NCBI RefSeq assembly: GCF_030490285.1
Contig: NZ_CP129884.1
Location: 1,984,001-2,048,000, forward strand
Source: Methylomonas montana
GTDB taxonomy: Bacteria; Pseudomonadota; Gammaproteobacteria; Methylococcales; Methylomonadaceae
Reading direction: 5' to 3'
Length of the DNA: 64,000 nt
Program-made: the position numbers and the translations under genes
Shown: one piece after another, positions 1 through 64,000 of the stretch
Layout of the letters: each line of letters starts with the position of its first letter
How positions within the stretch are numbered: position 1 is the stretch's first letter
Notes under the pieces: generated by a model
The model's database searches: none
Seen by the model: only the letters and a program-made list of their open reading frames with translations
Told to the model about the DNA's origin: nothing

Positions 1-311
1 CCTTCTGGTATGGCGCACGCAGCAAACGCGAAATGTTCTATGTTGAAGATTTCGATATGCTGGCCAAGGAAAACGATAACTTCGAATGGCATGTGGCCTT
101 GTCCGATCCGTTACCTGAAGATAACTGGAAAGGCTACACTGGCTTTATCCACAACGTGTTGTTCGAAGAGTTCTTGAAAAAACATCCGAATCCTGAAGAT
201 TGTGAATATTACATGTGCGGACCTCCAATCATGAACTCCTCAGTGATCAATATGTTGATCGCCAACGGTGTTGATCCGGAAAATATTTTCCTCGACGATT
301 TCGGCGGTTAA
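1..311 (+). CDS. nqrF: Na+-translocating NADH:quinone reductase subunit F, C-terminal end (partial)
   Basis: This is the last ~103 codons of nqrF; the gene begins before the window and the frame is open from base 3. NqrF is the NADH-oxidising FAD and 2Fe-2S subunit of the inner-membrane sodium-pumping NADH:ubiquinone oxidoreductase. Visible here is the end of the ferredoxin-reductase-like NAD-binding domain: the FWYGARS segment, the YMCGPPIMN nucleotide-site motif, and the family's typical C-terminus [10 protein letters not shown]. NqrM follows 87 bases downstream, which supports the identification. Confidence 0.96.
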
Positions 312-398
312 ATTAAGTAGGCTGAGATGAATACGGGGGGCGATTTTCGAATTGCTCCTCGTTTTTTCGTTTTAGCGATTAGCAAACAGGAGAACGAA

Positions 399-599
399 AT
401 GGGTTATTTTTTAGCAACGTTTTTATTTATGTTGATCGTGATTGCCGTGATGGCGATAGGCGTGATATTCGGTAGAAATGCGATTAAAGGATCGTGCGGC
501 GGTACCGGTAACTGCATATGTACCGAAAAGTGCGACAAAAGAAAGAAATTCGAAGCCGACCAGGCTCAAGCCAATACCATGTCCGTCGAACAGCCTTAA
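399..599 (+). CDS. nqrM: NqrM, Na+-NQR maturation factor
   Basis: A 66-residue membrane-anchored protein with one N-terminal transmembrane helix (about residues 3-24) followed by a cysteine motif, CGGTGNCICTEKC. NqrM (formerly DUF539) is needed to assemble functional Na+-NQR, probably by delivering iron for the Cys-ligated centre between NqrD and NqrE. The ATG at 399 is preferred over an in-frame ATG at 327: AGGAG lies just upstream of it and the protein then begins directly with the membrane helix. The position immediately after nqrF is the usual genomic context. Confidence 0.93.
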   Translation: MGYFLATFLFMLIVIAVMAIGVIFGRNAIKGSCGGTGNCICTEKCDKRKKFEADQAQANTMSVEQP

Positions 600-647
600 G
601 CGGAATTGCCGAGTTAAATGGATCGAATCCAACCCTTGGCTGATTAC

Positions 648-1217
648 TTAGGGGGCGATCACTTTGCGAAAGGTTAAATTAATTCGACCTTCAGTCAGTT
701 TATCAACGATCGGAACACTATGTAGCCAATGGTGCTGAAAATTCGGTCGCATGATCAACAACGCACCACTGGGCAATAACGCACTGTCATGTTGCGAAGA
801 CTTTTTATGCCGGAACGCGAACGGCCGTTCCGCGCCGAATGTCAACGAGACAATAAAAGGCTGGGCGCCGAGTTCCGGCTCATCGTCGGCGTGCCAACCG
901 ACATAATCCTTGCCGTTTCGATATAGATTCACCAAAACCGAGTTGAACGAATATTTCAAGTAACTCTCAACTTTGCTTCGAATGTCGGATAGCAACGGCG
1001 ACCATGAACGCGTTTCCAATAGGTTGTTGCTGTAGCTGTAACGGATGCCAGGATCGGCGTGCCAAGTCTGTAAGCGCGGTAAGGTGAATTGCCGACCGCC
1101 GACCTCATATCGGTTATCCGGCCAGCCCTGCTCACGCAGCAGGCGTTGGTAGAAGTATTCGCTTTCGGCGGGTTCGTAGAATCCTTCGATAACCTCAATC
1201 TCAGCGCAAAGCGTCAT
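648..1217 (-). CDS. AlkB-family alpha-ketoglutarate-dependent dioxygenase (DNA/RNA alkylation repair)
   Basis: A 189-residue 2-oxoglutarate/Fe(II) dioxygenase most like the ALKBH2/3 type, which oxidatively removes methyl lesions from nucleic acid bases. The double-stranded beta-helix signatures are all present: HxD iron ligands in YVGWHADDEPELG, the distal histidine in HHWLHSVP, and the 2-oxoglutarate-binding RINLTFRK at the C-terminus. The ATG has GGAG about seven bases upstream. It lies 13 bases after the hemerythrin gene on the same strand, so the two are probably co-transcribed. In an organism producing one-carbon electrophiles such a repair enzyme would be useful, but that is inference. 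Confidence 0.93.
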   Translation of the reverse strand: MTLCAEIEVIEGFYEPAESEYFYQRLLREQGWPDNRYEVGGRQFTLPRLQTWHADPGIRYSYSNNLLETRSWSPLLSDIRSKVESYLKYSFNSVLVNLYRNGKDYVGWHADDEPELGAQPFIVSLTFGAERPFAFRHKKSSQHDSALLPSGALLIMRPNFQHHWLHSVPIVDKLTEGRINLTFRKVIAP

Positions 1218-1230
1218 CGTACGCTCCGTA

Positions 1231-1626
1231 TTACACTTGATTCTGGCTTTTTATATACGCCGCTAAGGCGCTGTCCATTGTCGCGGTATGCAGGATAAAC
1301 CAGCTAGGCAGGCGTTCCCGGACAAACGAACGGCCGAATGTGAGCAGACCTTTATCGACCCGGCTTTTGAATTGTTTGAATTCCCCCAAAACCCGCTGAT
1401 GCTCGCCTTTATGTTCGGTTTCAGCCGGAAACCCGAATTGCGCCATCAACTGATTTTCGCACTCGAAATGCTGTTCGGTATGAGCACATAAATGCTGGAA
1501 CAATACCGGAAAGTCGGCATTGCTGGCGTTATCCAATTGATTGACAAGGCTAATAAACTCGTCATGGTCATTGTCGATTAGAGCATGGCCGACGGCTGGG
1601 ATATGGGTTTTTTCGATTAATGTCAT
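1231..1626 (-). CDS. Bacteriohemerythrin-like O2-binding protein
   Basis: A 131-residue single-domain hemerythrin. The diiron ligand pattern is complete: H21, H53-x3-E57, H72-x3-H76 and H113-x4-D118. These proteins bind O2 reversibly in the cytoplasm and may carry or sense oxygen. No sensory or output domain is fused. The gene is upstream of the AlkB homologue by 13 bases; both need O2 and iron, so a small shared operon is plausible. No strong ribosome-binding site precedes the ATG. No promoter or gene was recognised in the 181 bases on its upstream side, before the cysJ stop. Confidence 0.92.
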   Translation of the reverse strand: MTLIEKTHIPAVGHALIDNDHDEFISLVNQLDNASNADFPVLFQHLCAHTEQHFECENQLMAQFGFPAETEHKGEHQRVLGEFKQFKSRVDKGLLTFGRSFVRERLPSWFILHTATMDSALAAYIKSQNQV

Positions 1627-1807
1627 ATACGTTTAGCTAATTATTTTTTACAAGTTCGTAGGCAACGTATAAGGGAAGCAGATTTTATGCCTCAATGCTA
1701 GATGTGAATAGGGTGGCCTGTAAGCAGGCCTTCGCGCGGCATAATTGTCTGCATACAGAGCCTTCCTAACGAATGAGAAGTTACTTTAGCGAGTAAATTC
1801 CTTATTA

Positions 1808-3547
1808 TCAATAAACGTCCCTAACGTAACGTTTGTCTTTTTTCAGCTGATTGACGTAGTCGACGGCCTCGACTAATGATTTATTGCCGTGTACCCGAAT
1901 CACATCATGTAAAGCCTGGTCGACGTCTTTCGCCATCCGGTAGGCATCGCCGCAGACGAAGAAATAGCCTCCTTGTTCCAGCCAAGCATACATCTCCGCG
2001 CCATTTTCCTTCATGCGGTCCTGCACGTAGATTTTTTCGGCTTGGTCGCGGGAAAATGCTAGGTCGAGGCGGGTCAGTAAACCATTGGCTTGCATCGCTT
2101 CGATTTCCTCGCGGTAGATGAAATCGGTAGCAGCATTACGGTCGCCGAAAAATAGCCAATTTTTGCCGGGCGCTTTACGGAATTCGCGCTCTTGCAGGAA
2201 AGCCCGGAACGGCGCGATACCCGTGCCGGGACCGACCATGATCATCGGCAAGCTATCGTTGGCCGGGACGCGGAAATGGTTGTTGGGTGTGAAGAATATC
2301 CGCACATCGGTGTCTTCGTTCACCAGATCGGCCAGATAGGTGGAGCAGACGCCTTTATGTTGGCGGCCGTGGGCATCGTAACGCACGCTGGCAACGGTTA
2401 AATGCACGCTATCCGGATGTTTTTTGCCGCTGGACGAGATGGAGTAAGCACGATGTTGCAAGGGTTTCAGCAAGCGCAGGAATTCGGCGGCGGAAAATTC
2501 CACGCCGGGGAATTGCAGCAATAGGTCGAGTATGTCGCGGCCCCAGAGATACTCCGCCAGTTTTTCCTTGTCGCCCGATAACAATAAGGCATTCAAATCC
2601 TGATCGCCGGAACGACTGGCGATTTCTTCGATCAATTCCTTGCTAGGCAATTTGATTTCAAAATGAGTGCGCAACGCATCCGACAGCTTCATCAACTCGC
2701 CATTGACCGGTTCGTCTTCTTCGCCGGTGCAACCGATAGCTTTGATGATTTGCGCCACTAAATCCGGACAATTGCTTGGGATCACGCACAGCGCATCGCC
2801 GGCTTCATAACTGAGGTCCGAGCCAGCAATCGAAATTTCGTAATGGCGAGTTTCCTTAGACGAATCCAATGCGGTAATGATGCGATTGACGCGCATTTTG
2901 GCGGGGAACGGATTTTTGCGGTTGTAAGCCGGTTTCGCGGCTTGCGCTTCAGTATCGACTACCGCGACGGTGGCAGCGCCTTCCGCCATTAACGGAATCA
3001 CTTCACTAAGCCATTTTTCGGCTGGGGTTTCGAAATCGACATCGCAATCGACGCGGTCGAACAGCCGTTTGGCGCCTAGTGCCGCTAGACGGTTGTCCCA
3101 ATCGATGCCTGCCTGGCAGAACAGATCATAGCTGGTATCGCCCAAGGCCAATACCGAATAATTGACGTTTTCCAGGCGCGGCGCGGCGGCGCTGCAGGCG
3201 GCGTCCCAAAGCATTTCGGCGTTGTCTGGCATTGCGCCTTCGCCGTAAGTGCTGGTGATGATCAATAGATATTGCATCTGCGGCAGTTGACCGAGTTCCA
3301 CTTCGTCCATGCTTTTAACCACCGGTTGCAAGCCGTGTTTTTTCGCGGCATTGGCAGCATCGTTGGCCAAGGATTCGGAATTGCCGGTTTGACTACCGTA
3401 GAGGATATGCAGAATGCGGGCATCGGCTTGATTGGCGCTGCCTGCGCTATGGATCATATGGCTGTGCATGCCGGCGAAAAAGCCGCTTAGCCAGGCGCGT
3501 TGGTTATCACTATAAGGAGCGTTTTGGGGGATAAAAGGTGCTTTCAT
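1808..3547 (-). CDS. cysJ: NADPH-dependent sulfite reductase flavoprotein (alpha) subunit
   Basis: A 579-residue diflavin reductase. It has a flavodoxin-like FMN domain (about residues 47-190, FMN loop YGSQTGNSE, plus TSTYGEG and LGDTSYD), a connecting domain, an FAD site (HRAYSISSS, HKGVCSTYL) and an NADPH site (MVGPGTGIAPFRAFLQER). The C-terminus KRYVRDVY is typical of CysJ. It passes electrons from NADPH to the sirohaem subunit CysI in assimilatory sulfate reduction. No cysI is adjacent, so the hemoprotein must be elsewhere, or another partner is used. It lies downstream of gltB on the same strand but a terminator-like hairpin sits between them. Confidence 0.93.
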   Translation of the reverse strand: MKAPFIPQNAPYSDNQRAWLSGFFAGMHSHMIHSAGSANQADARILHILYGSQTGNSESLANDAANAAKKHGLQPVVKSMDEVELGQLPQMQYLLIITSTYGEGAMPDNAEMLWDAACSAAAPRLENVNYSVLALGDTSYDLFCQAGIDWDNRLAALGAKRLFDRVDCDVDFETPAEKWLSEVIPLMAEGAATVAVVDTEAQAAKPAYNRKNPFPAKMRVNRIITALDSSKETRHYEISIAGSDLSYEAGDALCVIPSNCPDLVAQIIKAIGCTGEEDEPVNGELMKLSDALRTHFEIKLPSKELIEEIASRSGDQDLNALLLSGDKEKLAEYLWGRDILDLLLQFPGVEFSAAEFLRLLKPLQHRAYSISSSGKKHPDSVHLTVASVRYDAHGRQHKGVCSTYLADLVNEDTDVRIFFTPNNHFRVPANDSLPMIMVGPGTGIAPFRAFLQEREFRKAPGKNWLFFGDRNAATDFIYREEIEAMQANGLLTRLDLAFSRDQAEKIYVQDRMKENGAEMYAWLEQGGYFFVCGDAYRMAKDVDQALHDVIRVHGNKSLVEAVDYVNQLKKDKRYVRDVY

Positions 3548-3609
3548 TTCATTACCATCTATGGACAGATGTCAGGCTGTCCAGTCACTGTATTTGATTC
3601 TTGCCATCC

Positions 3610-3638
3610 AAAAAGGCGGGAGGACATGCGCTCCCGCC
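3610..3638 (-). terminator. Intrinsic terminator after gltB
   Basis: Eight-base perfect stem (GGCGGGAG at 3615-3622 with CTCCCGCC at 3631-3638) and an 8-base loop. On the minus strand it is followed by a T run (3614-3610). It lies just past the gltB stop and before cysJ, so it should end or attenuate gltB transcription. Confidence 0.8.
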
Positions 3639-3644
3639 GTCAGA

Positions 3645-6600
3645 TTAAGCCGACTCGCTTTCCAGCATGTCTTTAACGATAGACAGGCTTTCCAGGCTAG
3701 CCAGGTTTTTATCGATGGACGGTACGCCGGCCAGAGCTTGGCGATTGAATCTGTCCTGTTCGATAATCCAGGCCGTGGAGCCTATCGAGTAGATGCTTTG
3801 GACATCGCGCAGCATCAACGTGGTCTTGTAATCGTTGAGGCGTTTTTCGGCCATCAGCGCCGCGAGTTGGCCGTCGTCGTATTGGCTGTAGGCTTCGCGA
3901 ATATTTTTGATCAGCGCGTCTTGCAGTTTGCGTGGGCGTTCCATTACCAACTTGTAAGCATACTTGTCGATCAATGCGTCGCTTAGCACTTGGCCGGCTT
4001 TGTTAAGCTGGTCACGGGCGATTTGCTGGGCTCTATCGATTACCGCATAACTATTGATCAGTTTCAAGGTCAGATCGGTATCGGTTTCGCCGTAACCTGG
4101 AATCGCGCCGTTGAATAAAGGCGTATTATTGCTGTAAGCCTGTTTGATTTGCGCGATTTGTTTTTGCGCAAACGCCACCGCCAACTCTTCGATCATGGCC
4201 TTACGATCCAGCGCTTTGCTCAAGTACTCGGCGGTTTGGGTACGGTTTAACCATAGTGGTAACGCGAATTTGAAGTACTGACGCTCGTTGACCCAGTTAG
4301 CCAGGATTGCTTTAGCTTTTTCCGAACCGGTGTGTTCGACGTGCTGTTCCAGCATGTACAAAATAAATTGTTCATGGCTGGCGGCAATTGTTCCCGACAA
4401 TTTGCCACACTTCCCACTTCCTTGTGGGTCGTTGTCAACATCACTACCGTCGGTCAAGCTGTGTATCGTTACCGAGGTCTCGTCGTACAAATCCTGCAAG
4501 CGGTTGTCGGGATCGTATTGATAGGCGTTGCCGCCAGACATGCCGGTACAGAAACCTTTACCGAAGCCGCCCAGGTTTAATACGGCGCCGTTGATCATGT
4601 ATTCGCAAGCGAAGTCGCCGACGCCTTCCACGACGGCCATCGCGCCGGAGTTACGTACCGCAAAACGGTCGCCGGCCTCGCCGTTGATGAAGGTTTTGCC
4701 GCCGGAAGCACCGAACAGCGCAAAGTTACCGATCAACACATTCTCGCCGGGCAGTTTGGAGCCGCCGCCGGGTGATTTGATGACGATGGTGCCGCCGCAA
4801 GCTGTTTTACCGACGCCGTCATTGCAAGTGCCGGTATGTTCCATGCGCATGCCGTCATTGTTGAAGGCTGCGTAACTTTGACCGGCCGAGCCGTGAGTGC
4901 GGACGACGATGGTGTCGTCGGCCAGGTAGCGGCGGCCATGCTGGTTGGTGTAAACGATTTTGCTGGCAGCAGCTTGCTCGGTAGTGATTTCGTAAGCCAG
5001 GAAACGTTCCAGGTCGATTGCGGTTTGGCCGCCAACGGTTTTGTTGCGATTGTTGAGCTTGAACTCGTTGCCTTCGACGATCACTTGCGCTTGGCCTTTG
5101 CCGAACAAGGCCGATTTGACCCGAGCGAAGATTAGATCGTCAACCGCAAAGTCTTTTTCCAGATAAACCGGTTTTTCGATTTTGACTTCTTGTATTTCCG
5201 CCAGCAATTTTTGCAGATGGATTTGGCCGACCATGCTTGGATGGTCGATCAAATGCAGTAGCTCGGTTTTGCCGCGAATTTCTTTCAAACTGGCGTAACC
5301 CAGGTCGGCCAGGATTTCCCGAACTTCGTGAGCCAGGTTCATGAAGAACTGCGCCAACACGCGCGGGTCGCCCTTGAATTCCTCGTGGGCGGTGGTCAAA
5401 CCGGCAGGGCAGCGGATATTGCAGTTTTTCGCCATCACGCAGCGCAGCATCATCAACGCGGTGGTGCCGAATTCGAACGAGTCGCCGCCTAAGATCGCCG
5501 ATTTCACCACGTCGGCACCGTTCTGATGAGCGGCGCTGCAACGCAGGATGACTTTGTCGCGCAAACCGTTAGCGGCTAAGGCTTGATGCACTTCGGCGAT
5601 GCCGATTTCGGGCGAGCGGCCGGTATTTTTCAAGCTGGTGACTGCTGCCGCACCGGTGCCGCCAGTGTTACCGGCAACGTTGATCACGTCTGCGCCGGCT
5701 TTGGCAACGCCGACCGCGATGGTGCCTATACCTTCTGATGATACCAATTTTACCACCACGCGGACGCGCGCGGCTTTGGCGTCATGGATCAATTGACCCA
5801 AGTCTTCGATGGAATAAGTATCGTGATGAGGCGGGGGGCTGACCAATTCGACTTTTGGTGTGCCGCCACGCAGTGCGGCTATTTCTACCGACACTTTCGG
5901 TGCCGGTAATTGGCCCCCCTCGCCTGGTTTTGCACCCTGGCCGATCTTGATTTCAATTTCTTCCAGATTCGGATCGGCCAGATAGCCGGCCCAAACGCCA
6001 AAGCGGCCGGACGCGAACTGCTTGATTTTGCTGGAGCGAATAGTGCCGAAACGGCTGGAATGTTCGCCACCTTCGCCGGAGTTGCTCATGCCGCCGGCGA
6101 TGTTGGTGCCTTGCGCCACGGCTTCGTGGGCTTCAGCCAACAGTGCGCCGTGACTCATCGCGCCGGACGCGAATGTAGAGGTGATCTCGTGAGCCGGCTG
6201 TACTTTGTCCAGCGTAATACGCGCACGAGCAGGGCGGATATTGCTCAGATAGCCGTATAGCGAACTTTCGCTGTCGTTGACACGTAGGCTGATGCCGTCG
6301 CTTTCCATCGCCAAACTAAAATCGTTGCCGGCAAAGCGAACCTGTAAGTGTTCGGCTAACTGCTCTAAACGGGCCTTGCTGGAGTTTTCGGTAAAACGAA
6401 TATTGAAAACTACGCCGTTGGTTTTCTCGACTTGCAGGCCACGAATCAGGTAGTTGTTGTTGCCATACAGATCCTGACTGCCCAGCAGTCGATCGAAATC
6501 GGCTTTGCTATTGGCGTTGCTGACATCGGCCGGAAACTCCATCACGTCGCGCAGTGCCGCCGGACGGTTCGCGCGTTCCTGAGCCAAATTGTGGGTAAAG

Positions 6601-9179
6601 CTGCGGTAAGCCGGTGTAATGCCGAAAGCGTCGATTTGCGCCGGCGTGCGTTTCTCGTAGCCAAAATCCAGATAAGCGGTGTCACTAGCTTCAGCAGCTT
6701 GCTGCTGAGGTATATAGTGAATCGCTTCGTCGGTCATGTTGATGTATTCACGAACGGCAGTGTTGCCAAAGGTGTGACCGGCGCCTTCGTTACGCTCTTT
6801 GAATAAACCCAGGAAAGGAATATCGCTTTCGCTTTGTACCGAGAGTGCCTTGTGATGCCATTCGGTGGCGCTGGCGGCTATGTCGGTATAGCGCACCCCG
6901 CCCACCGAAGCATTGATGTTGGGGAAATAAGGTTTTAACTTGGGTTCGTCGGTATCCAGGTAGTTGGATTCGAAAAACTCGCCGCCGATATAGCTTTCCG
7001 CGGTACATAAACCAAATTTGCCCATGGTTTTCATCAGCGATTTTTCGACGCCTTTTTGAAAACTGTAGAGCGCTTTTTGCTGCGCGGCAGGGTCAGCATA
7101 TTCGGTGATGACGCGGTTGTGGACGCTGAGCGGGCAGATTGCCGAGGCGCCGAAGCCAAGTATGGTGGCGACATCGTGCGGGCTTGCAGCTTGACCGGTT
7201 TCCATGACTAATGAGCTGTTGAAGCGTAAGCCGTGTTTGACCAAATGTTGGTTGGCGGCGGCTATCATCAACAAAGCCGGAATGGCGGCTTGGTCTTTGC
7301 TGATATTGATGTCGCTGAGAATGATGATGCCGGTATTGTCTCGTGCGGCTTGTTCAACTTGTAGGCAAACGGCTTGCAGGGCTTGTTCCAAATTCAGCTC
7401 GTTCCCGGCCGCATTGTCGAAATTCGGACTATAGAGCATATCGAGCGTAACGGTTTTTACCTGGCTTTGTCTGCGAATCTGTTCGATCTGAGTGCGCTGC
7501 AGAATCGGCGATTCGATCATCAACTGCTTGCTGTTGTGCGGGGCAAAAGTCGGTTTGGCGCCGAGTGCCACGCGCAGCGTCATGCCGTCGCTTTCCCGCA
7601 AGGAATCCAGTGGCGGATTAGTCACTTGAGCGAAGCGTTGACTGAAATAACGCGACATGCCGCCTTCGGCAGCACTCAATGCATTTGGCGTCAAGCCGTA
7701 ACCCATCGCCGAGACTTTCTCCAGGCCGGTTTGCAGGATAGGATCGAGCAGAAACTTAAAGCTTTCCTGATTCAAGGAATAAGCGGTGTGGCGTTGGTCG
7801 ATCGTTAACTGGTGGTCGTTGCCGATTTCCGTTAGTTCGACTTTGGGTAGCTCGCCGATGTGGATGCAGCTTTGCGCCAGCAAGGTTTTATAGTCTTTTT
7901 CCTTGGCGAGTCGCTCCATCACTTGATGGCTATTATAGGATTTCCCGGTGCCGTGGTCGAAATACAGCATGCCGCCGGCTTCGATACGGCCGCGTCTGAG
8001 CACCTTCTCGGGCGGAAAGTCTATCTGGCCGGCTTCGGACATCACCGCCAAGTACTCTTCGGTTTCCACTGAACGCAGGGGGCGCAGGCCCAAACGGTCC
8101 AGACGGGCGCCGACGCGGATGCCGTCGTTAAAGATCAACGCGGCCGGGCCGTCGTTTTTCTCTTCGTACAGGCTGAAATATTCCAGCATCGCCCGTACAT
8201 CCTCGGATAAGGTGGTATCGTTTTCCCAAGCCGGCGGCATCATCGCCAGAATCGCGGTGACGATATCGAGCTGGTCTTCGTTGATGCGGCGAGTCAGAGT
8301 TTGGTCCAGGCGGCCGGAATCGGATTGCCCGCACGGAAATATCACGTGTTTGTTATTTTGCCGAGCGATGGCGTTTTCGCTGAGACGGTTTTTCTTGTCG
8401 GTGTTCAGCTCGCCATTGTGCGCCATGTAGCGGAACGGCTGGGCCATCATCGTCGCCGGCGCGGTATTGGTTGAGAAGCGGGTGTGGAAAAACAGCGTGC
8501 TGATATCATGGTCGGCGTCGTACAAGTCGATGAAGTATGGAATGACTTCAAATGAATTCAACCGGCCTTTATAAACTTGGGTGCGCGAGCTCATTGACAG
8601 CGGATAAAAGCCTTTCAGTTCCGGACGGGTAAAGCCGTCGGCTTCTATGGTCAGTAGCGCAGACTGAATATGCCGCTCGAATTCGACATGGCTGGCCTGT
8701 TGCAACGCAGTTGGGCGGCCGAAGATGACTTGCTTGATCGGTAATTGCGCTTTCAGTGCGGCGGCATTCAATACTGTGTTGTCAACCGGGACTTCCCGCC
8801 AGGTGATGATAGGCAGATCGAATTCCTGGAAATGCTCTTCTACCAGTTTCTGCGCTTCCGAGTCGTAATGGGCATGATCTTCCGGAAAGAAGAAATTGGC
8901 GACGCCGAATTGCCCGAGTTCCAGCGTGGCAATGCCGGTAACCTTGCGGAAAAACTTCAGAGATAAATCGATATTGACGCCCGCGCCATCACCTATACCC
9001 TCGGCGCTCATGCCGCCGCGGTGCGGGATGGTACACAAGGCTTCGTGCGACTTGACCAGCAGCTCGTGAGTTTGCTTGCTATCCTTGCGGGTGATAAAAC
9101 CAACACCGCAGCTGTCCTGGGATAAATCGGCGTCGTAAAGCATGTGTACTGCGTTAATTTTCTGGGCGTTTTTAATCAT
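3645..9179 (-). CDS. gltB: Glutamate synthase large subunit, extended form
   Basis: Transfers glutamine amide nitrogen to 2-oxoglutarate to make glutamate. Cys24 in the SQDSCGVGF motif is the expected N-terminal glutaminase nucleophile after propeptide removal. Next come the class-II amidotransferase domain (to about 430), the central domain, the FMN barrel with the 3Fe-4S cysteines CVMAKNCNIRC (about 1243-1255), and the glycine-rich GXGXG beta-helix (GGFGKGFCTGMSGGNAY, about 1540). At 1844 residues it is some 330 longer than the usual ~1500. Most of the excess is a helical, charged C-terminal tail (about 1590-1844), plus extra sequence before the FMN barrel. No gltD is next to it. The frame is intact throughout, so the extension looks genuine. 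Confidence 0.93.
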   Translation of the reverse strand: MIKNAQKINAVHMLYDADLSQDSCGVGFITRKDSKQTHELLVKSHEALCTIPHRGGMSAEGIGDGAGVNIDLSLKFFRKVTGIATLELGQFGVANFFFPEDHAHYDSEAQKLVEEHFQEFDLPIITWREVPVDNTVLNAAALKAQLPIKQVIFGRPTALQQASHVEFERHIQSALLTIEADGFTRPELKGFYPLSMSSRTQVYKGRLNSFEVIPYFIDLYDADHDISTLFFHTRFSTNTAPATMMAQPFRYMAHNGELNTDKKNRLSENAIARQNNKHVIFPCGQSDSGRLDQTLTRRINEDQLDIVTAILAMMPPAWENDTTLSEDVRAMLEYFSLYEEKNDGPAALIFNDGIRVGARLDRLGLRPLRSVETEEYLAVMSEAGQIDFPPEKVLRRGRIEAGGMLYFDHGTGKSYNSHQVMERLAKEKDYKTLLAQSCIHIGELPKVELTEIGNDHQLTIDQRHTAYSLNQESFKFLLDPILQTGLEKVSAMGYGLTPNALSAAEGGMSRYFSQRFAQVTNPPLDSLRESDGMTLRVALGAKPTFAPHNSKQLMIESPILQRTQIEQIRRQSQVKTVTLDMLYSPNFDNAAGNELNLEQALQAVCLQVEQAARDNTGIIILSDINISKDQAAIPALLMIAAANQHLVKHGLRFNSSLVMETGQAASPHDVATILGFGASAICPLSVHNRVITEYADPAAQQKALYSFQKGVEKSLMKTMGKFGLCTAESYIGGEFFESNYLDTDEPKLKPYFPNINASVGGVRYTDIAASATEWHHKALSVQSESDIPFLGLFKERNEGAGHTFGNTAVREYINMTDEAIHYIPQQQAAEASDTAYLDFGYEKRTPAQIDAFGITPAYRSFTHNLAQERANRPAALRDVMEFPADVSNANSKADFDRLLGSQDLYGNNNYLIRGLQVEKTNGVVFNIRFTENSSKARLEQLAEHLQVRFAGNDFSLAMESDGISLRVNDSESSLYGYLSNIRPARARITLDKVQPAHEITSTFASGAMSHGALLAEAHEAVAQGTNIAGGMSNSGEGGEHSSRFGTIRSSKIKQFASGRFGVWAGYLADPNLEEIEIKIGQGAKPGEGGQLPAPKVSVEIAALRGGTPKVELVSPPPHHDTYSIEDLGQLIHDAKAARVRVVVKLVSSEGIGTIAVGVAKAGADVINVAGNTGGTGAAAVTSLKNTGRSPEIGIAEVHQALAANGLRDKVILRCSAAHQNGADVVKSAILGGDSFEFGTTALMMLRCVMAKNCNIRCPAGLTTAHEEFKGDPRVLAQFFMNLAHEVREILADLGYASLKEIRGKTELLHLIDHPSMVGQIHLQKLLAEIQEVKIEKPVYLEKDFAVDDLIFARVKSALFGKGQAQVIVEGNEFKLNNRNKTVGGQTAIDLERFLAYEITTEQAAASKIVYTNQHGRRYLADDTIVVRTHGSAGQSYAAFNNDGMRMEHTGTCNDGVGKTACGGTIVIKSPGGGSKLPGENVLIGNFALFGASGGKTFINGEAGDRFAVRNSGAMAVVEGVGDFACEYMINGAVLNLGGFGKGFCTGMSGGNAYQYDPDNRLQDLYDETSVTIHSLTDGSDVDNDPQGSGKCGKLSGTIAASHEQFILYMLEQHVEHTGSEKAKAILANWVNERQYFKFALPLWLNRTQTAEYLSKALDRKAMIEELAVAFAQKQIAQIKQAYSNNTPLFNGAIPGYGETDTDLTLKLINSYAVIDRAQQIARDQLNKAGQVLSDALIDKYAYKLVMERPRKLQDALIKNIREAYSQYDDGQLAALMAEKRLNDYKTTLMLRDVQSIYSIGSTAWIIEQDRFNRQALAGVPSIDKNLASLESLSIVKDMLESESA

Positions 9180-9429
9180 TGCTATCCAGATCCTATCTTA
9201 CTGATTAAATGCGCTACCCGGTATTTTCCTTACCGGTAGTGCCGTTTATGGTTTTTCTGCCTGCTGCGTGTTAGAGTCGTCCAAAGCGGCGGGAACCGGT
9301 GAATAACTTCCGAATTTCAGTTGGCGAAACTTTCCAATCATACCATGAAGAGGCTGTTCTGTCATTCCGTGAACCATGATAGCAGTAGCTCGCCAGTGTG
9401 GCCCTTGTTTTAAAACTTTGTGACGAAAT

Positions 9430-10653
9430 ATGAAAGAAAAATTTGATGTGGTTATAGTAGGCGGCGGCATGGTTGGTGCGGCGGTAGCGTGTTGTCTGGG
9501 CGGCAGCGAGCTGAAAGTGGCCGTGATAGAAGCGCAGTTACCGGAGCCGTTTTCGGTCGAACAACAGCACGATTTAAGAGTTTCCGCGTTGAGCATCGCG
9601 TCAAAAAACATTCTGGAAGCCGTCGGTGCTTGGGAGGGCGTGACGTCGCGGCGTTGCTGCCCGTTTAAGCGCATGCGAGTTTGGGAGACTGCTGGCGATA
9701 CGACATTTAATAGTGACGATATTGGCTATCCGGAACTGGGATATATCGTCGAAAACCGCATCACTCAGTTGGCGTTATTGGATAGACTGCCCAATTTCGA
9801 CAATGTTCAAGTGCTGATGCCGCAAACGATTAGCAAAATTAATTACGACGGCCATGCGGCGGAAGTTTTGCTGGCCGACGGTAGAGTGCTTCAGGCCAAG
9901 CTGTTGGTGGCGGCCGATGGCGGCCAGTCGCGGGTCAGGCAGGCGGTCGGTTTAGGGGTTACCAGTTGGGATTACAATCAGCACGCGCTGGTGATTTATA
10001 TAGAAACCGCCTATCCGCAGCAGGATATTACCTGGCAACGCTTCGTTTCCAGCGGTCCGCAAGCGTTTTTACCTTTGACCGGTCACTACGGATCGATTGT
10101 TTGGTATCAATCGCCCGATGAGGTTAGGCGCCTGCAAGCTTTGCCTTTCGATCAGTTACGGACGGAGTTGGTGGCGGCGTTTCCGGATTGTCTGGGCGAG
10201 GTTAAGCAAGTATTGGGCGTGGCCAGTTTCCCGCTCAAGCGCCAGCATGCCCAGCGTTACGTGAAACAAGGGGTTGCCTTGGTGGGTGACGCGGCACATA
10301 TGATCAATCCGTTGGCCGGTCAGGGTGTCAATATCGGTTTGCTGGACGCGGCAGCCCTGGCGGAAGTGTTGGTGGATGCCGGCAAGCGCGGCAAAAACAT
10401 TGGTGACCTGGCCGTATTGCAGGGGTATGAAGCCATGCGTCGCAACGAGAATCTGAAAATGATGACCTTGATGGATGTGTTTTATCGGTCGTTTAGTAAC
10501 GATATTTTGCCAGTCAAACTGCTCAGGAATTTCGGTTTGGGATTGGCTCAACGCATTGCCCCTGCGCGCAAGAAGGTAATGAAGGCAGCGATGGGTTTGG
10601 AGGGGCGTTTGCCGAAATTAGCGCGCGGTGAGAGCCTGTTGTCCCGAGAGTAG
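9430..10653 (+). CDS. UbiH/UbiF/VisC/COQ6-family FAD-dependent hydroxylase
   Basis: A 407-residue class A flavoprotein monooxygenase, probably one of the ring hydroxylases of ubiquinone biosynthesis. It has the N-terminal dinucleotide site VVIVGGGMVGAA, the FAD/NAD DG motif (LLVAADGGQSRVRQ) and the second FAD motif GDAAHMINPLAGQGVN. The sequence does not let me decide between UbiH, UbiI and UbiF, so no symbol is given. It is divergent from gltB across a 250-base gap with no other recognised gene, and convergent with glnD with only five bases between the stops. Confidence 0.9.
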   Translation: MKEKFDVVIVGGGMVGAAVACCLGGSELKVAVIEAQLPEPFSVEQQHDLRVSALSIASKNILEAVGAWEGVTSRRCCPFKRMRVWETAGDTTFNSDDIGYPELGYIVENRITQLALLDRLPNFDNVQVLMPQTISKINYDGHAAEVLLADGRVLQAKLLVAADGGQSRVRQAVGLGVTSWDYNQHALVIYIETAYPQQDITWQRFVSSGPQAFLPLTGHYGSIVWYQSPDEVRRLQALPFDQLRTELVAAFPDCLGEVKQVLGVASFPLKRQHAQRYVKQGVALVGDAAHMINPLAGQGVNIGLLDAAALAEVLVDAGKRGKNIGDLAVLQGYEAMRRNENLKMMTLMDVFYRSFSNDILPVKLLRNFGLGLAQRIAPARKKVMKAAMGLEGRLPKLARGESLLSRE

Positions 10654-10658
10654 ACCAG

Positions 10659-13304
10659 TTAGCTTTTCAAGGCTAAATATCTCAGTATGGTGTTGCGCAG
10701 CTGCTGCTGTCGATCTTCGTCAATAATCGGCAGTGATTGCTGGTCTGTGATGTAGAACATATCTTCGGCGCGGCTGCCTATCGTGGTGATTTTGGCGTCG
10801 TGCAATTGGATGTCCAATTCGGTAAAGGCTCGGCCTATCGTCGACAGCAGGCCGGCGCGGTCGGTGGTGATCACCTCGATAATCGTGTGTTTGTGCGATG
10901 GATCTTCCAAAAAGGTAATGCTGGTTTCGATCGGAAAGTGCCGCGCTTGCCGAGATTGCTTGTGGATATTTTTCGAGGTTTTAACCTTTTTGGCAATCAG
11001 GCCGTGGCGTAATGATGTGCAGATATGCACTTCTCTGTAGAGATCGTTAATGGCTTCGCCGGATTGTTCCAGCACCTGGAAACTGTTCAAAACGTATTGA
11101 TCGGCGGTGGTAATGATGCGAGCGTCGAGAATCGTCAGTCCTAGCTGATCCAGGGTTGCAGTGCAAATCGAAAAAATTTGCGCTTCATTGCGAGTGTAAA
11201 CGAAAATTTCCGCGCTGCCGCGCTGGGTTTGCGGGCGTAGTAGTACCAGCGGTAATTCGCTTTCTTGGCAGGCGGCAATTGCGATGGTGTGCCAGGCGAT
11301 TTCGTCCGCAGAATAGCGTAAGAAATAGTCGTCGCTAAGATGTTGCCAGGATTGTTTGATATTGGTTTTGGAGATCCCGAGCTTCAATAGCTCGTCGCTG
11401 GCTTCTTTTTTGTTTTCTTGCACGCGTTCTGAGCGGGCGATGGGGTTTTGCAGGCCGCGGTGCAAAGCTTGATGGGTGGAAATATACAGCTCTTTCAATA
11501 ATGCGTCTTTCCAGGCGTTCCAAAGGCTCGGATTGGTGGCGCGGATGTCGGCTACCGTTAATAGATACAAGTAATTCAAATATTCGATGCTACCCACTTG
11601 CAGCGCAAAGTTGTGAATCACGTCCGGGTCGCTGATGTCTTTGCGTTGCGCAGTCATCGACATCGATAGGTGGTTGCGAACCAGCCAGGTGATTACCTTG
11701 GTGTCGTGAGTAGATAAATCGTGCTGTAAGCAAAAGCTACGCGCGATGGTTTCGCCTAGAGCGGAATGGTCGCCGCCACGTCCCTTGGCGATGTCGTGAA
11801 ACAAGGCGGCTATATACAAAATATCCGGCTTGGCGATTAGTAGAAAAATATTATTGCAAAAAGGCAGTTCCTTGTTATGCCGAGCTAGCGAGAATCGACG
11901 CAAGTTACGGATCACAAACAGGGTATGCTCATCGACCGTGTAAATATGAAATAAATCGTACTGCATCCGGGCGACGATATTGGCAAAATCCGGCAAATAA
12001 GCGGCAAGCACACCGTAGCGATTCATGCGCTTTAATTGGCTGGTGATGCCGCGCGGTTGACGCAGTATATCGATAAACAGTCGGTTGGCCTGTTTGTTGG
12101 TGCGAAATTCAGCATCAATCAGCGACAGATTCTTACGGATCAAGCGGATGGTGCTGGCGCGGATCCCCTTCAGAGATGGCGATTGTTGCAGGATTAAAAA
12201 TATTTCCAGTAATGCCAGCGGTTGTTTCTGGAAAACATCTTTATTGCTGACTTCCAGATATCCATCTATCGAGGAGAAATTAGCGGTAATCGGGACCGGC
12301 GTCAGGCTTTCTTTATTGCTGATCAGTCTTTCGTTCAGCAGTTGCAATAGCATCTCGTTGAGGCGTTCGATGTCCACGACGGTTTTAAAATAAAACTGCA
12401 TGAACTGCTCGACGTCGGGTTGGTCGTTCTGGTCGATGTAGCCGAATTGACTAGCCAGCTCGCGCTGATAGTCGAATATCAAGCGATCTTCGCAGCGATT
12501 GGTGAGATTGTGCAAGGCAAAGCGCAGGCGCCAGAGAATGTCGCGGGCGGTGATCAGATTATCGTATTCCGACTTGGGCAAAAAGCCGTATTTAATCAGT
12601 TCTCGTAGCGACGCGGCGTTGTAATGGCGCTTGAATACCCAGCTGATGACTTGTAAATCCCTCAAGCCGCCAGGGCCTTCCTTGATGTTGGGCTCCAGAT
12701 TGTAGGCGGTGTCGTGATACTTGGCGTAGCGCTTTTCTTGCTCGGCCATCTTGGCCGGAAAAAAATGTTCCGATGGCCACAGTTTTTCGGAATTGACCTG
12801 GCTTTTTAGTTCGCTAAATAGTTCGGAATTGCCGGTGATCAAGCGCATTTCCAGCAAGGCCGTAAATACGGTTTGATCATCTTGCGCGGCTAACAGACAT
12901 TCGGATATGTCGCGGGTACTTAATCCGGGCTTCAGGCCGATGTCCCAGAGGAAATTGCAGAAACTGGATAATTGGTGTTGATAGTCACTGGGGTTGGCGG
13001 GGCTGAGCAATACCAAAATATCGATGTCGGAATGCGGAAATAATTCGTTTCTGCCGTAACCGCCGGTCGCAATCAGGCTGTGTTTTTGGGCGGCCTTGTC
13101 AAGAAAATGCCGCCAGCAGGCGGTCAACAGATTGTCGATGAAATGGGCTTTTTCGGTGAGTAAGCCGACCGTCGCCTGGTCGGGATTGAAGCGCATTTTT
13201 AAATGCGCGTTTTCCTCGATAATAGCGTTTTTGAATGAAATAACCGGATTGTCATCCCCGAAACAGTTCAGGAAGTCATTTTCCGTAAACAGCGGGTGAC
13301 TCAC
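10659..13304 (-). CDS. glnD: Bifunctional PII uridylyltransferase / uridylyl-removing enzyme
   Basis: An 881-residue nitrogen sensor that uridylylates PII when glutamine is low and removes UMP when it is high. Domains in order: nucleotidyltransferase (GGYGRNELFPHSDIDILVL, with both metal aspartates), PII-UTase helical region, HD hydrolase (LFHDIAKGRGGDHS), and two C-terminal ACT domains that sense glutamine. I take the GTG at 13304 as start. It overlaps the map stop as GTGA and has AGGAAGAG just upstream. An ATG 22 codons earlier lies inside map and gives sequence unlike the family. The link to map indicates translational coupling. Confidence 0.95.
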   Translation of the reverse strand: MSHPLFTENDFLNCFGDDNPVISFKNAIIEENAHLKMRFNPDQATVGLLTEKAHFIDNLLTACWRHFLDKAAQKHSLIATGGYGRNELFPHSDIDILVLLSPANPSDYQHQLSSFCNFLWDIGLKPGLSTRDISECLLAAQDDQTVFTALLEMRLITGNSELFSELKSQVNSEKLWPSEHFFPAKMAEQEKRYAKYHDTAYNLEPNIKEGPGGLRDLQVISWVFKRHYNAASLRELIKYGFLPKSEYDNLITARDILWRLRFALHNLTNRCEDRLIFDYQRELASQFGYIDQNDQPDVEQFMQFYFKTVVDIERLNEMLLQLLNERLISNKESLTPVPITANFSSIDGYLEVSNKDVFQKQPLALLEIFLILQQSPSLKGIRASTIRLIRKNLSLIDAEFRTNKQANRLFIDILRQPRGITSQLKRMNRYGVLAAYLPDFANIVARMQYDLFHIYTVDEHTLFVIRNLRRFSLARHNKELPFCNNIFLLIAKPDILYIAALFHDIAKGRGGDHSALGETIARSFCLQHDLSTHDTKVITWLVRNHLSMSMTAQRKDISDPDVIHNFALQVGSIEYLNYLYLLTVADIRATNPSLWNAWKDALLKELYISTHQALHRGLQNPIARSERVQENKKEASDELLKLGISKTNIKQSWQHLSDDYFLRYSADEIAWHTIAIAACQESELPLVLLRPQTQRGSAEIFVYTRNEAQIFSICTATLDQLGLTILDARIITTADQYVLNSFQVLEQSGEAINDLYREVHICTSLRHGLIAKKVKTSKNIHKQSRQARHFPIETSITFLEDPSHKHTIIEVITTDRAGLLSTIGRAFTELDIQLHDAKITTIGSRAEDMFYITDQQSLPIIDEDRQQQLRNTILRYLALKS

Positions 13305-14065
13305 AACTCTTCCTGTCTCAGTGTCAAGATCTCGTAGCTGGTGTCGGTCACCAAAATGGTGTGTTCCCATTGCGCGGATAGGCTGCGATCCTTGGTGACC
13401 GCAGTCCAGCCGTCGGCAAGAATCTTCATGTGGCGCTTGCCGATGTTGAGCATGGGCTCGATTGTGAAAATCATGCCTGGTGCCAACACGGCGCCGTCGC
13501 CGCGCTTGCCGAAATGCATGACGTGGGGGTCTTCATGGAATTTTTTGCCGATGCCGTGGCCGCAGAACTCTCTAACGATGGAGTAACGATTAGCTTCCGC
13601 ATGCTTTTGGATGGCGTGGCCTATATCGCCAAGTCGAGCGCCGGGTTTGACTTCTTCTATGCCTAGAAACATGCATTCACGCGTAATGTCCACTAATCGT
13701 TTTGCATGAGGACTCACTTCGCCGATGCAGAACATCTTGCTGGTATCGCCGTGATAACCGTCTTTGATCACGGTAATGTCGATGTTAACGATGTCGCCGT
13801 TTTTTAATTTTTTATCGCAGGGAATCCCATGACAAATCTGCTGATTGATGGAGGTGCAGATCGATTTTGGGAAGCCGCGATAATTTAATGGTGCCGGAAT
13901 CGCTTGCTGAACGTTGACGATGTAATCGTGACAAATTTGGTCTAGTTCTTCGGTAGTGACCCCCGCCACTACGTGTGGAGCGATCATTTCCAGTACTTCG
14001 GCGGCCAGTTTTCCGGCAACGCGCATCTTTTCGATTTCGTCGGCAGTTTTAATGATAATTGTCAT
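13301..14065 (-). CDS. map: Type I methionine aminopeptidase
   Basis: A 254-residue metalloprotease that removes the initiator methionine from new proteins. The five dimetal ligands can be seen: NIDITVIKDGYHGDTSKMF (two Asp), CGHGIGKKFHEDP (His), FTIEPM (Glu) and WEHTILV (Glu). The ATG at 14065 gives the standard MTIIIKT-type start; a TTG twelve codons upstream is open but adds an atypical leader. It is divergent from rpsB, which is conserved in Gammaproteobacteria, and its stop overlaps the glnD start by four bases. Confidence 0.96.
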   Translation of the reverse strand: MTIIIKTADEIEKMRVAGKLAAEVLEMIAPHVVAGVTTEELDQICHDYIVNVQQAIPAPLNYRGFPKSICTSINQQICHGIPCDKKLKNGDIVNIDITVIKDGYHGDTSKMFCIGEVSPHAKRLVDITRECMFLGIEEVKPGARLGDIGHAIQKHAEANRYSIVREFCGHGIGKKFHEDPHVMHFGKRGDGAVLAPGMIFTIEPMLNIGKRHMKILADGWTAVTKDRSLSAQWEHTILVTDTSYEILTLRQEEL

Positions 14066-14171
14066 CAGAAGGTGGCTAATTGTTAGGATCGGAGCGAGCA
14101 AAAAACCGTAATAAGGCTAGATAAAACGTTTTTCCGGGCATGCTGTTATCGGGAGTCTATCAGACTTGAAG

Positions 14172-14200
14172 TTGTTGTGAAATTGTAATCATGGTATAAA
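14172..14200 (+). promoter_or_regulatory. Candidate sigma-70 promoter for rpsB-tsf
   Basis: TTGTTG (14172-14177) and TATAAA (14195-14200) are separated by exactly 17 bases. The promoter would give a long 5' leader of about 140 bases before rpsB, matching the presence of the structured leader element. Motif match only. Confidence 0.55.
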
Positions 14201-14293
14201 GTGAAGTTCACTATGTAACCAATACTCACACTTGTCGACACGGTCGGTGGGGTGCTGAAAATTCGTTTCGGATTTTCGGTCACTGATCGGGGC

Positions 14294-14328
14294 GGGTGGA
14301 GGCGTAACCCAACGCCGAATTATTCGGC
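14294..14328 (+). promoter_or_regulatory. rpsB leader: pseudoknot-like S2 autoregulatory element
   Basis: Two interleaved helices can form: GGGT (14294-14297) with ACCC (14307-14310), and GGCGT (14301-14305) with ACGCC (14312-14316). The second competes with a hairpin GCCGAA (14314-14319) / TTCGGC (14323-14328). The element ends 17 bases before the rpsB ATG and its ribosome-binding site AGGAG. In E. coli and relatives ribosomal protein S2 represses its own operon through the rpsB leader. The arrangement here fits that, but binding is inferred. Confidence 0.6.
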
Positions 14329-14345
14329 AATTTTAGGAGAAGTAA

Positions 14346-15089
14346 ATGGCAGCAGTGTCAATGCGTCAAATGCTGGAAGCGGGTGTTCACTTTGGACATC
14401 AAACCCGTTACTGGAACCCAAAAATGGCTTCATATTTGTTTGGAGCCCGCAATAAAATCCATATCATCGACTTGGAACAAACCCTTCCATTGTTTAACGA
14501 TGCGATGAACTACCTCGGTCAAATGACCGCGAATAAAGGTACCATCCTGTTTGTCGGCACCAAAAAAGCCGCGCGCAAAACGGTGGCCGAAGAAGCAAAA
14601 CGTTGTGGCATGCCTTATGTCAACCATCGTTGGTTGGGCGGTATGTTGACCAACTTCAAAACCATCAAAAAGTCCATCAATCGTTTGAAAGAACTGGAAG
14701 CGATGAAAACCGATGGTACCTTATATCAACGTTTCAGCAAAAAAGAAGCGTTGGGCATGGAACGCGAATTGGAAAAGCTTGAGCGTAGCTTGGGCGGTAT
14801 TAAGGATATGCGCGGCACACCGGATGCGATTTTCGTGTTGGATGTAGGCTATGAAAAAAATGCCATCATGGAAGCCAAAAAATTGGGCATTCCTGTCGTA
14901 GGCGTAGTGGATTCCAACAATTCACCTGAAAAAATTGATTACGTGATTCCGGGCAATGACGATTCTATCCGTGCCGTGACTTTGTATTGCCAAAGCGCTT
15001 CAGCCGCTGTGTTGGAAGCCAAAGCACTGCGTATGGATGCTTCAGCCAAAGCCGACGATTTTGTAGAAGAAGTCGTAACGGAAGCGTAA
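14346..15089 (+). CDS. rpsB: 30S ribosomal protein S2
   Basis: A 247-residue small-subunit ribosomal protein, close to full length for the family. It begins with the conserved [23 protein letters not shown] region and contains the hallmark [23 protein letters not shown] and [12 protein letters not shown] segments. The ATG has AGGAG seven bases upstream and a structured leader before it. It is first in the rpsB-tsf unit; the two hairpins in the rpsB-tsf gap may set the ratio of S2 to the more abundant EF-Ts. Confidence 0.98.
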
Positions 15090-15098
15090 GTATTAAAA

Positions 15099-15123
15099 GC
15101 GCTCAACCGATGCGGTTGAGCGC
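15099..15123 (+). terminator. Hairpin after rpsB (no T run)
   Basis: Perfect 11-base stem GCGCTCAACCG / CGGTTGAGCGC with a 3-base loop, nine bases past the rpsB stop. It lacks a T tract, so it may be a processing or 3'-end stabilising structure rather than a terminator. Confidence 0.6.
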
Positions 15124-15157
15124 CGCTGAATCGCGTATTCAGAACAGACTGTCTTTT

Positions 15158-15185
15158 AAACGCCTCCTCTGTGAGGCGTTTTTTT
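15158..15185 (+). terminator. Intrinsic terminator/attenuator between rpsB and tsf
   Basis: Stem AAACGCCTC (15158-15166) / GAGGCGTTT (15173-15181) followed by a continuous T run to 15185. It lies 27 bases before the tsf start, so some transcripts should stop after rpsB. Confidence 0.8.
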
Positions 15186-15211
15186 AGTTAATAAAATTTG
15201 AGGAAAAAACG

Positions 15212-16090
15212 ATGAGTATTAGTGCGGCGATGGTCAAGGAATTGCGTGAGCGTACCGGCTCGGGCATGATGGAGTGCAAGAAAGCCTTGGTCGAAGCTAA
15301 TGGCGACATGGAACTGGCCATTGAGAACATGCGTAAAGCTGGTCTGGCGAAAGCCGATAAAAAATCCGGCCGGATCGCGGCGGAAGGTGTGATTGGCGCT
15401 AAAGTCTCCGATGATGCTAAAACCGTTGTCATGGTAGACGTCAACTGCGAGACTGATTTCGTGGCCAAGGGTGACGATTTTACTGGCTTTGTTAACGATA
15501 TTACCAACGCTTTGTTGACTGCCAATGTTGAAAACGATGAACAATTGAATGCTGTCGTTCTGCCAAGCGGCAGCAGCATTGATGAAACTCGCCGTGCATT
15601 GATTGCTAAATTGGGTGAGAACATTACCGTCAGACGCTTTGTTAAATACACGACAGCAGAAGGCGGCCAAGCCAGCTATCTGCACGGCAGTAAAATCGGC
15701 GTGATCGTCGAGTTGGCGAAAAACGATCCGGCTTTAGGCAAAGACGTCGCAATGCATGTGGCAGCTGCCAAGCCTGAATACGTTTCCGACGACCAAGTAT
15801 CGGCCGATGTCATTGCCAAGGAAAAAGAAATTTTTGCCGCGCAAGCATTGGAAAGCGGCAAACCGGCCGAAATCGTTGAAAAAATGATCGGCGGTCGCAT
15901 TAATAAATTCCTGGCGGAAGTGACCTTGTTGGGCCAACCTTTTATCAAGGACGACAGCGTTACGGTCGGTAAATTACTGGCATCCAAAGGCAATTCCGTT
16001 GTGCGTTTCGCCCGTTTCGAAGTTGGCGAAGGCATCGAGAAGAAAGAAGAAGACTTTGCCGCCGAAGTAATGGCGCAAGTACGAGGCTAA
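15212..16090 (+). CDS. tsf: Elongation factor Ts
   Basis: A 292-residue guanine-nucleotide exchange factor for EF-Tu. The N-terminal UBA-like domain carries the family motif [19 protein letters not shown], and the core has the EF-Tu contact [10 protein letters not shown]. Two core subdomains and a C-terminal module ([25 protein letters not shown]) are all present, so the protein is full length. It follows rpsB after an attenuator-like hairpin and precedes pyrH, the standard order. Confidence 0.98.
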
Positions 16091-16100
16091 AAATCCTTGG

Positions 16101-16126
16101 AATAAACCCGGGTAACCGGGTTTATT
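16101..16126 (+). terminator. Strong hairpin between tsf and pyrH
   Basis: Perfect 11-base stem AATAAACCCGG / CCGGGTTTATT closed by a GTAA (GNRA-type) tetraloop. Only a short, broken T stretch follows, so termination may be partial. Confidence 0.65.
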
Positions 16127-16175
16127 TATGTCGATTTCGTTGCTTTTAACCCATGTTTACGGTGGATATTTGATT

Positions 16176-16895
16176 ATGAGTCAATTGATTTGTCAGAGAA
16201 TTTTACTTAAATTGAGCGGCGAAGCACTGATGAGCGAGCGGGGCGGCAGTATCGATCCCGAGATAGTCCAACGCTTGGCTCAAGAAGTGAAAGACTTATG
16301 CGACGCAGGTATCCAAGTCGGTCTGGTCATCGGTGGTGGCAACATTTTGCGCGGCGGCGAGAAGGCTTCGGAAGGCCTGAATCGGGTCACCGGCGATCAG
16401 ATGGGTATGCTGGCGACGGTGATTAACGCGCTGGCCATGCAAGATGCTTTGGAATATCTGGGGCAACCGGTTAGGGTCATGACAGCCCTAAAAATTAATC
16501 AGGTTTGCGAAGACTATATCCGTCGACGCGCCGTCAGGCATCTGGAGAAGGGTAGGGTGGCTATTTTTGCCGCCGGCACCGGCAACCCGTTTTTTACCAC
16601 GGACACCGCCGCTAGTCTGCGCGCAATTGAAATCGATGCCGAATTGATGATCAAGGCTACTAAAGTCAAGGGCGTTTATTCGGCCGATCCCAACAAAGTC
16701 GCCGATGCGGTGTTTTATCCGCACTTAACCTACGACGAAGCCATCGATCAACGCCTAAACGTAATGGATACCACGGCATTAGTGTTGTGCCGGGATAATA
16801 ACCTGCCCATGCGGGTAATGAACGTATTTGAGCCGGGAGCGATTATGCGCTTGATGCGCGGTGAAGATATAGGCTCCCTAATCGAGAGGAATTAA
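16176..16895 (+). CDS. pyrH: Uridylate kinase
   Basis: A 239-residue bacterial UMP kinase (amino-acid-kinase fold), which makes UDP from UMP and ATP. It has [12 protein letters not shown] at the N-terminus, [12 protein letters not shown], the base-contact region [17 protein letters not shown], and [11 protein letters not shown]. The ATG at 16176 gives [15 protein letters not shown], the normal family start. An upstream in-frame ATG at 16128 would read part of the intergenic region as protein and is rejected. It is four bases from frr, so the two are transcribed together. Confidence 0.97.
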
Positions 16896-16899
16896 CAGA

Positions 16900-17457
16900 A
16901 TGATCAGCGATATTCAACAAGATGCCGCGACGCGAATGGTGAAAAGTATCGAAGCGTTGCAAAAAGCGTTTACCAAGATTAGAACCGGACGGGCCCATCC
17001 CAGCTTGCTGGATCAAATCAGCGTCACTTATTACGGCAACGAATCGCCGTTATCGCAGGTTGCCAACGTTTCCGTCGAAGATGCTCGTACCTTGAAAGTC
17101 GTGCCTTGGGAAAAAAGCATGGTGCAAGCCATTGAAAAAGCCATCATGTCTTCCGGTTTGGGCTTAAATCCCGCTACACAAGGCACGGTAATTCGCTTAC
17201 CCTTGCCAGCATTGACCGAAGAGCGTCGTCGGGATTTGGTTAAAATCGTCAAAAACGAAGCCGAACAAGGCCGGGTAGCAATTCGCAATATTCGCCGCGA
17301 CGCCAATGCCGCGATTAAGGATGCCTTGAAAGAGAAATTGATTTCCGAGGACGATGCCCGTCAGGCCGAAGAAAAGATTCAAAAACTCACCGATCAATAC
17401 ATAAAGGAAGTCGAAAAGCATCTTGAAGAAAAAGAAGCCGATTTGCTTTCCATGTAA
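16900..17457 (+). CDS. frr: Ribosome recycling factor
   Basis: A 185-residue protein, exactly the usual length, that with EF-G splits the post-termination ribosome. It has the three-helix-bundle and small beta-domain signatures: [50 protein letters not shown] and the C-terminal [13 protein letters not shown]. It is tightly linked to pyrH upstream (4 bases) and uppS downstream (12 bases). Confidence 0.98.
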
Positions 17458-17469
17458 TCGAGAGGCTAA

Positions 17470-18234
17470 ATGACTGCTGTTGTTAACGATAAACCGGCCG
17501 TGAATAATCGTAATCCGCGGCATATTGCCATTATTATGGATGGCAATGGCCGTTGGGCGCAGAAACGGTTGATGCCCAGAGTTATGGGGCATTATGCCGG
17601 CGTCAAGGCTGTCAGAAAGATTGTCGAATATTGTGCCAAGCAAAATATCGAGGTGTTGTCGCTGTTCGCGTTTAGCAGCGAAAATTGGCGCCGGCCTCAG
17701 GACGAAGTTAGTTTGTTGATGGAACTGTTCATGACCACCTTGCAGTCCGAGGTCGATAAACTCGATAAAAACAATATCCGACTGAAAATTATCGGCGATA
17801 AAAGTGCTTTTCCAGATAAATTGCAACAAAAAATCGCCACGGCCGAAGCCCAAACTGAACATAATACCGGTTTAACGTTGCTGATTGCCGCTAATTACGG
17901 CGGGCGATGGGATATAACTCAGGCCTTGCGGAAAATCGTCGCCGGGATTCGTAGTGGCGACATTGAGGAACAAGCCATTTCCGAACAGCTGATTACCCAA
18001 CATCTGGTGACCGCCGAGCTGCCTGAACCGGATCTGTTTATCCGTTCGGGTGGAGAGGAACGCATCAGCAATTTTCTGTTATGGCAACTGGCTTATACTG
18101 AGTTTTATTTTACCGATGCGTTATGGCCGGATTTCGATCAGGATGCGTTGGAAATAGCCATTAATAGTTTTAAAGGTCGGCAAAGACGCTTCGGACACAC
18201 CGGTGAACAAGTAATCGATAACAGAGTTCTCTAG
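17470..18234 (+). CDS. uppS: Isoprenyl transferase (undecaprenyl diphosphate synthase)
   Basis: A 254-residue cis-prenyltransferase that makes undecaprenyl diphosphate, the lipid carrier for cell-wall and glycan synthesis. The catalytic Asp24 lies in IIMDGNGRWAQKR. Other conserved blocks are GHYAGVKAVRKIVEYC, LFAFSSENWRRP, and the substrate-binding PDLFIRSGGEERISNFLLWQLAYTEF. The terminal DFDQDALEIAINSFKGRQRRFG is also standard. The gene is followed by cdsA in the usual lipid-biosynthesis order. Confidence 0.97.
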   Translation: MTAVVNDKPAVNNRNPRHIAIIMDGNGRWAQKRLMPRVMGHYAGVKAVRKIVEYCAKQNIEVLSLFAFSSENWRRPQDEVSLLMELFMTTLQSEVDKLDKNNIRLKIIGDKSAFPDKLQQKIATAEAQTEHNTGLTLLIAANYGGRWDITQALRKIVAGIRSGDIEEQAISEQLITQHLVTAELPEPDLFIRSGGEERISNFLLWQLAYTEFYFTDALWPDFDQDALEIAINSFKGRQRRFGHTGEQVIDNRVL

Positions 18235-18277
18235 GGATTTTTCTATAACCATAATAATTAATTAAAAATCAAAACAC

Positions 18278-19201
18278 ATGTTATTACAACGTATTTTAAC
18301 CGCGCTGGTATTGGCTGCGGTGGTCATCACGGCAGTACTACAACTACCGACTCTTTATTTCTCCCTATTTATCGCTGTCATTGCCCTGGTAGCCGCCTTC
18401 GAGTGGATGGCGTTGACTGATGTGACCAAGCTAGGTAGTAAGATATTGTTTTTGTTGGCTCTGATTATACCGATGCTGGGTGTCACCTATTGGACGGTAT
18501 TGCTAGAGCTATTGAGCGAAGCGATGGAATGGCCGGAAATTAAGGACTATTCCGACGCGCTGGAATGGTTTGTGATCGCGCCGGTGTTGTTCTGGGTAAT
18601 TATGATGATGTTGATCAGAAAAACCGGCCCGCAGTTATTAAGCATGGAATTTAAACCGGGCTTTAAAGTATTTAGCGGTTGGCTAATATTGCTTGGTGCC
18701 TGGATGTTTCTCAGCAAATTAAGAGCCTATTATGGTCCCGGCATGGTGATGTATTTCTTGTTGCTGATTTGGGCCGCCGATATTTCGGCGTTTTTTGCCG
18801 GCAAAAAATGGGGCAAAGATAAATTGGCCCCGGAAATCAGCCCCGGTAAAACCGTGCAAGGTATGTATGGTGCATTGGCCGCGGCGGCGATTTGCGGCAT
18901 TGGTTTTACCGTGTACGGCTGGTTGACCGCGGTTGAGTCTGAAGAGGCGCAATCAGGAATGTTAAGATTTTTGAACGGGCTGGTATGGACCGATATGCTG
19001 ATTTTGTCAGTCATGACGGTGTTGATTTCCATATACGGCGATTTGTTTTTCAGTCTGATCAAACGCAGAAAAGGCGTGAAGGACAGCGGCAACTTATTGC
19101 CTGGTCACGGCGGCATATTGGACCGAGTCGATAGCATCATCGCTGCCGCCCCATTTTTCTATGCCGGCATTTTGCTGATTGGTAGGGTTTTTTACGCATG
19201 A
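18278..19201 (+). CDS. cdsA: Phosphatidate cytidylyltransferase
   Basis: A 307-residue polytopic inner-membrane enzyme that converts phosphatidic acid and CTP to CDP-diacylglycerol, the precursor of all phospholipids. It has seven or more hydrophobic segments and the C-terminal CdsA signature [21 protein letters not shown] followed by ILDRVDS, with the metal-binding aspartates. Its stop overlaps the dxr start as ATGA, which implies translational coupling. The CDP-alcohol phosphatidyltransferase near 42 kb would use its product. Confidence 0.96.
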
Positions 19202-20382
19202 AAGGTATTTGCATACTGGGAGCAACAGGCTCTATCGGTGTTAGCACGCTGGACGTGGTGGCTCGCCATCCCGACCAATACAAGGTGGTGGCGTTAACGG
19301 CCAATGGTAATATCGACGCACTTTACGAACAATGTCTGTCGCATCGTCCGGAATACGCGGTAATCGCTAATCCGGACAACGCCCAAGCGTTCATCGACAA
19401 GATTGCCGGTTCGCCGATTGCCGATACGAAAGTATTGGCGGGTGCCGAAGCCTTGACTCAAGTCGCCACCTTGGACAATGTCGATGCGGTGATGGCGGCT
19501 ATCGTCGGCGCCGCCGGTTTATTGCCGACTTTAGCGGCGGCGAAAGCCGGCAAAACGGTATTGTTGGCTAACAAGGAAGCCTTGGTCATGTCCGGGCAAA
19601 TTTTTATGCAAGCCGTCGCCGAGAACGGCGCTACGCTGCTGCCTATCGATAGCGAACACAACGCAATTTTTCAATGCATGCCGGCCGGTTATGCCACTGG
19701 GCATAGCGCCAAACAGGCCAGACGCATTTTGTTGACCGCATCTGGCGGCCCGTTTCGGCAAACGCCGATAGCCGATCTGGATACAGTCACTCCCGAGCAA
19801 GCAGTAGCGCACCCGAAATGGGATATGGGCCGGAAGATTTCGGTCGATTCCGCGACGATGATGAACAAGGGCTTGGAGTTGATCGAAGCCTGTCTGTTGT
19901 TCAACATGGACCCGGATCAGATCCAGGTGGTGATTCATCCGCAAAGTATCATTCACTCCATGGTCGATTATGTCGACGGCTCGGTGTTGGCGCAAATGGG
20001 TAACCCCGATATGCGCACGCCGATTGCTTATGCGATGGCGTGGCCGGAGCGTTTCGACTCCGGTGTTGCGCCGTTGAATATATTCGAAGTCAAGCATATG
20101 GACTTCGAGCAGCCTGATTTGCAGCGCTTTCCTTGCCTAAGATTGGCCTACGAAGCCATCAAAGCCGGCGGCATCATGCCGACCGTTTTGAACGCAGCCA
20201 ACGAAATCGCCGTGGAAGCGTTTTTGAACGAGCAGGTGCGCTTTACCGATATTGCCAAAATCATCGAACGGACCATGGCCCAATTCAAAGCCGATAGCGC
20301 CGATACGTTGGAACATGTTCTCGAGGCTGACCAGCAAGCCCGTGACGTTGCCCAAGTAGTAATAGCTCAACTCAAACATTAA
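19198..20382 (+). CDS. dxr: 1-deoxy-D-xylulose 5-phosphate reductoisomerase
   Basis: A 394-residue enzyme of the MEP isoprenoid pathway that turns DXP into MEP with NADPH. Motifs: [10 protein letters not shown] (NADPH), LANKEALVM, the metal-binding [10 protein letters not shown], and substrate-site residues in [13 protein letters not shown] and [10 protein letters not shown]. It overlaps the end of cdsA by four bases, and rseP starts three bases after its stop. Together with uppS it places polyprenol supply in one operon. Confidence 0.97.
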
Positions 20383-20385
20383 TTG

Positions 20386-21750
20386 ATGGACACTTTGCAC
20401 ACCTTGTTTTATTTCATCGTCGCCATCGCAGTGTTGGTGGCGTTTCATGAATTTGGCCATTTTTGGGTGGCACGCAAGGTAGGCGTCAAAGTGATCCGGT
20501 TTTCCATCGGTTTTGGTAAGCCATTGTGGACTTGGCAGAAAACGCCCAACGATACCGAGTTCGTCGTGGCTGCTATCCCCTTGGGCGGCTATGTGAAAAT
20601 GGTCGACGAGCGCGAAGAGGCCGTTAATCCCGAAGATTTACCTTACGCCTTTAACCGGCAGCCATTGCTGTCCAGGACCGCCGTCGTTGCGGCGGGGCCG
20701 GTTTTCAATTTATTGTTGGCGGTGGTTTTGTTTTGGTCGGTATTGGTGATCGGCGAGGTTGGCGTTAAACCGCTGGTGGGCGGCGTGGAAACCGGATCGT
20801 TGGCCGAACAGGCCGGATTCGTGAAAGGCGATGAAATTCTTAGCGTTAACGACACTGTTACGCCGACTTGGATCGCGGCCTTGGATACGCTGCTGTCGTT
20901 AGCGATCGATGGCGAGTACGAAATCCGGGTGCTGACCAAGGCTATCGACGATAGTCAGCAAATCCGCTTGATCCAACTATCCGAACAAGACGTGCAAACG
21001 CCGGAAACGCTGCACAAGCGTTTAGGCTTGAAACCCTGGATGCCGACCATCAAACCGATTATTGGCAAACTGTTGGAAGATGGTGTCGCTAAACAGGCCG
21101 GTTTACAAAGTGGGGACTTAATCGTCAGTGCCGACGGTGCTGCGATTAGCGATTGGCAACAATGGGTGGATTATGTGCAAGCCAGGCCGGATGTCGAAAT
21201 TAAATTATTGCTGGAGCGCAATGGTGCTCAACTACCCTTAAGCATTACTCCGCGCAAGGAACAGCAAAGCGATGGCAAAGCGGTCGGTAAAATAGGCGCC
21301 GGTGTCGATGCGCCGAAAGAAATGCTGGATGCGATGCTGGTCAAACATGCCTTATCGCCGTGGGATGCGCTGCCGGTGGCCGGACAAAGAGTCTGGTTTT
21401 ACGCGGTCACCACCTTGAAAATGATGGGCAAAATGCTGGTCGGTTCCGCGTCGGTCAATAATTTGAGCGGTCCGATCAGTATCGCTCAATACGCCGGTCA
21501 ATCGGCGGACATGGGGTTAACGGCGTTTTTGAAGTTTCTGGGTTTGGTCAGCGTCAGTCTAGGGGTGTTGAATTTATTGCCGGTTCCGGTTTTAGACGGC
21601 GGCCATTTGCTGTTTTTTGCGATTGAAGCCATTAAAGGCAGCCCGATTCCGGAAAAAATGCAACTGTATTTCCAGCAAGCCGGCATGTTGTTATTAATGC
21701 TGCTGATGGCGTTGGCGATGTTCCTGGATATCGACAGATTATTTCAATAA
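20386..21750 (+). CDS. rseP: RseP site-2 zinc metalloprotease
   Basis: A 454-residue inner-membrane protease that cleaves anti-sigma factor RseA and clears signal-peptide remnants. The zinc site HEFGH (H21, E22, H25) is in the first membrane helix and the second active-site motif PVLDGGHLLF is near residue 405. Two PDZ domains lie between (GSLAEQAGFVKGDEI and GVAKQAGLQSGDLI). The ATG at 20386 is preferred over the TTG just before it. bamA, skp and lpxD usually follow rseP in Gammaproteobacteria; here dsbC follows. Confidence 0.96.
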   Translation: MDTLHTLFYFIVAIAVLVAFHEFGHFWVARKVGVKVIRFSIGFGKPLWTWQKTPNDTEFVVAAIPLGGYVKMVDEREEAVNPEDLPYAFNRQPLLSRTAVVAAGPVFNLLLAVVLFWSVLVIGEVGVKPLVGGVETGSLAEQAGFVKGDEILSVNDTVTPTWIAALDTLLSLAIDGEYEIRVLTKAIDDSQQIRLIQLSEQDVQTPETLHKRLGLKPWMPTIKPIIGKLLEDGVAKQAGLQSGDLIVSADGAAISDWQQWVDYVQARPDVEIKLLLERNGAQLPLSITPRKEQQSDGKAVGKIGAGVDAPKEMLDAMLVKHALSPWDALPVAGQRVWFYAVTTLKMMGKMLVGSASVNNLSGPISIAQYAGQSADMGLTAFLKFLGLVSVSLGVLNLLPVPVLDGGHLLFFAIEAIKGSPIPEKMQLYFQQAGMLLLMLLMALAMFLDIDRLFQ

Positions 21751-21812
21751 GGCTGAACAAAGCAGTGGCTTTATGGTCAACCGCATTCCTTTCAAATCTT
21801 CCTGGTAATAGC

Positions 21813-22523
21813 ATGAAAAAAATCACACATATCCTGGCGTTGACGGTATTGGCTTTCATAAGTCCTGCATTGTTTGCCGATGAAGCCGCCATTAAAAAAG
21901 CTTTGAGCGACTTTATGCCGGGAGGGAAAGTCGATTCGATTAAACCCGCCGAAATCCAGGGCTTGTACGAAGTGACGATGGGCAGCAATATTTTCTATGC
22001 TTCGGAAGATGGCAAATATCTGTTGCAAGGCCAATTATTCGACGCGGTAGCCAAGAAAAACATTACTGAAACCAAGCTGGCCGATGTCCGTAAAGTAGCC
22101 TTGGATAAGGTGGGCGAGCCGAAAATGATCGTGTTCAAACCGGCTACCAGTAAATACATGGTTTCGATTTTCACCGATATCGATTGCGGTTATTGCCGTA
22201 AATTGCATTCGGAAATCGATCAATATCTGGCGCAAGGTATTACCGTGCGTTATATGTTCTTCCCTAGAGCCGGTAAGGGTTCTGATTCCTACAAGAAAGC
22301 CGTTTCGGTCTGGTGTGCTGCTGATAGGCAAAAAGCTTTGACTGCCTCGAAGAAAGGCGAAACGCTGGAATCCAAAACCTGCGAAAATCCGGTCGACGAG
22401 CATATGGCCTTGGGTGAAGAATTTGGCATGAACGGCACGCCGATGATCGTTACCCAAAAAGGTAATATCCTGCCTGGCTATGTGCCGGCTCCCCAACTGG
22501 CGAAAGTTCTGGCTAACGAATAA
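21813..22523 (+). CDS. dsbC: Periplasmic thiol:disulfide isomerase DsbC
   Basis: A 236-residue exported protein with a signal peptide (MKKITHILALTVLAF, cleavage near LFA-DE), an N-terminal dimerisation domain, a linker, and a thioredoxin-fold catalytic domain. The active site is CGYC (C125, C128) in TDIDCGYCRKLH, and the cis-proline loop is GMNGTPMIV. It isomerises wrong disulfides in the periplasm and is kept reduced by DsbD. The ATG at 21813 is chosen because it starts the signal peptide. A DsbD-like gene is found at 30.9 kb. Confidence 0.94.
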   Translation: MKKITHILALTVLAFISPALFADEAAIKKALSDFMPGGKVDSIKPAEIQGLYEVTMGSNIFYASEDGKYLLQGQLFDAVAKKNITETKLADVRKVALDKVGEPKMIVFKPATSKYMVSIFTDIDCGYCRKLHSEIDQYLAQGITVRYMFFPRAGKGSDSYKKAVSVWCAADRQKALTASKKGETLESKTCENPVDEHMALGEEFGMNGTPMIVTQKGNILPGYVPAPQLAKVLANE

Positions 22524-22530
22524 TGGCGAA

Positions 22531-22557
22531 CAGGCGGCTTGGAATCCGAGCCGCCTG
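22531..22557. terminator. Terminator hairpin between convergent genes
   Basis: Nine-base perfect stem CAGGCGGCT / AGCCGCCTG just past the dsbC stop and before the convergent OmpA-family gene. Only a weak T-rich stretch follows, so it may serve both strands. Confidence 0.65.
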
Positions 22558-22570
22558 ATTTATCTGTTAG

Positions 22571-23158
22571 TTAACGGATTGTTACTTCTACTCGGCGGTT
22601 CTTCGGTTCTGCGATTTCATCAGCGGTCTTAATCAGCAAATTCTTCTCGCCGTGCGAGGTTACCGCGATTTCCTTGACGTCCAGCTTGCTCGGATCGAAT
22701 AAACGGCTGACTTGCACGGCTCGTTCATTGGCGAGTTTTTCGTTTTTGCCCGCATCGCCCACGGTATCGGTGTGGCCGATCACCGCGATATCGGCGGCTG
22801 GGTGCTTACCGGCGGTTTCGATGATTTTGGGGATCAAGGCTTGCGATTCAGCGGTTAGCTGAGTGCCACCGGTTTCAAAATACAATAAAAAGATCTCCGG
22901 TATGGCCGGCTCCGAGGCCAAGGCTTTGCCAAAATCTTTGTTGATCTGTTGCTGCTCGACTTTGAAAACTGTTTTGGAGTTGTCTAACGCCGTACCGTAG
23001 CCGGCCTGGTCGATGACAGTATCGCTGTTGGCACCGCTAAAAGTCACTTTGCCGGTCGAACCGTCGTGATCTTCTAACAAGACTAGGTAGGATTTGGCGC
23101 AGCCGGATAAGGCCAAGCTAATGGCGAGTGCTAGGGTTTTGGATGTAGTCATTCTCAT
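22571..23158 (-). CDS. OmpA-family peptidoglycan-binding lipoprotein
   Basis: A 195-residue lipoprotein. The N-terminus has a lipobox (LALSGC), and the C-terminal half is an OmpA domain (about residues 90-195) with FETGGTQLT, the signature GHTDTVGDAGKNEKLANERA and NRRVEVTIR. Such domains bind diaminopimelate in peptidoglycan. The middle region (40-90) has no family I recognise. It follows the FecR-domain gene by 14 bases, and a CHASE2 histidine kinase lies just upstream on the same strand. This trio is a recurring neighbourhood and suggests an envelope-sensing role. Confidence 0.88.
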   Translation of the reverse strand: MRMTTSKTLALAISLALSGCAKSYLVLLEDHDGSTGKVTFSGANSDTVIDQAGYGTALDNSKTVFKVEQQQINKDFGKALASEPAIPEIFLLYFETGGTQLTAESQALIPKIIETAGKHPAADIAVIGHTDTVGDAGKNEKLANERAVQVSRLFDPSKLDVKEIAVTSHGEKNLLIKTADEIAEPKNRRVEVTIR

Positions 23159-23172
23159 GGCAAATACTCGGC

Positions 23173-23619
23173 TTATTCTTCAACTTTAACTAAAAAACGC
23201 GTGCCTCTCACCGCAATTACCCCGGTTGGGGTTTTGACCGTAACGGCTTCCGGTCTGAGTTTGGCGATGACGCCGGAAATGTAGTGTAGCGTGCCTTTCA
23301 ACAAGCTGGCGTTTAGTAGTAATTTGTCCTGTTGCGGCTCGAATTGATAAGCCTCAATTTTTAACTCGGTATTAGGCCCGATGGACAAAACGGTATTGTC
23401 TTTTAAGGTTAGTCCGGTCGCGCCATTTTCGTCGGTTTTAATGACGTTGCCGGCATGCACCGGCGATCCCAAGCTGGCTTTTACCGGGTTTCCACTTTCG
23501 ACTATCGTGGTTTGATCGGTGATGGTTTTGATATAGCCGATTACCGCGTCGTCCGCGGCTGAAGGGATGGGTATCAAGAGGGCTAATCCCACGCCCGAGA
23601 ATGCGAAAAAATGTTTCAT
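23173..23619 (-). CDS. FecR-domain periplasmic protein
   Basis: A 148-residue exported protein with a cleavable signal peptide (ending near PSAA-DD) and a FecR fold: VKASLGSPVHAGNVIKTDENG, then TGVIAVRGTRFLV at the C-terminus. It has no LysM or anti-sigma part, unlike classical FecR. The ATG at 23619 has GAGG seven bases upstream; an ATG six codons earlier lacks this. It lies between the CHASE2 kinase and the OmpA-type lipoprotein, all on one strand, and could be the ligand-binding or scaffold part of that module. Confidence 0.86.
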   Translation of the reverse strand: MKHFFAFSGVGLALLIPIPSAADDAVIGYIKTITDQTTIVESGNPVKASLGSPVHAGNVIKTDENGATGLTLKDNTVLSIGPNTELKIEAYQFEPQQDKLLLNASLLKGTLHYISGVIAKLRPEAVTVKTPTGVIAVRGTRFLVKVEE

Positions 23620-23742
23620 GATGGCCTCGACAAACATTGGTTTTGAGAGATTGGAATCCGCAATCTAGCTTGCGTCATTGAAGTTTGGCAGCTAAGTATA
23701 GACAAGATAAAGGGATTGTCTGGTAATCGGCGGACGCTTGAA

Positions 23743-26022
23743 CTAACTCAGATTGGCTTCGCCATCAAGCATTAACTCGACCCAAAACGTGCTGCCGACG
23801 CCGGGCGTACTGCTAACGCCGACATTGCCGTGCATCAATTCCGCCAGCTGTTTGGTAATTGCCAGACCGATGCCGGTTCCCTCGATATCAGTGTGATCGG
23901 CGCCCAGTCTTTCAAATGATCGGAACAACAACTGCTGTTCTTGTTCGGCTAAGCCCTGGCCAGTATCGGTGACGGCAATACGCACTCTGTTGCCGCCGAC
24001 CTGGCTGGTGGTCAAACTGATGCTGCCATTAGGGCGGTTGTATTTCACGGCATTGGATAGGAAATTCAATAAAATTTGCTTGGCCCGCTTGGGATCGACT
24101 TTTAGTAAAAATTGGGGGGACAGCGGATTTTGCACGATTAACTGCAAGCCTTTGTTTTGTGCCAGCGGCGCAACGAGGGTCTGACAATCACTTATCAATT
24201 CGGTTAAGGCGATGCTGGCGATATTTAAACTGATTTTGCCGGACTCTATTCTGGCTAAATCTAACAGCTCATCGATAAGGCCCAGTAAGTGCAGGCCGGC
24301 TTTGTGGATTTCATTGACCGAATCCAAATGTGTTTCGGCTAGCGGATGTTCAGGGTCGTCTATTTGCATGAGTTGGGAGAAGCCGATGATGGCATTCAGC
24401 GGTGTTCGCAGCTCGTGACTCATTTGCGACAGGAACTGACTTTTGGCCAAACTGACTTGTTCGGTGCGGTTGATCAGTTCTCGCATCACGGTCTGCTCTT
24501 GGGCTTTTTGCAAGAGCATTTTCGCCATGATCATTCGTTCGCCAATATCGTTGATGGTCAATACCGAGCCGATCGGTCGGCCTTTTTTGCCAAACAGCGG
24601 AGAAATGATCAAATTGGCATTCATCAGATGCTGGTCGGAACTCGAGAGTCGGCAATGATTGAATTCCAACGGCCCATGATTGCCGATACTTTGTTGGATC
24701 AGCTCGCTCAGTTTATGGGTGTTGCCGTCGATTTCCACGTTGAAAATATTGTCGATATGCTGAGTGGCAGCCTTGGATAGTTTACTGCTTATGATATTCA
24801 GCGCGGCGGCATTCATATATTCAATCCTGCCGTCGCTCGTTGTCGTGATGACGCCATCGACAATCGCATTCAAGGTGATATACGCACGTTTTCGTTCCGC
24901 GAATAGCGATTGGATCAGTTTTTCAAAATGTCTCCAACTGCGTAATGGGTAACTGGCTACTAACACCGCCAGCGAGGCTGACGGCGCAAACCAATAATGG
25001 CTGGTATGCAGTAAAACCAGGCAGAACAACAAAATCATCATGGACAATAGCAGCACCGACAACGGTAACCAGCGTGGGGAAAACACGGTGCTAGTCTTAA
25101 TGGCTGCCCCGGCAAGTGTCAAGCTGAGTAAGAATTGCCATATCCACGGCAGTGGTTGCCATAGCGTCTGTTTTAATAAACCGTCCAAGCCTGCCGCGAT
25201 AAAGTCTACGCCGGTCATCGGCCGATTACCGATTGCCAACGGCGCCGGTAAGTCGCGTTCTATGCCGCTGGCGGTTAAACCGACCAATACATATTTATTT
25301 TCAAAGAATTGATTAGGAACAACCCCCGACAACACATCCGCATAAGATACTCTTGTAAAATCGGTACTGGGATCGAAAAACGGCAACCACACTCGATAAT
25401 CGCCGAGTAGTCCGTCGTTTGGCGCATTGAAACGTAGGCCAGGCAAGGCGGCGAGTATCTCCGGATGACGCAATGCGTAAATGGCTAGCGGCATGGCTGG
25501 CCACCGAGAATTGCCAACAGCCAGTTGCAATAAAATGCTTCTGCTGATGCCGTCCTTATCCAAATCGGTGTTAGCGTGTCCCAACACTGCGTGTTCGGTA
25601 TATTCGGGCAAGGGTAGTGTTTGTACCAATACATTGCCGTTATATTCGACAATCACCGGCAAGACCACCGGTTTACCGCTAGCCAACGCTCGTCCCAATC
25701 GCGCATCTGACTCTGGATGCTGTTGATCGGCTTCCGAGAAAATGAAATCCAGTGCAATAGCGCGAGGATTGGCCGGCTGAAGCGTTTCCAGCAGGCGGGC
25801 GTGAATGTCTCGTGGCCAGGGCCAGCGGCCAAACTGTTGCAGGCTTTTTTGATCGACTTCGACGATCACTATCTCCTGCGAAGCGGGCGTGGCCAGCAGT
25901 TTGAGTTGGACGTCGTAAATCCAACGATCGAATCGCCACAGTGCGTCGGTATAGCTCAGGACAATCGCCAACAATACCAGTAACAGGACGATCAATGATT
26001 TTTCAAGGTGGCGTTTCGCCAT
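23743..26022 (-). CDS. CHASE2-PAS sensor histidine kinase
   Basis: A 759-residue membrane sensor kinase. One N-terminal transmembrane helix is followed by a large periplasmic CHASE2 domain (about 30-300), then three membrane helices (about 305-365), a PAS domain (about 385-500), HisKA and HATPase_c. The phosphoacceptor is His536 in SQMSHELRTPLNAIIGFSQL. The N box (NFLSNAVKYNR), G1 (DTGQGL) and G2 (GTGIGLAI) are intact. No response regulator is next to it, so its partner is elsewhere. The FecR and OmpA lipoprotein genes follow, likely giving it a periplasmic input complex. Confidence 0.92.
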   Translation of the reverse strand: MAKRHLEKSLIVLLLVLLAIVLSYTDALWRFDRWIYDVQLKLLATPASQEIVIVEVDQKSLQQFGRWPWPRDIHARLLETLQPANPRAIALDFIFSEADQQHPESDARLGRALASGKPVVLPVIVEYNGNVLVQTLPLPEYTEHAVLGHANTDLDKDGISRSILLQLAVGNSRWPAMPLAIYALRHPEILAALPGLRFNAPNDGLLGDYRVWLPFFDPSTDFTRVSYADVLSGVVPNQFFENKYVLVGLTASGIERDLPAPLAIGNRPMTGVDFIAAGLDGLLKQTLWQPLPWIWQFLLSLTLAGAAIKTSTVFSPRWLPLSVLLLSMMILLFCLVLLHTSHYWFAPSASLAVLVASYPLRSWRHFEKLIQSLFAERKRAYITLNAIVDGVITTTSDGRIEYMNAAALNIISSKLSKAATQHIDNIFNVEIDGNTHKLSELIQQSIGNHGPLEFNHCRLSSSDQHLMNANLIISPLFGKKGRPIGSVLTINDIGERMIMAKMLLQKAQEQTVMRELINRTEQVSLAKSQFLSQMSHELRTPLNAIIGFSQLMQIDDPEHPLAETHLDSVNEIHKAGLHLLGLIDELLDLARIESGKISLNIASIALTELISDCQTLVAPLAQNKGLQLIVQNPLSPQFLLKVDPKRAKQILLNFLSNAVKYNRPNGSISLTTSQVGGNRVRIAVTDTGQGLAEQEQQLLFRSFERLGADHTDIEGTGIGLAITKQLAELMHGNVGVSSTPGVGSTFWVELMLDGEANLS

Positions 26023-26281
26023 GAGTCTGTTTTTAAGTGGAATGCGTTGGAAAGTATAGTGGTTGCGACAATCGATAACAGTAAATTTCTAAAGATTATT
26101 CCTTGGCGAGTGGGTGACTCGCACAGGGAAACGTTGTTTTATCGAGTGTCGCTAGCAAGCGGCAGGTTCGGATATTATGGGCGGAAATGGCTATACATAT
26201 GGCATATCCAATTGCCGATCGCTTGTAGGGGATAATCTAAATCAATCATTGGCTACGCGCATACGATGCGAGCTCTGGCTA

Positions 26282-28882
26282 TCAACGTTTTTTAGACTTT
26301 AACAGGGCTTTTAATCGATACAAAGTGTCCAAAGCTTGCCTTGGGCTTAAATGATCGGGATCGAGTTCTTCCAGTAATACCACCGCCGGATGGCATTCCT
26401 GACTGGTGAATAGATCGAATTGATTGATTTCCTGATGGCTTTGCTGCTCGATATACGCGGTATTTTCCAGCTGGGCCAGCTTGTTTTTGGCATTGGCGAT
26501 CACGCTTTGCGGCACGCCCGCCAGAGCCGCGACCTGTAGGCCGTAACTCTGATTGGCTGGGCCGTCCTTTACCGCATGCAGAAACACGATCTTGTCGCCG
26601 TGCTCCATCGCATCCAGATGGATGTTATGAATGTTTTCTTGTTCTTCGGCCAGCGTGGTCAGCTCGAAATAATGCGTCGCGAACAGCGTGAAGGCCTGAG
26701 TATGCCGGGCCAGATAATCGGCGCAGGCCCAGGCCAGCGACAGGCCGTCGAAAGTGCTGGTGCCGCGGCCGATTTCGTCCATCAATATCAGGCTGTTGCT
26801 GGTGGCGTTATGCAGAATATTGGCAGTCTCCGACATCTCCACCATGAATGTGGAGCGGCCGCTGGCCAAATCGTCGGAGGCGCCAATGCGGGTGAAAATC
26901 TTGTCTATCGGGCCGCAGCGCAGAGACTGGGCCGGCACGTAACAACCGATATGCGCCAACAGCACGATCAACGCGGCCTGGCGCATGTAAGTCGATTTAC
27001 CGCCCATGTTGGGGCCGGTAATCACCAGCATCCGCCGCTCGGCGGAGAAATTCAGATCGTTGGCGACGAAGGGGATGCTGGACAAGGCTTCCACCACCAG
27101 ATGCCGGCCGCCGACGATGTCTATGCCGGGTTGTTGATCCAGCAGCGGTTGCGCCAGATTCAGCGTGTCGGCGCGTTCTGAAAAATTCACCAGTACATCC
27201 AATTCGGCCAGCGCATTGGCGCAATGTTGCAAGTCGATCAAGGCATCGCTGAGCGTATCCAGCAATTGATCGTACAAGGCTTTCTCGAAGGACAGCGATT
27301 TTTCCCTGGCGCTGAGCACCTTATCTTCGAAGGATTTCAGTTCCGGGGTGATGTAACGCTCCGCGCCTTTCAGGGTTTGTTTACGGGTGTAATGCACCGG
27401 CACCTTGTCGGCCTGGGCGTTGGAGATCTCGATGTAATAGCCATGTACCCGGTTGTAATTGACCTTCAGCGTGGCGATGCCGGTGCTGGCGCGTTCGCGC
27501 TGCTCCATGTCGATCAGGAACTGGTCGGCGTTCTGGCTGAGGTTACGCAACTCGTCCAGCTCCGGATGATAGCCGGGGGCGATGACGCCGCCGTCGCGGA
27601 TCAGTACCGGTGGATTGTCGATGATGGCCTTTTGCAGCAGTGCCAACAATTGCGGTTGTTCGCGCAGTTGCGAGCGCAGGTTTTCCAGGTGCGGGTTATC
27701 GCTGTCGGACAGCTGGGTTTGTAAAGCCGGCAAGGTCGCCAAGGTGTGGCGCAATACCAGCAGGTCGCGGGGGCGGGCGGACTTTAGGGCGATGCGTGAG
27801 CTGATGCGCTCGATATCGCCGACTTGGCGCAGGCTGGTTTGTAAATCGCGATAGAGTTGATTCTCCAGCAAACTGGCGACGCAGGCGTAACGGCCGTTGA
27901 TGATGCCGTGAGCGCGCAACGGCCGGTGTATCCAACGCCGCAGACAACGGCTGCCCATCGCGGTCGCGGTCTTGTCCAGCACGCCCAGCAAGGTGTATTG
28001 CAGCTGGCCGCTGGGATGGCTGTCCAGCTCCAGATTGCGGCGGCTGGCGGCATCCAGGCTGATGCTGTCGTCGCAGTTTTCGACGCTGATGCCCTGGATG
28101 TGCGGCAGGGCGCTTTGCTGGGTGTCGCGCACGTATTGCAGCAGACAGCCCGCCGCGCAAATCGCCGCCGGCAGATGTTCGCAGCCGTAACCTTTCAGAT
28201 CGTGGCAGTTGAATTGTTTCAGAATCAGCTGGCGGCAACTGTCCAGATCGAAATGCCACGGCGGCCGCCGGCATAAACCTTTGCGTTCCTTGACGCCGGG
28301 CGGTAAGGCCTGGTCTTCGCTGTACAATAATTCGGCCGGATTCAGGCGTTCGATCTCGCTGAGCAACTGGGTTTCGCTTTTCAATTGTTGCAGCACGAAT
28401 TTGCCGCTGCCCAGATCCAGACAGGCTACCCCGTAGTATTTGTCGAACATCGCCAGCGCCACCAGCAGATTGTCCTTGCGATCTTCCAGCAAGGCCTCGT
28501 CGGTGACCGTGCCCGGCGTGACGATGCGCACCACCTTGCGATCCACAGGCCCTTTGGATTTGGAAGGGTCGCCGATTTGTTCGCAAATCGCGATCGACTC
28601 GCCTTGCTTCAATAGCCGGGCGATGTAGTTTTCGGCGGCGTGATAAGGAATGCCGGCCATCGGAATGGGCTGGCCGCCGGAATGGCCGCGCGCGGTCAGC
28701 GTGATGTCGAGCAGTTGCGCGGCCTTTCTGGCATCGTCGAAAAACAGCTCGTAAAAATCGCCCATGCGGTAGAAAAGCAGGGTTTCTGGCTGTTGGGACT
28801 TGATACGCAAATATTGCGTCATCATCGGGGTGTGTTGCGTTTTCTCGTCTTGCTTGGTGCCTTGTATATTCTGGTTATTCAT
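26282..28882 (-). CDS. mutS: DNA mismatch repair protein MutS
   Basis: An 866-residue mismatch-recognition ATPase of full family length. The N-terminal mismatch-binding domain has the Phe-x-Glu wedge ([12 protein letters not shown]), followed by the connector, lever and clamp. The ATPase has Walker [14 protein letters not shown], Walker [14 protein letters not shown] and the ST motif. The C-terminal region ends with the helix-turn-helix dimerisation segment ([17 protein letters not shown]). It is a single gene; the 259 bases before it on the other side (26023-26281) hold nothing I recognise. Codon use is visibly more GC-rich than in neighbouring genes. Confidence 0.97.
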
Positions 28883-28968
28883 TTGTAAGCAGCCGATACA
28901 TAAGTAATATTTTTTTGTTTTCTGTTGGGGGTAACATTATCGACATTTATCAGCACTTTCCCTTTTAG

Positions 28969-29059
28969 TATAGGGAATCTCTAAAAATCAAAATAACCTC
29001 CTTCTCCTTTATGCCCTTACGGGTACAGGGGGAGAAGGAGTTTTTAGAGGTTCCCTATA
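28969..29059. repeat. Long nested inverted repeat upstream of mutS
   Basis: Outer arms of 19 bases (28969-28987 and 29041-29059) match with one mismatch and start TATAGGGAA / end TTCCCTATA. Inside them CCTCCTTCTCC pairs with GGAGAAGGAG around a loop with CCCTTACGGG. The whole 91 bases can fold into one long hairpin, like a small palindromic mobile element or a strong terminator. Confidence 0.8.
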
Positions 29060-29061
29060 GG

Positions 29062-29125
29062 TTTTAGTGTTGGTTTTTCAGGTTATATTCGAGCCATCGC
29101 TCGCCACGAAAAACCTATACTAAAA
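29062..29125. repeat. Second imperfect inverted repeat
   Basis: TTTTAGTGTTGGTTTTTC (29062-29079) pairs with GAAAAACCTATACTAAAA (29108-29125) at 16 of 18 positions. The outer sequence TTTTAGTATAG also occurs at 28964-28974, so this hairpin and the preceding one share repeat units. Confidence 0.7.
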
Positions 29126-29779
29126 TGCAATTCAAAGGCCATAGCTAAAGCTTTGCTACCAGGACAGCATATGGCTTTTGATGATTCCCGGACTGCGTTT
29201 GTCTGCCATGGCAAAGGCGAGAACTCGGTTTTATCGATATAGAAGTACTGTTGATGGACAGGCAGGTGTCAATTGGCCATTGGCCGTCTATGTCATTTCC
29301 AGTGGCTATTGTCGCTTGGGAGGCTTTGAAAAACCAGCGTGATTCTGGTAGTGATCCTGCATTAGCTGCAAAGCAAGCAAAATTAGAGGCAAAAGCTTAA
29401 TTAAATAAGCAAGAAGCAAAGAAACAGAAAACGCCTGCACGGTAAGCGTGTTTTGTGATGAGTATTTGGCCTGGTTGTGGGGGCGCAACGATCGAGGAAA
29501 AGGACATCATGGAATTGGTTGCCGCGATCAAAGCCTCGAATAACCTGACGCAGACACAACCTATTAAAACTTGCTAAGCCTCGAAAAATCACTTGCGTGC
29601 TTTCGTTGGCGTATTGCGGAGGCAAGGGCTGGATTATGCGCCACAATTCATACACACGGTCCTGTTTGATGCTAACTTGGGCGTGTAACATCCAACTTGA
29701 GATGTATGGGTAGTGCGTCAACACCTCCCTAATCCTAGGCAGGCTCTCCATATTCCGCTATCTGCTGAGGTGATTAGTC

Positions 29780-30523
29780 ATGAATCGTACACTGGTCAAT
29801 ATCATCATCGATTTGGTTGCAACGCTGCTGTTCTTAGGAATGATTGCAACCGGTTATTTGTTGAGGTTTCCGTTGCCGCCTGGTAGTAACAAAACGCTGA
29901 CCTTATGGCGCTTGAGCCGGCACCAGTGGGGCGATATTCATTTCTGGATCAGCCTGGGACTTTTGGCTGTACTGGTTATCCATTTGGCACTTCACTGGAA
30001 CTGGATCGTCACTGTTATCGGCAAGCGTTGTCGCCTGATTAAAACCTCGCAACCTTCGCTAGTGCGTAGCGCGATTTGGACTCTTGGTGTTTTTATAGGT
30101 CTATGTATTGCTTTCGGCTGGCTTGCCCAAAGGGATGTTAAAGAAATGTCTCAGCCCGTTTGTTCGTCTATGTCAGTTAAAGACCAAAACGATACACCGA
30201 AGCTTGATTTAGCCAATGCTGAGTCAAGTGCGTATCACGTTAAATCGCTGGTATGGGACGATGTATACCCGATTTTTGCAACGAACTGTCTTGACTGCCA
30301 TGGTCCACAGAAACACTATGCCGGTTTTCGGGTCGATAAATTTGAAGATTTCTTTAAAAATGGCAGTGGCCCCTCTTTAGTACTGCCCGGCCAGAGCAGC
30401 GAAAGTCCTTTAATCGCTATCATTTCGGGGGGGCGTGCCAATATGGCGATGGCTGAAAGCCATAAACTCTCCGACTCGGCAGTATCACGTATCAAAACCT
30501 GGATTGACCAAGGGGCGAAATGA
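29780..30523 (+). CDS. DUF4405-type membrane domain fused to a single-haem cytochrome c domain
   Basis: A 247-residue protein. The N-terminal part (about 1-120) has three hydrophobic segments with histidines placed as in DUF4405 / cytochrome b-like proteins (HQWGDIHFW, VIHLALHWNW), and may bind haem b. The C-terminal part (about 150-247) is a planctomycete-type cytochrome c domain with one haem site, CLDCHGPQKHYAGFRVD, and a likely distal Met in RANMAM. It is probably an inner-membrane electron carrier with its c domain in the periplasm. Partner genes are not obvious. The DsbD-like gene downstream is separated by 389 bases. Confidence 0.85.
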   Translation: MNRTLVNIIIDLVATLLFLGMIATGYLLRFPLPPGSNKTLTLWRLSRHQWGDIHFWISLGLLAVLVIHLALHWNWIVTVIGKRCRLIKTSQPSLVRSAIWTLGVFIGLCIAFGWLAQRDVKEMSQPVCSSMSVKDQNDTPKLDLANAESSAYHVKSLVWDDVYPIFATNCLDCHGPQKHYAGFRVDKFEDFFKNGSGPSLVLPGQSSESPLIAIISGGRANMAMAESHKLSDSAVSRIKTWIDQGAK

Positions 30524-30912
30524 CTAGAAAGTTTTTGTTAGAGCTATTTCCATTCTGATCATCTTGGCGGATTTAGGTATCAAAATTTGAAAACTCGGCC
30601 TCTCCGATTTAAAGCCTGTTTCGCCCTGACTTGTGTTGGAGAATCAGCAGGGTTTGTTGGTGGGGTGTATCTGACAATACAGGATGGAAGATTGCAAAGG
30701 CCGCGGGTATGAAGAGCCAGACATATGTTGCTGCGGCCGGCGTTGTTGGCGGCTGGCAGCATCGATGATAGCGGCTATCTATATTTTGTTTCCAAACCTA
30801 AACTCTTCTGGCTGTGATTGACGGCATGGAAACTGCTGTGTTGATTTGTTGCCTACTGAGGCGGCGCCGTCGCTTCGTTCAAACGGCAACGCTGGGCTTT
30901 TGAGAGGTTTAA
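30524..30912. other. Intergenic region before the DsbD-like gene
   Basis: 389 bases. Only short frames without recognisable product, and no clear promoter or terminator. The last 12 bases hold the ribosome-binding site GAGAGG for the next gene. Confidence 0.5.
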
Positions 30913-33027
30913 GTGTTGATCCATCATAAATTTACTCACCTTGCGCTGTTTTTCGCGCTGACGTTTGCTTCGCTGCAAACGCTGGCTGAACCAGGAGCGG
31001 AAGCTGGTACGGAACAGGTACGGGCCAGTTTGATTGCCTCGGCCGCCGCTGTGCACCCGGGCGACGAAATCCTGATCGGTGTACACCAGCAGATCATTCC
31101 GCACTGGCATACCTATTGGAAAAATCCAGGCGATTCCGGTTTGGCCACCAAGATTCAATACCAGTTGCCGCCCGGTTCATCGGTGGCCGAGATTCAATGG
31201 CCGACGCCCAGCAAAATTGTGCTGGGGCCGGTGGTCAATTACGGTTATCACGATGCGGTGACTTTATTGTCGACGCTGCGGGTAGCGGACGATGCTGAGT
31301 TGGGTTCGGAGTTGCCGATCAATGCCAAGGTTAAATGGTTGGTCTGCGAGCTGACCTGTATCCCGCAGCAAGTCGAATTGGCGCTGCGGCTGCCGGTGGT
31401 GGCGAAGGGCGTTGCTGTCGAGCCGGGAAGTCCGTTGGTTGAAGCGGCCAAAGCCAGTTTGCCGGCTGATTTACCCTGGAAGGCCACACTAGACGAAGAT
31501 GCGGCGAGGCTGGTCTTGCGAGTGAGAGGCGATGGTCTGCCGGCAACGCAAAACCAGGCCATTTTGTTCTATCCCGAACAGTGGGGCCCAATTTCGCATG
31601 GCGCCGAACAAACGGCGAAGTTTTCCGAAAATGCTATCGAATTGCGCTTAAAGCCCGGTGATCAGCCGTTAGAGCCTGGCCAGACTTTGAACGGCGTGTT
31701 GGCTATTGGAGCCGATGGTGCCGCGCGCGGTTATCGGGTCAGCGCGGTATGGCCGGGAATCGTAAAACCATCAGCATCTGTGCCGGTGGCCGCCAATCTG
31801 GCTTTGCCGACAGCCTTATTGCTGGCGCTGGCCGGCGGCCTGGTTTTAAATTTGATGCCTTGCGTGTTTCCAGTATTGTCGATCAAAGCTTTGGCGGTGT
31901 TGCAGCAAGCCGGTCATCATCGCTGGCAAACCCGCTTGCACGGTTGGGCTTACGCGGCGGGGATTTTAGTCAGTTTTGCCGGTCTTGCCGGCTTGCTGAT
32001 GGCGTTAAAGGCCGGTGGCGCCAGCATTGGTTGGGGCTTTCAATTTCAATCGCCGCTGTTCGTATTGGCGGTGGCGTATGTGATGTTTGCGGTTGGTTTG
32101 AGCTTGTCCGGCGTGTTTACCATCGGCGCCTCGGTCGCCGGCATCGGTTCGGGTTTGGCGGCCCGTTCCGGCTATTCTGGCAGTTTTTTTACCGGCGCGT
32201 TGGCGGCCGTGGTGGCGACGCCGTGTACCGCGCCGTTCATGGGTGCGGCGATTGGCTTTGCCTTGAGCCAGCCGGCCTTGGTGATGCTGGCGGTATTTTT
32301 AAGCTTGGGCGCCGGCTTGGCCTTACCTTACTGGCTGCTGTGCCATTGGCCGGCTCTGCAACGCCGCCTGCCCAAGCCGGGCTTGTGGATGGAGCATCTG
32401 AAGCAAGGCCTGGCGTTTCCGATGTATGCGGCGGCAGCCTGGTTGATTTGGGTGTTGGCGCGTCAAGCAGGGCCTGCCGCAGTGGCCGGGGCCTTGGGCG
32501 GCTGTGTGGCAATCGGCTTTGCGGCTTGGTTGTATCAAATCAGCCGGTATTCAAGCGATGGCAGGCGCCGCTTGGGCGGGGCCAGCGCCGGTTTGCTATT
32601 GGCTTTGGCGGTCGGCGGTGGCTATTTTGCCGTTGACACCCCAGCCCTTACCTCCCAGACAAGCAATGCCAGTGACGAGCATTGGCAAGCCTATAGTCCA
32701 GATGAATTACGCCGATTGCGTGCCGAAGGCAAACCGGTGTTCGTCAACCTGACCGCCGACTGGTGCATCAGTTGTCTGGTCAACGAGCAGGTGGCGCTGA
32801 GCCGCGACGCGGTGTTGAGCGCCTTTCGCGAGGCAGGCGTGGTTTATCTGAAAGGTGACTGGACCAACCGCGACCCGGCAATCGCCGGTGTGCTGGCCGA
32901 ATACGGCCGCAGCGGCGTGCCCCTGTATTTGTATTTCGCGCCCGGCGCGCAGACTGCGGCGGTGTTGCCGCAAATCCTGACGCCGGACATCGTCATCGAC
33001 GCCGTAAAAGGTGCCGCCAAACTTTAA
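30913..33027 (+). CDS. DsbD/ScsB-like transmembrane thiol:disulfide reductase
   Basis: A 704-residue protein that moves reducing power from cytoplasmic thioredoxin to periplasmic proteins. A signal peptide precedes an N-terminal periplasmic domain with a Cys pair (C145-x3-C149 in WLVCELTCIPQ). Next comes the eight-helix membrane core with its two cysteines (C317 in NLMPCVFPVL, C438 in VATPCTAPFMGAA), and finally a thioredoxin domain with WCISC (C618, C621). The long N-terminal region is more like ScsB-type proteins than classical DsbD. The start is a GTG with GAGAGG upstream. The secreted redoxin 20 bases downstream is its likely client. Confidence 0.9.
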   Translation: MLIHHKFTHLALFFALTFASLQTLAEPGAEAGTEQVRASLIASAAAVHPGDEILIGVHQQIIPHWHTYWKNPGDSGLATKIQYQLPPGSSVAEIQWPTPSKIVLGPVVNYGYHDAVTLLSTLRVADDAELGSELPINAKVKWLVCELTCIPQQVELALRLPVVAKGVAVEPGSPLVEAAKASLPADLPWKATLDEDAARLVLRVRGDGLPATQNQAILFYPEQWGPISHGAEQTAKFSENAIELRLKPGDQPLEPGQTLNGVLAIGADGAARGYRVSAVWPGIVKPSASVPVAANLALPTALLLALAGGLVLNLMPCVFPVLSIKALAVLQQAGHHRWQTRLHGWAYAAGILVSFAGLAGLLMALKAGGASIGWGFQFQSPLFVLAVAYVMFAVGLSLSGVFTIGASVAGIGSGLAARSGYSGSFFTGALAAVVATPCTAPFMGAAIGFALSQPALVMLAVFLSLGAGLALPYWLLCHWPALQRRLPKPGLWMEHLKQGLAFPMYAAAAWLIWVLARQAGPAAVAGALGGCVAIGFAAWLYQISRYSSDGRRRLGGASAGLLLALAVGGGYFAVDTPALTSQTSNASDEHWQAYSPDELRRLRAEGKPVFVNLTADWCISCLVNEQVALSRDAVLSAFREAGVVYLKGDWTNRDPAIAGVLAEYGRSGVPLYLYFAPGAQTAAVLPQILTPDIVIDAVKGAAKL

Positions 33028-33047
33028 AATCAAACCAAGGAGTTTTC

Positions 33048-33668
33048 ATGTTATCGCAACGTCTATTCGGTTTTTTCGCATTGAGTTTGACCCTGTTGAT
33101 CCATTCCGGCGCGGCGCGGGCTGAGCCGGTAGTCGGCCAGCCCGCGCCGACGTTTTCCGGGGCCGCCGCCGAGGGTGGTACGCTGAATCTCGCCGACCTG
33201 CGCGGCAAGATTGTGATTCTGGAATGGACCAATCACGAATGCCCGTTCGTGCGTAAACATTACGAGTCCGGCAATATTCCCAAAGTGCAAAAACAAGCAG
33301 CCAGCCAAGGCGTCGTCTGGCTGCAAGTGATTTCCTCCGGGCCGGACAAGGAAGGTTATGTGGACGCAGCGACCGCCAAAAAGCTCAATCAGGAACGCGG
33401 CGCCACGCCAGCCAATGTGGTGTTTGATCCGAGTGGAACTATCGGTAAGCTTTACGCCGCTACCAACACGCCGCAATTGTTCATCATCGATCCCAAAGGC
33501 GTGTTGCTGTACAAAGGCGGCATAGACAGCATTCCGTCGGCCGATCAGGACGACATCGCCAGCGCCGAGAATTACATTTCCTCGGCTTTGAAGGAGCTGG
33601 CGGCAGGCAAACCGATCAGCAAATCAGTGACTAAACCGTATGGTTGTACCGTTAAATATGCCGGTTAA
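33048..33668 (+). CDS. Exported thioredoxin-fold redoxin
   Basis: A 206-residue periplasmic protein with a signal peptide (ending near ARA-EP) and an AhpC/TSA-Redoxin fold (GQPAPTFSGAAAEG, LRGKIVILEWTNHECPFV). The active site is a single Cys65 in CPFV rather than CxxC, as in peroxiredoxin-like or one-Cys redoxins. The cis-proline region is NTPQLFIIDPKG. A further Cys lies near the C-terminus (PYGCTVKY). Close linkage to the DsbD-like gene suggests it is reduced by that carrier. The substrate is not known. Confidence 0.87.
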   Translation: MLSQRLFGFFALSLTLLIHSGAARAEPVVGQPAPTFSGAAAEGGTLNLADLRGKIVILEWTNHECPFVRKHYESGNIPKVQKQAASQGVVWLQVISSGPDKEGYVDAATAKKLNQERGATPANVVFDPSGTIGKLYAATNTPQLFIIDPKGVLLYKGGIDSIPSADQDDIASAENYISSALKELAAGKPISKSVTKPYGCTVKYAG

Positions 33669-33747
33669 TGCCCTTGCTAGGCGAGTTTGTCTACTGTTCG
33701 ACGGGTAGAGGCGCAAAGATTTACGTTTTTGCCTTAGTACCCAGCTC

Positions 33748-34722
33748 ATGAATAGATTGCTGTTCGCGATGCTGCTGTTGCTATCGGCTTGCGCGCCGAA
33801 AGAATATTTTCGTACCGAGATTCGCACCACACCCTGTCTAGCCAGTGTCGGTGAGGATTGCAGCGCCGCGAATTTAGTGGTCAACCAGCAAGACGATTAT
33901 GCGCTGGGCTTCGTGGAGTTCGACGACGACGGCCGCTTTTACGATCAACGCCAGGCCGATGCCTTGCTGAATTGCTTGCAAGACCAGCGTCAGCCGCAAT
34001 ATGTGGTGATCTACGCGCACGGCTGGCACCATAACGCCAGGGACAGTGATAACAACGTCCGCCGTTTCAAGGAAAGTCTGCGCGACATCAAGCGCCGCAA
34101 TCAACAACACCGGGTGGTGGGAGTCTACCTGGGGTGGCGCGGCGAAACCGTGGAAACGCCCTGGTTGCGAGCGTTGACCTTTTGGGGACGGCGGTCGGTC
34201 AGCGAACGCTTGGGCCAAAAGCAATTTCTGGATTTCTTGTTGAATGTCGAGACTGTCGTCAAACACGATGCCGATCCGAATAATCGCTTGCTCACCATAG
34301 GCCATAGTCTGGGGGCTTCGGTGCTGTTAAACGCCTTGCAGCCGGTCTGGCTGCAACGGTTGCAACAAGGCCGCGGTGATCAGGCCCGTTTCGGTGACCT
34401 GGTGTTGCTGGTCAATCCGGCAGTTGAAGCCCGGCGCTTTGCCGACTTGCGAGCGGCGGTCCGCCGAGTCGGCGCGACAAATCGGCTTGTGCATACCAAC
34501 CCGTTAGTGGTGGTTGCCAGTTCGGAAGCCGATAACATCACCAAAAATATGTTTACCTACAGCAGAGCCGTGCCGGCTTGGTTTGAGTCGGTGTTGGATC
34601 CAGTCGAGCAGGTGGACATGCAGGGCGCTTCGCAATGGGATTTAGCCGCGACCGCCGTCGGGCATTTTCGCGGTTTTATCACTCACGCTGAAAATCTTGG
34701 AAACGGAGCGATAGCGAAGTGA
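33748..34722 (+). CDS. Alpha/beta-hydrolase lipoprotein, 5' part of an interrupted gene
   Basis: A 324-residue reading frame with a lipoprotein signal (LLLLSAC) and an alpha/beta-hydrolase fold: YVVIYAHGWHHNARDSDNNV and the nucleophile elbow TIGHSLGASVLLN. The last ten residues before the stop come from an inserted element that begins near 34690. Removing 300 bases (from 34690 to 34989) joins ...GHFRGFITHA in frame to TLANQACPTGLEV and gives a continuous protein of about 410 residues ending at 35280. The gene is therefore probably truncated, although the catalytic core is present and the shortened protein could still be made. Confidence 0.8.
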   Translation: MNRLLFAMLLLLSACAPKEYFRTEIRTTPCLASVGEDCSAANLVVNQQDDYALGFVEFDDDGRFYDQRQADALLNCLQDQRQPQYVVIYAHGWHHNARDSDNNVRRFKESLRDIKRRNQQHRVVGVYLGWRGETVETPWLRALTFWGRRSVSERLGQKQFLDFLLNVETVVKHDADPNNRLLTIGHSLGASVLLNALQPVWLQRLQQGRGDQARFGDLVLLVNPAVEARRFADLRAAVRRVGATNRLVHTNPLVVVASSEADNITKNMFTYSRAVPAWFESVLDPVEQVDMQGASQWDLAATAVGHFRGFITHAENLGNGAIAK

Positions 34723-34984
34723 AGATTTTTAGTCCGCGATAGCCGTAGCGCCGGGCGGGTTTTCGTAGTGAAGCGGAGAAAACCTGCAAGGCATCGCGAA
34801 ACGGCGTCAAGTCATGCGAGAGCCAATGTTTCGACCCCTTGTTGGGTCGAAACGAGGTGACGCGGACGAATCGGGGCCGCCGGAGGCATAAGCGGTCGCG
34901 TAATTTTTGCCGCTTGATTGGGCTGGGATGCCCAAAACAAGCTTTCGCAAAAATAGCGACTCCCCGATCGCCTGGAGACCACGG
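34690..34984. mobile_element. 300-bp structured insertion with ACGCT direct repeats
   Basis: ACGCT occurs at 34685-34689 and again exactly 300 bases later at 34985-34989, flanking an insert that breaks the hydrolase gene. The insert is unusually hairpin-rich. AAAATCTT / AAGATTTT pairs at 34691 and 34722. A 10-base stem with one wobble pairs at 34755 and 34778. A perfect GTTTCGACCC / GGGTCGAAAC stem lies at 34828-34853. A multi-step stem runs from 34870 to 34968 (ATCGGGG/CCCCGAT, ATTTTTGC/GCAAAAAT, GCTTG/CAAGC, TTGGGC/GCCCAA). No protein is encoded and no clear terminal inverted repeat is seen, so it would be a non-autonomous element. Confidence 0.7.
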
Positions 34985-35280
34985 ACGCTACGTTGGCGAA
35001 TCAGGCATGTCCAACCGGTTTGGAAGTCAGCGGCACCGATCTTTCGGGCCGACAGCAAATCGCCGCACAGGCCTGGCCCATGGCCGGCGCTTCAATTTGG
35101 CGGGTGGCGAACGGTTTGCAACTGCGGCCCGTGGCGGATATGCCATTGGATGATCCGCTCTGGGTAGTGCAAACCGATAGGTATGTGTTGCCCAACCACG
35201 GATTCATGGCGCAAAAGCCGTTCTGGTGCTTCATCGAGCAGACCATGAATCTGGCAACGAGTGCTTACGCTTTAAATTGA
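34985..35280 (+). pseudogene. 3' fragment of the interrupted hydrolase gene
   Basis: The reading frame from 34987 to 35280 is in the same phase as the upstream hydrolase gene. It encodes about 97 residues with continuing protein-like composition (LEVSGTDLSGRQQ, WRVANGLQLRPVADMPLDDP, LWVVQTDRYVLPNHGF). A TTG at 34993 could restart translation, but no good ribosome-binding site is visible. I read it as the detached C-terminus. Confidence 0.7.
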
Positions 35281-35314
35281 ACGGTTTTTTACTGTTGCCT
35301 GATAGTGAGTGAGG

Positions 35315-35488
35315 CTACTTTGCACCACGAACGAATATCAGCAGGAACGGAATCGCCAGCGGGCCAAACAAGGCGCCCATGGCGCTCCAGAACGCGACGT
35401 GTCGGGAGCCGCGCGATTTTGCGATGGAATGGCAGACGAAGACGCCGATAAGGTTGAGCAATATCAGTAGGAGCATTTCTATTGACAT
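35315..35488 (-). CDS. Small membrane protein
   Basis: A 57-residue protein beginning MSIEMLLLILLNLIGV. It has two predicted transmembrane helices (about 3-20 and 33-53) separated by a short basic loop (AKSRGSRH). The second helix region, FWSAMGALFGPLAIPFLL, resembles the small two-helix proteins that are common in proteobacteria. No family is assigned. It lies 73 bases downstream of the cytochrome lipoprotein gene on the same strand and could be the last gene of that operon. The intervening bases show no terminator. Confidence 0.6.
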   Translation of the reverse strand: MSIEMLLLILLNLIGVFVCHSIAKSRGSRHVAFWSAMGALFGPLAIPFLLIFVRGAK

Positions 35489-35560
35489 ATCATTTATCCA
35501 CGTCGCGAGAGGCCTGGAACGCGACGCGTCACCGGATGGTGGCGTTTATCGCCACTTGTT

Positions 35561-36142
35561 TTATTTGGGCCGCGCATCGCCCGGATACCAGAACTGGCTA
35601 TGGCATTGCTCGCAGGCTTGTTCGACTTCGCCGCCGGCTTTTTCCAGTTCCTCGACGTTTTTGGCTTCTATCGCCAACAGTAAGCCTTGCGCGGCAGTTT
35701 GCAGGCCTTGCGCTCTTTGCAGGTATTCCTGGCGATGCTCGGCAATTAAGGTTTTGATCGCAGCCGGCGTCAGTTCGGCGCCACCACTGGAGGTGACGGC
35801 GTTGGCGGCCGCAATCGGCCGGTCTTCAATCAGCAATAGATTCGCTGCTTCGGCCACGGACGAGGCATGTTGGCGCAGCAGTCGCCAGTCTTCGTCGGTT
35901 TGCGGCTGGCGTTCTTCGGTGCCGCTCGCCGTACTGACCGAGGATACCGAGTTCCAGACGAAATCGATGTTGGGGTCGATGATAGCCGTCATGATGTCTT
36001 GCAGCGTCGCGACCGCTTTGAAAGGAATTGGCGGCGTAGCTGGTTCGGTTGTAGCAGTGTTGCAGGCAATCAATATACCGGCAGAGGCTAGGCTGCAGGC
36101 AATAACTTTTAAACGTGAACTAGATTTACTGAGAACAAGCAT
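35561..36142 (-). CDS. Cytochrome c lipoprotein with C-terminal CxxCH
   Basis: About 193 residues. The start at 36142 gives MLVLSKSSSRLKVIA followed by a lipobox (ILIAC); a longer frame upstream is poorly protein-like. The single haem motif CEQCHSQFWYPG lies near the C-terminus after a helical region. That layout matches class II (c'-type) cytochromes, where the haem site is at the end of a four-helix bundle. It should be an outer- or inner-membrane-attached periplasmic electron or gas-binding protein. It is near the end of a minus-strand operon with two DUF6644-like membrane proteins and three exported proteins. Confidence 0.8.
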   Translation of the reverse strand: MLVLSKSSSRLKVIACSLASAGILIACNTATTEPATPPIPFKAVATLQDIMTAIIDPNIDFVWNSVSSVSTASGTEERQPQTDEDWRLLRQHASSVAEAANLLLIEDRPIAAANAVTSSGGAELTPAAIKTLIAEHRQEYLQRAQGLQTAAQGLLLAIEAKNVEELEKAGGEVEQACEQCHSQFWYPGDARPK

Positions 36143-36218
36143 GGTTGAGCAATCCTGTGCGAATAAAGGAAGACACTTGATGTGAGACGCTTTGAACTTG
36201 GAAATGGACGTTTCGGCG

Positions 36219-36695
36219 TTAAGCAAAAAAGCCGATAAAGCGTCCGGCAAAGGCTACTCCCAGCCACAGGCTTAACACCAAACCGCCGGTGGTTTTTGCC
36301 AGCCATGTGCCGCGAGAGCCGGAAGCGGCGACCCAACGATAGAGCGTGAAATAAACCAGCAAGGCCACACCCAGCAATACGAATTTGGCCCAAAAGAAAT
36401 CGTTAGTGTAATAGCTGGTGGCCGCCGGGATGAAGATCAGCAAGCCCGACACCAATAATAGTGTCAAGCCGGTCCAGAACAATTTGCGGGTACTGTGCTG
36501 AATTTGCACCAGCGGCACCTTGCTTAGCCCCAAACCCAGCAAATTCAGGCTGGTCAATAGCACCGATGCCAGCAGCAAAATCATGCCGGCGATATGGCCC
36601 AGTTCCAGTACCGCGCAGAACAGATGATCCAACCCGCCGACATAGCGGCCAAATTCGCTGGATTGCAAAGTTTTGAAGAATTCGAGAGCAGACAT
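36219..36695 (-). CDS. DUF6644-like integral membrane protein (second copy)
   Basis: A 158-residue protein with four hydrophobic helices and conserved membrane histidine context (LDHLFCAVLELGHIAGMILL). It begins MSALEFFKTLQSSEFG, closely paralleling the neighbour that begins MSLIEFAQTLNDSELG, so the two genes arose by duplication. The start at 36695 is chosen by this comparison; the longer frame runs into the upstream gene. The paired histidines could ligate haem b, but this is a guess. It is five bases from the upstream copy. Confidence 0.75.
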   Translation of the reverse strand: MSALEFFKTLQSSEFGRYVGGLDHLFCAVLELGHIAGMILLLASVLLTSLNLLGLGLSKVPLVQIQHSTRKLFWTGLTLLLVSGLLIFIPAATSYYTNDFFWAKFVLLGVALLVYFTLYRWVAASGSRGTWLAKTTGGLVLSLWLGVAFAGRFIGFFA

Positions 36696-36700
36696 AAGGA

Positions 36701-37198
36701 TTATTGGTAACTCAGGTAAGGGATCAAACGGCCGGCGATCACCACCAGGCTCCATAAGGTCAGCGAGGTGAGTCCGGCAAAACGGACCGCGCCAGGCAAC
36801 AGCGGAGCATCGCCCCAATGCCCAACATCGCGGCCCCATTTCAATTCAAACCACAAGGCGTTGATGCCGGCCAAGGCTATGAACCCCAGCTTGTAAAAAA
36901 ACACCGGCAGCGTGATGATTTTCGACGCCGTCGCTACGAACAACAAAATCCCGGTCACGAAGATCACCACAAATCCGCTCAGCAGCCAGGGCCGCAGCGG
37001 GTGCAGCACTTGCCCGACCGGCAGTTGCGGCAAAAACAGGCCGAGCAGTCGCAAGTCGACGAAAAACAATAGGCCCAAGGCCACTGCCAGGCCGATCAAA
37101 TGCAGGCCTTCGATCAGCGGAAACATATACACCGACTCACGCAACGCGGTGCCAAGCTCGGAATCGTTAAGGGTTTGGGCGAATTCGATTAAGGACAT
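36701..37198 (-). CDS. DUF6644-like integral membrane protein (first copy)
   Basis: A 165-residue protein with four transmembrane segments and the conserved opening MSLIEFAQTLNDSELG, then FPLIEGLHLIGLAVALGLLF, where the His sits in the first helix. It ends with a C-terminal helix followed by GRLIPYLSYQ. It is related to the protein encoded just downstream. It starts seven bases after an exported-protein gene. No function is established; the pair may form a heterodimeric membrane module. Confidence 0.77.
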   Translation of the reverse strand: MSLIEFAQTLNDSELGTALRESVYMFPLIEGLHLIGLAVALGLLFFVDLRLLGLFLPQLPVGQVLHPLRPWLLSGFVVIFVTGILLFVATASKIITLPVFFYKLGFIALAGINALWFELKWGRDVGHWGDAPLLPGAVRFAGLTSLTLWSLVVIAGRLIPYLSYQ

Positions 37199-37205
37199 GA
37201 TGAAC

Positions 37206-38258
37206 CTATTTCTGAGGAGCTTCGCTGGCGACTAAGCCAAAACCGCCGTTATTCTCGGTGCAAACCCGTTCGTACTGGTCCAGGATCGGTTCCTTTAGTG
37301 GCTCCTTGCCGACGTAATTAGCCGGTTCCACTTCGAAGTGCCAGCCGTTGGGCTGATCCTTCGCGGTCCATTTGCGGGCCGGTACCGTCACGGTAAACGG
37401 CCGGGTGTAGACGGTCGGATCGGTCAACACGGCCTCATAGGTATAACGGTCGCCATTGTTGCTGAATATGTAACGTTCCTGGATATGGCCGTTTTCGCTG
37501 ATGAACTCGCCGGAGCGGCCGAACAAGGCCTTACCGTTTTGGTTGGTGACATCCACCACCAGCGTGTTGCCTTCCCAGTGGCCGCGCGAATCGCCGTTCC
37601 AGAGTTTGATGTTCTCCGGCAAATGCGGTTTGCCGTCCAGATGGATGATGCGGGTGCCGGAGTTGAATTGAAACAGCACATAGCCCGGATATTGGCTGAT
37701 CTCGTAGCCGTGCCAAAACAGCGATTTCGGCACGCCGGCCGGTGCGCAGCGGGCCAATGGCTCGATGTATTCCGGTTTGGTTGGGTTGTGGAAACCGACT
37801 TGAAATGCCTTGACCTTTTCCAGCGCCCAGGGCTGAAACGGCACCTGGCCGTCTACGGGGTCGCTGACCCGGCTGGGCGCGCGTTCTTCGCGCGGACCTT
37901 TTGCCAAGCGGTTGGGATTGGGATCGTTGAGGATGCCACCTTGCGGGTCGGTAAAGTTATTGTGATTGGCGATGGTGTTCGACCAATGGCCTTGCACGTC
38001 CGGTTGGCCGTCGGCGGTTTTCGGGCCGGTCCATTTACCGGAAACGATCTTGGGGAAACTTCTTTCCTGTTCGATGCCGGGGCCGCCTAGCTTTAGCGGC
38101 TTGGTGGCTGGCTGAGCCGGTTTCGCGGCGGCCGGTTCCGGTTTGGTTTCCGGTTTTTTTGCCTCGTCGGCAGCATGTATGCTTGGAGCGGCAGTGAGCA
38201 TTACGCTGATTGCCAGCCCGGAAACTAGTGCCGAGCGACCTGAGTTAATTTGTGTCAT
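37206..38258 (-). CDS. Exported protein with GDSRGHWEGNTLVVDV motif (first paralogue)
   Basis: A 350-residue secreted protein. A signal peptide (cleavage near HAA-DE) is followed by a Pro/Lys/Ala-rich linker (35-55) and a globular domain with GQPDVQGHWSN, LFQFNSGTRIIHLDGKPH and LWNGDSRGHWEGNTLVVDV. The downstream part includes RYIFSNNGDRYTYEAVLTDP. This uncharacterised domain is shared with the next gene upstream (LGDSRAHWEGDTLVVDV). Only two Cys are in the mature part, and no catalytic motif is known. GAGGA precedes the ATG. The genomic link to cytochrome and membrane proteins suggests a periplasmic role. Confidence 0.78.
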   Translation of the reverse strand: MTQINSGRSALVSGLAISVMLTAAPSIHAADEAKKPETKPEPAAAKPAQPATKPLKLGGPGIEQERSFPKIVSGKWTGPKTADGQPDVQGHWSNTIANHNNFTDPQGGILNDPNPNRLAKGPREERAPSRVSDPVDGQVPFQPWALEKVKAFQVGFHNPTKPEYIEPLARCAPAGVPKSLFWHGYEISQYPGYVLFQFNSGTRIIHLDGKPHLPENIKLWNGDSRGHWEGNTLVVDVTNQNGKALFGRSGEFISENGHIQERYIFSNNGDRYTYEAVLTDPTVYTRPFTVTVPARKWTAKDQPNGWHFEVEPANYVGKEPLKEPILDQYERVCTENNGGFGLVASEAPQK

Positions 38259-38282
38259 AACGTCCTCGTCTGCTGTCCGGCG

Positions 38283-39080
38283 TTAGGGTTTATTCGGTTT
38301 AGGGGGATAAGCGTCGTCGTAGTCCAGCGTAAAGCGATAGTCTTCGATCAACTGAAAGTCTTTTTCCCGATGCCGATGCAAGATCACCGATAAGTTCCAG
38401 GGTTTGCTAAATACCTTGGGGTCTTCGATGGTGGCTTTGTATTCGACGGTGTTGGGGTCCAGAAAAGCCCATTTTTCGACGACATGTAGCGCGTCGCTAT
38501 GATAATTGCCGGCCCGGTCGAACCAGGTCTTGTCGTTGAAATGCTTGACGTCGACCACCAGCGTATCGCCCTCCCAATGCGCGCGGGAATCGCCCAACCA
38601 CCAGTCGTACGGGTCTTTCGGATGGTCGGTGGCGTCGGTGTGTATGGTTCTGACCGAATGGCCGAATTGATGCACCAGCGTCAAATCCTGTTTGCGTTGG
38701 AAGATCTGAAACGGTTCCGGGTAATAAATGCCGCGCGGTACGCCCAGCGTGTAGCCTTTCAAGGCGGGATCGTCGGTCGCGCGAGCCTCGAAGTTTTTCT
38801 TCTTTTGTTCCAGAGCCGCCGGCAGATAGGGCAGGTAATAGCCTTCGACCACACCGGCGCCGGGTGGGGCGTCTTTACGATTGGAATGCGGCTCCAGGTC
38901 GTAATCGGCGGGATTGGTGGTTTGCCAAATACCGGAAAAGTCGGGTTTGCCGTTGGCAAGTCTCGGGACTTTTAGGGTGGCCGCTGCCGCGTTGTGGACG
39001 GATAGCAAGCACAACAGCAAACCGGCCAGCAGCGCGTGGGCGGTCAGCCGGTTAAGGCATTGATAGCGTGCGGTATTCAA
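38283..39080 (-). CDS. Exported protein with GDSRAHWEGDTLVVDV motif (second paralogue)
   Basis: About 265 residues. I choose the TTG at 39080 because AGGAG lies eight bases upstream and the protein then starts just before a signal peptide (cleavage near AAA-TL). The globular part has GKPDFSGIWQTTNPADYD, RTIHTDATDHPKD and WWLGDSRAHWEGDTLVVDV, and ends in YPPKPNKP. It is homologous to the 350-residue protein downstream but shorter and without its linker. The pair probably have related but distinct roles. Function unknown. Confidence 0.76.
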   Translation of the reverse strand: MNTARYQCLNRLTAHALLAGLLLCLLSVHNAAAATLKVPRLANGKPDFSGIWQTTNPADYDLEPHSNRKDAPPGAGVVEGYYLPYLPAALEQKKKNFEARATDDPALKGYTLGVPRGIYYPEPFQIFQRKQDLTLVHQFGHSVRTIHTDATDHPKDPYDWWLGDSRAHWEGDTLVVDVKHFNDKTWFDRAGNYHSDALHVVEKWAFLDPNTVEYKATIEDPKVFSKPWNLSVILHRHREKDFQLIEDYRFTLDYDDAYPPKPNKP

Positions 39081-39192
39081 AAATATTCTCCTGGTCTTAA
39101 GCGTCGTCGCGCAACGTAGCCGGGTAGTTGGCAAGTGTCTTTACCCGCAATACGTCCGCGTATTGATCAATCGGTCGGCGGCAAAATTATTG

Positions 39193-39624
39193 TTACTGAG
39201 CGGCACCTTGTGTTTGGGCGTCGGGCGCGTCTTGAGCGCCGCCGGTTTTGACGCTACGGCCGTCGGACAGCACGGTGGTTACCGCGTAGCCGAAATCCTT
39301 GCCGTTTTTGGCCCGATAGCCTTGGATGGTCACTTCGCTGCCGACCGGCAGACTGGCCTTGGTGATGCCTTTTTGTTTCAGGCTGAACGGCGCGCCGAAT
39401 TCGAATCCCCAATTCTTGGCGCTGCCGTCGGTTTGCTTGACGTCCAGGTATAGCCAGCTATGCGGGTTGACCAATTCCAGTTTGGTAACCACACCTTTCA
39501 GTTCGATTGGTTTTTCGGCGTCGAACTCCGCTGAAAAGGCGTGATGGGCTTCGGCCGGCGGCGCCGTTAAGGCGAGTAGTCCGCTTACCAATATCCCGCT
39601 GAGCAGTTTGCCGTTTATGTTCAT
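39193..39624 (-). CDS. DUF6152-like periplasmic protein
   Basis: A 143-residue secreted protein, first gene of the operon. Its signal peptide ends near AEA-HH, so the mature protein starts HHAFSAEFDAEKPIELKG, the characteristic opening of this family. The domain continues with GVVTKLELVNPHSWLYLDV. The His-His at the new N-terminus could bind a metal such as copper; that is inference. AGGAAA lies ahead of the ATG. It precedes the two GDSR-type exported proteins and the DUF6644 pair. Confidence 0.8.
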   Translation of the reverse strand: MNINGKLLSGILVSGLLALTAPPAEAHHAFSAEFDAEKPIELKGVVTKLELVNPHSWLYLDVKQTDGSAKNWGFEFGAPFSLKQKGITKASLPVGSEVTIQGYRAKNGKDFGYAVTTVLSDGRSVKTGGAQDAPDAQTQGAAQ

Positions 39625-39959
39625 GCAATATTTCCTGTATGTATTCGATAAAAAAATCAGTCGCGAAAATGTATTGGTCTTGCTTTCCGTGTTGTCGCCC
39701 TAATCAGCAAAAATTAGGCCCAAAAATAAGAACGGCTTCGGATGGATGGGGGAGGAATCAGGTGCCGTTCGCCAATACTCTGTTTTGTAGGGGATTTTTC
39801 GAACGGTTTATGACCAAGCACGGCTTGGAAGCGGGGGAGGTAGCTCGGAAATAAGCTGGCTGGGGTTGCTGGTCACGCAACAGCGATGCAGCATCCGCTG
39901 TTGGCTAGCCAGCTTAATTTCGAATGCCAGCATTGCGAGGCCGGCTCGTTTGCTTAATC
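39625..39959. other. Intergenic region between the DUF6152 operon and the sulfatase-fold gene
   Basis: 335 bases. A large inverted repeat lies at 39852-39916. A 71-codon plus-strand frame at 39639-39854 has no support. The operon promoter is presumably here but I could not pick clear -35/-10 boxes. Confidence 0.5.
39852..39916. repeat. Inverted repeat downstream of the sulfatase-fold gene
   Basis: Perfect 10-base arms TAAGCTGGCT (39852-39861) and AGCCAGCTTA (39907-39916) enclose a loop that can itself pair through CTG/CAG-rich segments. It sits 44 bases past the sulfatase-fold stop and could terminate that gene. Confidence 0.65.
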
Positions 39960-41612
39960 TTATTTGGATAGATCGGCAGTTTGGGCGGAAAAGGCGGAAA
40001 TAAATCGATCCCGCAGTTTATCCATCCCCCAAGACGGCGCATCGCCGGCCGGCAGCATGCCTTCCGACCACTGCCAATCTTCCACGGCATCTATCACCTT
40101 GGCATCGCGGCTGATCAGATGTACCAACACATCGCGACTATCCGATTCGCCGGTCACGAACGGCGCGGGTTGGTGATCGCCCAGTACCAGGATCACCAGA
40201 TTGTCGTCGCCATAGGACTCCGCATAGGAGACGATATTGGCTAAGGCGTATTCGATGGATTTTCGATATTGCTCGCGAATCCGCTCGGTATTTTGCCAGA
40301 CCACTTCCGGGGTGTCGCCGGCTCGCGCTTGATTGAATATGCTGCCATCGCCGACCTGATGCCAATCTACGAGTTGGGGCAGCGGCGTCCAGGGTGCGTG
40401 CGAAGAGATCAAGGCCAGTTCGGCCATCAGCGGTTGGCGCGAGCCGGGTTGGCGCTCCAAAACTTGCAGGGCCGATAGCGTGTATTGATCCGGCATGGTG
40501 ATCCAGTTGAAAGGCTGGCCTTTGTAGCCCAGGTCCTGCGCGGCGTAGATGCGGTCGTAGCCAAAATATTCGCCTTGCGGCCATGCCATGGTATGAGCGG
40601 GCTGTACGGCCACGGTTCGCCAGCCGGCTCGCCGAAACAGGCGATTCAGCGATGGGCGTTGGCTCATCACCAAACGGTCGTAGCGGGTCTGGCTATTGAT
40701 CCATAAGCCGGACATTAGGGTGCCATGCGCCAGCCAGCTGATGCCACCGTAAGTCGGCGAGGCTAGGTAAGCACTGCGCGCCGACAGGCCGTTCGCGGCC
40801 AACTTAGCGCTACTTTGTTGCAGTAGCGGGCGGATATGCTCAGCGTAATCGGCTTTATCAAGCACGGTCCGGCCGTACGATTCGATGAACACCACTAGCA
40901 GGTCCTTGCCTTTCAATTTCTCGAATAATGCGCTGTCCGGCACCGCTGCATAAGGGTCGTTATCGACGATGTTGTTAAAGCTTTCCAGGTCGGCCATGCC
41001 GCTACGGATGCTGGAAACATGCGTCGCCATCAGGTCGTAAAACGGTTTGCCGGCGTATGGCCGGCCGGCGAAGGCACAGATTATCCAAACCAAAAGGCCG
41101 GCGAGTAAACCCACGCCACTGGTTTTTGTCGAGCTTTGCAACAGCACTTGCACTTGGCGCAGCATAGCATTGGTCAGCAGGAAAATACCGGTCAATAGCG
41201 CGACTATCAAGCCTGCGACCACCATGGCGCCAATCCGGCCGATGGCGCCTTTCAGCAGATTCATGCCGTCGGCCGGAAACCGGGAATCGAGTATCGGGTT
41301 GAATGGCCGGTCGAAAACCTGGTATGCCGCGATGTCGGCCATTTTAAAGATAATGCCCGTCGCCAGCAGGCCGGCGGCGAGTAGGCGAAACAGCGTGCCT
41401 GTTCGGCCCGGCACCAGCAAAACCAGACCGAGTAATAATGCTTCCAGCGGTAAATAGGCAAAGGCCGCCGGGGTGATCGAACTGAGGCGGTTGGGGATCA
41501 GCAAGGCCGCCCATACATACATCAAGGCGAACATATTCAAGCCTGTCGTTAGCTGGCTGGTCCTGTGACGATTGAAAAGTCTGTGATTGCCTAGCATGTC
41601 TGTGCTTGCCAT
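39960..41612 (-). CDS. Membrane sulfatase/phosphoglycerol-transferase-fold protein (LtaS-like)
   Basis: About 550 residues: five transmembrane helices (to about residue 190) then a large periplasmic alkaline-phosphatase-superfamily domain. The domain has VVFIESYGRTVLDK (metal-binding Glu), the likely nucleophile region YGGISWLAHGTLMSG, and LGDHQPAPFV near the end (metal Asp/His). Such enzymes transfer or remove phospho-alcohol or sulfate groups on lipids and glycans. The ATG at 41612 is favoured over a TTG nine codons earlier; it remains uncertain. It is divergent from a CDP-alcohol phosphatidyltransferase, so both may act on the same phospholipid-type product. Confidence 0.83.
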   Translation of the reverse strand: MASTDMLGNHRLFNRHRTSQLTTGLNMFALMYVWAALLIPNRLSSITPAAFAYLPLEALLLGLVLLVPGRTGTLFRLLAAGLLATGIIFKMADIAAYQVFDRPFNPILDSRFPADGMNLLKGAIGRIGAMVVAGLIVALLTGIFLLTNAMLRQVQVLLQSSTKTSGVGLLAGLLVWIICAFAGRPYAGKPFYDLMATHVSSIRSGMADLESFNNIVDNDPYAAVPDSALFEKLKGKDLLVVFIESYGRTVLDKADYAEHIRPLLQQSSAKLAANGLSARSAYLASPTYGGISWLAHGTLMSGLWINSQTRYDRLVMSQRPSLNRLFRRAGWRTVAVQPAHTMAWPQGEYFGYDRIYAAQDLGYKGQPFNWITMPDQYTLSALQVLERQPGSRQPLMAELALISSHAPWTPLPQLVDWHQVGDGSIFNQARAGDTPEVVWQNTERIREQYRKSIEYALANIVSYAESYGDDNLVILVLGDHQPAPFVTGESDSRDVLVHLISRDAKVIDAVEDWQWSEGMLPAGDAPSWGMDKLRDRFISAFSAQTADLSK

Positions 41613-41812
41613 GCGGAGTCGGTTAAATCGAAGCGGCAAACGTGTTGCCGATGACGAGGACTTAAGTTTGATGGGGCGAGCATGTTGGATGATAAGCGTT
41701 GATTATTCAGTGAAGGCAGATCGTGTTGGCAGCCGTGTAAGCAAAAACAACGCCAATTTGGCATATCTCATGCTTAAGTGTATCGATTAATCTGACTCAG
41801 CGATATAAGGAC

Positions 41813-42931
41813 ATGCAACCAAACCCGGATGCCGGCTTAAATTTTTTAAAACGCGAACTGCGAGAGATAACCTGGCTAGGATGCGGGGTGCTACTGGCCG
41901 GTTTCTGTTTATTAGGTCTTGTGGAGGATTGGCGATTAGCCGACCAATGGCTAGGGCAGGCAGGTCTGCTCTGGGCATATGTCTGCCTGTGTATCGGGCG
42001 GCGGTTGGCACTGAATCGCGCCAGTGCGGAATCGGCTCTCTACGGCAGCCTGGGTTGGGGTAACCGTTTGACTATCCTGCGCGGCGGTTTGATTGCTTTG
42101 ACCGGCGGTTTTCTGTTCATGGATCAAGCGGCTGCCGACCTCGTTTGGCTGCCGGCGTTGCTGTACACCTTGGCCGCGATCCTCGACCGGCTGGATGGCT
42201 TTGCTGCCCGCCGTAGTGGGCAGGTCAGTCTGTTGGGTAACGAACTGGATATTAGTTTCGATGCGCTGGGGCTGGTGATTGCGCCGCTATTGGCAATCGG
42301 TCTGGGAAAACTGCATGGCTCTTATCTGCTATTAAGCGTTGCATTTTACGTTTATCGATGGGGCTTGCAGCGCCGCAGTTTACTGGGGTTGCCGTTACAC
42401 GCCTTGCCGGCAAATCCGCTACGTCGCACCCTGGCCGGCTTTCAAATGGCTTTCGTCGCCGTGGCGCTATGGCCGCTGCTCGATCCGGAACTGACCACTA
42501 TCGCGGGCTTTGCGTTCATGCTGCCGGTATTGTTCGGTTTTGCCGCGGACTGGTGGGTGGTTTGTGGACTGATACAGCCGCAGGCCTATCACTATTTAGC
42601 GGAATGGAGCGAGCGTTTTTTCCAGCCGGGCTTGCGGATATTACTGGCGCTGCTGGTGTTTTTACTGATGCCAGGCTCAATCGATACGGCCGACAAGTTG
42701 TTGGTTATTGGCTTGCCCCTCGGAGCTAGCCTGATCCTGTTTGGCCTTGCGGGACGCTTGGGGACGCTGATTTTGATTACGCTGTTGGGTTGGCATGATC
42801 CGGGCGATGCCAGTCCTGTTGCGAGTTATTTAGTGATCTTTTCCGCCAGTTGGATTTTGCTGCTAGGCACCGGCCGCTGTAGCCTTTGGCGATGGGGCGA
42901 CGACTGGATACAACGCTATGACGGTGCCTGA
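41813..42931 (+). CDS. CDP-alcohol phosphatidyltransferase family protein
   Basis: A 372-residue polytopic membrane protein with the complete family signature, DRLDGFAARRSGQVSLLGNE then LDISFD (D-x2-D-G-x2-A-R-x8-G-x3-D-x3-D). It transfers a phosphatidyl or similar group from a CDP-linked donor to an alcohol. It is about twice the size of PgsA-type enzymes: the extra C-terminal half (from about residue 210) is five or more further helices of unknown role. AAGGA precedes the ATG. It overlaps the next gene by one base (TGATG). The acceptor alcohol cannot be told from sequence. Confidence 0.85.
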   Translation: MQPNPDAGLNFLKRELREITWLGCGVLLAGFCLLGLVEDWRLADQWLGQAGLLWAYVCLCIGRRLALNRASAESALYGSLGWGNRLTILRGGLIALTGGFLFMDQAAADLVWLPALLYTLAAILDRLDGFAARRSGQVSLLGNELDISFDALGLVIAPLLAIGLGKLHGSYLLLSVAFYVYRWGLQRRSLLGLPLHALPANPLRRTLAGFQMAFVAVALWPLLDPELTTIAGFAFMLPVLFGFAADWWVVCGLIQPQAYHYLAEWSERFFQPGLRILLALLVFLLMPGSIDTADKLLVIGLPLGASLILFGLAGRLGTLILITLLGWHDPGDASPVASYLVIFSASWILLLGTGRCSLWRWGDDWIQRYDGA

Positions 42932-43905
42932 TGTCCTGGTTGAAAGCGTTTCCTGTCTTGTTGTGGTTGCTGGCGTTGATCCTGGTAGGATCGGTGCTAA
43001 GCCAATTGCCGCTTGCCGCTATTACACGGGCTCTCGGCACGCTATCCTTCGGACAATGGTCGGCCTGGATAGCGTTGAACCTGGTCATTGTTTTACTGGC
43101 GACGCAACGCTGGCAGGTGCTTAGCGACCTGCTGAAATTGCCGGCGGGATTCGTCGAGCTGTTGATGATCCGCCAAGCCGGTCAAGCCGTCAGTTTCATC
43201 ACGCCAGGTCCGCAGTTTGGCGGCGAGCCATTACAGATTTTCTGGTTGTACAAGCGCTGCCGCGTGCCGCTGCACGGTGCTTTGCTAGCACTGGGCCTGG
43301 ATAGGTTTTACGAACTGTGGATCAACTTCAGCATTCTGGTCCTGGCAGTGCTATTGCTGTTGGCTTCACCGATAGGTGATGTCGCCAACTGGCAGGAAAT
43401 TCTGCTGATTCTGACCGGTATGTTGCTAACGTTATCTTCGCTGGGCTGGCTGCTTCTAAAGCAGCCTGAACGGGTATTTTCTTGGCTAAAACGCTTGGTC
43501 CGGCGCTGGCAACATCACCCACGACTACAACATATAGAAACGCACTGGCAGCGTCTGGGCGGCGATCTAAAGCGTGCCGTAAAGGAGCGGAAGCCGGCGT
43601 TGTTGAACGCCTTTATTCTCTCCGTCTTTGGCTGGGCCGGACTGCTAGCAGAGTTGTGGCTGTTGCTGAGCGTGTTCGATCTTGCCTTGGGTTTTTCCGC
43701 GTTCCTGGTCATTCTGGTCGCCATGCGTCTATCTTTCATGCTGCCGCTACCCGGCGGGGTCGGCTCGCTGGAAGCGGCGCTGTTTTGGGCTTTTCAATAC
43801 CTGAGTTTGCCCGCGGAGGCAGCCATCGGCCTGATGGCGCTAATGCGGTTACGAGATGGCGTGATGCTGATGGGGGGCTTGGGCTGTCTACGCGCCTTGA
43901 AATAA
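42931..43905 (+). CDS. UPF0104 / lysylphosphatidylglycerol-synthase-type transmembrane protein
   Basis: A 324-residue protein with about eight transmembrane helices and the family motifs ITPGPQFGGEPLQIFWLYKR and LPLPGGVGSLEAALFWAF. Only the membrane (flippase-like) domain of MprF is present; there is no aminoacyl-transferase domain. Homologues are found with glycosyltransferases and lipid enzymes and may move a lipid-linked product across the inner membrane. The start codon overlaps the stop of the CDP-alcohol transferase, so the two are coupled. Confidence 0.83.
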   Translation: MSWLKAFPVLLWLLALILVGSVLSQLPLAAITRALGTLSFGQWSAWIALNLVIVLLATQRWQVLSDLLKLPAGFVELLMIRQAGQAVSFITPGPQFGGEPLQIFWLYKRCRVPLHGALLALGLDRFYELWINFSILVLAVLLLLASPIGDVANWQEILLILTGMLLTLSSLGWLLLKQPERVFSWLKRLVRRWQHHPRLQHIETHWQRLGGDLKRAVKERKPALLNAFILSVFGWAGLLAELWLLLSVFDLALGFSAFLVILVAMRLSFMLPLPGGVGSLEAALFWAFQYLSLPAEAAIGLMALMRLRDGVMLMGGLGCLRALK

Positions 43906-44090
43906 GGAATCTGTTTCCATGAGAACAGGTGGTCAGCAAATCCTGTTTGTAGATCAACAACTATCGATCTGCAATGCTCTTCGACATCGCAATTCCCTTG
44001 GCTTTTAACGCGGCATGATAAATGCTCTTTATCGGAACTGTACCCTTACTCAAGGAATCCGTTTTGTTAACCCAAAAAGAGAGAAGATGA

Positions 44091-44780
44091 ATGAAAAAAA
44101 CTAGCTTTGTTGCCGGCCTGCTGGTTCTGAGTGCCAATACCGCTTTCGCGCAACAGCCGCCAGCCGAAGCCCCCAAACCCCCTTTGGGTTTTTTCGTGAC
44201 CAGCGCCGGTCCCGGTAAAGGGGCCGATTTGGGTGGGCTGGCAGGCGCCGACGCCCATTGCCAGAAACTGGCGAGTGAAGTGGGCGCGGGCAACCGGAAC
44301 TGGCGCGCCTATCTGAGTACCCAGGCTAGCGGCGATCAACCCGTCGTCAATGCTCGCGACCGCATCGGCAAGGGGCCGTGGGCCAATGCCAACGGTGCCA
44401 TCGTGGCTAACGATGTGGCGCATCTGCATGGCGACACCGTGGAGTTGGGCCAGCAAGGCAACAACCTGCATCGGCTGACCGCGCTGACTGAAAAGGGCGC
44501 GCCGATCAAGAGTTCCGGAGAAACTCCCAACCAGCATGACATCATCACCGGCACTAAGCCTGACGGCAGAGCCTACGCCGATGCCGCCGATCATACCTGT
44601 AAGAACTATACCAGCGGCGGCGAGGGCAGTGTTCGGGTCGGCCATTCCGACCGTACCAATGGCGGCAGAACCGGCGGCAACGTCTCCTGGAACTCCACCC
44701 ACGACAGCAAAGGTTGCAGCCAGGAAAACCTGGTCAGCACCGGTGGGGCGGGTTACTTCTATTGCTTCGCGGCAGATTAA
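44091..44780 (+). CDS. Exported lectin-like protein
   Basis: A 229-residue secreted protein with a signal peptide (cleavage near AFA-QQ) and a C-type-lectin-like or DUF1554-like fold. It has FFVTSAGPGKGADLGGLAGADAHCQ, WRAYLSTQ and a Cys-rich end (THDSKGCSQENLV, GYFYCFAAD). Four Cys of the mature part probably form two disulfides. It may bind sugars on the cell surface. The gene stands alone, with 185 bases before it in which no promoter was recognised. It lies between the two halves of the pterin/lipid gene set but is not obviously part of it. Confidence 0.75.
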   Translation: MKKTSFVAGLLVLSANTAFAQQPPAEAPKPPLGFFVTSAGPGKGADLGGLAGADAHCQKLASEVGAGNRNWRAYLSTQASGDQPVVNARDRIGKGPWANANGAIVANDVAHLHGDTVELGQQGNNLHRLTALTEKGAPIKSSGETPNQHDIITGTKPDGRAYADAADHTCKNYTSGGEGSVRVGHSDRTNGGRTGGNVSWNSTHDSKGCSQENLVSTGGAGYFYCFAAD

Positions 44781-44803
44781 GGCTGCATGGGCTTAAGAAA
44801 ATT

Positions 44804-44874
44804 GTAGGATGTGCCGACGTTAGGAGGCGCATCGCTCGCGATTGATGCGCTTCACTCTGTTCAGCACATCCTAC
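44804..44874. repeat. GTAGGATG palindromic repeat
   Basis: Outer arms GTAGGATGTGC (44804-44814) / GCACATCCTAC (44864-44874) and inner arms GCGCATC / GATGCGC. This is the REP-like element widespread in gammaproteobacterial intergenic DNA. A 31-base half of it recurs at 45381-45411. Confidence 0.85.
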
Positions 44875-44896
44875 ATCTAAACCTTCAGGAATCGAC

Positions 44897-45322
44897 ATGA
44901 TCAAACAGCATTTTGATTTGATTATTGTTGCGCTAGTGGCGTTGTCCCTTGTCATGTATGACTGGGTGATCGATCTGATCCTCAACCTACTGCATTTTAT
45001 TTTTGAAATCATTCATATAGCGTACGAATGGTTTGAGTTGGGCATTGAACATACGGTGGAGCATCTGTTCCATACGTCCCGGCACGGCAGCCAGATCGTC
45101 ACATTCTATATTCTGCTGCTGATTGCCGGTTTATTGATGCGTTGGCTGTGGCGGATGTTGCCAAGTCTTTATCAACGCTTTAAACGATATACGCGACTGG
45201 CTTGGGCGTGCAGAAAAACGGAATTCAAAGCCTATTGGCTTTCGCTGACTCTATTCAACAAAGTGAAATTGCTGTCCACGGTGACGGGGATTGTTTTCCT
45301 GAGTTCTTTGTTTGTGATGTGA
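44897..45322 (+). CDS. Hypothetical membrane protein
   Basis: A 141-residue protein with three hydrophobic stretches (about 5-40, 68-88, 120-140) and a His-rich middle (EHTVEHLFHTSRHGSQ). No family is recognised. It begins MIKQHFDLIIVALVAL, with AGGAATCG just before the ATG. It sits alone between two copies of a palindromic repeat. Confidence 0.65.
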   Translation: MIKQHFDLIIVALVALSLVMYDWVIDLILNLLHFIFEIIHIAYEWFELGIEHTVEHLFHTSRHGSQIVTFYILLLIAGLLMRWLWRMLPSLYQRFKRYTRLAWACRKTEFKAYWLSLTLFNKVKLLSTVTGIVFLSSLFVM

Positions 45323-45380
45323 GTTTTGATTTATTGCTATTTCTAACCAGAGTTGGAAGCGTCGACTATCAATCGCGACC

Positions 45381-45411
45381 GATGCGCTTCACGATGTTCA
45401 GCGCATCCTAC
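45381..45411. repeat. Half copy of the GTAGGATG repeat
   Basis: 31 bases matching 28 of 31 with 44844-44874. Only the right arm is present. The rest of 45323-45602 shows no gene. Confidence 0.75.
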
Positions 45412-45602
45412 GGTCCTGATCGAGCCAATTCAATTTGAACTCGTGTTTTAGGAACAGCCAGCCAACAGAGTCTGCGTATCTATCAACAGTTTTTGCCTGG
45501 TCATTTGCAATAAATCCAGATTTATCAACATCTTAAAATCTGGCATGGATAATGACTGTACTTGGCTTATTTAGGGGGATTTTAAACCAAGGATGCGTGG
45601 CT

Positions 45603-45800
45603 ATGTTTAGAACTGAACGATTTCTTTCCGTCGTAAATCCGAATACCGGTTTAAGGGTATGGTACTTTTTAACCAGGGAAGGCCGGCAAGGCCCTTTTAC
45701 CTCAAAAACGAACGCCCAAATAGCGCTTCATGATTTCATCGTTAGCAGGACTAAACAAGGCAGCTCAAGCCGGCGGACCCGCTTATTAGCAAGCGGCTGA
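45603..45800 (+). CDS. Small conserved-type protein (DUF6316-like)
   Basis: A 65-residue cytoplasmic protein. The central part, GLRVWYFLTREGRQGPFTSK then NAQIALHDFI, matches my memory of the DUF6316 pattern (aromatic-FLTREG-GPF-SK). No function is known. The ATG at 45603 is taken because the family-like sequence begins there; an ATG at 45552 is also in frame. It is convergent with the glycosyltransferase gene. Confidence 0.6.
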   Translation: MFRTERFLSVVNPNTGLRVWYFLTREGRQGPFTSKTNAQIALHDFIVSRTKQGSSSRRTRLLASG

Positions 45801-45833
45801 TTGGCCTCGACTCTTCGGCGACAACATATTGCG

Positions 45834-46919
45834 CTATTCAATTCCGGCGTATAGATATTGCCGAATGATTTCGCAGGACTGATCCCAGCTGGGTTGACTG
45901 GTGAAGGCTATCAAGGCGTTTCTGCTCAATTGCATTAACAACTCTCGATTCTGATTCAGCTTCCGCAACAGATCGGCCAATGCTCTATGGTCTTCTGGGG
46001 CTATCAGATAACCATTGCGGTCATGATCGATAATTTCTTTGGCCGCTCCCGCCGTAGTACCAATCACTGGCAGACCGAATTGTTGGGCTTCCAGATAGAC
46101 GATGCCATAGCTTTCATAGGCGGAAGGCAATACCATCAGATGATGTTGCCGGTACAGGTCGGCGAGGGCTTGGCCTTGCACCGGTCCTATTAGAACTACC
46201 TGCGCCTGCAATCGTAAAGCGCTGACAAGTGCCCGAATATGCTCGACATAGCCAGGCTCCATATCCAGCCGCCCGGCGACTGTCACCCGAAAATCCTCGA
46301 CTGGAAGTTGGCTGAGTGCCCAAATCAACACATGTAAGCCTTTGCGGCGGATGAGGTTGCCCACGACCAGAATTCGTAACGAACCTGGCGCCAGCGCACG
46401 CTGTTGAATGGCGTTAAAATCAACGCCTGCATCCTGGAAATTATCGCCGGCCGGCACCGCGACGCAGTGAGCTGGTAATCCACCGTCCATTAACTCGCAC
46501 ACTTGCGCCAGTGTGGTTTGGCTGTTGGCGATGACGCCGGTTACGGATTTGAGATAGTAGCGCTCGATAGCCCGGTAAAACCAGGCGCTATAGCAGGGGT
46601 GATGATCGAAGCTGGTCAGCAGATGCGCCAGCGCTACTATCGGGATGGCGAGCTGCCGGCCTAGTCGCCGGTTTAGCAAAAATACCGACGGATGCACCAT
46701 GGCATCCTGAATAAGTATGTCGATCTCGGCGGCGGCGATCTGCTGCAGACAGTCGTTGCGGAAATTATCAGCCAGATGGCGCCAAACATTGCGCGGTGGC
46801 AGGCTAATAATCGTGACCTGTTCGCCCTGGCTTTGCAGATAAGACACCAGTTTGCGGTTGTACAGATAACCGCCGCTGACGGTCTCCATGTCTCCATAAA
46901 TCAACAGACCTATGCGCAT
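45834..46919 (-). CDS. GT4-family glycosyltransferase
   Basis: A 361-residue GT-B glycosyltransferase. The N-terminal acceptor domain opens with MRIGLLIYGDMETVSGGYLYN. The donor domain has VVGNLIRRKGLHVLIWAL and the GT4 EX7E motif in YESYGIVYLEAQQFGLPVIG. It transfers a sugar from a nucleotide donor with retention of configuration; donor and acceptor are unknown. It starts 13 bases after the PTPS homologue, and is therefore probably the last gene of a RibA-RibD-dehydrogenase-PTPS-GT set. Confidence 0.87.
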   Translation of the reverse strand: MRIGLLIYGDMETVSGGYLYNRKLVSYLQSQGEQVTIISLPPRNVWRHLADNFRNDCLQQIAAAEIDILIQDAMVHPSVFLLNRRLGRQLAIPIVALAHLLTSFDHHPCYSAWFYRAIERYYLKSVTGVIANSQTTLAQVCELMDGGLPAHCVAVPAGDNFQDAGVDFNAIQQRALAPGSLRILVVGNLIRRKGLHVLIWALSQLPVEDFRVTVAGRLDMEPGYVEHIRALVSALRLQAQVVLIGPVQGQALADLYRQHHLMVLPSAYESYGIVYLEAQQFGLPVIGTTAGAAKEIIDHDRNGYLIAPEDHRALADLLRKLNQNRELLMQLSRNALIAFTSQPSWDQSCEIIRQYLYAGIE

Positions 46920-46932
46920 AGGCTTTAACCCG

Positions 46933-47310
46933 TTAGAACGTCAGTCGGTAAGCCGCCCAGCATTGATCGTTTTCCCAAAGTTTTGCCCGCAGCCTGCCGG
47001 TCCCAGGCGGGTTGATGGCGGCGAGTAATTTTTCGCAGATGATGCGGCTGAAATGCTCGATGCTGGGATTGAGGCCTGCGAATTCCGGTTTGTCGTTCAG
47101 CAGTTGGTTGCCGAATTCCGTGACGATACCATCCAGCGCGGCTTCGATGGCGACGATGTCCACCAGATAGCCATGTTGGTCGAGTTGGGTGCCGTCGATA
47201 CGGACTTCCGCGACGTAATGATGGGCGTGAGGTTGATTTTCGCTGCCCCAATCGCCGCCGATTAAATAATGGTTGGCGATGAAATCACGGCTTACGGCTA
47301 CGCTGTACAT
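46933..47310 (-). CDS. 6-pyruvoyl-tetrahydropterin synthase / QueD family protein with Glu in place of catalytic Cys
   Basis: A 125-residue member of the T-fold PTPS family. The zinc ligands are H14 (ANHYL), H28 and H30 (PHAH). In QueD and classical PTPS a catalytic Cys lies four residues before the second His (CxxxHGH); here that place is Glu24 (ENQPHAH). The same Cys-to-Glu change defines the PTPS-III class, which releases 6-hydroxymethyl-dihydropterin from dihydroneopterin triphosphate. The C-terminal catalytic Glu is likely in AKLWEND. The real substrate is uncertain. The neighbouring glycosyltransferase and RibA/RibD-type genes point to a pteridine or pyrimidine product rather than queuosine. 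Confidence 0.85.
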   Translation of the reverse strand: MYSVAVSRDFIANHYLIGGDWGSENQPHAHHYVAEVRIDGTQLDQHGYLVDIVAIEAALDGIVTEFGNQLLNDKPEFAGLNPSIEHFSRIICEKLLAAINPPGTGRLRAKLWENDQCWAAYRLTF

Positions 47311-47343
47311 ATTGGTTTTCCTAAGGGCTTTTGTATGTACTTT

Positions 47344-47472
47344 GCGTAGGTTGATGACAACGTGCAGTCCAACATTTCTAAGCCAAAGCCCTCATTATTT
47401 GGCACATACTTTAATGAATGCAAATACGCTTGGCTTGAGTTGTTGGGCTTCCTGCGTCAGCCCAACCTACGC
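47344..47472. repeat. GCGTAGGTTGGG-type imperfect inverted repeat
   Basis: GCGTAGGTTG (47344-47353) pairs with CAACCTACGC (47463-47472), and inner segments AGTCCAACA and AAGCCAA pair with TTGGCTT and TGTTGGGCT. The ~130-base element fills the gap between the dehydrogenase and PTPS genes and looks like a small MITE. Confidence 0.75.
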
Positions 47473-47488
47473 TAAGTGAATACTGGTT

Positions 47489-48529
47489 TTAATAAATAAA
47501 AATGGCTTGCAAGACTTTTTCCGGTGTTTGGTCCAGGAGCTGATAAACACTGCTGGCTTGTTCCAACGCGGCACGGTGGCTGATCAGCTGCTGCGACTGC
47601 ACCCGCCTAATCATGTCCCAGGCAAGCTCGAAGCGGCGCGCTTTATCCCAGCGGCCGCTCAGCTCCGGTGCAATGCTGCTGACCTGGCTGCTGATTAGTT
47701 TTATCCGATTACGATGTGCCACCCCACCTAATTGGATGTGGGCGGATTTGTTGCCGTACCAACTGCCGATGACGATGCGGCCGGAATAACTGCATAACTC
47801 GATGGCCAGGTTCAAGGCATCCGGCACGCCGCTGACTTCGTAGATCAGATCGGCACCGGAATCCGGCGTTGTCGATAAATCCACGGGTAGTCGTAAAGCG
47901 CGTTTCAATGCGGTTATTTGGCTGTCCTCGACTGGATCGAAGACCTGTTTTACCCCTAATTGCAATGCGCGGTCGCGGCGCCCGGCGATGCTGTCCACGG
48001 CATATAGTTGCGTCAACGGAAACTGCGCCAACACGCTGGCTAGCAACAATCCGACAATGCCTTGTCCCAAAACTACCACGCGCTCGCCCAGCGTCGGATT
48101 GCCATCCAGCACCAGATTCACCGCCGTTTCCATGTTGGCTAAAAATACCGCTGCTTCCGGTTCTACATCCTCAGGCAGGGCGATGAGTTGGTCTGGCGCG
48201 GCAATGAAATGACTGGCGTGCTGCTGAAACGAAAACACGCGTTTATTTAGCCAACCGGCATCGATGCCATCGCTAATTTGTTCGACGCGGCCCGCGCAGG
48301 CATAACCGTACTGTAAGGGATAAGCGGTTTGTTGCTGCAACGATGCCAACGAGGCATCCAAAGCAATATCGGCGGGTAGTTGTCCCCGGTACACCAGCAT
48401 TTCCGTGCCGGCGCTGATCGCCGAACAGATAGTCTTGACCAATAATTGTCCGCGCCCTGGCGTTGGCAACGGCTGTTCGCGGATTTCGACCCGGTACGGT
48501 TCGGTAAACCAGAGCTGACGGGCATTCAC
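47489..48529 (-). CDS. Medium-chain dehydrogenase (zinc-type alcohol dehydrogenase superfamily)
   Basis: A 346-residue oxidoreductase of the MDR fold with a Rossmann NAD(P) site VVVLGQGIVGLLLASVL. The usual catalytic Cys-His pair is changed: the segment reads TICSAISAGTEMLVYRGQLP, as in BchC-type and related dehydrogenases. Zinc binding is therefore doubtful. The GTG at 48529 overlaps the stop of the RibD-type gene (GTGA), so the two are translationally coupled. The substrate is unknown, but coupling to RibA/RibD homologues implies a step on a pyrimidine/pterin-derived or sugar intermediate. Confidence 0.84.
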   Translation of the reverse strand: MNARQLWFTEPYRVEIREQPLPTPGRGQLLVKTICSAISAGTEMLVYRGQLPADIALDASLASLQQQTAYPLQYGYACAGRVEQISDGIDAGWLNKRVFSFQQHASHFIAAPDQLIALPEDVEPEAAVFLANMETAVNLVLDGNPTLGERVVVLGQGIVGLLLASVLAQFPLTQLYAVDSIAGRRDRALQLGVKQVFDPVEDSQITALKRALRLPVDLSTTPDSGADLIYEVSGVPDALNLAIELCSYSGRIVIGSWYGNKSAHIQLGGVAHRNRIKLISSQVSSIAPELSGRWDKARRFELAWDMIRRVQSQQLISHRAALEQASSVYQLLDQTPEKVLQAIFIY

Positions 48530-49242
48530 GACAGAACCGGCTCCCGATAGTGCAGGTTGCCCCACATGATCAGATCGTCGCCCAGCATCTGCGAATATAG
48601 GGGGCGAATTTGCGGTAGCTGGCTTTTGCAGCCTAGCTCCAAATTACCGACGCCCTTGTAACCGCCCACCAAGGTTGGCGCAACCGTCAACACCAGCGCG
48701 TCGGCCAATTGCGCTTTCAAAAACGCAGTGATTACCTGGCTGCCGCCTTCGACCATCAGTGTCCTGATGCCTTTTTCCCAAAGTAAATTGAGAGCTTCGC
48801 GCAAATTGACGCGGCCTTCCGCATCGCCTTCGAGTGTAATGATGTCAGCCTTGCCGTCAAAGCCACTGTCATTTTTTAAACGGGTCAACACCCAGCAGTT
48901 TTTATCCAAACGCTGGCAAAGCCTTGCCGTGGGTGGCATGCGCAAATGGCTGTCTAGCACGATGGGCTGAGGATTGGCGCCGGACCATTCGCGTACGGTC
49001 AGTTGCGGGTCGTCGGTCAGCACCGTGCCAATCCCGACCAATATGCCGTCATGCAGGCTACGCAGCTGATGGGTCAACTTCATCGATTCGGTGCCGCTCA
49101 GGCCCAGGGTTTCACCGGCGCGGGTGGTGATGCTGCCATCCCAGCTCTGTGCGTAGCTCAGTGTGACAAACGGGCGTTTGGCGGACTCTGCGGCATTTTT
49201 CTGCGCAGTCAGCCAATGCTCAATTTGTTGGTTCACAATCAT
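48526..49242 (-). CDS. RibD C-terminal (reductase) domain protein
   Basis: A 238-residue protein of the dihydrofolate-reductase-like fold found at the C-terminus of RibD. That domain reduces the ribosyl group of the 5-amino-6-ribosylamino-uracil phosphate formed after GTP cyclohydrolase II. Motifs: PFVTLSYAQSWDGSITT, GILVGIGTVLTDDPQLTVR and the NADPH loop LMVEGGSQVITAF. The deaminase half of RibD is absent. It overlaps the RibA gene by 23 bases and the dehydrogenase by four. A stand-alone reductase in this context suggests a side branch from riboflavin synthesis. Confidence 0.87.
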   Translation of the reverse strand: MIVNQQIEHWLTAQKNAAESAKRPFVTLSYAQSWDGSITTRAGETLGLSGTESMKLTHQLRSLHDGILVGIGTVLTDDPQLTVREWSGANPQPIVLDSHLRMPPTARLCQRLDKNCWVLTRLKNDSGFDGKADIITLEGDAEGRVNLREALNLLWEKGIRTLMVEGGSQVITAFLKAQLADALVLTVAPTLVGGYKGVGNLELGCKSQLPQIRPLYSQMLGDDLIMWGNLHYREPVLS

Positions 49243-49876
49243 GGGCTGTTCTAAGGTTTGCTACGGACGGATATGGTCTGAGTTGCAGCAGGTGATCCAT
49301 GCGGCGGGCTTTGGTTTGCAGGTAGCTCTCGTTGTCCGGATTGACCGCGGCTTCCAGTGGGAAACGCGCATTGATTCGGATACCCTCGTTTTCCAGCGCG
49401 CTAATTTTTAAGGGATTGTTGGTCATCAGGCGCACCGATTTGACGCCAAGGTTTTCCAGAATGCGCGCCGCCAAGGAATAATCCCGTTCGTCCGCGCCGT
49501 GACCCAGCAAAAGGTTGGCGTCGACGGTGTCGTAGCCTTGATCCTGCAGGTTATAAGCCCGCAGTTTTTGCAACAGACCGATGCCGCGCCCCTCTTGACG
49601 CAGATAAACCAAGACGCCGGCGCCTTGGCTGGCGATCAATTGCAGCGAGCGGTCCAGTTGCTCACCGCAGTCGCAACGTCTGGAACCCAGTACGTCACCG
49701 GTAAAACATTCCGAATGGATGCGCACCAGAACATTCTCGGCCTCGGCGACGCTCCCCATCACAAAAGCCAGATGTTCTTTTTGATCCAGGGTATTGCTGT
49801 AATAACAGAGTTGAAAGTCGCCGTAAGCAGTCGGAATACGGGAGGCGGTGATTCGGGAAACGGCAGGCTTAGTCAT
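49220..49876 (-). CDS. ribA: GTP cyclohydrolase II
   Basis: A 218-residue enzyme that opens the imidazole ring of GTP to give 2,5-diamino-6-ribosylamino-pyrimidinone phosphate, formate and diphosphate. The zinc cysteines are in HSECFTGDVLGSRRCDCGEQ, and the catalytic region is YLRQEGRGIGLLQKLRAYNL. It lacks a RibB (DHBP synthase) domain. It is the first gene of a coupled minus-strand set with the RibD-type reductase and a dehydrogenase. It may be a paralogue dedicated to that set rather than the housekeeping riboflavin enzyme; I cannot tell from this window alone. Confidence 0.92.
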   Translation of the reverse strand: MTKPAVSRITASRIPTAYGDFQLCYYSNTLDQKEHLAFVMGSVAEAENVLVRIHSECFTGDVLGSRRCDCGEQLDRSLQLIASQGAGVLVYLRQEGRGIGLLQKLRAYNLQDQGYDTVDANLLLGHGADERDYSLAARILENLGVKSVRLMTNNPLKISALENEGIRINARFPLEAAVNPDNESYLQTKARRMDHLLQLRPYPSVANLRTAHDCEPTN

Positions 49877-49957
49877 GGCGGATCATTTACATTGCATAGA
49901 ACTGATAGGGCGGTATCTCATTCAGTATGTCGGAATACTGCCAAGGAAATTTGAACT

Positions 49958-51115
49958 TTATGAACGGAGTTTACGCAGACGCGCAACAGCTTCTCGAAGC
50001 GTGGCGTCATCTTTGGCGAAACAGAAACGGATCAGGCTCTCGCCTGCGCGGCTTTGGTAAAAAGAGCTGCCAGGCACGCTGGCGACCCCCGTTTGTTCCA
50101 ATAGGTTGATCGATGCGGTTTTGGCATCGGGAAAACCCAGATGGTCAATGCTGGCCAGCACGTAATAGGCACCTTGCGGCACCAGCGGCGTCAGTCCGGC
50201 ATCGTTCAGGCCTTCGCAGATTATGTCGCGTTTGCGCTGATATTCGGCCCTGAGATGCTGGAAATACTCGGGAGTCGCTTGCAGGCCGGCCGCCGCGCCG
50301 TACTGCAATGGTGAGGGCGCGCAGACATACAGCAGGTCGTTCACCAGGTTGATGGCATTGGCCAAAGGCGCTTTTGCTACCGCATACCCCAAGCGCCAGC
50401 CGGTGATGCTGAAGGTCTTGGAAAAACCCATGATGCTGACCGTGCGCTCTGCCAAGCGGCCGACCGTTGCCGGCGATATATGCTGCCGGCCGTCGTAGGT
50501 GATGTATTCGTAGATTTCGTCGGAAATGATCAGCAGATTATGCTGCTCGGCGACGCGCTCGACGATGGCCAGTTCCGCGGCACTGAACATCTTGCCGCTG
50601 GGATTGGATGGCGTGCAGAGCACCATGGCCTTGGTATTGGAGCGCACGGCGGCGTTCAGCGCGGCTTCATCTAGGCTGAATTCCGGCGGCGTCAGCGTCA
50701 GAAATTGCGGTTCAAGCCCCTGCAAAAGAATGGTATTGAGGTGGTAACCGTAATAGGGTTCCAGCAGGATGATGCCGTCGCCGGGATTGAGCAGGGCCGT
50801 CAAGGTGGCCGCGAACGCGCCGGTGGTGCCGTTGCTGATGACGATTTCGTTCTCGGGATCGACTTCTAGGCCGTTATCCCGTTTTAATTTTTCCGCGATC
50901 GCCAGCCGTAACGGTGTCACGCCTTCGGAAGGCGTATAGGTATTTTGCCCATCCAGAATGGCCTTGATCGCGCCGTCTCTGACCAGAGGCGGTGTCGGCA
51001 AATCGCCCAAGCCTTGCCCTAAGTTGATGCCGCCAACCCGTTCGCATTCCTTGGTCATCAGACGGATGTCGGAGGGCCGTAGATCGGCAATACGATGGGC
51101 AATGGGGAAATTCAT
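49958..51115 (-). CDS. PLP-dependent class I/II aminotransferase
   Basis: A 385-residue fold-type I aminotransferase. The PLP lysine is in SIMGFSKTFSITGWRLGY. Other conserved sites are ISNGTTGAFAATLTALLNPG, LCTPSNPSGKMF, IISDEIYEYITYDG and the substrate-carboxylate Arg in ESLIRFCFAKDD. It resembles aspartate/aromatic-type transaminases, but specificity cannot be assigned. It lies 82 bases upstream of ribA on the same strand and could be part of that unit, although amino-acid metabolism is equally possible. Confidence 0.87.
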   Translation of the reverse strand: MNFPIAHRIADLRPSDIRLMTKECERVGGINLGQGLGDLPTPPLVRDGAIKAILDGQNTYTPSEGVTPLRLAIAEKLKRDNGLEVDPENEIVISNGTTGAFAATLTALLNPGDGIILLEPYYGYHLNTILLQGLEPQFLTLTPPEFSLDEAALNAAVRSNTKAMVLCTPSNPSGKMFSAAELAIVERVAEQHNLLIISDEIYEYITYDGRQHISPATVGRLAERTVSIMGFSKTFSITGWRLGYAVAKAPLANAINLVNDLLYVCAPSPLQYGAAAGLQATPEYFQHLRAEYQRKRDIICEGLNDAGLTPLVPQGAYYVLASIDHLGFPDAKTASINLLEQTGVASVPGSSFYQSRAGESLIRFCFAKDDATLREAVARLRKLRS

Positions 51116-51453
51116 TAAACGAGTCCTGAATGATATGGGGATTGATGGTCAACTAGGATTTCGGATATTTTTGTGCTCATCCAAGCCTCAAAATATTCTC
51201 AAGTCGGAAATCTTACTGAAACTCGTATAACTGGCAAAACGATAAGATGAGATATATATATGCTTTTTTGAGAATATGGCTCCCAAAGAGGACGATCATA
51301 TTGGCGGAAGGCTTTGTTGTATCAATTCGAGTAATCGTGAAATGGTTGAGGACAATATTTCCGTGTCAGCCGATTGTTTTGGGTTTGAATGAAACATCCC
51401 GGTGTTACGGGGAATTGTGTAACGCAAACACCAATCGCAAATTCAATGTTCCA
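51116..51453. other. Intergenic region before the aminotransferase
   Basis: 338 AT-rich bases with no gene I can support. A 102-codon plus-strand frame runs from 51247 into the regulator gene on the opposite strand and has no family features. No clear promoter was chosen. Confidence 0.5.
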
Positions 51454-52818
51454 TTACGGATCGATTTTATATTTTTTTCGCTTTCGCCAAAATGTGGCGC
51501 GGCTCATGCCGGCATAGTTGGCAGCTGCCTCCAAATTGCCATCTGTCATTTGTAATGCTTCACGAATCATATCCGCTTCGTTTTGATATTTTTTGCGCTT
51601 GGCCGACGTTGCTTGCTTGCTGGCAACGATCGTTTTAGATTCACGAAATTCCGGCGGCAAATCGTCCGTGCGCAACTCATTTCCTCGCCCTACCGCGAAC
51701 GCGTATTCGATCACATTGATCAGTTCCCTGACATTGCCGGGCCAACTGTAATCGAGTAAACGTCGCATCGCTTCCGGTGCGATGCTGTCGACGTGGCGCC
51801 GGCCATGAAGATTATGCAGATCGATGTGGTGCCAGAGTAATAAATTCACATCGAGCCGACGTTCCCGTAAGGGCGGGAGAAATACCGGCACCACGCGTAG
51901 CCGGTACATCAGGTCTTCTCGAAACCGTCCCGCTTTCACTTCCTCTCGGAGTGAGCGATGGGTGGCGGCGATGATGCGAACATCGACGCTGACTGCTGAA
52001 TCGCCGCCAACCGGGATGAAACTTTGTTCTTGCAAGACTCTCAGCAGCTTGGCCTGTAATTCCAATGGTAATTCGGCGACTTCGTCGAGAAATAAAGTGC
52101 CGCCATGCGCACGTTGAAACAAACCTGCATGAGTTCGCACCGCTCCGGTAAACGCCCCTTTGACATGACCAAACAGTTCGCTTTCCAAAAGGCTAGGGCT
52201 GAGCGCCGCGCAGTTGATAGCCAGGAAAGGTTGCTGATGGCGGGGGCTTTCCTGATGTAAGGCGCGAGCGACCAATTCTTTGCCTGTACCCGACTCACCC
52301 CGGATTAGCACGGTCGCTTCGGTTTCCGCGACGTTACGGATTATTTTGATTGCCTCCAGCATGGCTGGGTCGCGGGACAAAATCCCATGGAAACTTTCGC
52401 TGTTACCTTGTTTGCCTATCACCGTTTCGGTTGACGCTTGAGGTTGAAGAAATTCCAGCGCACCGGCGAATTGGCCTTCAGCGTCAAAGAATGCTCGGGC
52501 AGTACGGTAGCAGCTGACGCGTTCACCATTGGCGCGTTTAGGTTTGACGATTTGCGCTTTGATTGAGCCTAGCTCGGCGAGGCCGCAGGGATCTTGGCCT
52601 TCCTCGCATCCCAGCGTTTGTGCACACGGTTTACCCAGAACGGATTCCGCCGGTAGGCCAAACAATTTCTCTGCGCCTTTGCTCCAGAACAGTACTTTAC
52701 CGCCGGCATCCACTGCAAATACAGCACCGCTGTCTACTAGCTCGGTGAGTATGGCTATCACTTGATCAGGGCCCATCTGGCTGAGCCAGCGATTAAAAAA
52801 GGGGGAAGATTGACTCAT
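51454..52818 (-). CDS. Sigma-54-dependent PAS/AAA+/Fis transcriptional activator
   Basis: A 454-residue NtrC-type enhancer-binding protein. A PAS domain (about 22-130) carries a cysteine group C65-x5-C71-x6-C78 plus C103. The AAA+ domain has Walker A GESGTGKE, the sigma-54 contact loop GAFTGA and Walker B GTLFLDEV. The C-terminal Fis helix-turn-helix is [20 protein letters not shown]. There is no phosphorylated receiver domain. It is divergent from the persulfide dioxygenase gene, with operators and a -24/-12 promoter between, so it very likely controls that operon. The Cys group could sense sulfide, persulfide, metal or redox state; this is inference. Confidence 0.92.
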
Positions 52819-52832
52819 GGAATAGGCATGCT

Positions 52833-52888
52833 TGTTTCAAATATGTTTCAACTGTAGCAGAAATGTCTCGTTGTTTCAAATTGAAACA
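52833..52888. promoter_or_regulatory. Candidate enhancer sites (TGTTTCAA repeats)
   Basis: Two direct TGTTTCAA copies (52833-52840 and 52844-52851) and a perfect palindrome TGTTTCAA-A-TTGAAACA (52872-52888). They lie 63-118 bases upstream of the -24 element and just ahead of the activator's own start, where enhancer sites for a sigma-54 activator are expected. Confidence 0.8.
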
Positions 52889-52950
52889 TTTCCGGCAATT
52901 TGCGCTGCTCCCATGCCTTGAATTTAGTGCCCTGCAACAATTCGGCTCGT

Positions 52951-52966
52951 TGGCACGATACTTGAT
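52951..52966 (+). promoter_or_regulatory. Sigma-54 (-24/-12) promoter
   Basis: TGGCACG-ATAC-TTGAT matches the RpoN consensus TGGCACG-N4-TTGCW with one change, C to A in the -12 element. It is about 50 bases before the persulfide dioxygenase ATG and downstream of the TGTTTCAA sites. Confidence 0.8.
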
Positions 52967-53014
52967 ATAAGTTTATTAGTTAATTCTGAATAACAGGCTT
53001 TCTGGAGTATCGTT

Positions 53015-53707
53015 ATGTTTTTTCGTCAATTGTTTGAGCCCGAAACTTCCACCTACAGCTATTTGTTAGGCTGTGAGCGGACCCAGCGCGCGGTTTTGAT
53101 CGATCCGGTCGCTTCGGAAATCGACGACTATCTCGAGCTGTTGCAAGCAGCGAATCTAAGGTTGATCTATACCTTGGAGACTCACGTTCACGCCGATCAC
53201 ATCACCGGTTCCGGATTGCTCAGGGAAAAACTCGGCAGCAAGAGCGTGGTGCATCGTGATGGCGGGGCCATGTGTGCCGATTTGCTGGTCACCGGCGGTG
53301 TGTTGTTGCAGGTCGGCGATCTGGAATTTGAAGTACGCCATACGTCCGGTCATACCAGTGGCTGTGTTAGTTATGTGATGAGCGACCGGGTGTTTACCGG
53401 CGACGCGTTATTGATAGGTGGCAGCGGTCGTACGGATTTCCAACAAGGCGATGCCGGTCAGCTGTACGACAGCATCACCGGCAAACTGTTCACGTTGCCA
53501 GCCGACACCCTGGTCTATCCGGGCCATGATTACAATGGCAACACCGTCTCCACTATCAAGCAGGAAATCGCGAAAAATCCACGCTTGGGCGGCGGCAAGA
53601 CACGCGATGAATTTATCGCCATCATGCAGGAATTGAAACTGGCCTATCCCAAGTTTATCGATAAGGCCTTGCCGGCCAACCAGTCCTGCGGACTGGTTGT
53701 GGAATAG
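53015..53707 (+). CDS. ETHE1-type persulfide dioxygenase (metallo-beta-lactamase fold)
   Basis: A 230-residue mononuclear iron dioxygenase that oxidises glutathione persulfide to sulfite. The metal motif is THVHADHITG (H57, H59, D61, H62), followed by RHTSGHTSGCVSY, VFTGDALLIGGSGRTDFQQG (GRTDFQ is characteristic of ETHE1-type rather than glyoxalase II enzymes) and YPGHDYNGN. No rhodanese domain is fused. It is first in the run after the -24/-12 promoter and is followed by a TauE/SafE-type exporter that could remove the sulfite product. Confidence 0.92.
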   Translation: MFFRQLFEPETSTYSYLLGCERTQRAVLIDPVASEIDDYLELLQAANLRLIYTLETHVHADHITGSGLLREKLGSKSVVHRDGGAMCADLLVTGGVLLQVGDLEFEVRHTSGHTSGCVSYVMSDRVFTGDALLIGGSGRTDFQQGDAGQLYDSITGKLFTLPADTLVYPGHDYNGNTVSTIKQEIAKNPRLGGGKTRDEFIAIMQELKLAYPKFIDKALPANQSCGLVVE

Positions 53708-53721
53708 GCGAGGACACGGCC

Positions 53722-54633
53722 ATGTTGCTGACCTTGAGCTTGGCGGTGATTATCGGCTTGCTGCTAGGCTTACTCGGTGGCGGCGGCTCGATTCTGACCG
53801 TGCCGATGCTGGTGTATGTACTGCACGTCGAACCGAAACTAGCCATCGTCACTTCGTTCGTAGTGGTGGGCATTTCCAGCCTGATGGCTTTAATTTCTCA
53901 TGCCCGGCGCGGCTCGGTGTGCTGGAAAAGCGGTTTGTTCTTTGGCCTGGCCGGCATGGTTGGCGCATTCGGTGGCGGACGTCTGGCGGCGCATTTTTCT
54001 GGCGATGTGTTGATGACGCTGTTTGGCTTGGTCAGCCTATCGACCGGTTTGTTGATGCTGCGCGGCAAACGTGGCGACAGCAAACCGGATACAGCCGGTT
54101 CGTTAACATCGGTCTGTCCGTTGCGGGTGCCATTTGTCCGGGTGCTGTTCGACGGTTTTTTTGTCGGCGGCTTGACCGGCATGGTTGGCGTCGGCGGCGG
54201 CTTTTTGATCGTGCCGGCGTTGACCTTACTGGTCGGTTTGCCGATGCAGGGCGCGGTGGGTACCTCGTTGTTGATCATAGCGATGAACGCGCTGGCCGGC
54301 TTGAGCGGCTTTAGTCAATCTGTTGCATTGGATTGGGAGTTGACAGCTATCGTTACCGTTGGCGCCATTTCCGGTAGCGCGGTCGGCGCATGGCTTTCGG
54401 CCTACGTCAAACCGGCGGCATTGCGCAAAGCATTCGGGATTATGGTGATACTGGTGGCCGGTTATGTGTTATCGCAAGCGGTGACAGAGCAGTTGCTGGC
54501 ATCGGTCGAGTTATGGTTGGCGGATGCCAAAGGGCCGGGGCAGGCAGCGGTTGGATTATTACTGGTGTTACTGGTGTTGCGCATTGGTCGCTTGATCCAC
54601 AAAGCCGATGCCGTTGTGTTCACACCACATTAA
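53722..54633 (+). CDS. TauE/SafE-family sulfite/sulfonate exporter-like permease
   Basis: A 303-residue membrane protein with two repeats of four or five helices. Each repeat starts with a glycine-rich motif (LLGLLGGGGSILTVPML and LTGMVGVGGGFLIVPALT), as in TauE/SafE anion permeases. It is predicted to export sulfite or a related organosulfur anion. It lies 14 bases after the persulfide dioxygenase gene, whose product is sulfite, so function and context agree. Confidence 0.88.
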   Translation: MLLTLSLAVIIGLLLGLLGGGGSILTVPMLVYVLHVEPKLAIVTSFVVVGISSLMALISHARRGSVCWKSGLFFGLAGMVGAFGGGRLAAHFSGDVLMTLFGLVSLSTGLLMLRGKRGDSKPDTAGSLTSVCPLRVPFVRVLFDGFFVGGLTGMVGVGGGFLIVPALTLLVGLPMQGAVGTSLLIIAMNALAGLSGFSQSVALDWELTAIVTVGAISGSAVGAWLSAYVKPAALRKAFGIMVILVAGYVLSQAVTEQLLASVELWLADAKGPGQAAVGLLLVLLVLRIGRLIHKADAVVFTPH

Positions 54634-54652
54634 CTAGCGAATGGGGATGAAA

Positions 54653-55081
54653 ATGGACAGCGAACATTTTGAACAAGTACATCAGAGCTGGAAAAGTCGG
54701 GTCGATGCCGTCGGTAACCTGCTGATTGAGGTCTTTCATTATCTGGCCTTATTCGTGATCGGCGCCAGCGTGGTTTGGTCCGGGGTGATTGCTTACGGCG
54801 GCATGATGCTGCAAGGTCACGCCACCATCGGCGACATACTGTTGCTGTTCATTTACCTGGAACTGGGGGCGATGGTGGGAATTTATTTCAAGACCAATGC
54901 GATGCCGGTACGTTGCCTGATTTACATCGCCATCACCGCGCTGGCCCGCTTGCTCATCGCCGATGTGCAGGCGCATCATGAAGCCGGAATGGGCATGTTA
55001 TGGGTATCGACGGCGATATTGCTGCTGGCGATTGCCACGCGGGTGATCCGCAAACCGCCGTCGGAATCAGAATACCACTGA
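54653..55081 (+). CDS. PsiE-like membrane protein
   Basis: A 142-residue protein with four transmembrane segments, of the phosphate-starvation-inducible PsiE type (GDILLLFIYLELGAMVGIYF, PVRCLIYIAITALARLLIAD). The role of this family is unknown. I take the ATG at 54653 because GGGGAT precedes it; one at 54641 has no such site. It is the third gene of the run. Between it and the multicopper oxidase are 162 bases without a recognised gene. Confidence 0.82.
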   Translation: MDSEHFEQVHQSWKSRVDAVGNLLIEVFHYLALFVIGASVVWSGVIAYGGMMLQGHATIGDILLLFIYLELGAMVGIYFKTNAMPVRCLIYIAITALARLLIADVQAHHEAGMGMLWVSTAILLLAIATRVIRKPPSESEYH

Positions 55082-55243
55082 GCGGAGTCAAACCGTTTTA
55101 GCTGGCGCAGGGAGGCGACGGCGCACCGGGCCAAAAAGCCAGGCGATCATCAAGGAGCAGTCACTGTTGGGGGATGAAAATGCCGCACAGACGGGATTTT
55201 CAAAACGATTATTAAAAGAACCTACCAAGGTCGAGGAGATGCT

Positions 55244-57022
55244 ATGAAACACACCATCAACCCTTCCCGCCGCCGTTTTTTTGCACAAACCGGCGCTGGA
55301 TTATTGGCCTATGCAGGATTGCCGGGCTGGTTACACGCTATGGAAGGGATGGGTGAGATGCCGAAAATGACACCGAAAAAGGCGTCGGCCAATTTTCATC
55401 CCGACGTGGAAATCAATTTGATTTGCAAACCGTCGTCTGTATCGATATTGCCAGGCCAACCGACCCAGGTTCTGCAATATTCCGGCAAACTGGTCAAAGG
55501 ACCGGCGAATACCTTGACCGAGATTCCCGGTTCGTATTTGGGGCCGGTGATGCGTTTCGAAAAAGGTCAGAAGATCCGAATCAATCTGCATAATCAACTC
55601 GACGAACCGACCGTCACCCACTGGCACGGCCTGCATGTGCCGGCGGAACAGGACGGCCATCCGCTTTATGCGATCGACAAGGGCGAAACCCTGGTCTACG
55701 AGTTCGAGATGCTCAATCGCGCCAGCATGAACATCTACCACCCGCATCCGCACAACACCACCGCCAAGCAGGTTTACCACGGTCTGGCCGGGGCTATATT
55801 GGTCAATGACGACGAAGAGCGCCGCCTGGAACTGCCGGGCGGAGAATATGAAGTGCCGATCGTGATTCAAGATCGGCTGTTCGACGCCAACAATCAACTG
55901 CAATATGTCCGTCAGATGCACGACCGCATGATGGGCTTTTACGGCGACCGTATTTTGGTCAACGGCCGCCCCGACTTTAAGCTCGACGTCGCCAGCCGGG
56001 CTTACCGCTTCCGTATCCTCAACGGCTCAACGGCGCGTATTTACAAGCTGGCCTGGGACGACGGCCATTCTGGTGCCAGCATACCCGTTACCGTAATCGG
56101 TACCGATGGCGGCTTGCTGGAAACACCCGTCAACAAACCTTACGTGATGCTGGCCCCCGGCGAACGTCTGGATGTGTGGGCGGATTTCAGCGGGCGTAAA
56201 GTCGGCTCACAGTTGGTATTGCGCAGCCGGTCTTTTTCAGGTGTGTTGCCAGGAATGGCCGAACGGATGATGACCGGCAAACACGGTGGTGACGACCAAC
56301 CGCACGGTGGCGGCGGTCATCGGATGGGGATGGGTATGCACGGCAGTGCATTGCCGGTCGGCAGCGATTATCCAATCTTCACGGTGCGCGTGACCAAAAA
56401 CATTAGCGATAGTCCGGCGCTGCCGAATAAACTGTCTACGATTAAACACTATACCGCTAACGACACCGCCAATCCCAACAAACCGGTGCCGATCGCTATT
56501 TCCGAAGGGCCGATGCGCATGGTCTTGAACGGCCGGCCCTATGCCTACAACGACATCCAGCCCAGCGAACGCATCCCGTTCAACACGGTGCAGTTGATGG
56601 AAATTTTTCATGCGCATGGCGGTCATGGTGGCGACAAAGCCCAAGGCGAAGGCGGTCACCGCATGGGCATGGGAATGCGCCACAGCAACGATAGCGGCGA
56701 TGGCAGCCCTAAAATGGGTGGAATGGGTGGAATGGGTGGCGGCGGCATGGGTATGATGATGGCGATGGCACACCCCATTCACTTGCACGGCCAGTATTTC
56801 CAAATCTTCAGCCGTACCGTTAGTAACAGTGACAGTCGGTCTTATGCCTCGGTCAAGGACGGTTTCATCGAAGGCGGCTGGAAAGATACCGTACTGGTGA
56901 TGCCGGGCGAGCGGGTCAAGATCATCAAGCCCTTCCAGGATTTTAAGGGTTTGTACATGTACCACTGCCACAATCTCGAACACGAGGACATGGGCATGAT
57001 GCGCGACTTTTTAGTGGAATGA
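55244..57022 (+). CDS. Tat-exported multicopper oxidase with Met/His-rich inserts
   Basis: A 592-residue periplasmic oxidase. The twin-arginine signal is SRRRFFAQTGAGLLAYAG. Four copper motifs are present: HWHGLHVP, HPHPHNTT, HPIHLHGQYF and YHCHNLEHEDMGMM (type 1 site with axial Met). Two low-complexity inserts rich in Gly, His and Met (about 350-370 and 460-505) resemble the copper-binding segments of CueO/CopA and CotA-like oxidases. It probably oxidises Cu(I) or another reductant with O2. GAGGAG precedes the ATG. The next gene has a copper-chaperone-like HMA domain, which supports a copper role. Confidence 0.9.
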   Translation: MKHTINPSRRRFFAQTGAGLLAYAGLPGWLHAMEGMGEMPKMTPKKASANFHPDVEINLICKPSSVSILPGQPTQVLQYSGKLVKGPANTLTEIPGSYLGPVMRFEKGQKIRINLHNQLDEPTVTHWHGLHVPAEQDGHPLYAIDKGETLVYEFEMLNRASMNIYHPHPHNTTAKQVYHGLAGAILVNDDEERRLELPGGEYEVPIVIQDRLFDANNQLQYVRQMHDRMMGFYGDRILVNGRPDFKLDVASRAYRFRILNGSTARIYKLAWDDGHSGASIPVTVIGTDGGLLETPVNKPYVMLAPGERLDVWADFSGRKVGSQLVLRSRSFSGVLPGMAERMMTGKHGGDDQPHGGGGHRMGMGMHGSALPVGSDYPIFTVRVTKNISDSPALPNKLSTIKHYTANDTANPNKPVPIAISEGPMRMVLNGRPYAYNDIQPSERIPFNTVQLMEIFHAHGGHGGDKAQGEGGHRMGMGMRHSNDSGDGSPKMGGMGGMGGGGMGMMMAMAHPIHLHGQYFQIFSRTVSNSDSRSYASVKDGFIEGGWKDTVLVMPGERVKIIKPFQDFKGLYMYHCHNLEHEDMGMMRDFLVE

Positions 57023-57059
57023 TCGCGATAGGTTAACTCACATTATCAGGGAGCACGAT

Positions 57060-58100
57060 ATGGCGGTCGGTAACAAACATTTAAAAATCGATGGCATGCA
57101 TTGTACGGGTTGCGAGGACATCATCAGCCAGGCGGTTGGCGTCTTACCCGGTGTACGTCACGTTAAAGCCAGCTATCGCAAAGCGGCGGTGGATGTTGAA
57201 TTTGACGAGGCATTAGTCGACGAAGCAAAGATACGCGAGTGTATAGAAGCTAAAGGCTATGTCGTTGAGGCAGGTTCTGTATCGACGACAGGCAAAATCA
57301 AACGCGGGCTGATTTTTCTGGTATTACTGGTGTTAGTCGGCGGCGTTGCGTTCTGGGGCAAAAGCCAGATGCCGGGCGTGATGCAGCAGATCAAGCCGCA
57401 GATGAGCTATGCCGTATTGCTGGGTATCGGATTTCTGACCGGTTTCCATTGCATCGGTATGTGCGGCGGTTTTGTGGTCGCTTATACCGATCCTGCCAGC
57501 TCAAAGACTCGACAGCTGCTGGCGCATCTGAACTATGCTTTTGGTAAAACTTTGTCCTACACCGTGCTCGGTGCCGGCTTTGGTTTGCTGGGTGCGACCA
57601 TCGCCATTACCCCGCAAATTCGCGGTGGTGTGGCGTTGGCCGCTAGTGTTTTTTTGCTGATTTACGGCTTGAAAATGCTCAATGTATTTGGGTTTCTGCG
57701 GGGTTTTAGCTTGCGCATGCCCAAAACTGTCAATCGAGCGGTAGCCGGCGAGTTGCGCAAGCCTTCACGCAGCGCTTTACGCACCGGCTTGTTGAGCGGA
57801 TTGCTATTGGGTTGTGGGCCGTTACAGGCGATGTACGTGATGGCGGCCGGCAGCGGTGATCCTTTTCAAGGTGGCATGATTCTGTTGATGTTCGGTTTGG
57901 GTACCTTGGTGCCTTTATTGGGATTCGGCCTGTTTGCCAGTGCGCTACCGCATGCCAGCATGCGGCAAATGGTCCGCGTATCGGGAATATTAGTCATTGC
58001 AATGGGAGCGATGATGGCTCAGCGCGGCATAGCGATGCTGAAAACCGGTCAGACCTCGGCAATGCCCCATCAAACTATGCCACAACAGCATATCAAGTAA
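57060..58100 (+). CDS. HMA metal-binding domain fused to a membrane domain (UreH/DsbD-like)
   Basis: A 346-residue fusion. Residues 1-75 are a heavy-metal-associated domain with CxxC in GMHCTGCEDII. The remainder is a six-to-seven-helix membrane domain of the sulfite-exporter/UreH type, with paired Cys motifs in GFHCIGMCGGFVVAY and LLLGCGPLQAMYVMA. The architecture matches proteins found beside cbb3 or bd oxidases that move copper or thiol equivalents. It starts 37 bases after the multicopper oxidase gene with GGGAG ahead of the ATG, and is followed by the cytochrome bd genes. Confidence 0.87.
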   Translation: MAVGNKHLKIDGMHCTGCEDIISQAVGVLPGVRHVKASYRKAAVDVEFDEALVDEAKIRECIEAKGYVVEAGSVSTTGKIKRGLIFLVLLVLVGGVAFWGKSQMPGVMQQIKPQMSYAVLLGIGFLTGFHCIGMCGGFVVAYTDPASSKTRQLLAHLNYAFGKTLSYTVLGAGFGLLGATIAITPQIRGGVALAASVFLLIYGLKMLNVFGFLRGFSLRMPKTVNRAVAGELRKPSRSALRTGLLSGLLLGCGPLQAMYVMAAGSGDPFQGGMILLMFGLGTLVPLLGFGLFASALPHASMRQMVRVSGILVIAMGAMMAQRGIAMLKTGQTSAMPHQTMPQQHIK

Positions 58101-58113
58101 AGAGAGGCTCAAA

Positions 58114-58344
58114 ATGCAGCACACTCCATTACCCAAGTCCAGTTTGTTGCGTTGGGAAATCGGCATCGCCATGCTGATCAAAATCCTGTTGTTGATCGGC
58201 CTATGGTTTCTGATTTTTCGCTGGATGGATAAGCCAACCAGCAAACCTGACATTGCCGAGCATTTTGCCTTGCCTGCTGCACAACCCCAAAGTAACTCAG
58301 CTTTTTCTTCTCAATCAACCCAGGAGTCTCGACATGTTCGGTGA
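58114..58344 (+). CDS. Candidate small bd-oxidase subunit (CydP-like)
   Basis: A 76-residue protein: short basic N-terminus, one transmembrane helix (about 17-38, [20 protein letters not shown]) and a polar, disordered tail. The size, the [11 protein letters not shown] pattern and the position directly before cydA agree with CydP, the putative small subunit of cytochrome bd in proteobacteria. Its last codons overlap the start of cydA by eleven bases. The assignment is by pattern and context. Confidence 0.75.
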
Positions 58345-59893
58345 TGATATTGTCATGCTATCCCGGATGCAGTTCGGTTTAACCGCGCTGTATCACTTTC
58401 TGTTCGTGCCGCTGACCTTAGGCATGACCTTTATCCTCGGCATCATGGAATCCGTTTATGTGATGACCGGCAAGGAAGTCTACAAGGACATGACCAAGTT
58501 CTGGGGCAAGTTGTTTGGCATCAACTTCGCGATGGGTGTTACCACCGGTCTGACGCTGGAATTCCAATTTGGCACCAACTGGGCCTATTACTCGCATTAC
58601 GTCGGCGACATCTTCGGGCCGTTGTTGGCCAGCGAAGGCTGGATGGCGTTCTTCCTGGAATCGACCTTTGTCGGTTTGTTCTTCTTCGGTTGGGACAAGC
58701 TGACCAAGGTGCAGCATCTGGTGGTGACCTGGTTGCTGGCGGTGGGCACCAGTCTTTCGGCGTTGTGGATTCTGATCGCCAACGGCTGGATGCAGTATCC
58801 GGTCGGCGCCGAATTCAATTACGAAACCTTGCGCATGGAAATGACCAGTTTTGCGGACGTGTTTTTCAACCCGGTCGCTCAGGTCAAGTTCGTGCATACC
58901 GTCGCAGCGGGGTACGTCACCGGCTCTATGTTCGTACTGGGCATCAGCTCCTGGTATTTGCTGAACAAGCGCGACATCGGTTTTGCCAGACGTTCGTTTT
59001 CGATTGCTTCGGCGTTTGGTTTGGCGTCGGTGTTGTCGGTGATCGTGCTCGGCGACGAGAGTGGATATACCTCCGGCGAAACCCAAAAAATCAAGTTGGC
59101 GGCGATCGAATCGGAATGGGAAACCCATCCCGCACCGGCCGGATTTACCGTGTTTGGTTTCCCTGATCAGGAAAACGAGAAAACCGATTTCGCGATCAAG
59201 ATTCCGTATGTACTGGGTTTAATCGCCACCCGTTCCATCGATGAAGATGTCAAAGGCCTGAAAGACTTGCGTGACGAGAGTGCCGTGCGAATTAAAAGCG
59301 GCATGGTGGCTTACGATAATTTGCAAAAGCTGCGCGCCGGCGATAAAAGCCCAACCATCAAACAACGCTTTGACGAACACAAAGCCGATCTGGGTTACGG
59401 CTTATTGTTGAAAAAATACACCGACAAAGTGGTCGATGCCGACGCCGCGACTATCGCCAAAGCGGCCAACGACACCATCCCCAAAGTCGCGCCGCTGTTC
59501 TGGACTTTCAGGATCATGGTGGCTTGCGGCTTCACCATGTTGTTCATCTTTGGCATGACGTTTTATTACTGTGCTACTCGCGTCGCCGATCAGAAGCGCT
59601 GGTTGCTGCGCATGGCGGTGTGGTGTATTCCCTTGCCCTGGATCGCCGCCGAAACAGGCTGGTTCGTTGCCGAAGTCGGCCGCCAACCCTGGACCATTTC
59701 CGGCGTATTGCCAACCCACATGAGCGTTTCCAGCCTCAGTGCCGATCAGCTCTGGTTCAGTATCGGCGGCTTTGCCTTGTTCTACACAGTATTGCTGGTC
59801 ATCGAAATGTATCTGATGCTGAAGTACGTCCGGCTTGGCCCCAGCAGTTTACATACCGGCCGTTATTGCTTCGAACAACAGGCCGCACATTGA
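58334..59893 (+). CDS. cydA: Cytochrome bd ubiquinol oxidase subunit I
   Basis: A 519-residue membrane protein, like E. coli CydA in length. It carries haems b558, b595 and d and the quinol site. The haem b595 ligand His21 (equivalent to E. coli His19) is in LTALYHFLF, and the haem signature [14 protein letters not shown] is present. The long Q-loop (about 220-390, with [20 protein letters not shown]) marks it as L-type. The ATG at 58334 gives [16 protein letters not shown], the conserved N-terminus. It overlaps the CydP-like gene. It reduces O2 to water without pumping protons and tolerates sulfide. Confidence 0.97.
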
Positions 59894-59909
59894 CGGCGAG
59901 GAGATCATT

Positions 59910-60485
59910 ATGAACTTTATATTTAAAGCGGTTTCGGTATGGCTATTCATTTTGGCGGCAACGACGGCCCATGCCGAATCGCCTGCCGATCCGACTCGAC
60001 TGGATGAGGTGGCCGAGCGTGGCAGCCATGTGATGCCGTTTAGTCTGGAGAAGACCTTACATGTTTTTAATAAAACCGAGCATGGTGGCCTGCAGCAGGT
60101 GGTCGCCAAAGACGCCATTGATTATGAGCAAATTGGTTTGATCCGCCAACATTTGTTAGACATCAGCGAGCGCTTCAAACAAGGTGATTTTACCAAGCAA
60201 CGCCGTATCCACGGCAATGATATGCCGGGTTTGGCGGAGCTGGCGGCTGCGAATGGTGCGGTGCGTTTTGAATATCGAGAATTGCCGAACGGTGCGGAAA
60301 TCGAGTACAGCGCCGAACAGCCAGCGTTGGTCGGTGCAATCCATCGTTATTTCAATGCTCAACTCAGCGACCACGCTCGCCACGCAGTCGGCGGGCAAAC
60401 TCACCACGATCATAAAATGGACGAATCCCATCAACAACATAAGCATCATCAGCTTATGCTAAAACCTGCTGATAGTAAGGAGTAA
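59910..60485 (+). CDS. Exported His-rich protein between cydA and cydB
   Basis: A 191-residue secreted protein with a signal peptide (cleavage near AHA-ES). The core (about 25-150) contains MPFSLEKTLHVFNKTEHGG, RLRQ-type helical text (GLIRQHLLDISERFKQGDF) and AVRFEYRELPNGAEIEYS. The C-terminal tail has many His (HHDHKMDESHQQHKHH), so it could bind copper or nickel. Similar proteins are often labelled aspartate carbamoyltransferase in databases, but nothing here supports that. Placement inside the cyd genes suggests a role in assembly or metal/haem supply. It begins 16 bases after cydA and ends three before cydB. Confidence 0.72.
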   Translation: MNFIFKAVSVWLFILAATTAHAESPADPTRLDEVAERGSHVMPFSLEKTLHVFNKTEHGGLQQVVAKDAIDYEQIGLIRQHLLDISERFKQGDFTKQRRIHGNDMPGLAELAAANGAVRFEYRELPNGAEIEYSAEQPALVGAIHRYFNAQLSDHARHAVGGQTHHDHKMDESHQQHKHHQLMLKPADSKE

Positions 60486-60488
60486 ATC

Positions 60489-61628
60489 ATGTTCGATTAT
60501 GAAACCATCCGCCTGATCTGGTGGGTATTTATTGGTGTCGTCGGCATCGCCTTTGCATTGACTGAAGGTTTTGATTTTGGTGTCAGCACCTTGCTGCCGT
60601 TCATCGGTCAAAAAGACATTGAGCGTCGCGTGATCATCAACACCGTCGGTGCAACCTGGGAAGGCAATCAGGTCTGGCTGGTATTGCTGGGCGGCGCTAT
60701 ATTCGCGATTTGGCCGGCGGTCTATGCCACGCTGTTTTCCGGCTTGTATGTGGCCATGCTGCTGGTACTGTTTGCGCTGTTCTTTCGGCCGGCTGGTTTC
60801 GATTACCGGAGTAAGATCGAAGATCCGCGCTGGCGCAATGCCTGGGACTGGTGCCTGTTTTTGGGGGGAACCTTGCCGCCGATTCTACTTGGGGTGCTGG
60901 TCGGCAATCTGATCCTGGGATTGCCGTTTCATTTCGATCAAGATTTGCGGTCATTTTACGACGGCTCGTTCTGGGCTTTATTAAGTCCTTTTGCCTTGCT
61001 GTGCGGCGTGACAGGCCTGTTGCTAACCACCTTTCACGGTGCGTTATTTCTGAAATGGCGTAGTGAAGGCGTGATTCACGATCGTGCCGTGCTGGCCGTC
61101 GAAGCCCTGGGACCGATGCTGTTGACAGCACTGGCAGCCGCAACGCTGTGGGTATTTGTAAGCATAGACCGCCCCGAAATTATCCAGATGGCTGCGACTA
61201 ATGCACCTTCCAATCCCTTGAATAAAACCGTGATCGGCAATGGTGCGGGTTGGTTGCAGCACTTTATGGCTTATCCGTGGATGTGGTTGGCCCCGTTGTT
61301 GGGATTCGCCGGGATTTCGTTGGCCTGGCTGTTAGGCAAGGGCGAATCGAGAGTGGGGGCATTTATGTTTAACAGCCTGGGGATTGCCGGTATTGCCCTC
61401 ACTGTTGGCTTTGGCTTGTTTCCGTTCTTGCTGATTTCTAAAACCGATCCACGCTCCAGTCTGACTTTGTGGGACGGTAGTTCCAGCCATAGCACGATGC
61501 TATTGGCGTTCTGGATCACTATCGTATTTCTGCCTATTGTGCTGCTGTATACCCGCTGGGTTTACAAAATCATCTGGGGCAGCGTCACCGAAGCCAGTGT
61601 TTTAAACGACACTCACACACTTTACTGA
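60489..61628 (+). CDS. cydB: Cytochrome bd ubiquinol oxidase subunit II
   Basis: A 379-residue subunit with eight or nine transmembrane helices, the same size as E. coli CydB. Conserved text: WVFIGVVGIAFALTEGFDFG at the start, NTVGATWEGNQVWLVLLGGA, and the Asp/Glu residues there and at GFDFGVS that line the proton channel. It pairs with CydA to form the oxidase. It is followed by cydX with 11 bases between. Confidence 0.97.
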   Translation: MFDYETIRLIWWVFIGVVGIAFALTEGFDFGVSTLLPFIGQKDIERRVIINTVGATWEGNQVWLVLLGGAIFAIWPAVYATLFSGLYVAMLLVLFALFFRPAGFDYRSKIEDPRWRNAWDWCLFLGGTLPPILLGVLVGNLILGLPFHFDQDLRSFYDGSFWALLSPFALLCGVTGLLLTTFHGALFLKWRSEGVIHDRAVLAVEALGPMLLTALAAATLWVFVSIDRPEIIQMAATNAPSNPLNKTVIGNGAGWLQHFMAYPWMWLAPLLGFAGISLAWLLGKGESRVGAFMFNSLGIAGIALTVGFGLFPFLLISKTDPRSSLTLWDGSSSHSTMLLAFWITIVFLPIVLLYTRWVYKIIWGSVTEASVLNDTHTLY

Positions 61629-61639
61629 GGAGAAACATC

Positions 61640-61789
61640 ATGTGGTATTTCGCTTGGATACTCGGCGTCGGCTTCGCGGCGTCCTTTGCCATCATCAACG
61701 CCATGTGGCTGGAATCGGTGTGCGACATCGACACTCACGGCATCGATCAGTCTTGCGAAAGTTTGTCGAAAAATAAGGAAGGCGCCTAA
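61640..61789 (+). CDS. cydX: Cytochrome bd small subunit CydX
   Basis: A 49-residue single-helix subunit beginning MWYFAWILGVGFAASFAIIN, closely following the CydX pattern (MWYFAWILG) and followed by AMWLES. Its C-terminal half (VCDIDTHGIDQSCE) is longer than the 37-residue E. coli protein and has two Cys. AGGAG is ten bases ahead of the ATG. It stabilises the haem groups of CydAB. The stop at 61787-61789 is confirmed by translation. Confidence 0.94.
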   Translation: MWYFAWILGVGFAASFAIINAMWLESVCDIDTHGIDQSCESLSKNKEGA

Positions 61790-61820
61790 GGTCGAAAAAT
61801 GACAGCCGATAACGGGAGTA

Positions 61821-61850
61821 GGTGGCTGGGATCGTAAAGCCAGCCACCTT
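61821..61850. terminator. Hairpin between convergent cyd operon and TonB receptor
   Basis: Perfect 10-base stem AGGTGGCTGG / CCAGCCACCT with a 10-base loop, in the 79-base gap between convergent genes. No T run on either side, so a bidirectional terminator is likely but not certain. Confidence 0.7.
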
Positions 61851-61868
61851 GGTTCAAGCCGGCTTGGG

Positions 61869-64000
61869 CTAATACTCCAACTTCAAGGAACCCATTGCCG
61901 AAAGCGGTGCGCCTACGTTGGCGGTTGGTATCCAAGAGGTCGAGCCGGTGTAATATTCCTTATCCAACAGATTGTAGACGTTGACTTGCGCGGTTAAACG
62001 GGTCTTTCCGATCGGTTGCACATACGCCGCCATCGCATCCAGACGGGCGTAACCGGGCAGCTGGAAGGTGTTGGCGGTATCGCCTTCGCGTTTGCCGACA
62101 ACCACGCCGCCTAACCCGGCTTTGAAATGCTCGGTGAATTGATAAGTTCCCCACAAACTGGCTTGATGTTCGGGCACGTTCAGTAAGCGTTTACCTTCCG
62201 TGCTGTTGTTGTTTTTGTCGTTGGTGACTCTGGCATCGGTGTAGGCATAGGTGGTTACCAGGCTGAAGTCGTCGGTGACCTGGCCCTTGATATCCACTTC
62301 GATGCCCTGGCTGCGCGCCTCGCCGATCGCTACATTGTCCAAAGGATCATCGGGGGTGCTGAGATCCGCGGTCAGGAGATTGGTTTTTTTCAGGTGATAG
62401 TAGGCCACGGTCGACGACAGCCGCTTGTCGAAAAACTCGGTCTTGAAGCCTATTTCGTACTGTTCGGCCGATTGCGGCTTAAAGGTGCCGCCGGTCTCGG
62501 AGTTCCGGCCATTGTTACTGCCGAACGACTCGACGTAATTGCCGTAGACTGACAACCATTCCCAGGGCTGATAAAGGATGCCGACTCGGGGCGTAAATTT
62601 GTCTTCGTGCTGCATGCTGAACCCGTTCTTGGTCGCCTCCCAGGACGAGCCGCCGAAGCCGCCATAACCCGCCATGTCGTAACGGCCGCCGCCCATGATA
62701 TGCAGTTTGTCCCAAATCGTAATTTGATCCTGGAAATATACCCCGTACCAGTCGTCCCGTTCACGCCAGAACCAATTGGGCGCGATGGCGTTTACCGCTG
62801 CGACATCAAGGGTATCGTAGCGGGGATTGTTGATATCGAAAGTGGAATTGATCGGATCTCCCCAATCGCTGGAGGCAAACATATTATCCGGCGCATCCTG
62901 ATTGAAAAAGAACCAGTCACCACCCAGCAGCACGTTATGCTTCAATCCGTAGGTCTGGAATTTACCGGTCAAGTCCAAACTTGTCGAATAAGAGCGCCGG
63001 TTGGAGGTGCCGGTGATCACCTGGCGTCCCAAGGTATGGCCATCGGCGTCCAGTTTGCCGTTAGGTGCGGGGCCGCTGAATACGATGTCGGTTTCATCCC
63101 ACTGGAATTTATGTTTTATCGCCCAATCGTCGTTGAATTTGAAACTCCAGTCGGCATAGACCAGGGTATTGTCCTGGCTGGGCCTGAAGGCCGGATCGCC
63201 GGTGAATAAATTCCGCCGCCCGCTGACCGGCCTGTTGCCTGATACCGGCACACCATAGTCGTCCATATAGTTATCGTGGCGTTTTTCGATGTCCAGATTG
63301 GCTTCGAAACGGTCATTCGGCCGCCATGTTAGCGAGGGTGCGATAAAAATCCGTTCATGCTCGACGACATCGCGATAGGAGTTGCCGGTGTCATAGGCGC
63401 CATTGAAACGGTAGAGCAGGGTTTTGTCTTTATCGAGCGGACCTGTTGCATCCACCGAGGTACGGTATTCGCTGTAAGAGCCGAATTGCTGTTGTAGCGC
63501 GTAGTAGGGAACAGCCAGTGGCTTCTTCGTGACGTAATTGACCATGCCGCCGGGCTGCAAGCGGCCGTAAAGCACGGCGGCCGGACCTTTCAAGACTTCT
63601 ATCTGCTCCATGTTAGCAACGTCGAATTTTCCCATCGAGCGCCTAAAACCGTTACGGTAATTCTGTTCCATAGAATTAAAACCGCGAACGATGAAGCTTT
63701 CGTACATATCCGCAGTGCCGTATGCACGCTGTACACCGCTAACGTTATTCAAAACTGCATCCTCGAAACGAATCGCTTGTTGATCGTTCATGATAGATTT
63801 GGGAATAACCTGAATCGATGCCGGCGTATCCATGATGGCGATATTGGTTTTGGTTGCGGTCGTCGCATTGGGGGCCGCGTAGAGATCGTTGTAAGGATTA
63901 TTGGTGTCGTAGACTTTGTTGCCGACCACGTTCACCGCCGGCAACGCCGTCGGCTCCTGTTTGTAATTCAGCTGCTGCCTCTCAATGACCACACTACCGT
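61869..64000 (-). CDS. TonB-dependent siderophore receptor (partial, 5' end missing)
   Basis: At least 710 residues of an outer-membrane receptor; the frame is still open at the window edge, so the true N-terminus lies beyond 64000. The plug domain begins around TPASIQVIPKSIMNDQQAIRF and includes NVSGVQRAYGTADMYESFIVRGF, typical of the FpvA/FoxA class, followed by a 22-strand barrel ending in LKLEY with the C-terminal aromatic. The visible N-terminal part (VVIERQQLNYK) fits the end of an STN signalling domain, so sigma/anti-sigma control is possible. The ligand is unknown. Confidence 0.9.
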   Translation of the reverse strand, partial: GSVVIERQQLNYKQEPTALPAVNVVGNKVYDTNNPYNDLYAAPNATTATKTNIAIMDTPASIQVIPKSIMNDQQAIRFEDAVLNNVSGVQRAYGTADMYESFIVRGFNSMEQNYRNGFRRSMGKFDVANMEQIEVLKGPAAVLYGRLQPGGMVNYVTKKPLAVPYYALQQQFGSYSEYRTSVDATGPLDKDKTLLYRFNGAYDTGNSYRDVVEHERIFIAPSLTWRPNDRFEANLDIEKRHDNYMDDYGVPVSGNRPVSGRRNLFTGDPAFRPSQDNTLVYADWSFKFNDDWAIKHKFQWDETDIVFSGPAPNGKLDADGHTLGRQVITGTSNRRSYSTSLDLTGKFQTYGLKHNVLLGGDWFFFNQDAPDNMFASSDWGDPINSTFDINNPRYDTLDVAAVNAIAPNWFWRERDDWYGVYFQDQITIWDKLHIMGGGRYDMAGYGGFGGSSWEATKNGFSMQHEDKFTPRVGILYQPWEWLSVYGNYVESFGSNNGRNSETGGTFKPQSAEQYEIGFKTEFFDKRLSSTVAYYHLKKTNLLTADLSTPDDPLDNVAIGEARSQGIEVDIKGQVTDDFSLVTTYAYTDARVTNDKNNNSTEGKRLLNVPEHQASLWGTYQFTEHFKAGLGGVVVGKREGDTANTFQLPGYARLDAMAAYVQPIGKTRLTAQVNVYNLLDKEYYTGSTSWIPTANVGAPLSAMGSLKLEY

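Follow-up and report, generated by a model that had tools for sequence, protein, structure and literature searches.

Here, we show that a 64,000-nucleotide stretch of the Methylomonas montana chromosome (the window) carries a minus-strand cluster encoding RibA, a reductase-only RibD (RibD_C), a medium-chain dehydrogenase (MDR), a PTPS homologue and a GT4 glycosyltransferase, that three lipid genes adjoin this cluster, and that the gene set and the linkage of its two halves are conserved. The set is kept together in bacteria and in haloarchaea, some of which use an unrelated enzyme for one step, and this argues for a real pathway. A preliminary description had suggested that a headgroup is made, glycosylated and attached to a lipid. 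Our results support this interpretation, for which the chemistry given below is a proposal. We give about an even chance to the reading that both halves act as one conserved biosynthetic unit, leading from GTP through a pterin-like ring and its glycosylation to linkage with a lipid.

The gene set is apparently undescribed, as our text search of the open-access literature found no description of it, and nobody seems to have named a product. If the product were a lipid-linked pterin, both the class of lipid and the way of making pterins would be new, and the names that such genes now bear, '6-carboxytetrahydropterin synthase' and 'zinc-binding alcohol dehydrogenase' among them, would be corrected. 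It would also bear on pterin transport to the periplasm, which, in the part of a 2026 review available to us, is said to occur by an unknown mechanism, with no pterin efflux system identified (PMC13259868).

Layout of the locus

All eight proteins lie at the positions first given for them, and each exceeds the Pfam cut-off for the domain after which it had been named (Table 1). The proposed translational coupling of RibA, RibD_C and MDR agrees with the coordinates, as the RibA frame runs 23 nt into that of RibD_C and the latter 40 nt into that of MDR. Gaps of 178 nt and 13 nt separate MDR from PTPS and PTPS from GT4, respectively, and the start of UPF0104 overlaps the stop of the CDP-alcohol transferase by 1 nt.

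Table 1. Features of the locus, with positions numbered within the window
Feature	Position	Strand	Size and match
RibA, GTP cyclohydrolase II	49220..49876	-	218 aa; PF00925 E 1.5e-68
Stand-alone RibD reductase domain (RibD_C)	48526..49242	-	238 aa; PF01872 E 4.3e-39
Medium-chain dehydrogenase (MDR) without catalytic zinc ligands	47489..48565	-	358 aa; PF00107 E 1.2e-10
PTPS/COG0720 homologue	46933..47310	-	125 aa; PF01242 E 3.1e-24
GT4 glycosyltransferase (Glycos_transf_1)	45834..46919	-	361 aa; PF00534 E 1.2e-33
UPF0104 / LPG_synthase_TM flippase-like membrane protein	42931..43905	+	324 aa; PF03706 E 4.4e-29; TIGR00374
CDP-alcohol phosphatidyltransferase	41813..42931	+	372 aa; PF01066 E 5e-12
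LtaS/LtaP-like alkaline-phosphatase-fold membrane transferase	39960..41639	-	559 aa, start uncertain; PF00884 E 3.8e-12
Possible accessory: small DUF1554/LenA-like protein	44091..44780	+	sub-threshold matches

We are not certain of the TTG start given for the LtaS-like gene: many called frames of its relatives are shorter, at 534-555 aa and in some cases up to 580, and one in-frame stop falls inside the matched span in six relatives. The small gene once called lectin-like shows only a sub-threshold match to DUF1554. DUF1554/LenA-like genes are found near the lipid genes in Methylomonas-type loci, and in 11 of 91 loci overall.

Linkage of the ring and lipid genes

We used MDR as the marker gene for our searches and surveyed the best 80 of 510 relatives by MDR similarity. 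MDR, PTPS, GT4 and at least the CDP-alcohol transferase are clustered, in rearranged order, in Gamma- and Alphaproteobacteria, Actinomycetota, Chloroflexi and haloarchaea; the gene-neighbourhood comparison called for in the preliminary description finds the neighbourhood kept far outside Methylomonas. Among 91 loci, a tally in which near-duplicates (G-numbered and named copies of one place) are counted, MDR was found in 89, GT4 in 77, RibD_C in 71, PTPS in 70, RibA in 61, UPF0104 in 57, the CDP-alcohol transferase in 51, a methyltransferase in 46 and the LtaS-like gene in 32. To form a nonredundant set, we kept the 109 of 113 loci with MDR and thinned them at 90% identity, which left 91. Its 'Gamma' group consists of loci not assigned elsewhere from their record titles, and its profile missed UPF0104 in L138, L141 and L150, where annotation shows the gene and Pfam confirms it for the first two. 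GT4 lies near MDR in most nonredundant loci and adjoins PTPS in 12 Methylomonas loci.

Within the genus the two halves are inherited together. All three lipid genes are present in 12 of the 13 Methylomonas genomes that have MDR; of the 24 genomes (out of 37) from which MDR is absent, some of them incomplete, one has two lipid genes. The laboratory methanotroph Methylomonas sp. LW13 (L058) also has the cluster together with lipid genes. Conversely, MDR accompanies UPF0104 in 12 of 12 carrying genomes and the CDP-alcohol transferase in 12 of 13. Scored over the 37 genomes, MDR and this transferase occur together in 12, MDR only in one, the transferase only in one and neither in 23 (Fisher p 8.8e-8). 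Together with the shared neighbourhoods, this co-inheritance refutes the earlier doubt whether the halves belong together. In the class sample, which covers 20 of the 25 loci other than our own (G183, G280, G284, G363 and G427 were left out, and some loci end at a contig edge), the CDP-alcohol transferase was found in 15 of 20 loci, L166 being counted at 56 bits, compared with ~1.3% expected for three copies per genome.

It could be argued that two functions merely lie side by side, joined by regulation or habitat only: a soluble pterin-type glycoside made by RibA, RibD_C, MDR, PTPS, GT4 and the methyltransferase and, independently of it, an anionic lipid or glycan made by the CDP-alcohol transferase, UPF0104 and the LtaS-like enzyme. 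Consistent with this suggestion, G023 has the core ring genes without the lipid genes. Among 29 records, six plasmid loci of Rhodobacterales encode the transferase together with a sulfatase-type protein but show no ring genes nearby (UPF0104 in four, GT4 in five); an ABC transporter lies next to these lipid genes. MdoH-type genes were seen near five loci and could be a sign of periplasmic glucans. We nevertheless hold it to be unlikely, given the co-inheritance in the genus, the compact gene set on a 59-kb Microbacterium plasmid and the arrangement in Chloroflexi L115 and L120, where the CDP-alcohol transferase, UPF0104, RibA, RibD_C, MDR, PTPS, GT4 and the methyltransferase all lie on one strand and LtaS is absent. 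Moreover, after removal of seven duplicate loci, the distances of the transferase and UPF0104 track those of MDR (0.89 for both) as those of RibA and RibD_C do (0.88 and 0.90), although the comparison holds no unrelated control gene and common descent alone may explain the correlation. Tracking is poor for GT4 (0.33) and the methyltransferase (0.42).

The set is not complete everywhere. Of the 18 nonredundant Chloroflexi loci, nine extend for 7.5 kb to either side. Near MDR, 14 of the 18 lack RibA and 14 lack RibD_C, and LtaS was found in none; housekeeping copies of RibA and RibD might substitute where the cluster copies are missing. No RibD was found in the eight haloarchaeal plasmid loci read (of 12 records). 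An annotated CDP-alcohol transferase lies within ~10 kb in nine of the 16 plasmid MDR loci read and was not seen nearby in the other seven. L180 and L182 have MDR, the transferase and LtaS with no PTPS or GT4 nearby, and two Streptomyces plasmids carry single members, namely PTPS of the cluster kind (L146) and the CDP-alcohol transferase amid transposases (L159). As to other neighbours, seven loci from Alphaproteobacteria and Chromatiales have a gene annotated as cytochrome b next to RibD or the CDP-alcohol transferase; the single one tested matches PF01292. A YceI-type family recurs in nine other loci (one tested with Pfam).

Active-site residues and a proposed route

From knowledge of the families, we infer that RibA and RibD_C would take the first two steps. 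RibA would open GTP to give 2,5-diamino-6-ribosylamino-pyrimidinone 5'-phosphate. Its residues 7-198 align with the GTP cyclohydrolase II 2bz0 (E 6.9e-61), and it has both the three-cysteine motif and RQEGRGIGL expected of this enzyme, which we take to be the zinc ligands and the catalytic motif, respectively. In the alignment it also has Tyr at the place of what we take to be Tyr105 of the E. coli enzyme, with a presumed role in GTP cyclohydrolase II; Tyr is found in 83 of the 84 RibA proteins readable at this position, duplicates and three housekeeping copies included. In some archaea a non-homologous enzyme stands in for RibA: GTP cyclohydrolase III, which is unrelated to it, occupies its place in three of the eight haloarchaeal loci, and the gene overlaps that of MDR in L135, L155 and L157 (PF05165 E 2.2e-82 in L155). 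There, step 1 would fall to this enzyme, joined in some loci by a creatininase-type deformylase. Since a RibA with Met in place of Tyr would be expected to stop at the formylated intermediate, we predicted such a protein for loci with creatininase. The prediction is true in one of the five loci with both genes (Streptomyces L139), and in creatininase-bearing L173, L174, L175 and L179 the Met was not seen.

RibD_C, in which Pfam finds PF01872 only and, as described before, no deaminase domain, would reduce the ribose to a ribityl chain with no deamination. Its best solved relative is 2azn, entered in the PDB as a putative 5-amino-6-(5-phosphoribosylamino)uracil reductase, followed by the diamino-pyrimidine reductase 6p8c. 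No cluster member reaches the archaeal or the bacterial equivalog cut-off in NCBIfam, and which of the two scores is higher differs between members.

The steps that follow are hypothetical: those of MDR and PTPS, the choice of acceptor for glycosylation, the attachment to a lipid, flipping and the eventual use. In MDR the GHE motif, matched to 6ie0 in a half where the alignment to this solved relative is weak, is replaced by GYA or GYT, and Tyr for His is invariant in 13 of 13 aligned relatives. Judged by these residues, MDR is no normal zinc enzyme, lacking the ligands of zinc-dependent alcohol dehydrogenases. Its AlphaFold model (pLDDT 82) gives Foldseek matches to the MDR fold that point to no substrate. 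We propose that the zinc-less MDR oxidises one hydroxyl of the side chain. If this were C2', the 5-amino group could close on C2' to give a ring of the 7,8-dihydroneopterin-phosphate type without FolE.

The PTPS homologue would then hold the ring through a conserved Glu and close or trim the side chain by a chemistry other than that of PTPS or QueD. In the window protein the catalytic Cys is replaced by Glu24, the anchoring Glu113 is kept and all three zinc His are present. After removal of seven duplicate loci, none of 115 readable homologues has the catalytic Cys (92 have Glu and 23 Ala), so that the Cys and three His of PTPS and QueD types I and II are not found together in the cluster proteins. 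The presumed ring-anchoring Glu is kept in 113 of 113, and the zinc ligand His30 is lost in 23 of 116. These homologues fall into a Glu/His and an Ala/Ala subtype, which makes a single shared mechanism doubtful. Of the features of PTPS-III, Glu for Cys is seen in the window and a missing FolB is not, FolB being present in the genome. PTPS-III-like cleavage as the general reaction is weakened by the 23 of 115 relatives with Ala for Glu and without the zinc His. A further protein family, f13, seems to be only a shadow of the PTPS gene in reverse frame, as it turned up where a first survey lacked PTPS and a later one finds it.

The same residues bear on whether a ring is formed at all. The product could instead be a glycosylated, lipid-linked ribityl-diaminopyrimidine or another product of side-chain oxidation, with PTPS only binding the 2-amino-4-oxo-pyrimidine edge. 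The loss of the catalytic Cys from every readable homologue, and of a zinc-ligand His from one subtype, would fit an open ring, the conserved Glu could hold a pyrimidine as well as a pterin, and in a genome that has FolE, placing a dehydrogenase after a reductase is a detour on the way to pterins. On the other hand, a 2'-ketone next to a free 5-amino group is expected to cyclise spontaneously. The functions of PTPS-I, -II and -III described in the part of PMC5041015 available to us also all concern pterins, and we regard an open ring as improbable, though deserving of serious weight.

Returning to the pterin-like ring, GT4 would add a sugar, followed in many other loci by the methyltransferase; our search of the M. 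montana genome, run without a positive control, found no methyltransferase. The CDP-alcohol transferase may attach a lipid phosphate either to the conjugate itself or to a sugar alcohol that carries it, and UPF0104 may flip the lipid conjugate. The full motif reported for this transferase, D-x2-DG-x2-AR-x8-G-x3-D-x3-D, is confirmed at residue 125; across 29 sequences, DG, A, R, G, D and D never vary and the first D hardly does. The closest solved structures of GT4 and of the CDP-alcohol transferase are too distant to name a substrate for either. Where present, the LtaS-like enzyme would use or modify the conjugate outside the cytoplasm. It is quite unlikely, but conceivable, that these genes make a widespread class of membrane lipids whose headgroup, a redox-active pterin, lies on the outside of the membrane, and that are derived from GTP without FolE and serve as a lipid-bound electron carrier or for delivery of reduced pterin across the membrane.

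Relation to known pathways

The preliminary description held that this is not a riboflavin operon, and indeed the scanned cluster proteins include no deaminase half and no other rib gene. That the rest of riboflavin synthesis is missing is true of the cluster but not of the genome, as a ribD-ribE-ribBA operon (named by homology and gene order) lies ~70-73 kb away on the same chromosome. The genome encodes four RibA domains, that of the cluster included, which is therefore not the only copy. FolE, FolB (PF02152) and a Cys-bearing PTPS are likewise encoded elsewhere, and because these genes are located elsewhere we reject riboflavin, folate and queuosine roles for the cluster. A variant of a known pathway (riboflavin overproduction, a PTPS-III-like folate bypass or queuosine/7-deazapurine synthesis) is very improbable: RibA, RibD_C and PTPS belong to those families and the active-site Cys is also replaced by Glu in the Plasmodium 6-hydroxymethyl-dihydropterin enzyme, a PTPS-III folate bypass, in the available text of PMC2229834, but M. 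montana has FolB and the other genes just named, most genomes of the genus lack MDR, and the second PTPS subtype in like clusters has neither Cys nor Glu at this position but Ala.

In the pteridine glycoside pathway, FolE, PTPS and sepiapterin reductase feed a pteridine glycosyltransferase. This enzyme acts on tetrahydrobiopterin, and we liken it to the GT4 system by description. In contrast, the cluster has RibA or GTP cyclohydrolase III, the RibD reductase and MDR first and lipid genes attached. FolE is elsewhere in the M. montana genome, and the cluster PTPS lacks Cys. The pteridine glycosides of cyanobacteria and Chlorobium are, in the accessible part of PMC5683033, made from a pterin by a glycosyltransferase using a nucleotide sugar.

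The LtaS-like protein resembles LtaS/LtaP/OpgB-type phosphotransferases in a distant LtaP/LtaS-like fold and in conserved motifs (GDHQ and SSHAPW, invariant in 19 sequences), which by themselves do not show glycerol-phosphate transfer. LtaP 4uop is its only PDB sequence match at E <= 0.01 (E 1.1e-6), and LtaP is also the best Foldseek match of its AlphaFold model (pLDDT 87; TM 0.37/0.50), with no substrate indicated. A lipid-phosphate donor for it might be a product of the neighbouring genes.

The closest solved relative of the cluster PTPS is SCO6650 (3d7j) of Streptomyces coelicolor. In work from 2008, SCO6650 reportedly lacked zinc and the catalytic triad and was assigned no function, and the GTP cyclohydrolase II paralogue SCO6655 is said to halt at the formylated pyrimidine. 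To our knowledge, both were studied as single proteins only, with no pathway or product. On a Streptomyces fungicidicus plasmid, MDR, PTPS, GT4, the methyltransferase, the CDP-alcohol transferase, creatininase and a Met-bearing RibA occur together. The bacterial BrbF, annotated as creatininase, is a proven formamidase for the GTP-opening intermediate in the text available from PMC9478397. BrbF and the archaeal route of GTP cyclohydrolase III with a deformylase share the two-step opening of GTP proposed here, but they serve riboflavin, whereas their cluster counterparts sit with MDR, PTPS, GT4 and lipid genes.

The cluster in the window and its neighbours

In the complete 4.63-Mb genome, of which the window covers positions 1,984,001-2,048,000, the genes for RibA, a reductase-only RibD (RibD_C), a medium-chain dehydrogenase (MDR) and a PTPS homologue (the ring genes), and then a GT4 glycosyltransferase, are followed ∼2 kb past GT4 by the lipid genes. 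These encode a UPF0104 membrane protein and a CDP-alcohol phosphatidyltransferase, mutually overlapping on the plus strand, and an LtaS-like membrane transferase divergent from that pair. The methyltransferase of the cluster was not found in this genome by a search run without a positive control.

Coordinates of cluster genes and adjoining genes (window positions)
Feature	Position	Strand	Remark
RibA	49220-49876	minus	frame overlaps RibD_C
RibD, reductase-only	48526-49242	minus	frame overlaps RibA and MDR
MDR	47489-48565	minus	frame overlaps RibD_C
PTPS homologue	46933-47310	minus	after MDR
GT4 glycosyltransferase	45834-46919	minus	after PTPS
DUF1554/LenA-like protein	44091-44780		adjoins lipid genes; kept in 11 of 91 loci
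DUF6152 gene	39193-39624		adjoins the next two
Protein	38283-39134		no Pfam match at E <= 0.001
Protein, adjacent to the former	37206-38258		no Pfam match at E <= 0.001

Association of the ring and lipid genes

The preliminary description doubted that the two halves form one set and proposed a neighbourhood comparison. This comparison shows that the gene set is conserved beyond the genus, into Chloroflexi, plasmids and haloarchaea, and the doubt is not borne out. Among 37 Methylomonas genomes, strong matches were found to MDR in 13, CDP-alcohol transferase in 13, UPF0104 in 12 and LtaS in 13, and all four occur together in 12; co-inheritance of MDR and CDP-alcohol transferase gives a Fisher p of 8.8e-8, ignoring relatedness and physical linkage. 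Genome G017 (77% complete) has CDP-alcohol transferase and LtaS, with MDR and UPF0104 absent.

Clustering of open frames from 91 loci, near-duplicates included, placed MDR in 89, GT4 in 77, RibD_C in 71, PTPS in 70, RibA in 61, UPF0104 in 57, CDP-alcohol transferase in 51, a SAM methyltransferase in 46 and LtaS in 32. Gene order is reshuffled: in loci from Cellvibrio (L073), Pseudohongiella (L076) and Saccharospirillum (L094), the methyltransferase and GT4 genes run in one direction, RibA-RibD_C-MDR-PTPS in the opposite one, and UPF0104-CDP-alcohol transferase back again. Two Chloroflexi loci (L115, L120) carry the cluster genes minus LtaS on a single strand. That the order is rearranged but the company retained is a usual sign of shared function.

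A class sample chosen independently of neighbourhood agrees with the halves belonging together. MDR was detected at E <= 1e-20 in 26 of 370 evenly drawn gammaproteobacterial genomes, and, leaving aside the window's genome, 25 loci remained, of which 20 were fetched; a profile score > 50 bits counted as presence. These held PTPS (17), GT4 (16), CDP-alcohol transferase (15), RibD_C (13), methyltransferase (13), UPF0104 (10), RibA (9), creatininase (5) and LtaS (3), although over the best-matching stretch 16 of the 20 MDRs share only 29-40% identity with the query. With three CDP-alcohol transferases in the window's genome, ∼1.3% of random 20-kb stretches are expected to hold one.

In the plasmid collection, MDR occurs in 29 records, including haloarchaea, Rhizobiales, Rhodobacterales, Streptomyces, Microbacterium and Thiodictyon. 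An annotated CDP-alcohol transferase lies within ∼10 kb of MDR in nine of the 16 plasmid loci read (L136, L138, L139, L141, L142, L149, L150, L155, L157) and was not seen near it in seven. In Agrobacterium pAt and Rhizobium SL42, the genes for sulfatase, flippase, CDP-alcohol transferase and RibA face MDR-PTPS-GT4-methyltransferase, and those for RibD and cytochrome b come next. The order on a 59-kb Microbacterium plasmid is CDP-alcohol transferase-MDR-PTPS-GT4-methyltransferase-UPF0104, and RibD is also present.

Some loci would fit ring and lipid genes serving separate products side by side. Genome G023, with MDR and none of the three lipid genes among the four genes searched, counts against unity. 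A cluster-type PTPS stands on a Streptomyces anthocyanicus plasmid (L146) with no other cluster genes in 18 kb, a CDP-alcohol transferase stands alone among transposases on another Streptomyces plasmid (L159), and L180 and L182 have LtaS, CDP-alcohol transferase and MDR with PTPS and GT4 absent nearby. Six Rhodobacterales plasmid loci (L143-L145, L160-L162; six of 29 records read) have CDP-alcohol transferase and a sulfatase/LtaS-type protein with no ring genes nearby; they carry UPF0104 (4), cytochrome b (5), GT4 (5) and mostly an ABC transporter, and are possibly a salvage version. Of 18 Chloroflexi loci, only nine of which extend 7.5 kb to either side, 14 lack RibA near MDR, 14 lack RibD_C there and all 18 lack LtaS. 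Distances track those of MDR weakly for GT4 (0.33) and methyltransferase (0.42); LtaS (0.77) is below the remaining genes. We consider separate products unlikely; in our judgement the two halves almost certainly form one functional unit.

Vitamin pathways and the first step

The window's genome encodes four RibA domains, one of them within a ribD (363 aa)-ribE-ribBA stretch at ∼2,103-2,107 kb of the chromosome, which answers the preliminary description's question about further ribA and full ribD genes and upholds its view that the cluster is not a riboflavin operon. FolE, FolB and a second, QueD-like PTPS-family gene with its catalytic cysteine intact also lie elsewhere, and the cluster MDR is absent from 24 of 37 Methylomonas genomes, some of them incomplete. 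On these grounds a vitamin operon was rejected.

Eight of 12 haloarchaeal records were read (L135, L136, L148, L149, L155-L158). RibD was found in none of the eight, CDP-alcohol transferase in four and creatininase in one. In three (L135, L155, L157), archaeal GTP cyclohydrolase III directly precedes and overlaps MDR, with a PF05165 match for that of L155. One study (PMC9478397) describes this enzyme as belonging to a family other than RibA's and opening the same ring, and a proven formamidase for the ring-opening intermediate as formerly annotated as creatininase. Since a non-homologous enzyme takes RibA's place in these three loci, conversion of GTP to an aminopyrimidine ribotide is the best-supported part of the pathway, which very probably starts from a GTP-derived aminopyrimidine. 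On a Streptomyces plasmid, the RibA beside a creatininase (L139:14581-15240) has Met at the catalytic Tyr position; Tyr is kept in the RibA of four other creatininase loci.

A predicted lipid-linked product

RibD_C, MDR and PTPS depart from their textbook roles. RibD_C has no deaminase; its nearest solved relative is 2azn, which we take to be an archaeal enzyme acting before deamination, and profile scores leave the reductase type undecided. MDR has lost the zinc ligands (where a solved relative has GHE, it reads GYA or GYT), and the Arg, His and Lys residues that do not vary at 284-311 would suit a phosphorylated substrate.

We propose that RibA or GTP cyclohydrolase III would yield the ribotide, which RibD_C would reduce and MDR oxidize at C2′ to a 1-deoxy-2-keto chain, whose closure on the 5-amino group would give dihydroneopterin monophosphate. 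GTP cyclohydrolase I reaches the same chain by Amadori rearrangement, and the oxidation has a precedent in the polyol-phosphate 2-dehydrogenases, which are MDR-class enzymes. At the catalytic Cys position, 115 readable PTPS homologues have Glu (92) or Ala (23) and never Cys, and the Ala type also lacks one zinc His; the closest solved structure is that of SCO6650, an uncharacterised protein that reportedly lacks zinc and the catalytic triad. The Glu that we assume to anchor the pterin is kept in 113 of 113. A closed pterin ring by this route is somewhat less likely than not; a lipid-linked product whose ring never closes seems improbable.

After closure, GT4 and the methyltransferase would decorate the ring product, CDP-alcohol transferase would link it to lipid, UPF0104, assigned to a flippase-like family, would flip it, and the LtaS-like protein would act on the headgroup outside the cytoplasm, where the enzymes that it distantly resembles transfer lipid headgroups. 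The best-known CDP-alcohol transferase branches make phosphodiester-linked lipids. Of the products that would draw on every part of the gene set, the simplest is a lipid-linked glycosylated pterin; we give the lipid linkage itself about an even chance. In three haloarchaea the gene before CDP-alcohol transferase is of Gfo/Idh/MocA type (Pfam run for L136 and L155), in L136 as a fusion with an aldo/keto reductase; the direct acceptor may thus be a sugar alcohol. A 2-phosphosulfolactate-phosphatase-family gene (PF04029, f22) follows MDR at L110:11032-11715 and in five other Chloroflexi loci, and could be the missing phosphatase.

No description of the gene set was found among the open-licence papers listed by full-text search, and one in a subscription journal is possible; the set is real, conserved and, as a pathway, apparently undescribed. 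As each known pathway tested failed a defining feature or stayed undecided, we claim novelty for the pathway, whose product is predicted.

MdoH/OpgH-type glucosyltransferase genes lie at or near cluster or lipid genes in five loci (L137:7073-8875, L147:6098-8011, L145:7472-9037, L094, L123), which hints at a link to periplasmic glucans. A YceI-like family (f15) occurs near the methyltransferase or cluster at L075:16613-17218, where alone Pfam was run, and in eight other loci. Three metagenome bins titled Klebsiella pneumoniae (L084, L108, L117) carry the cluster; the titles look mislabelled.
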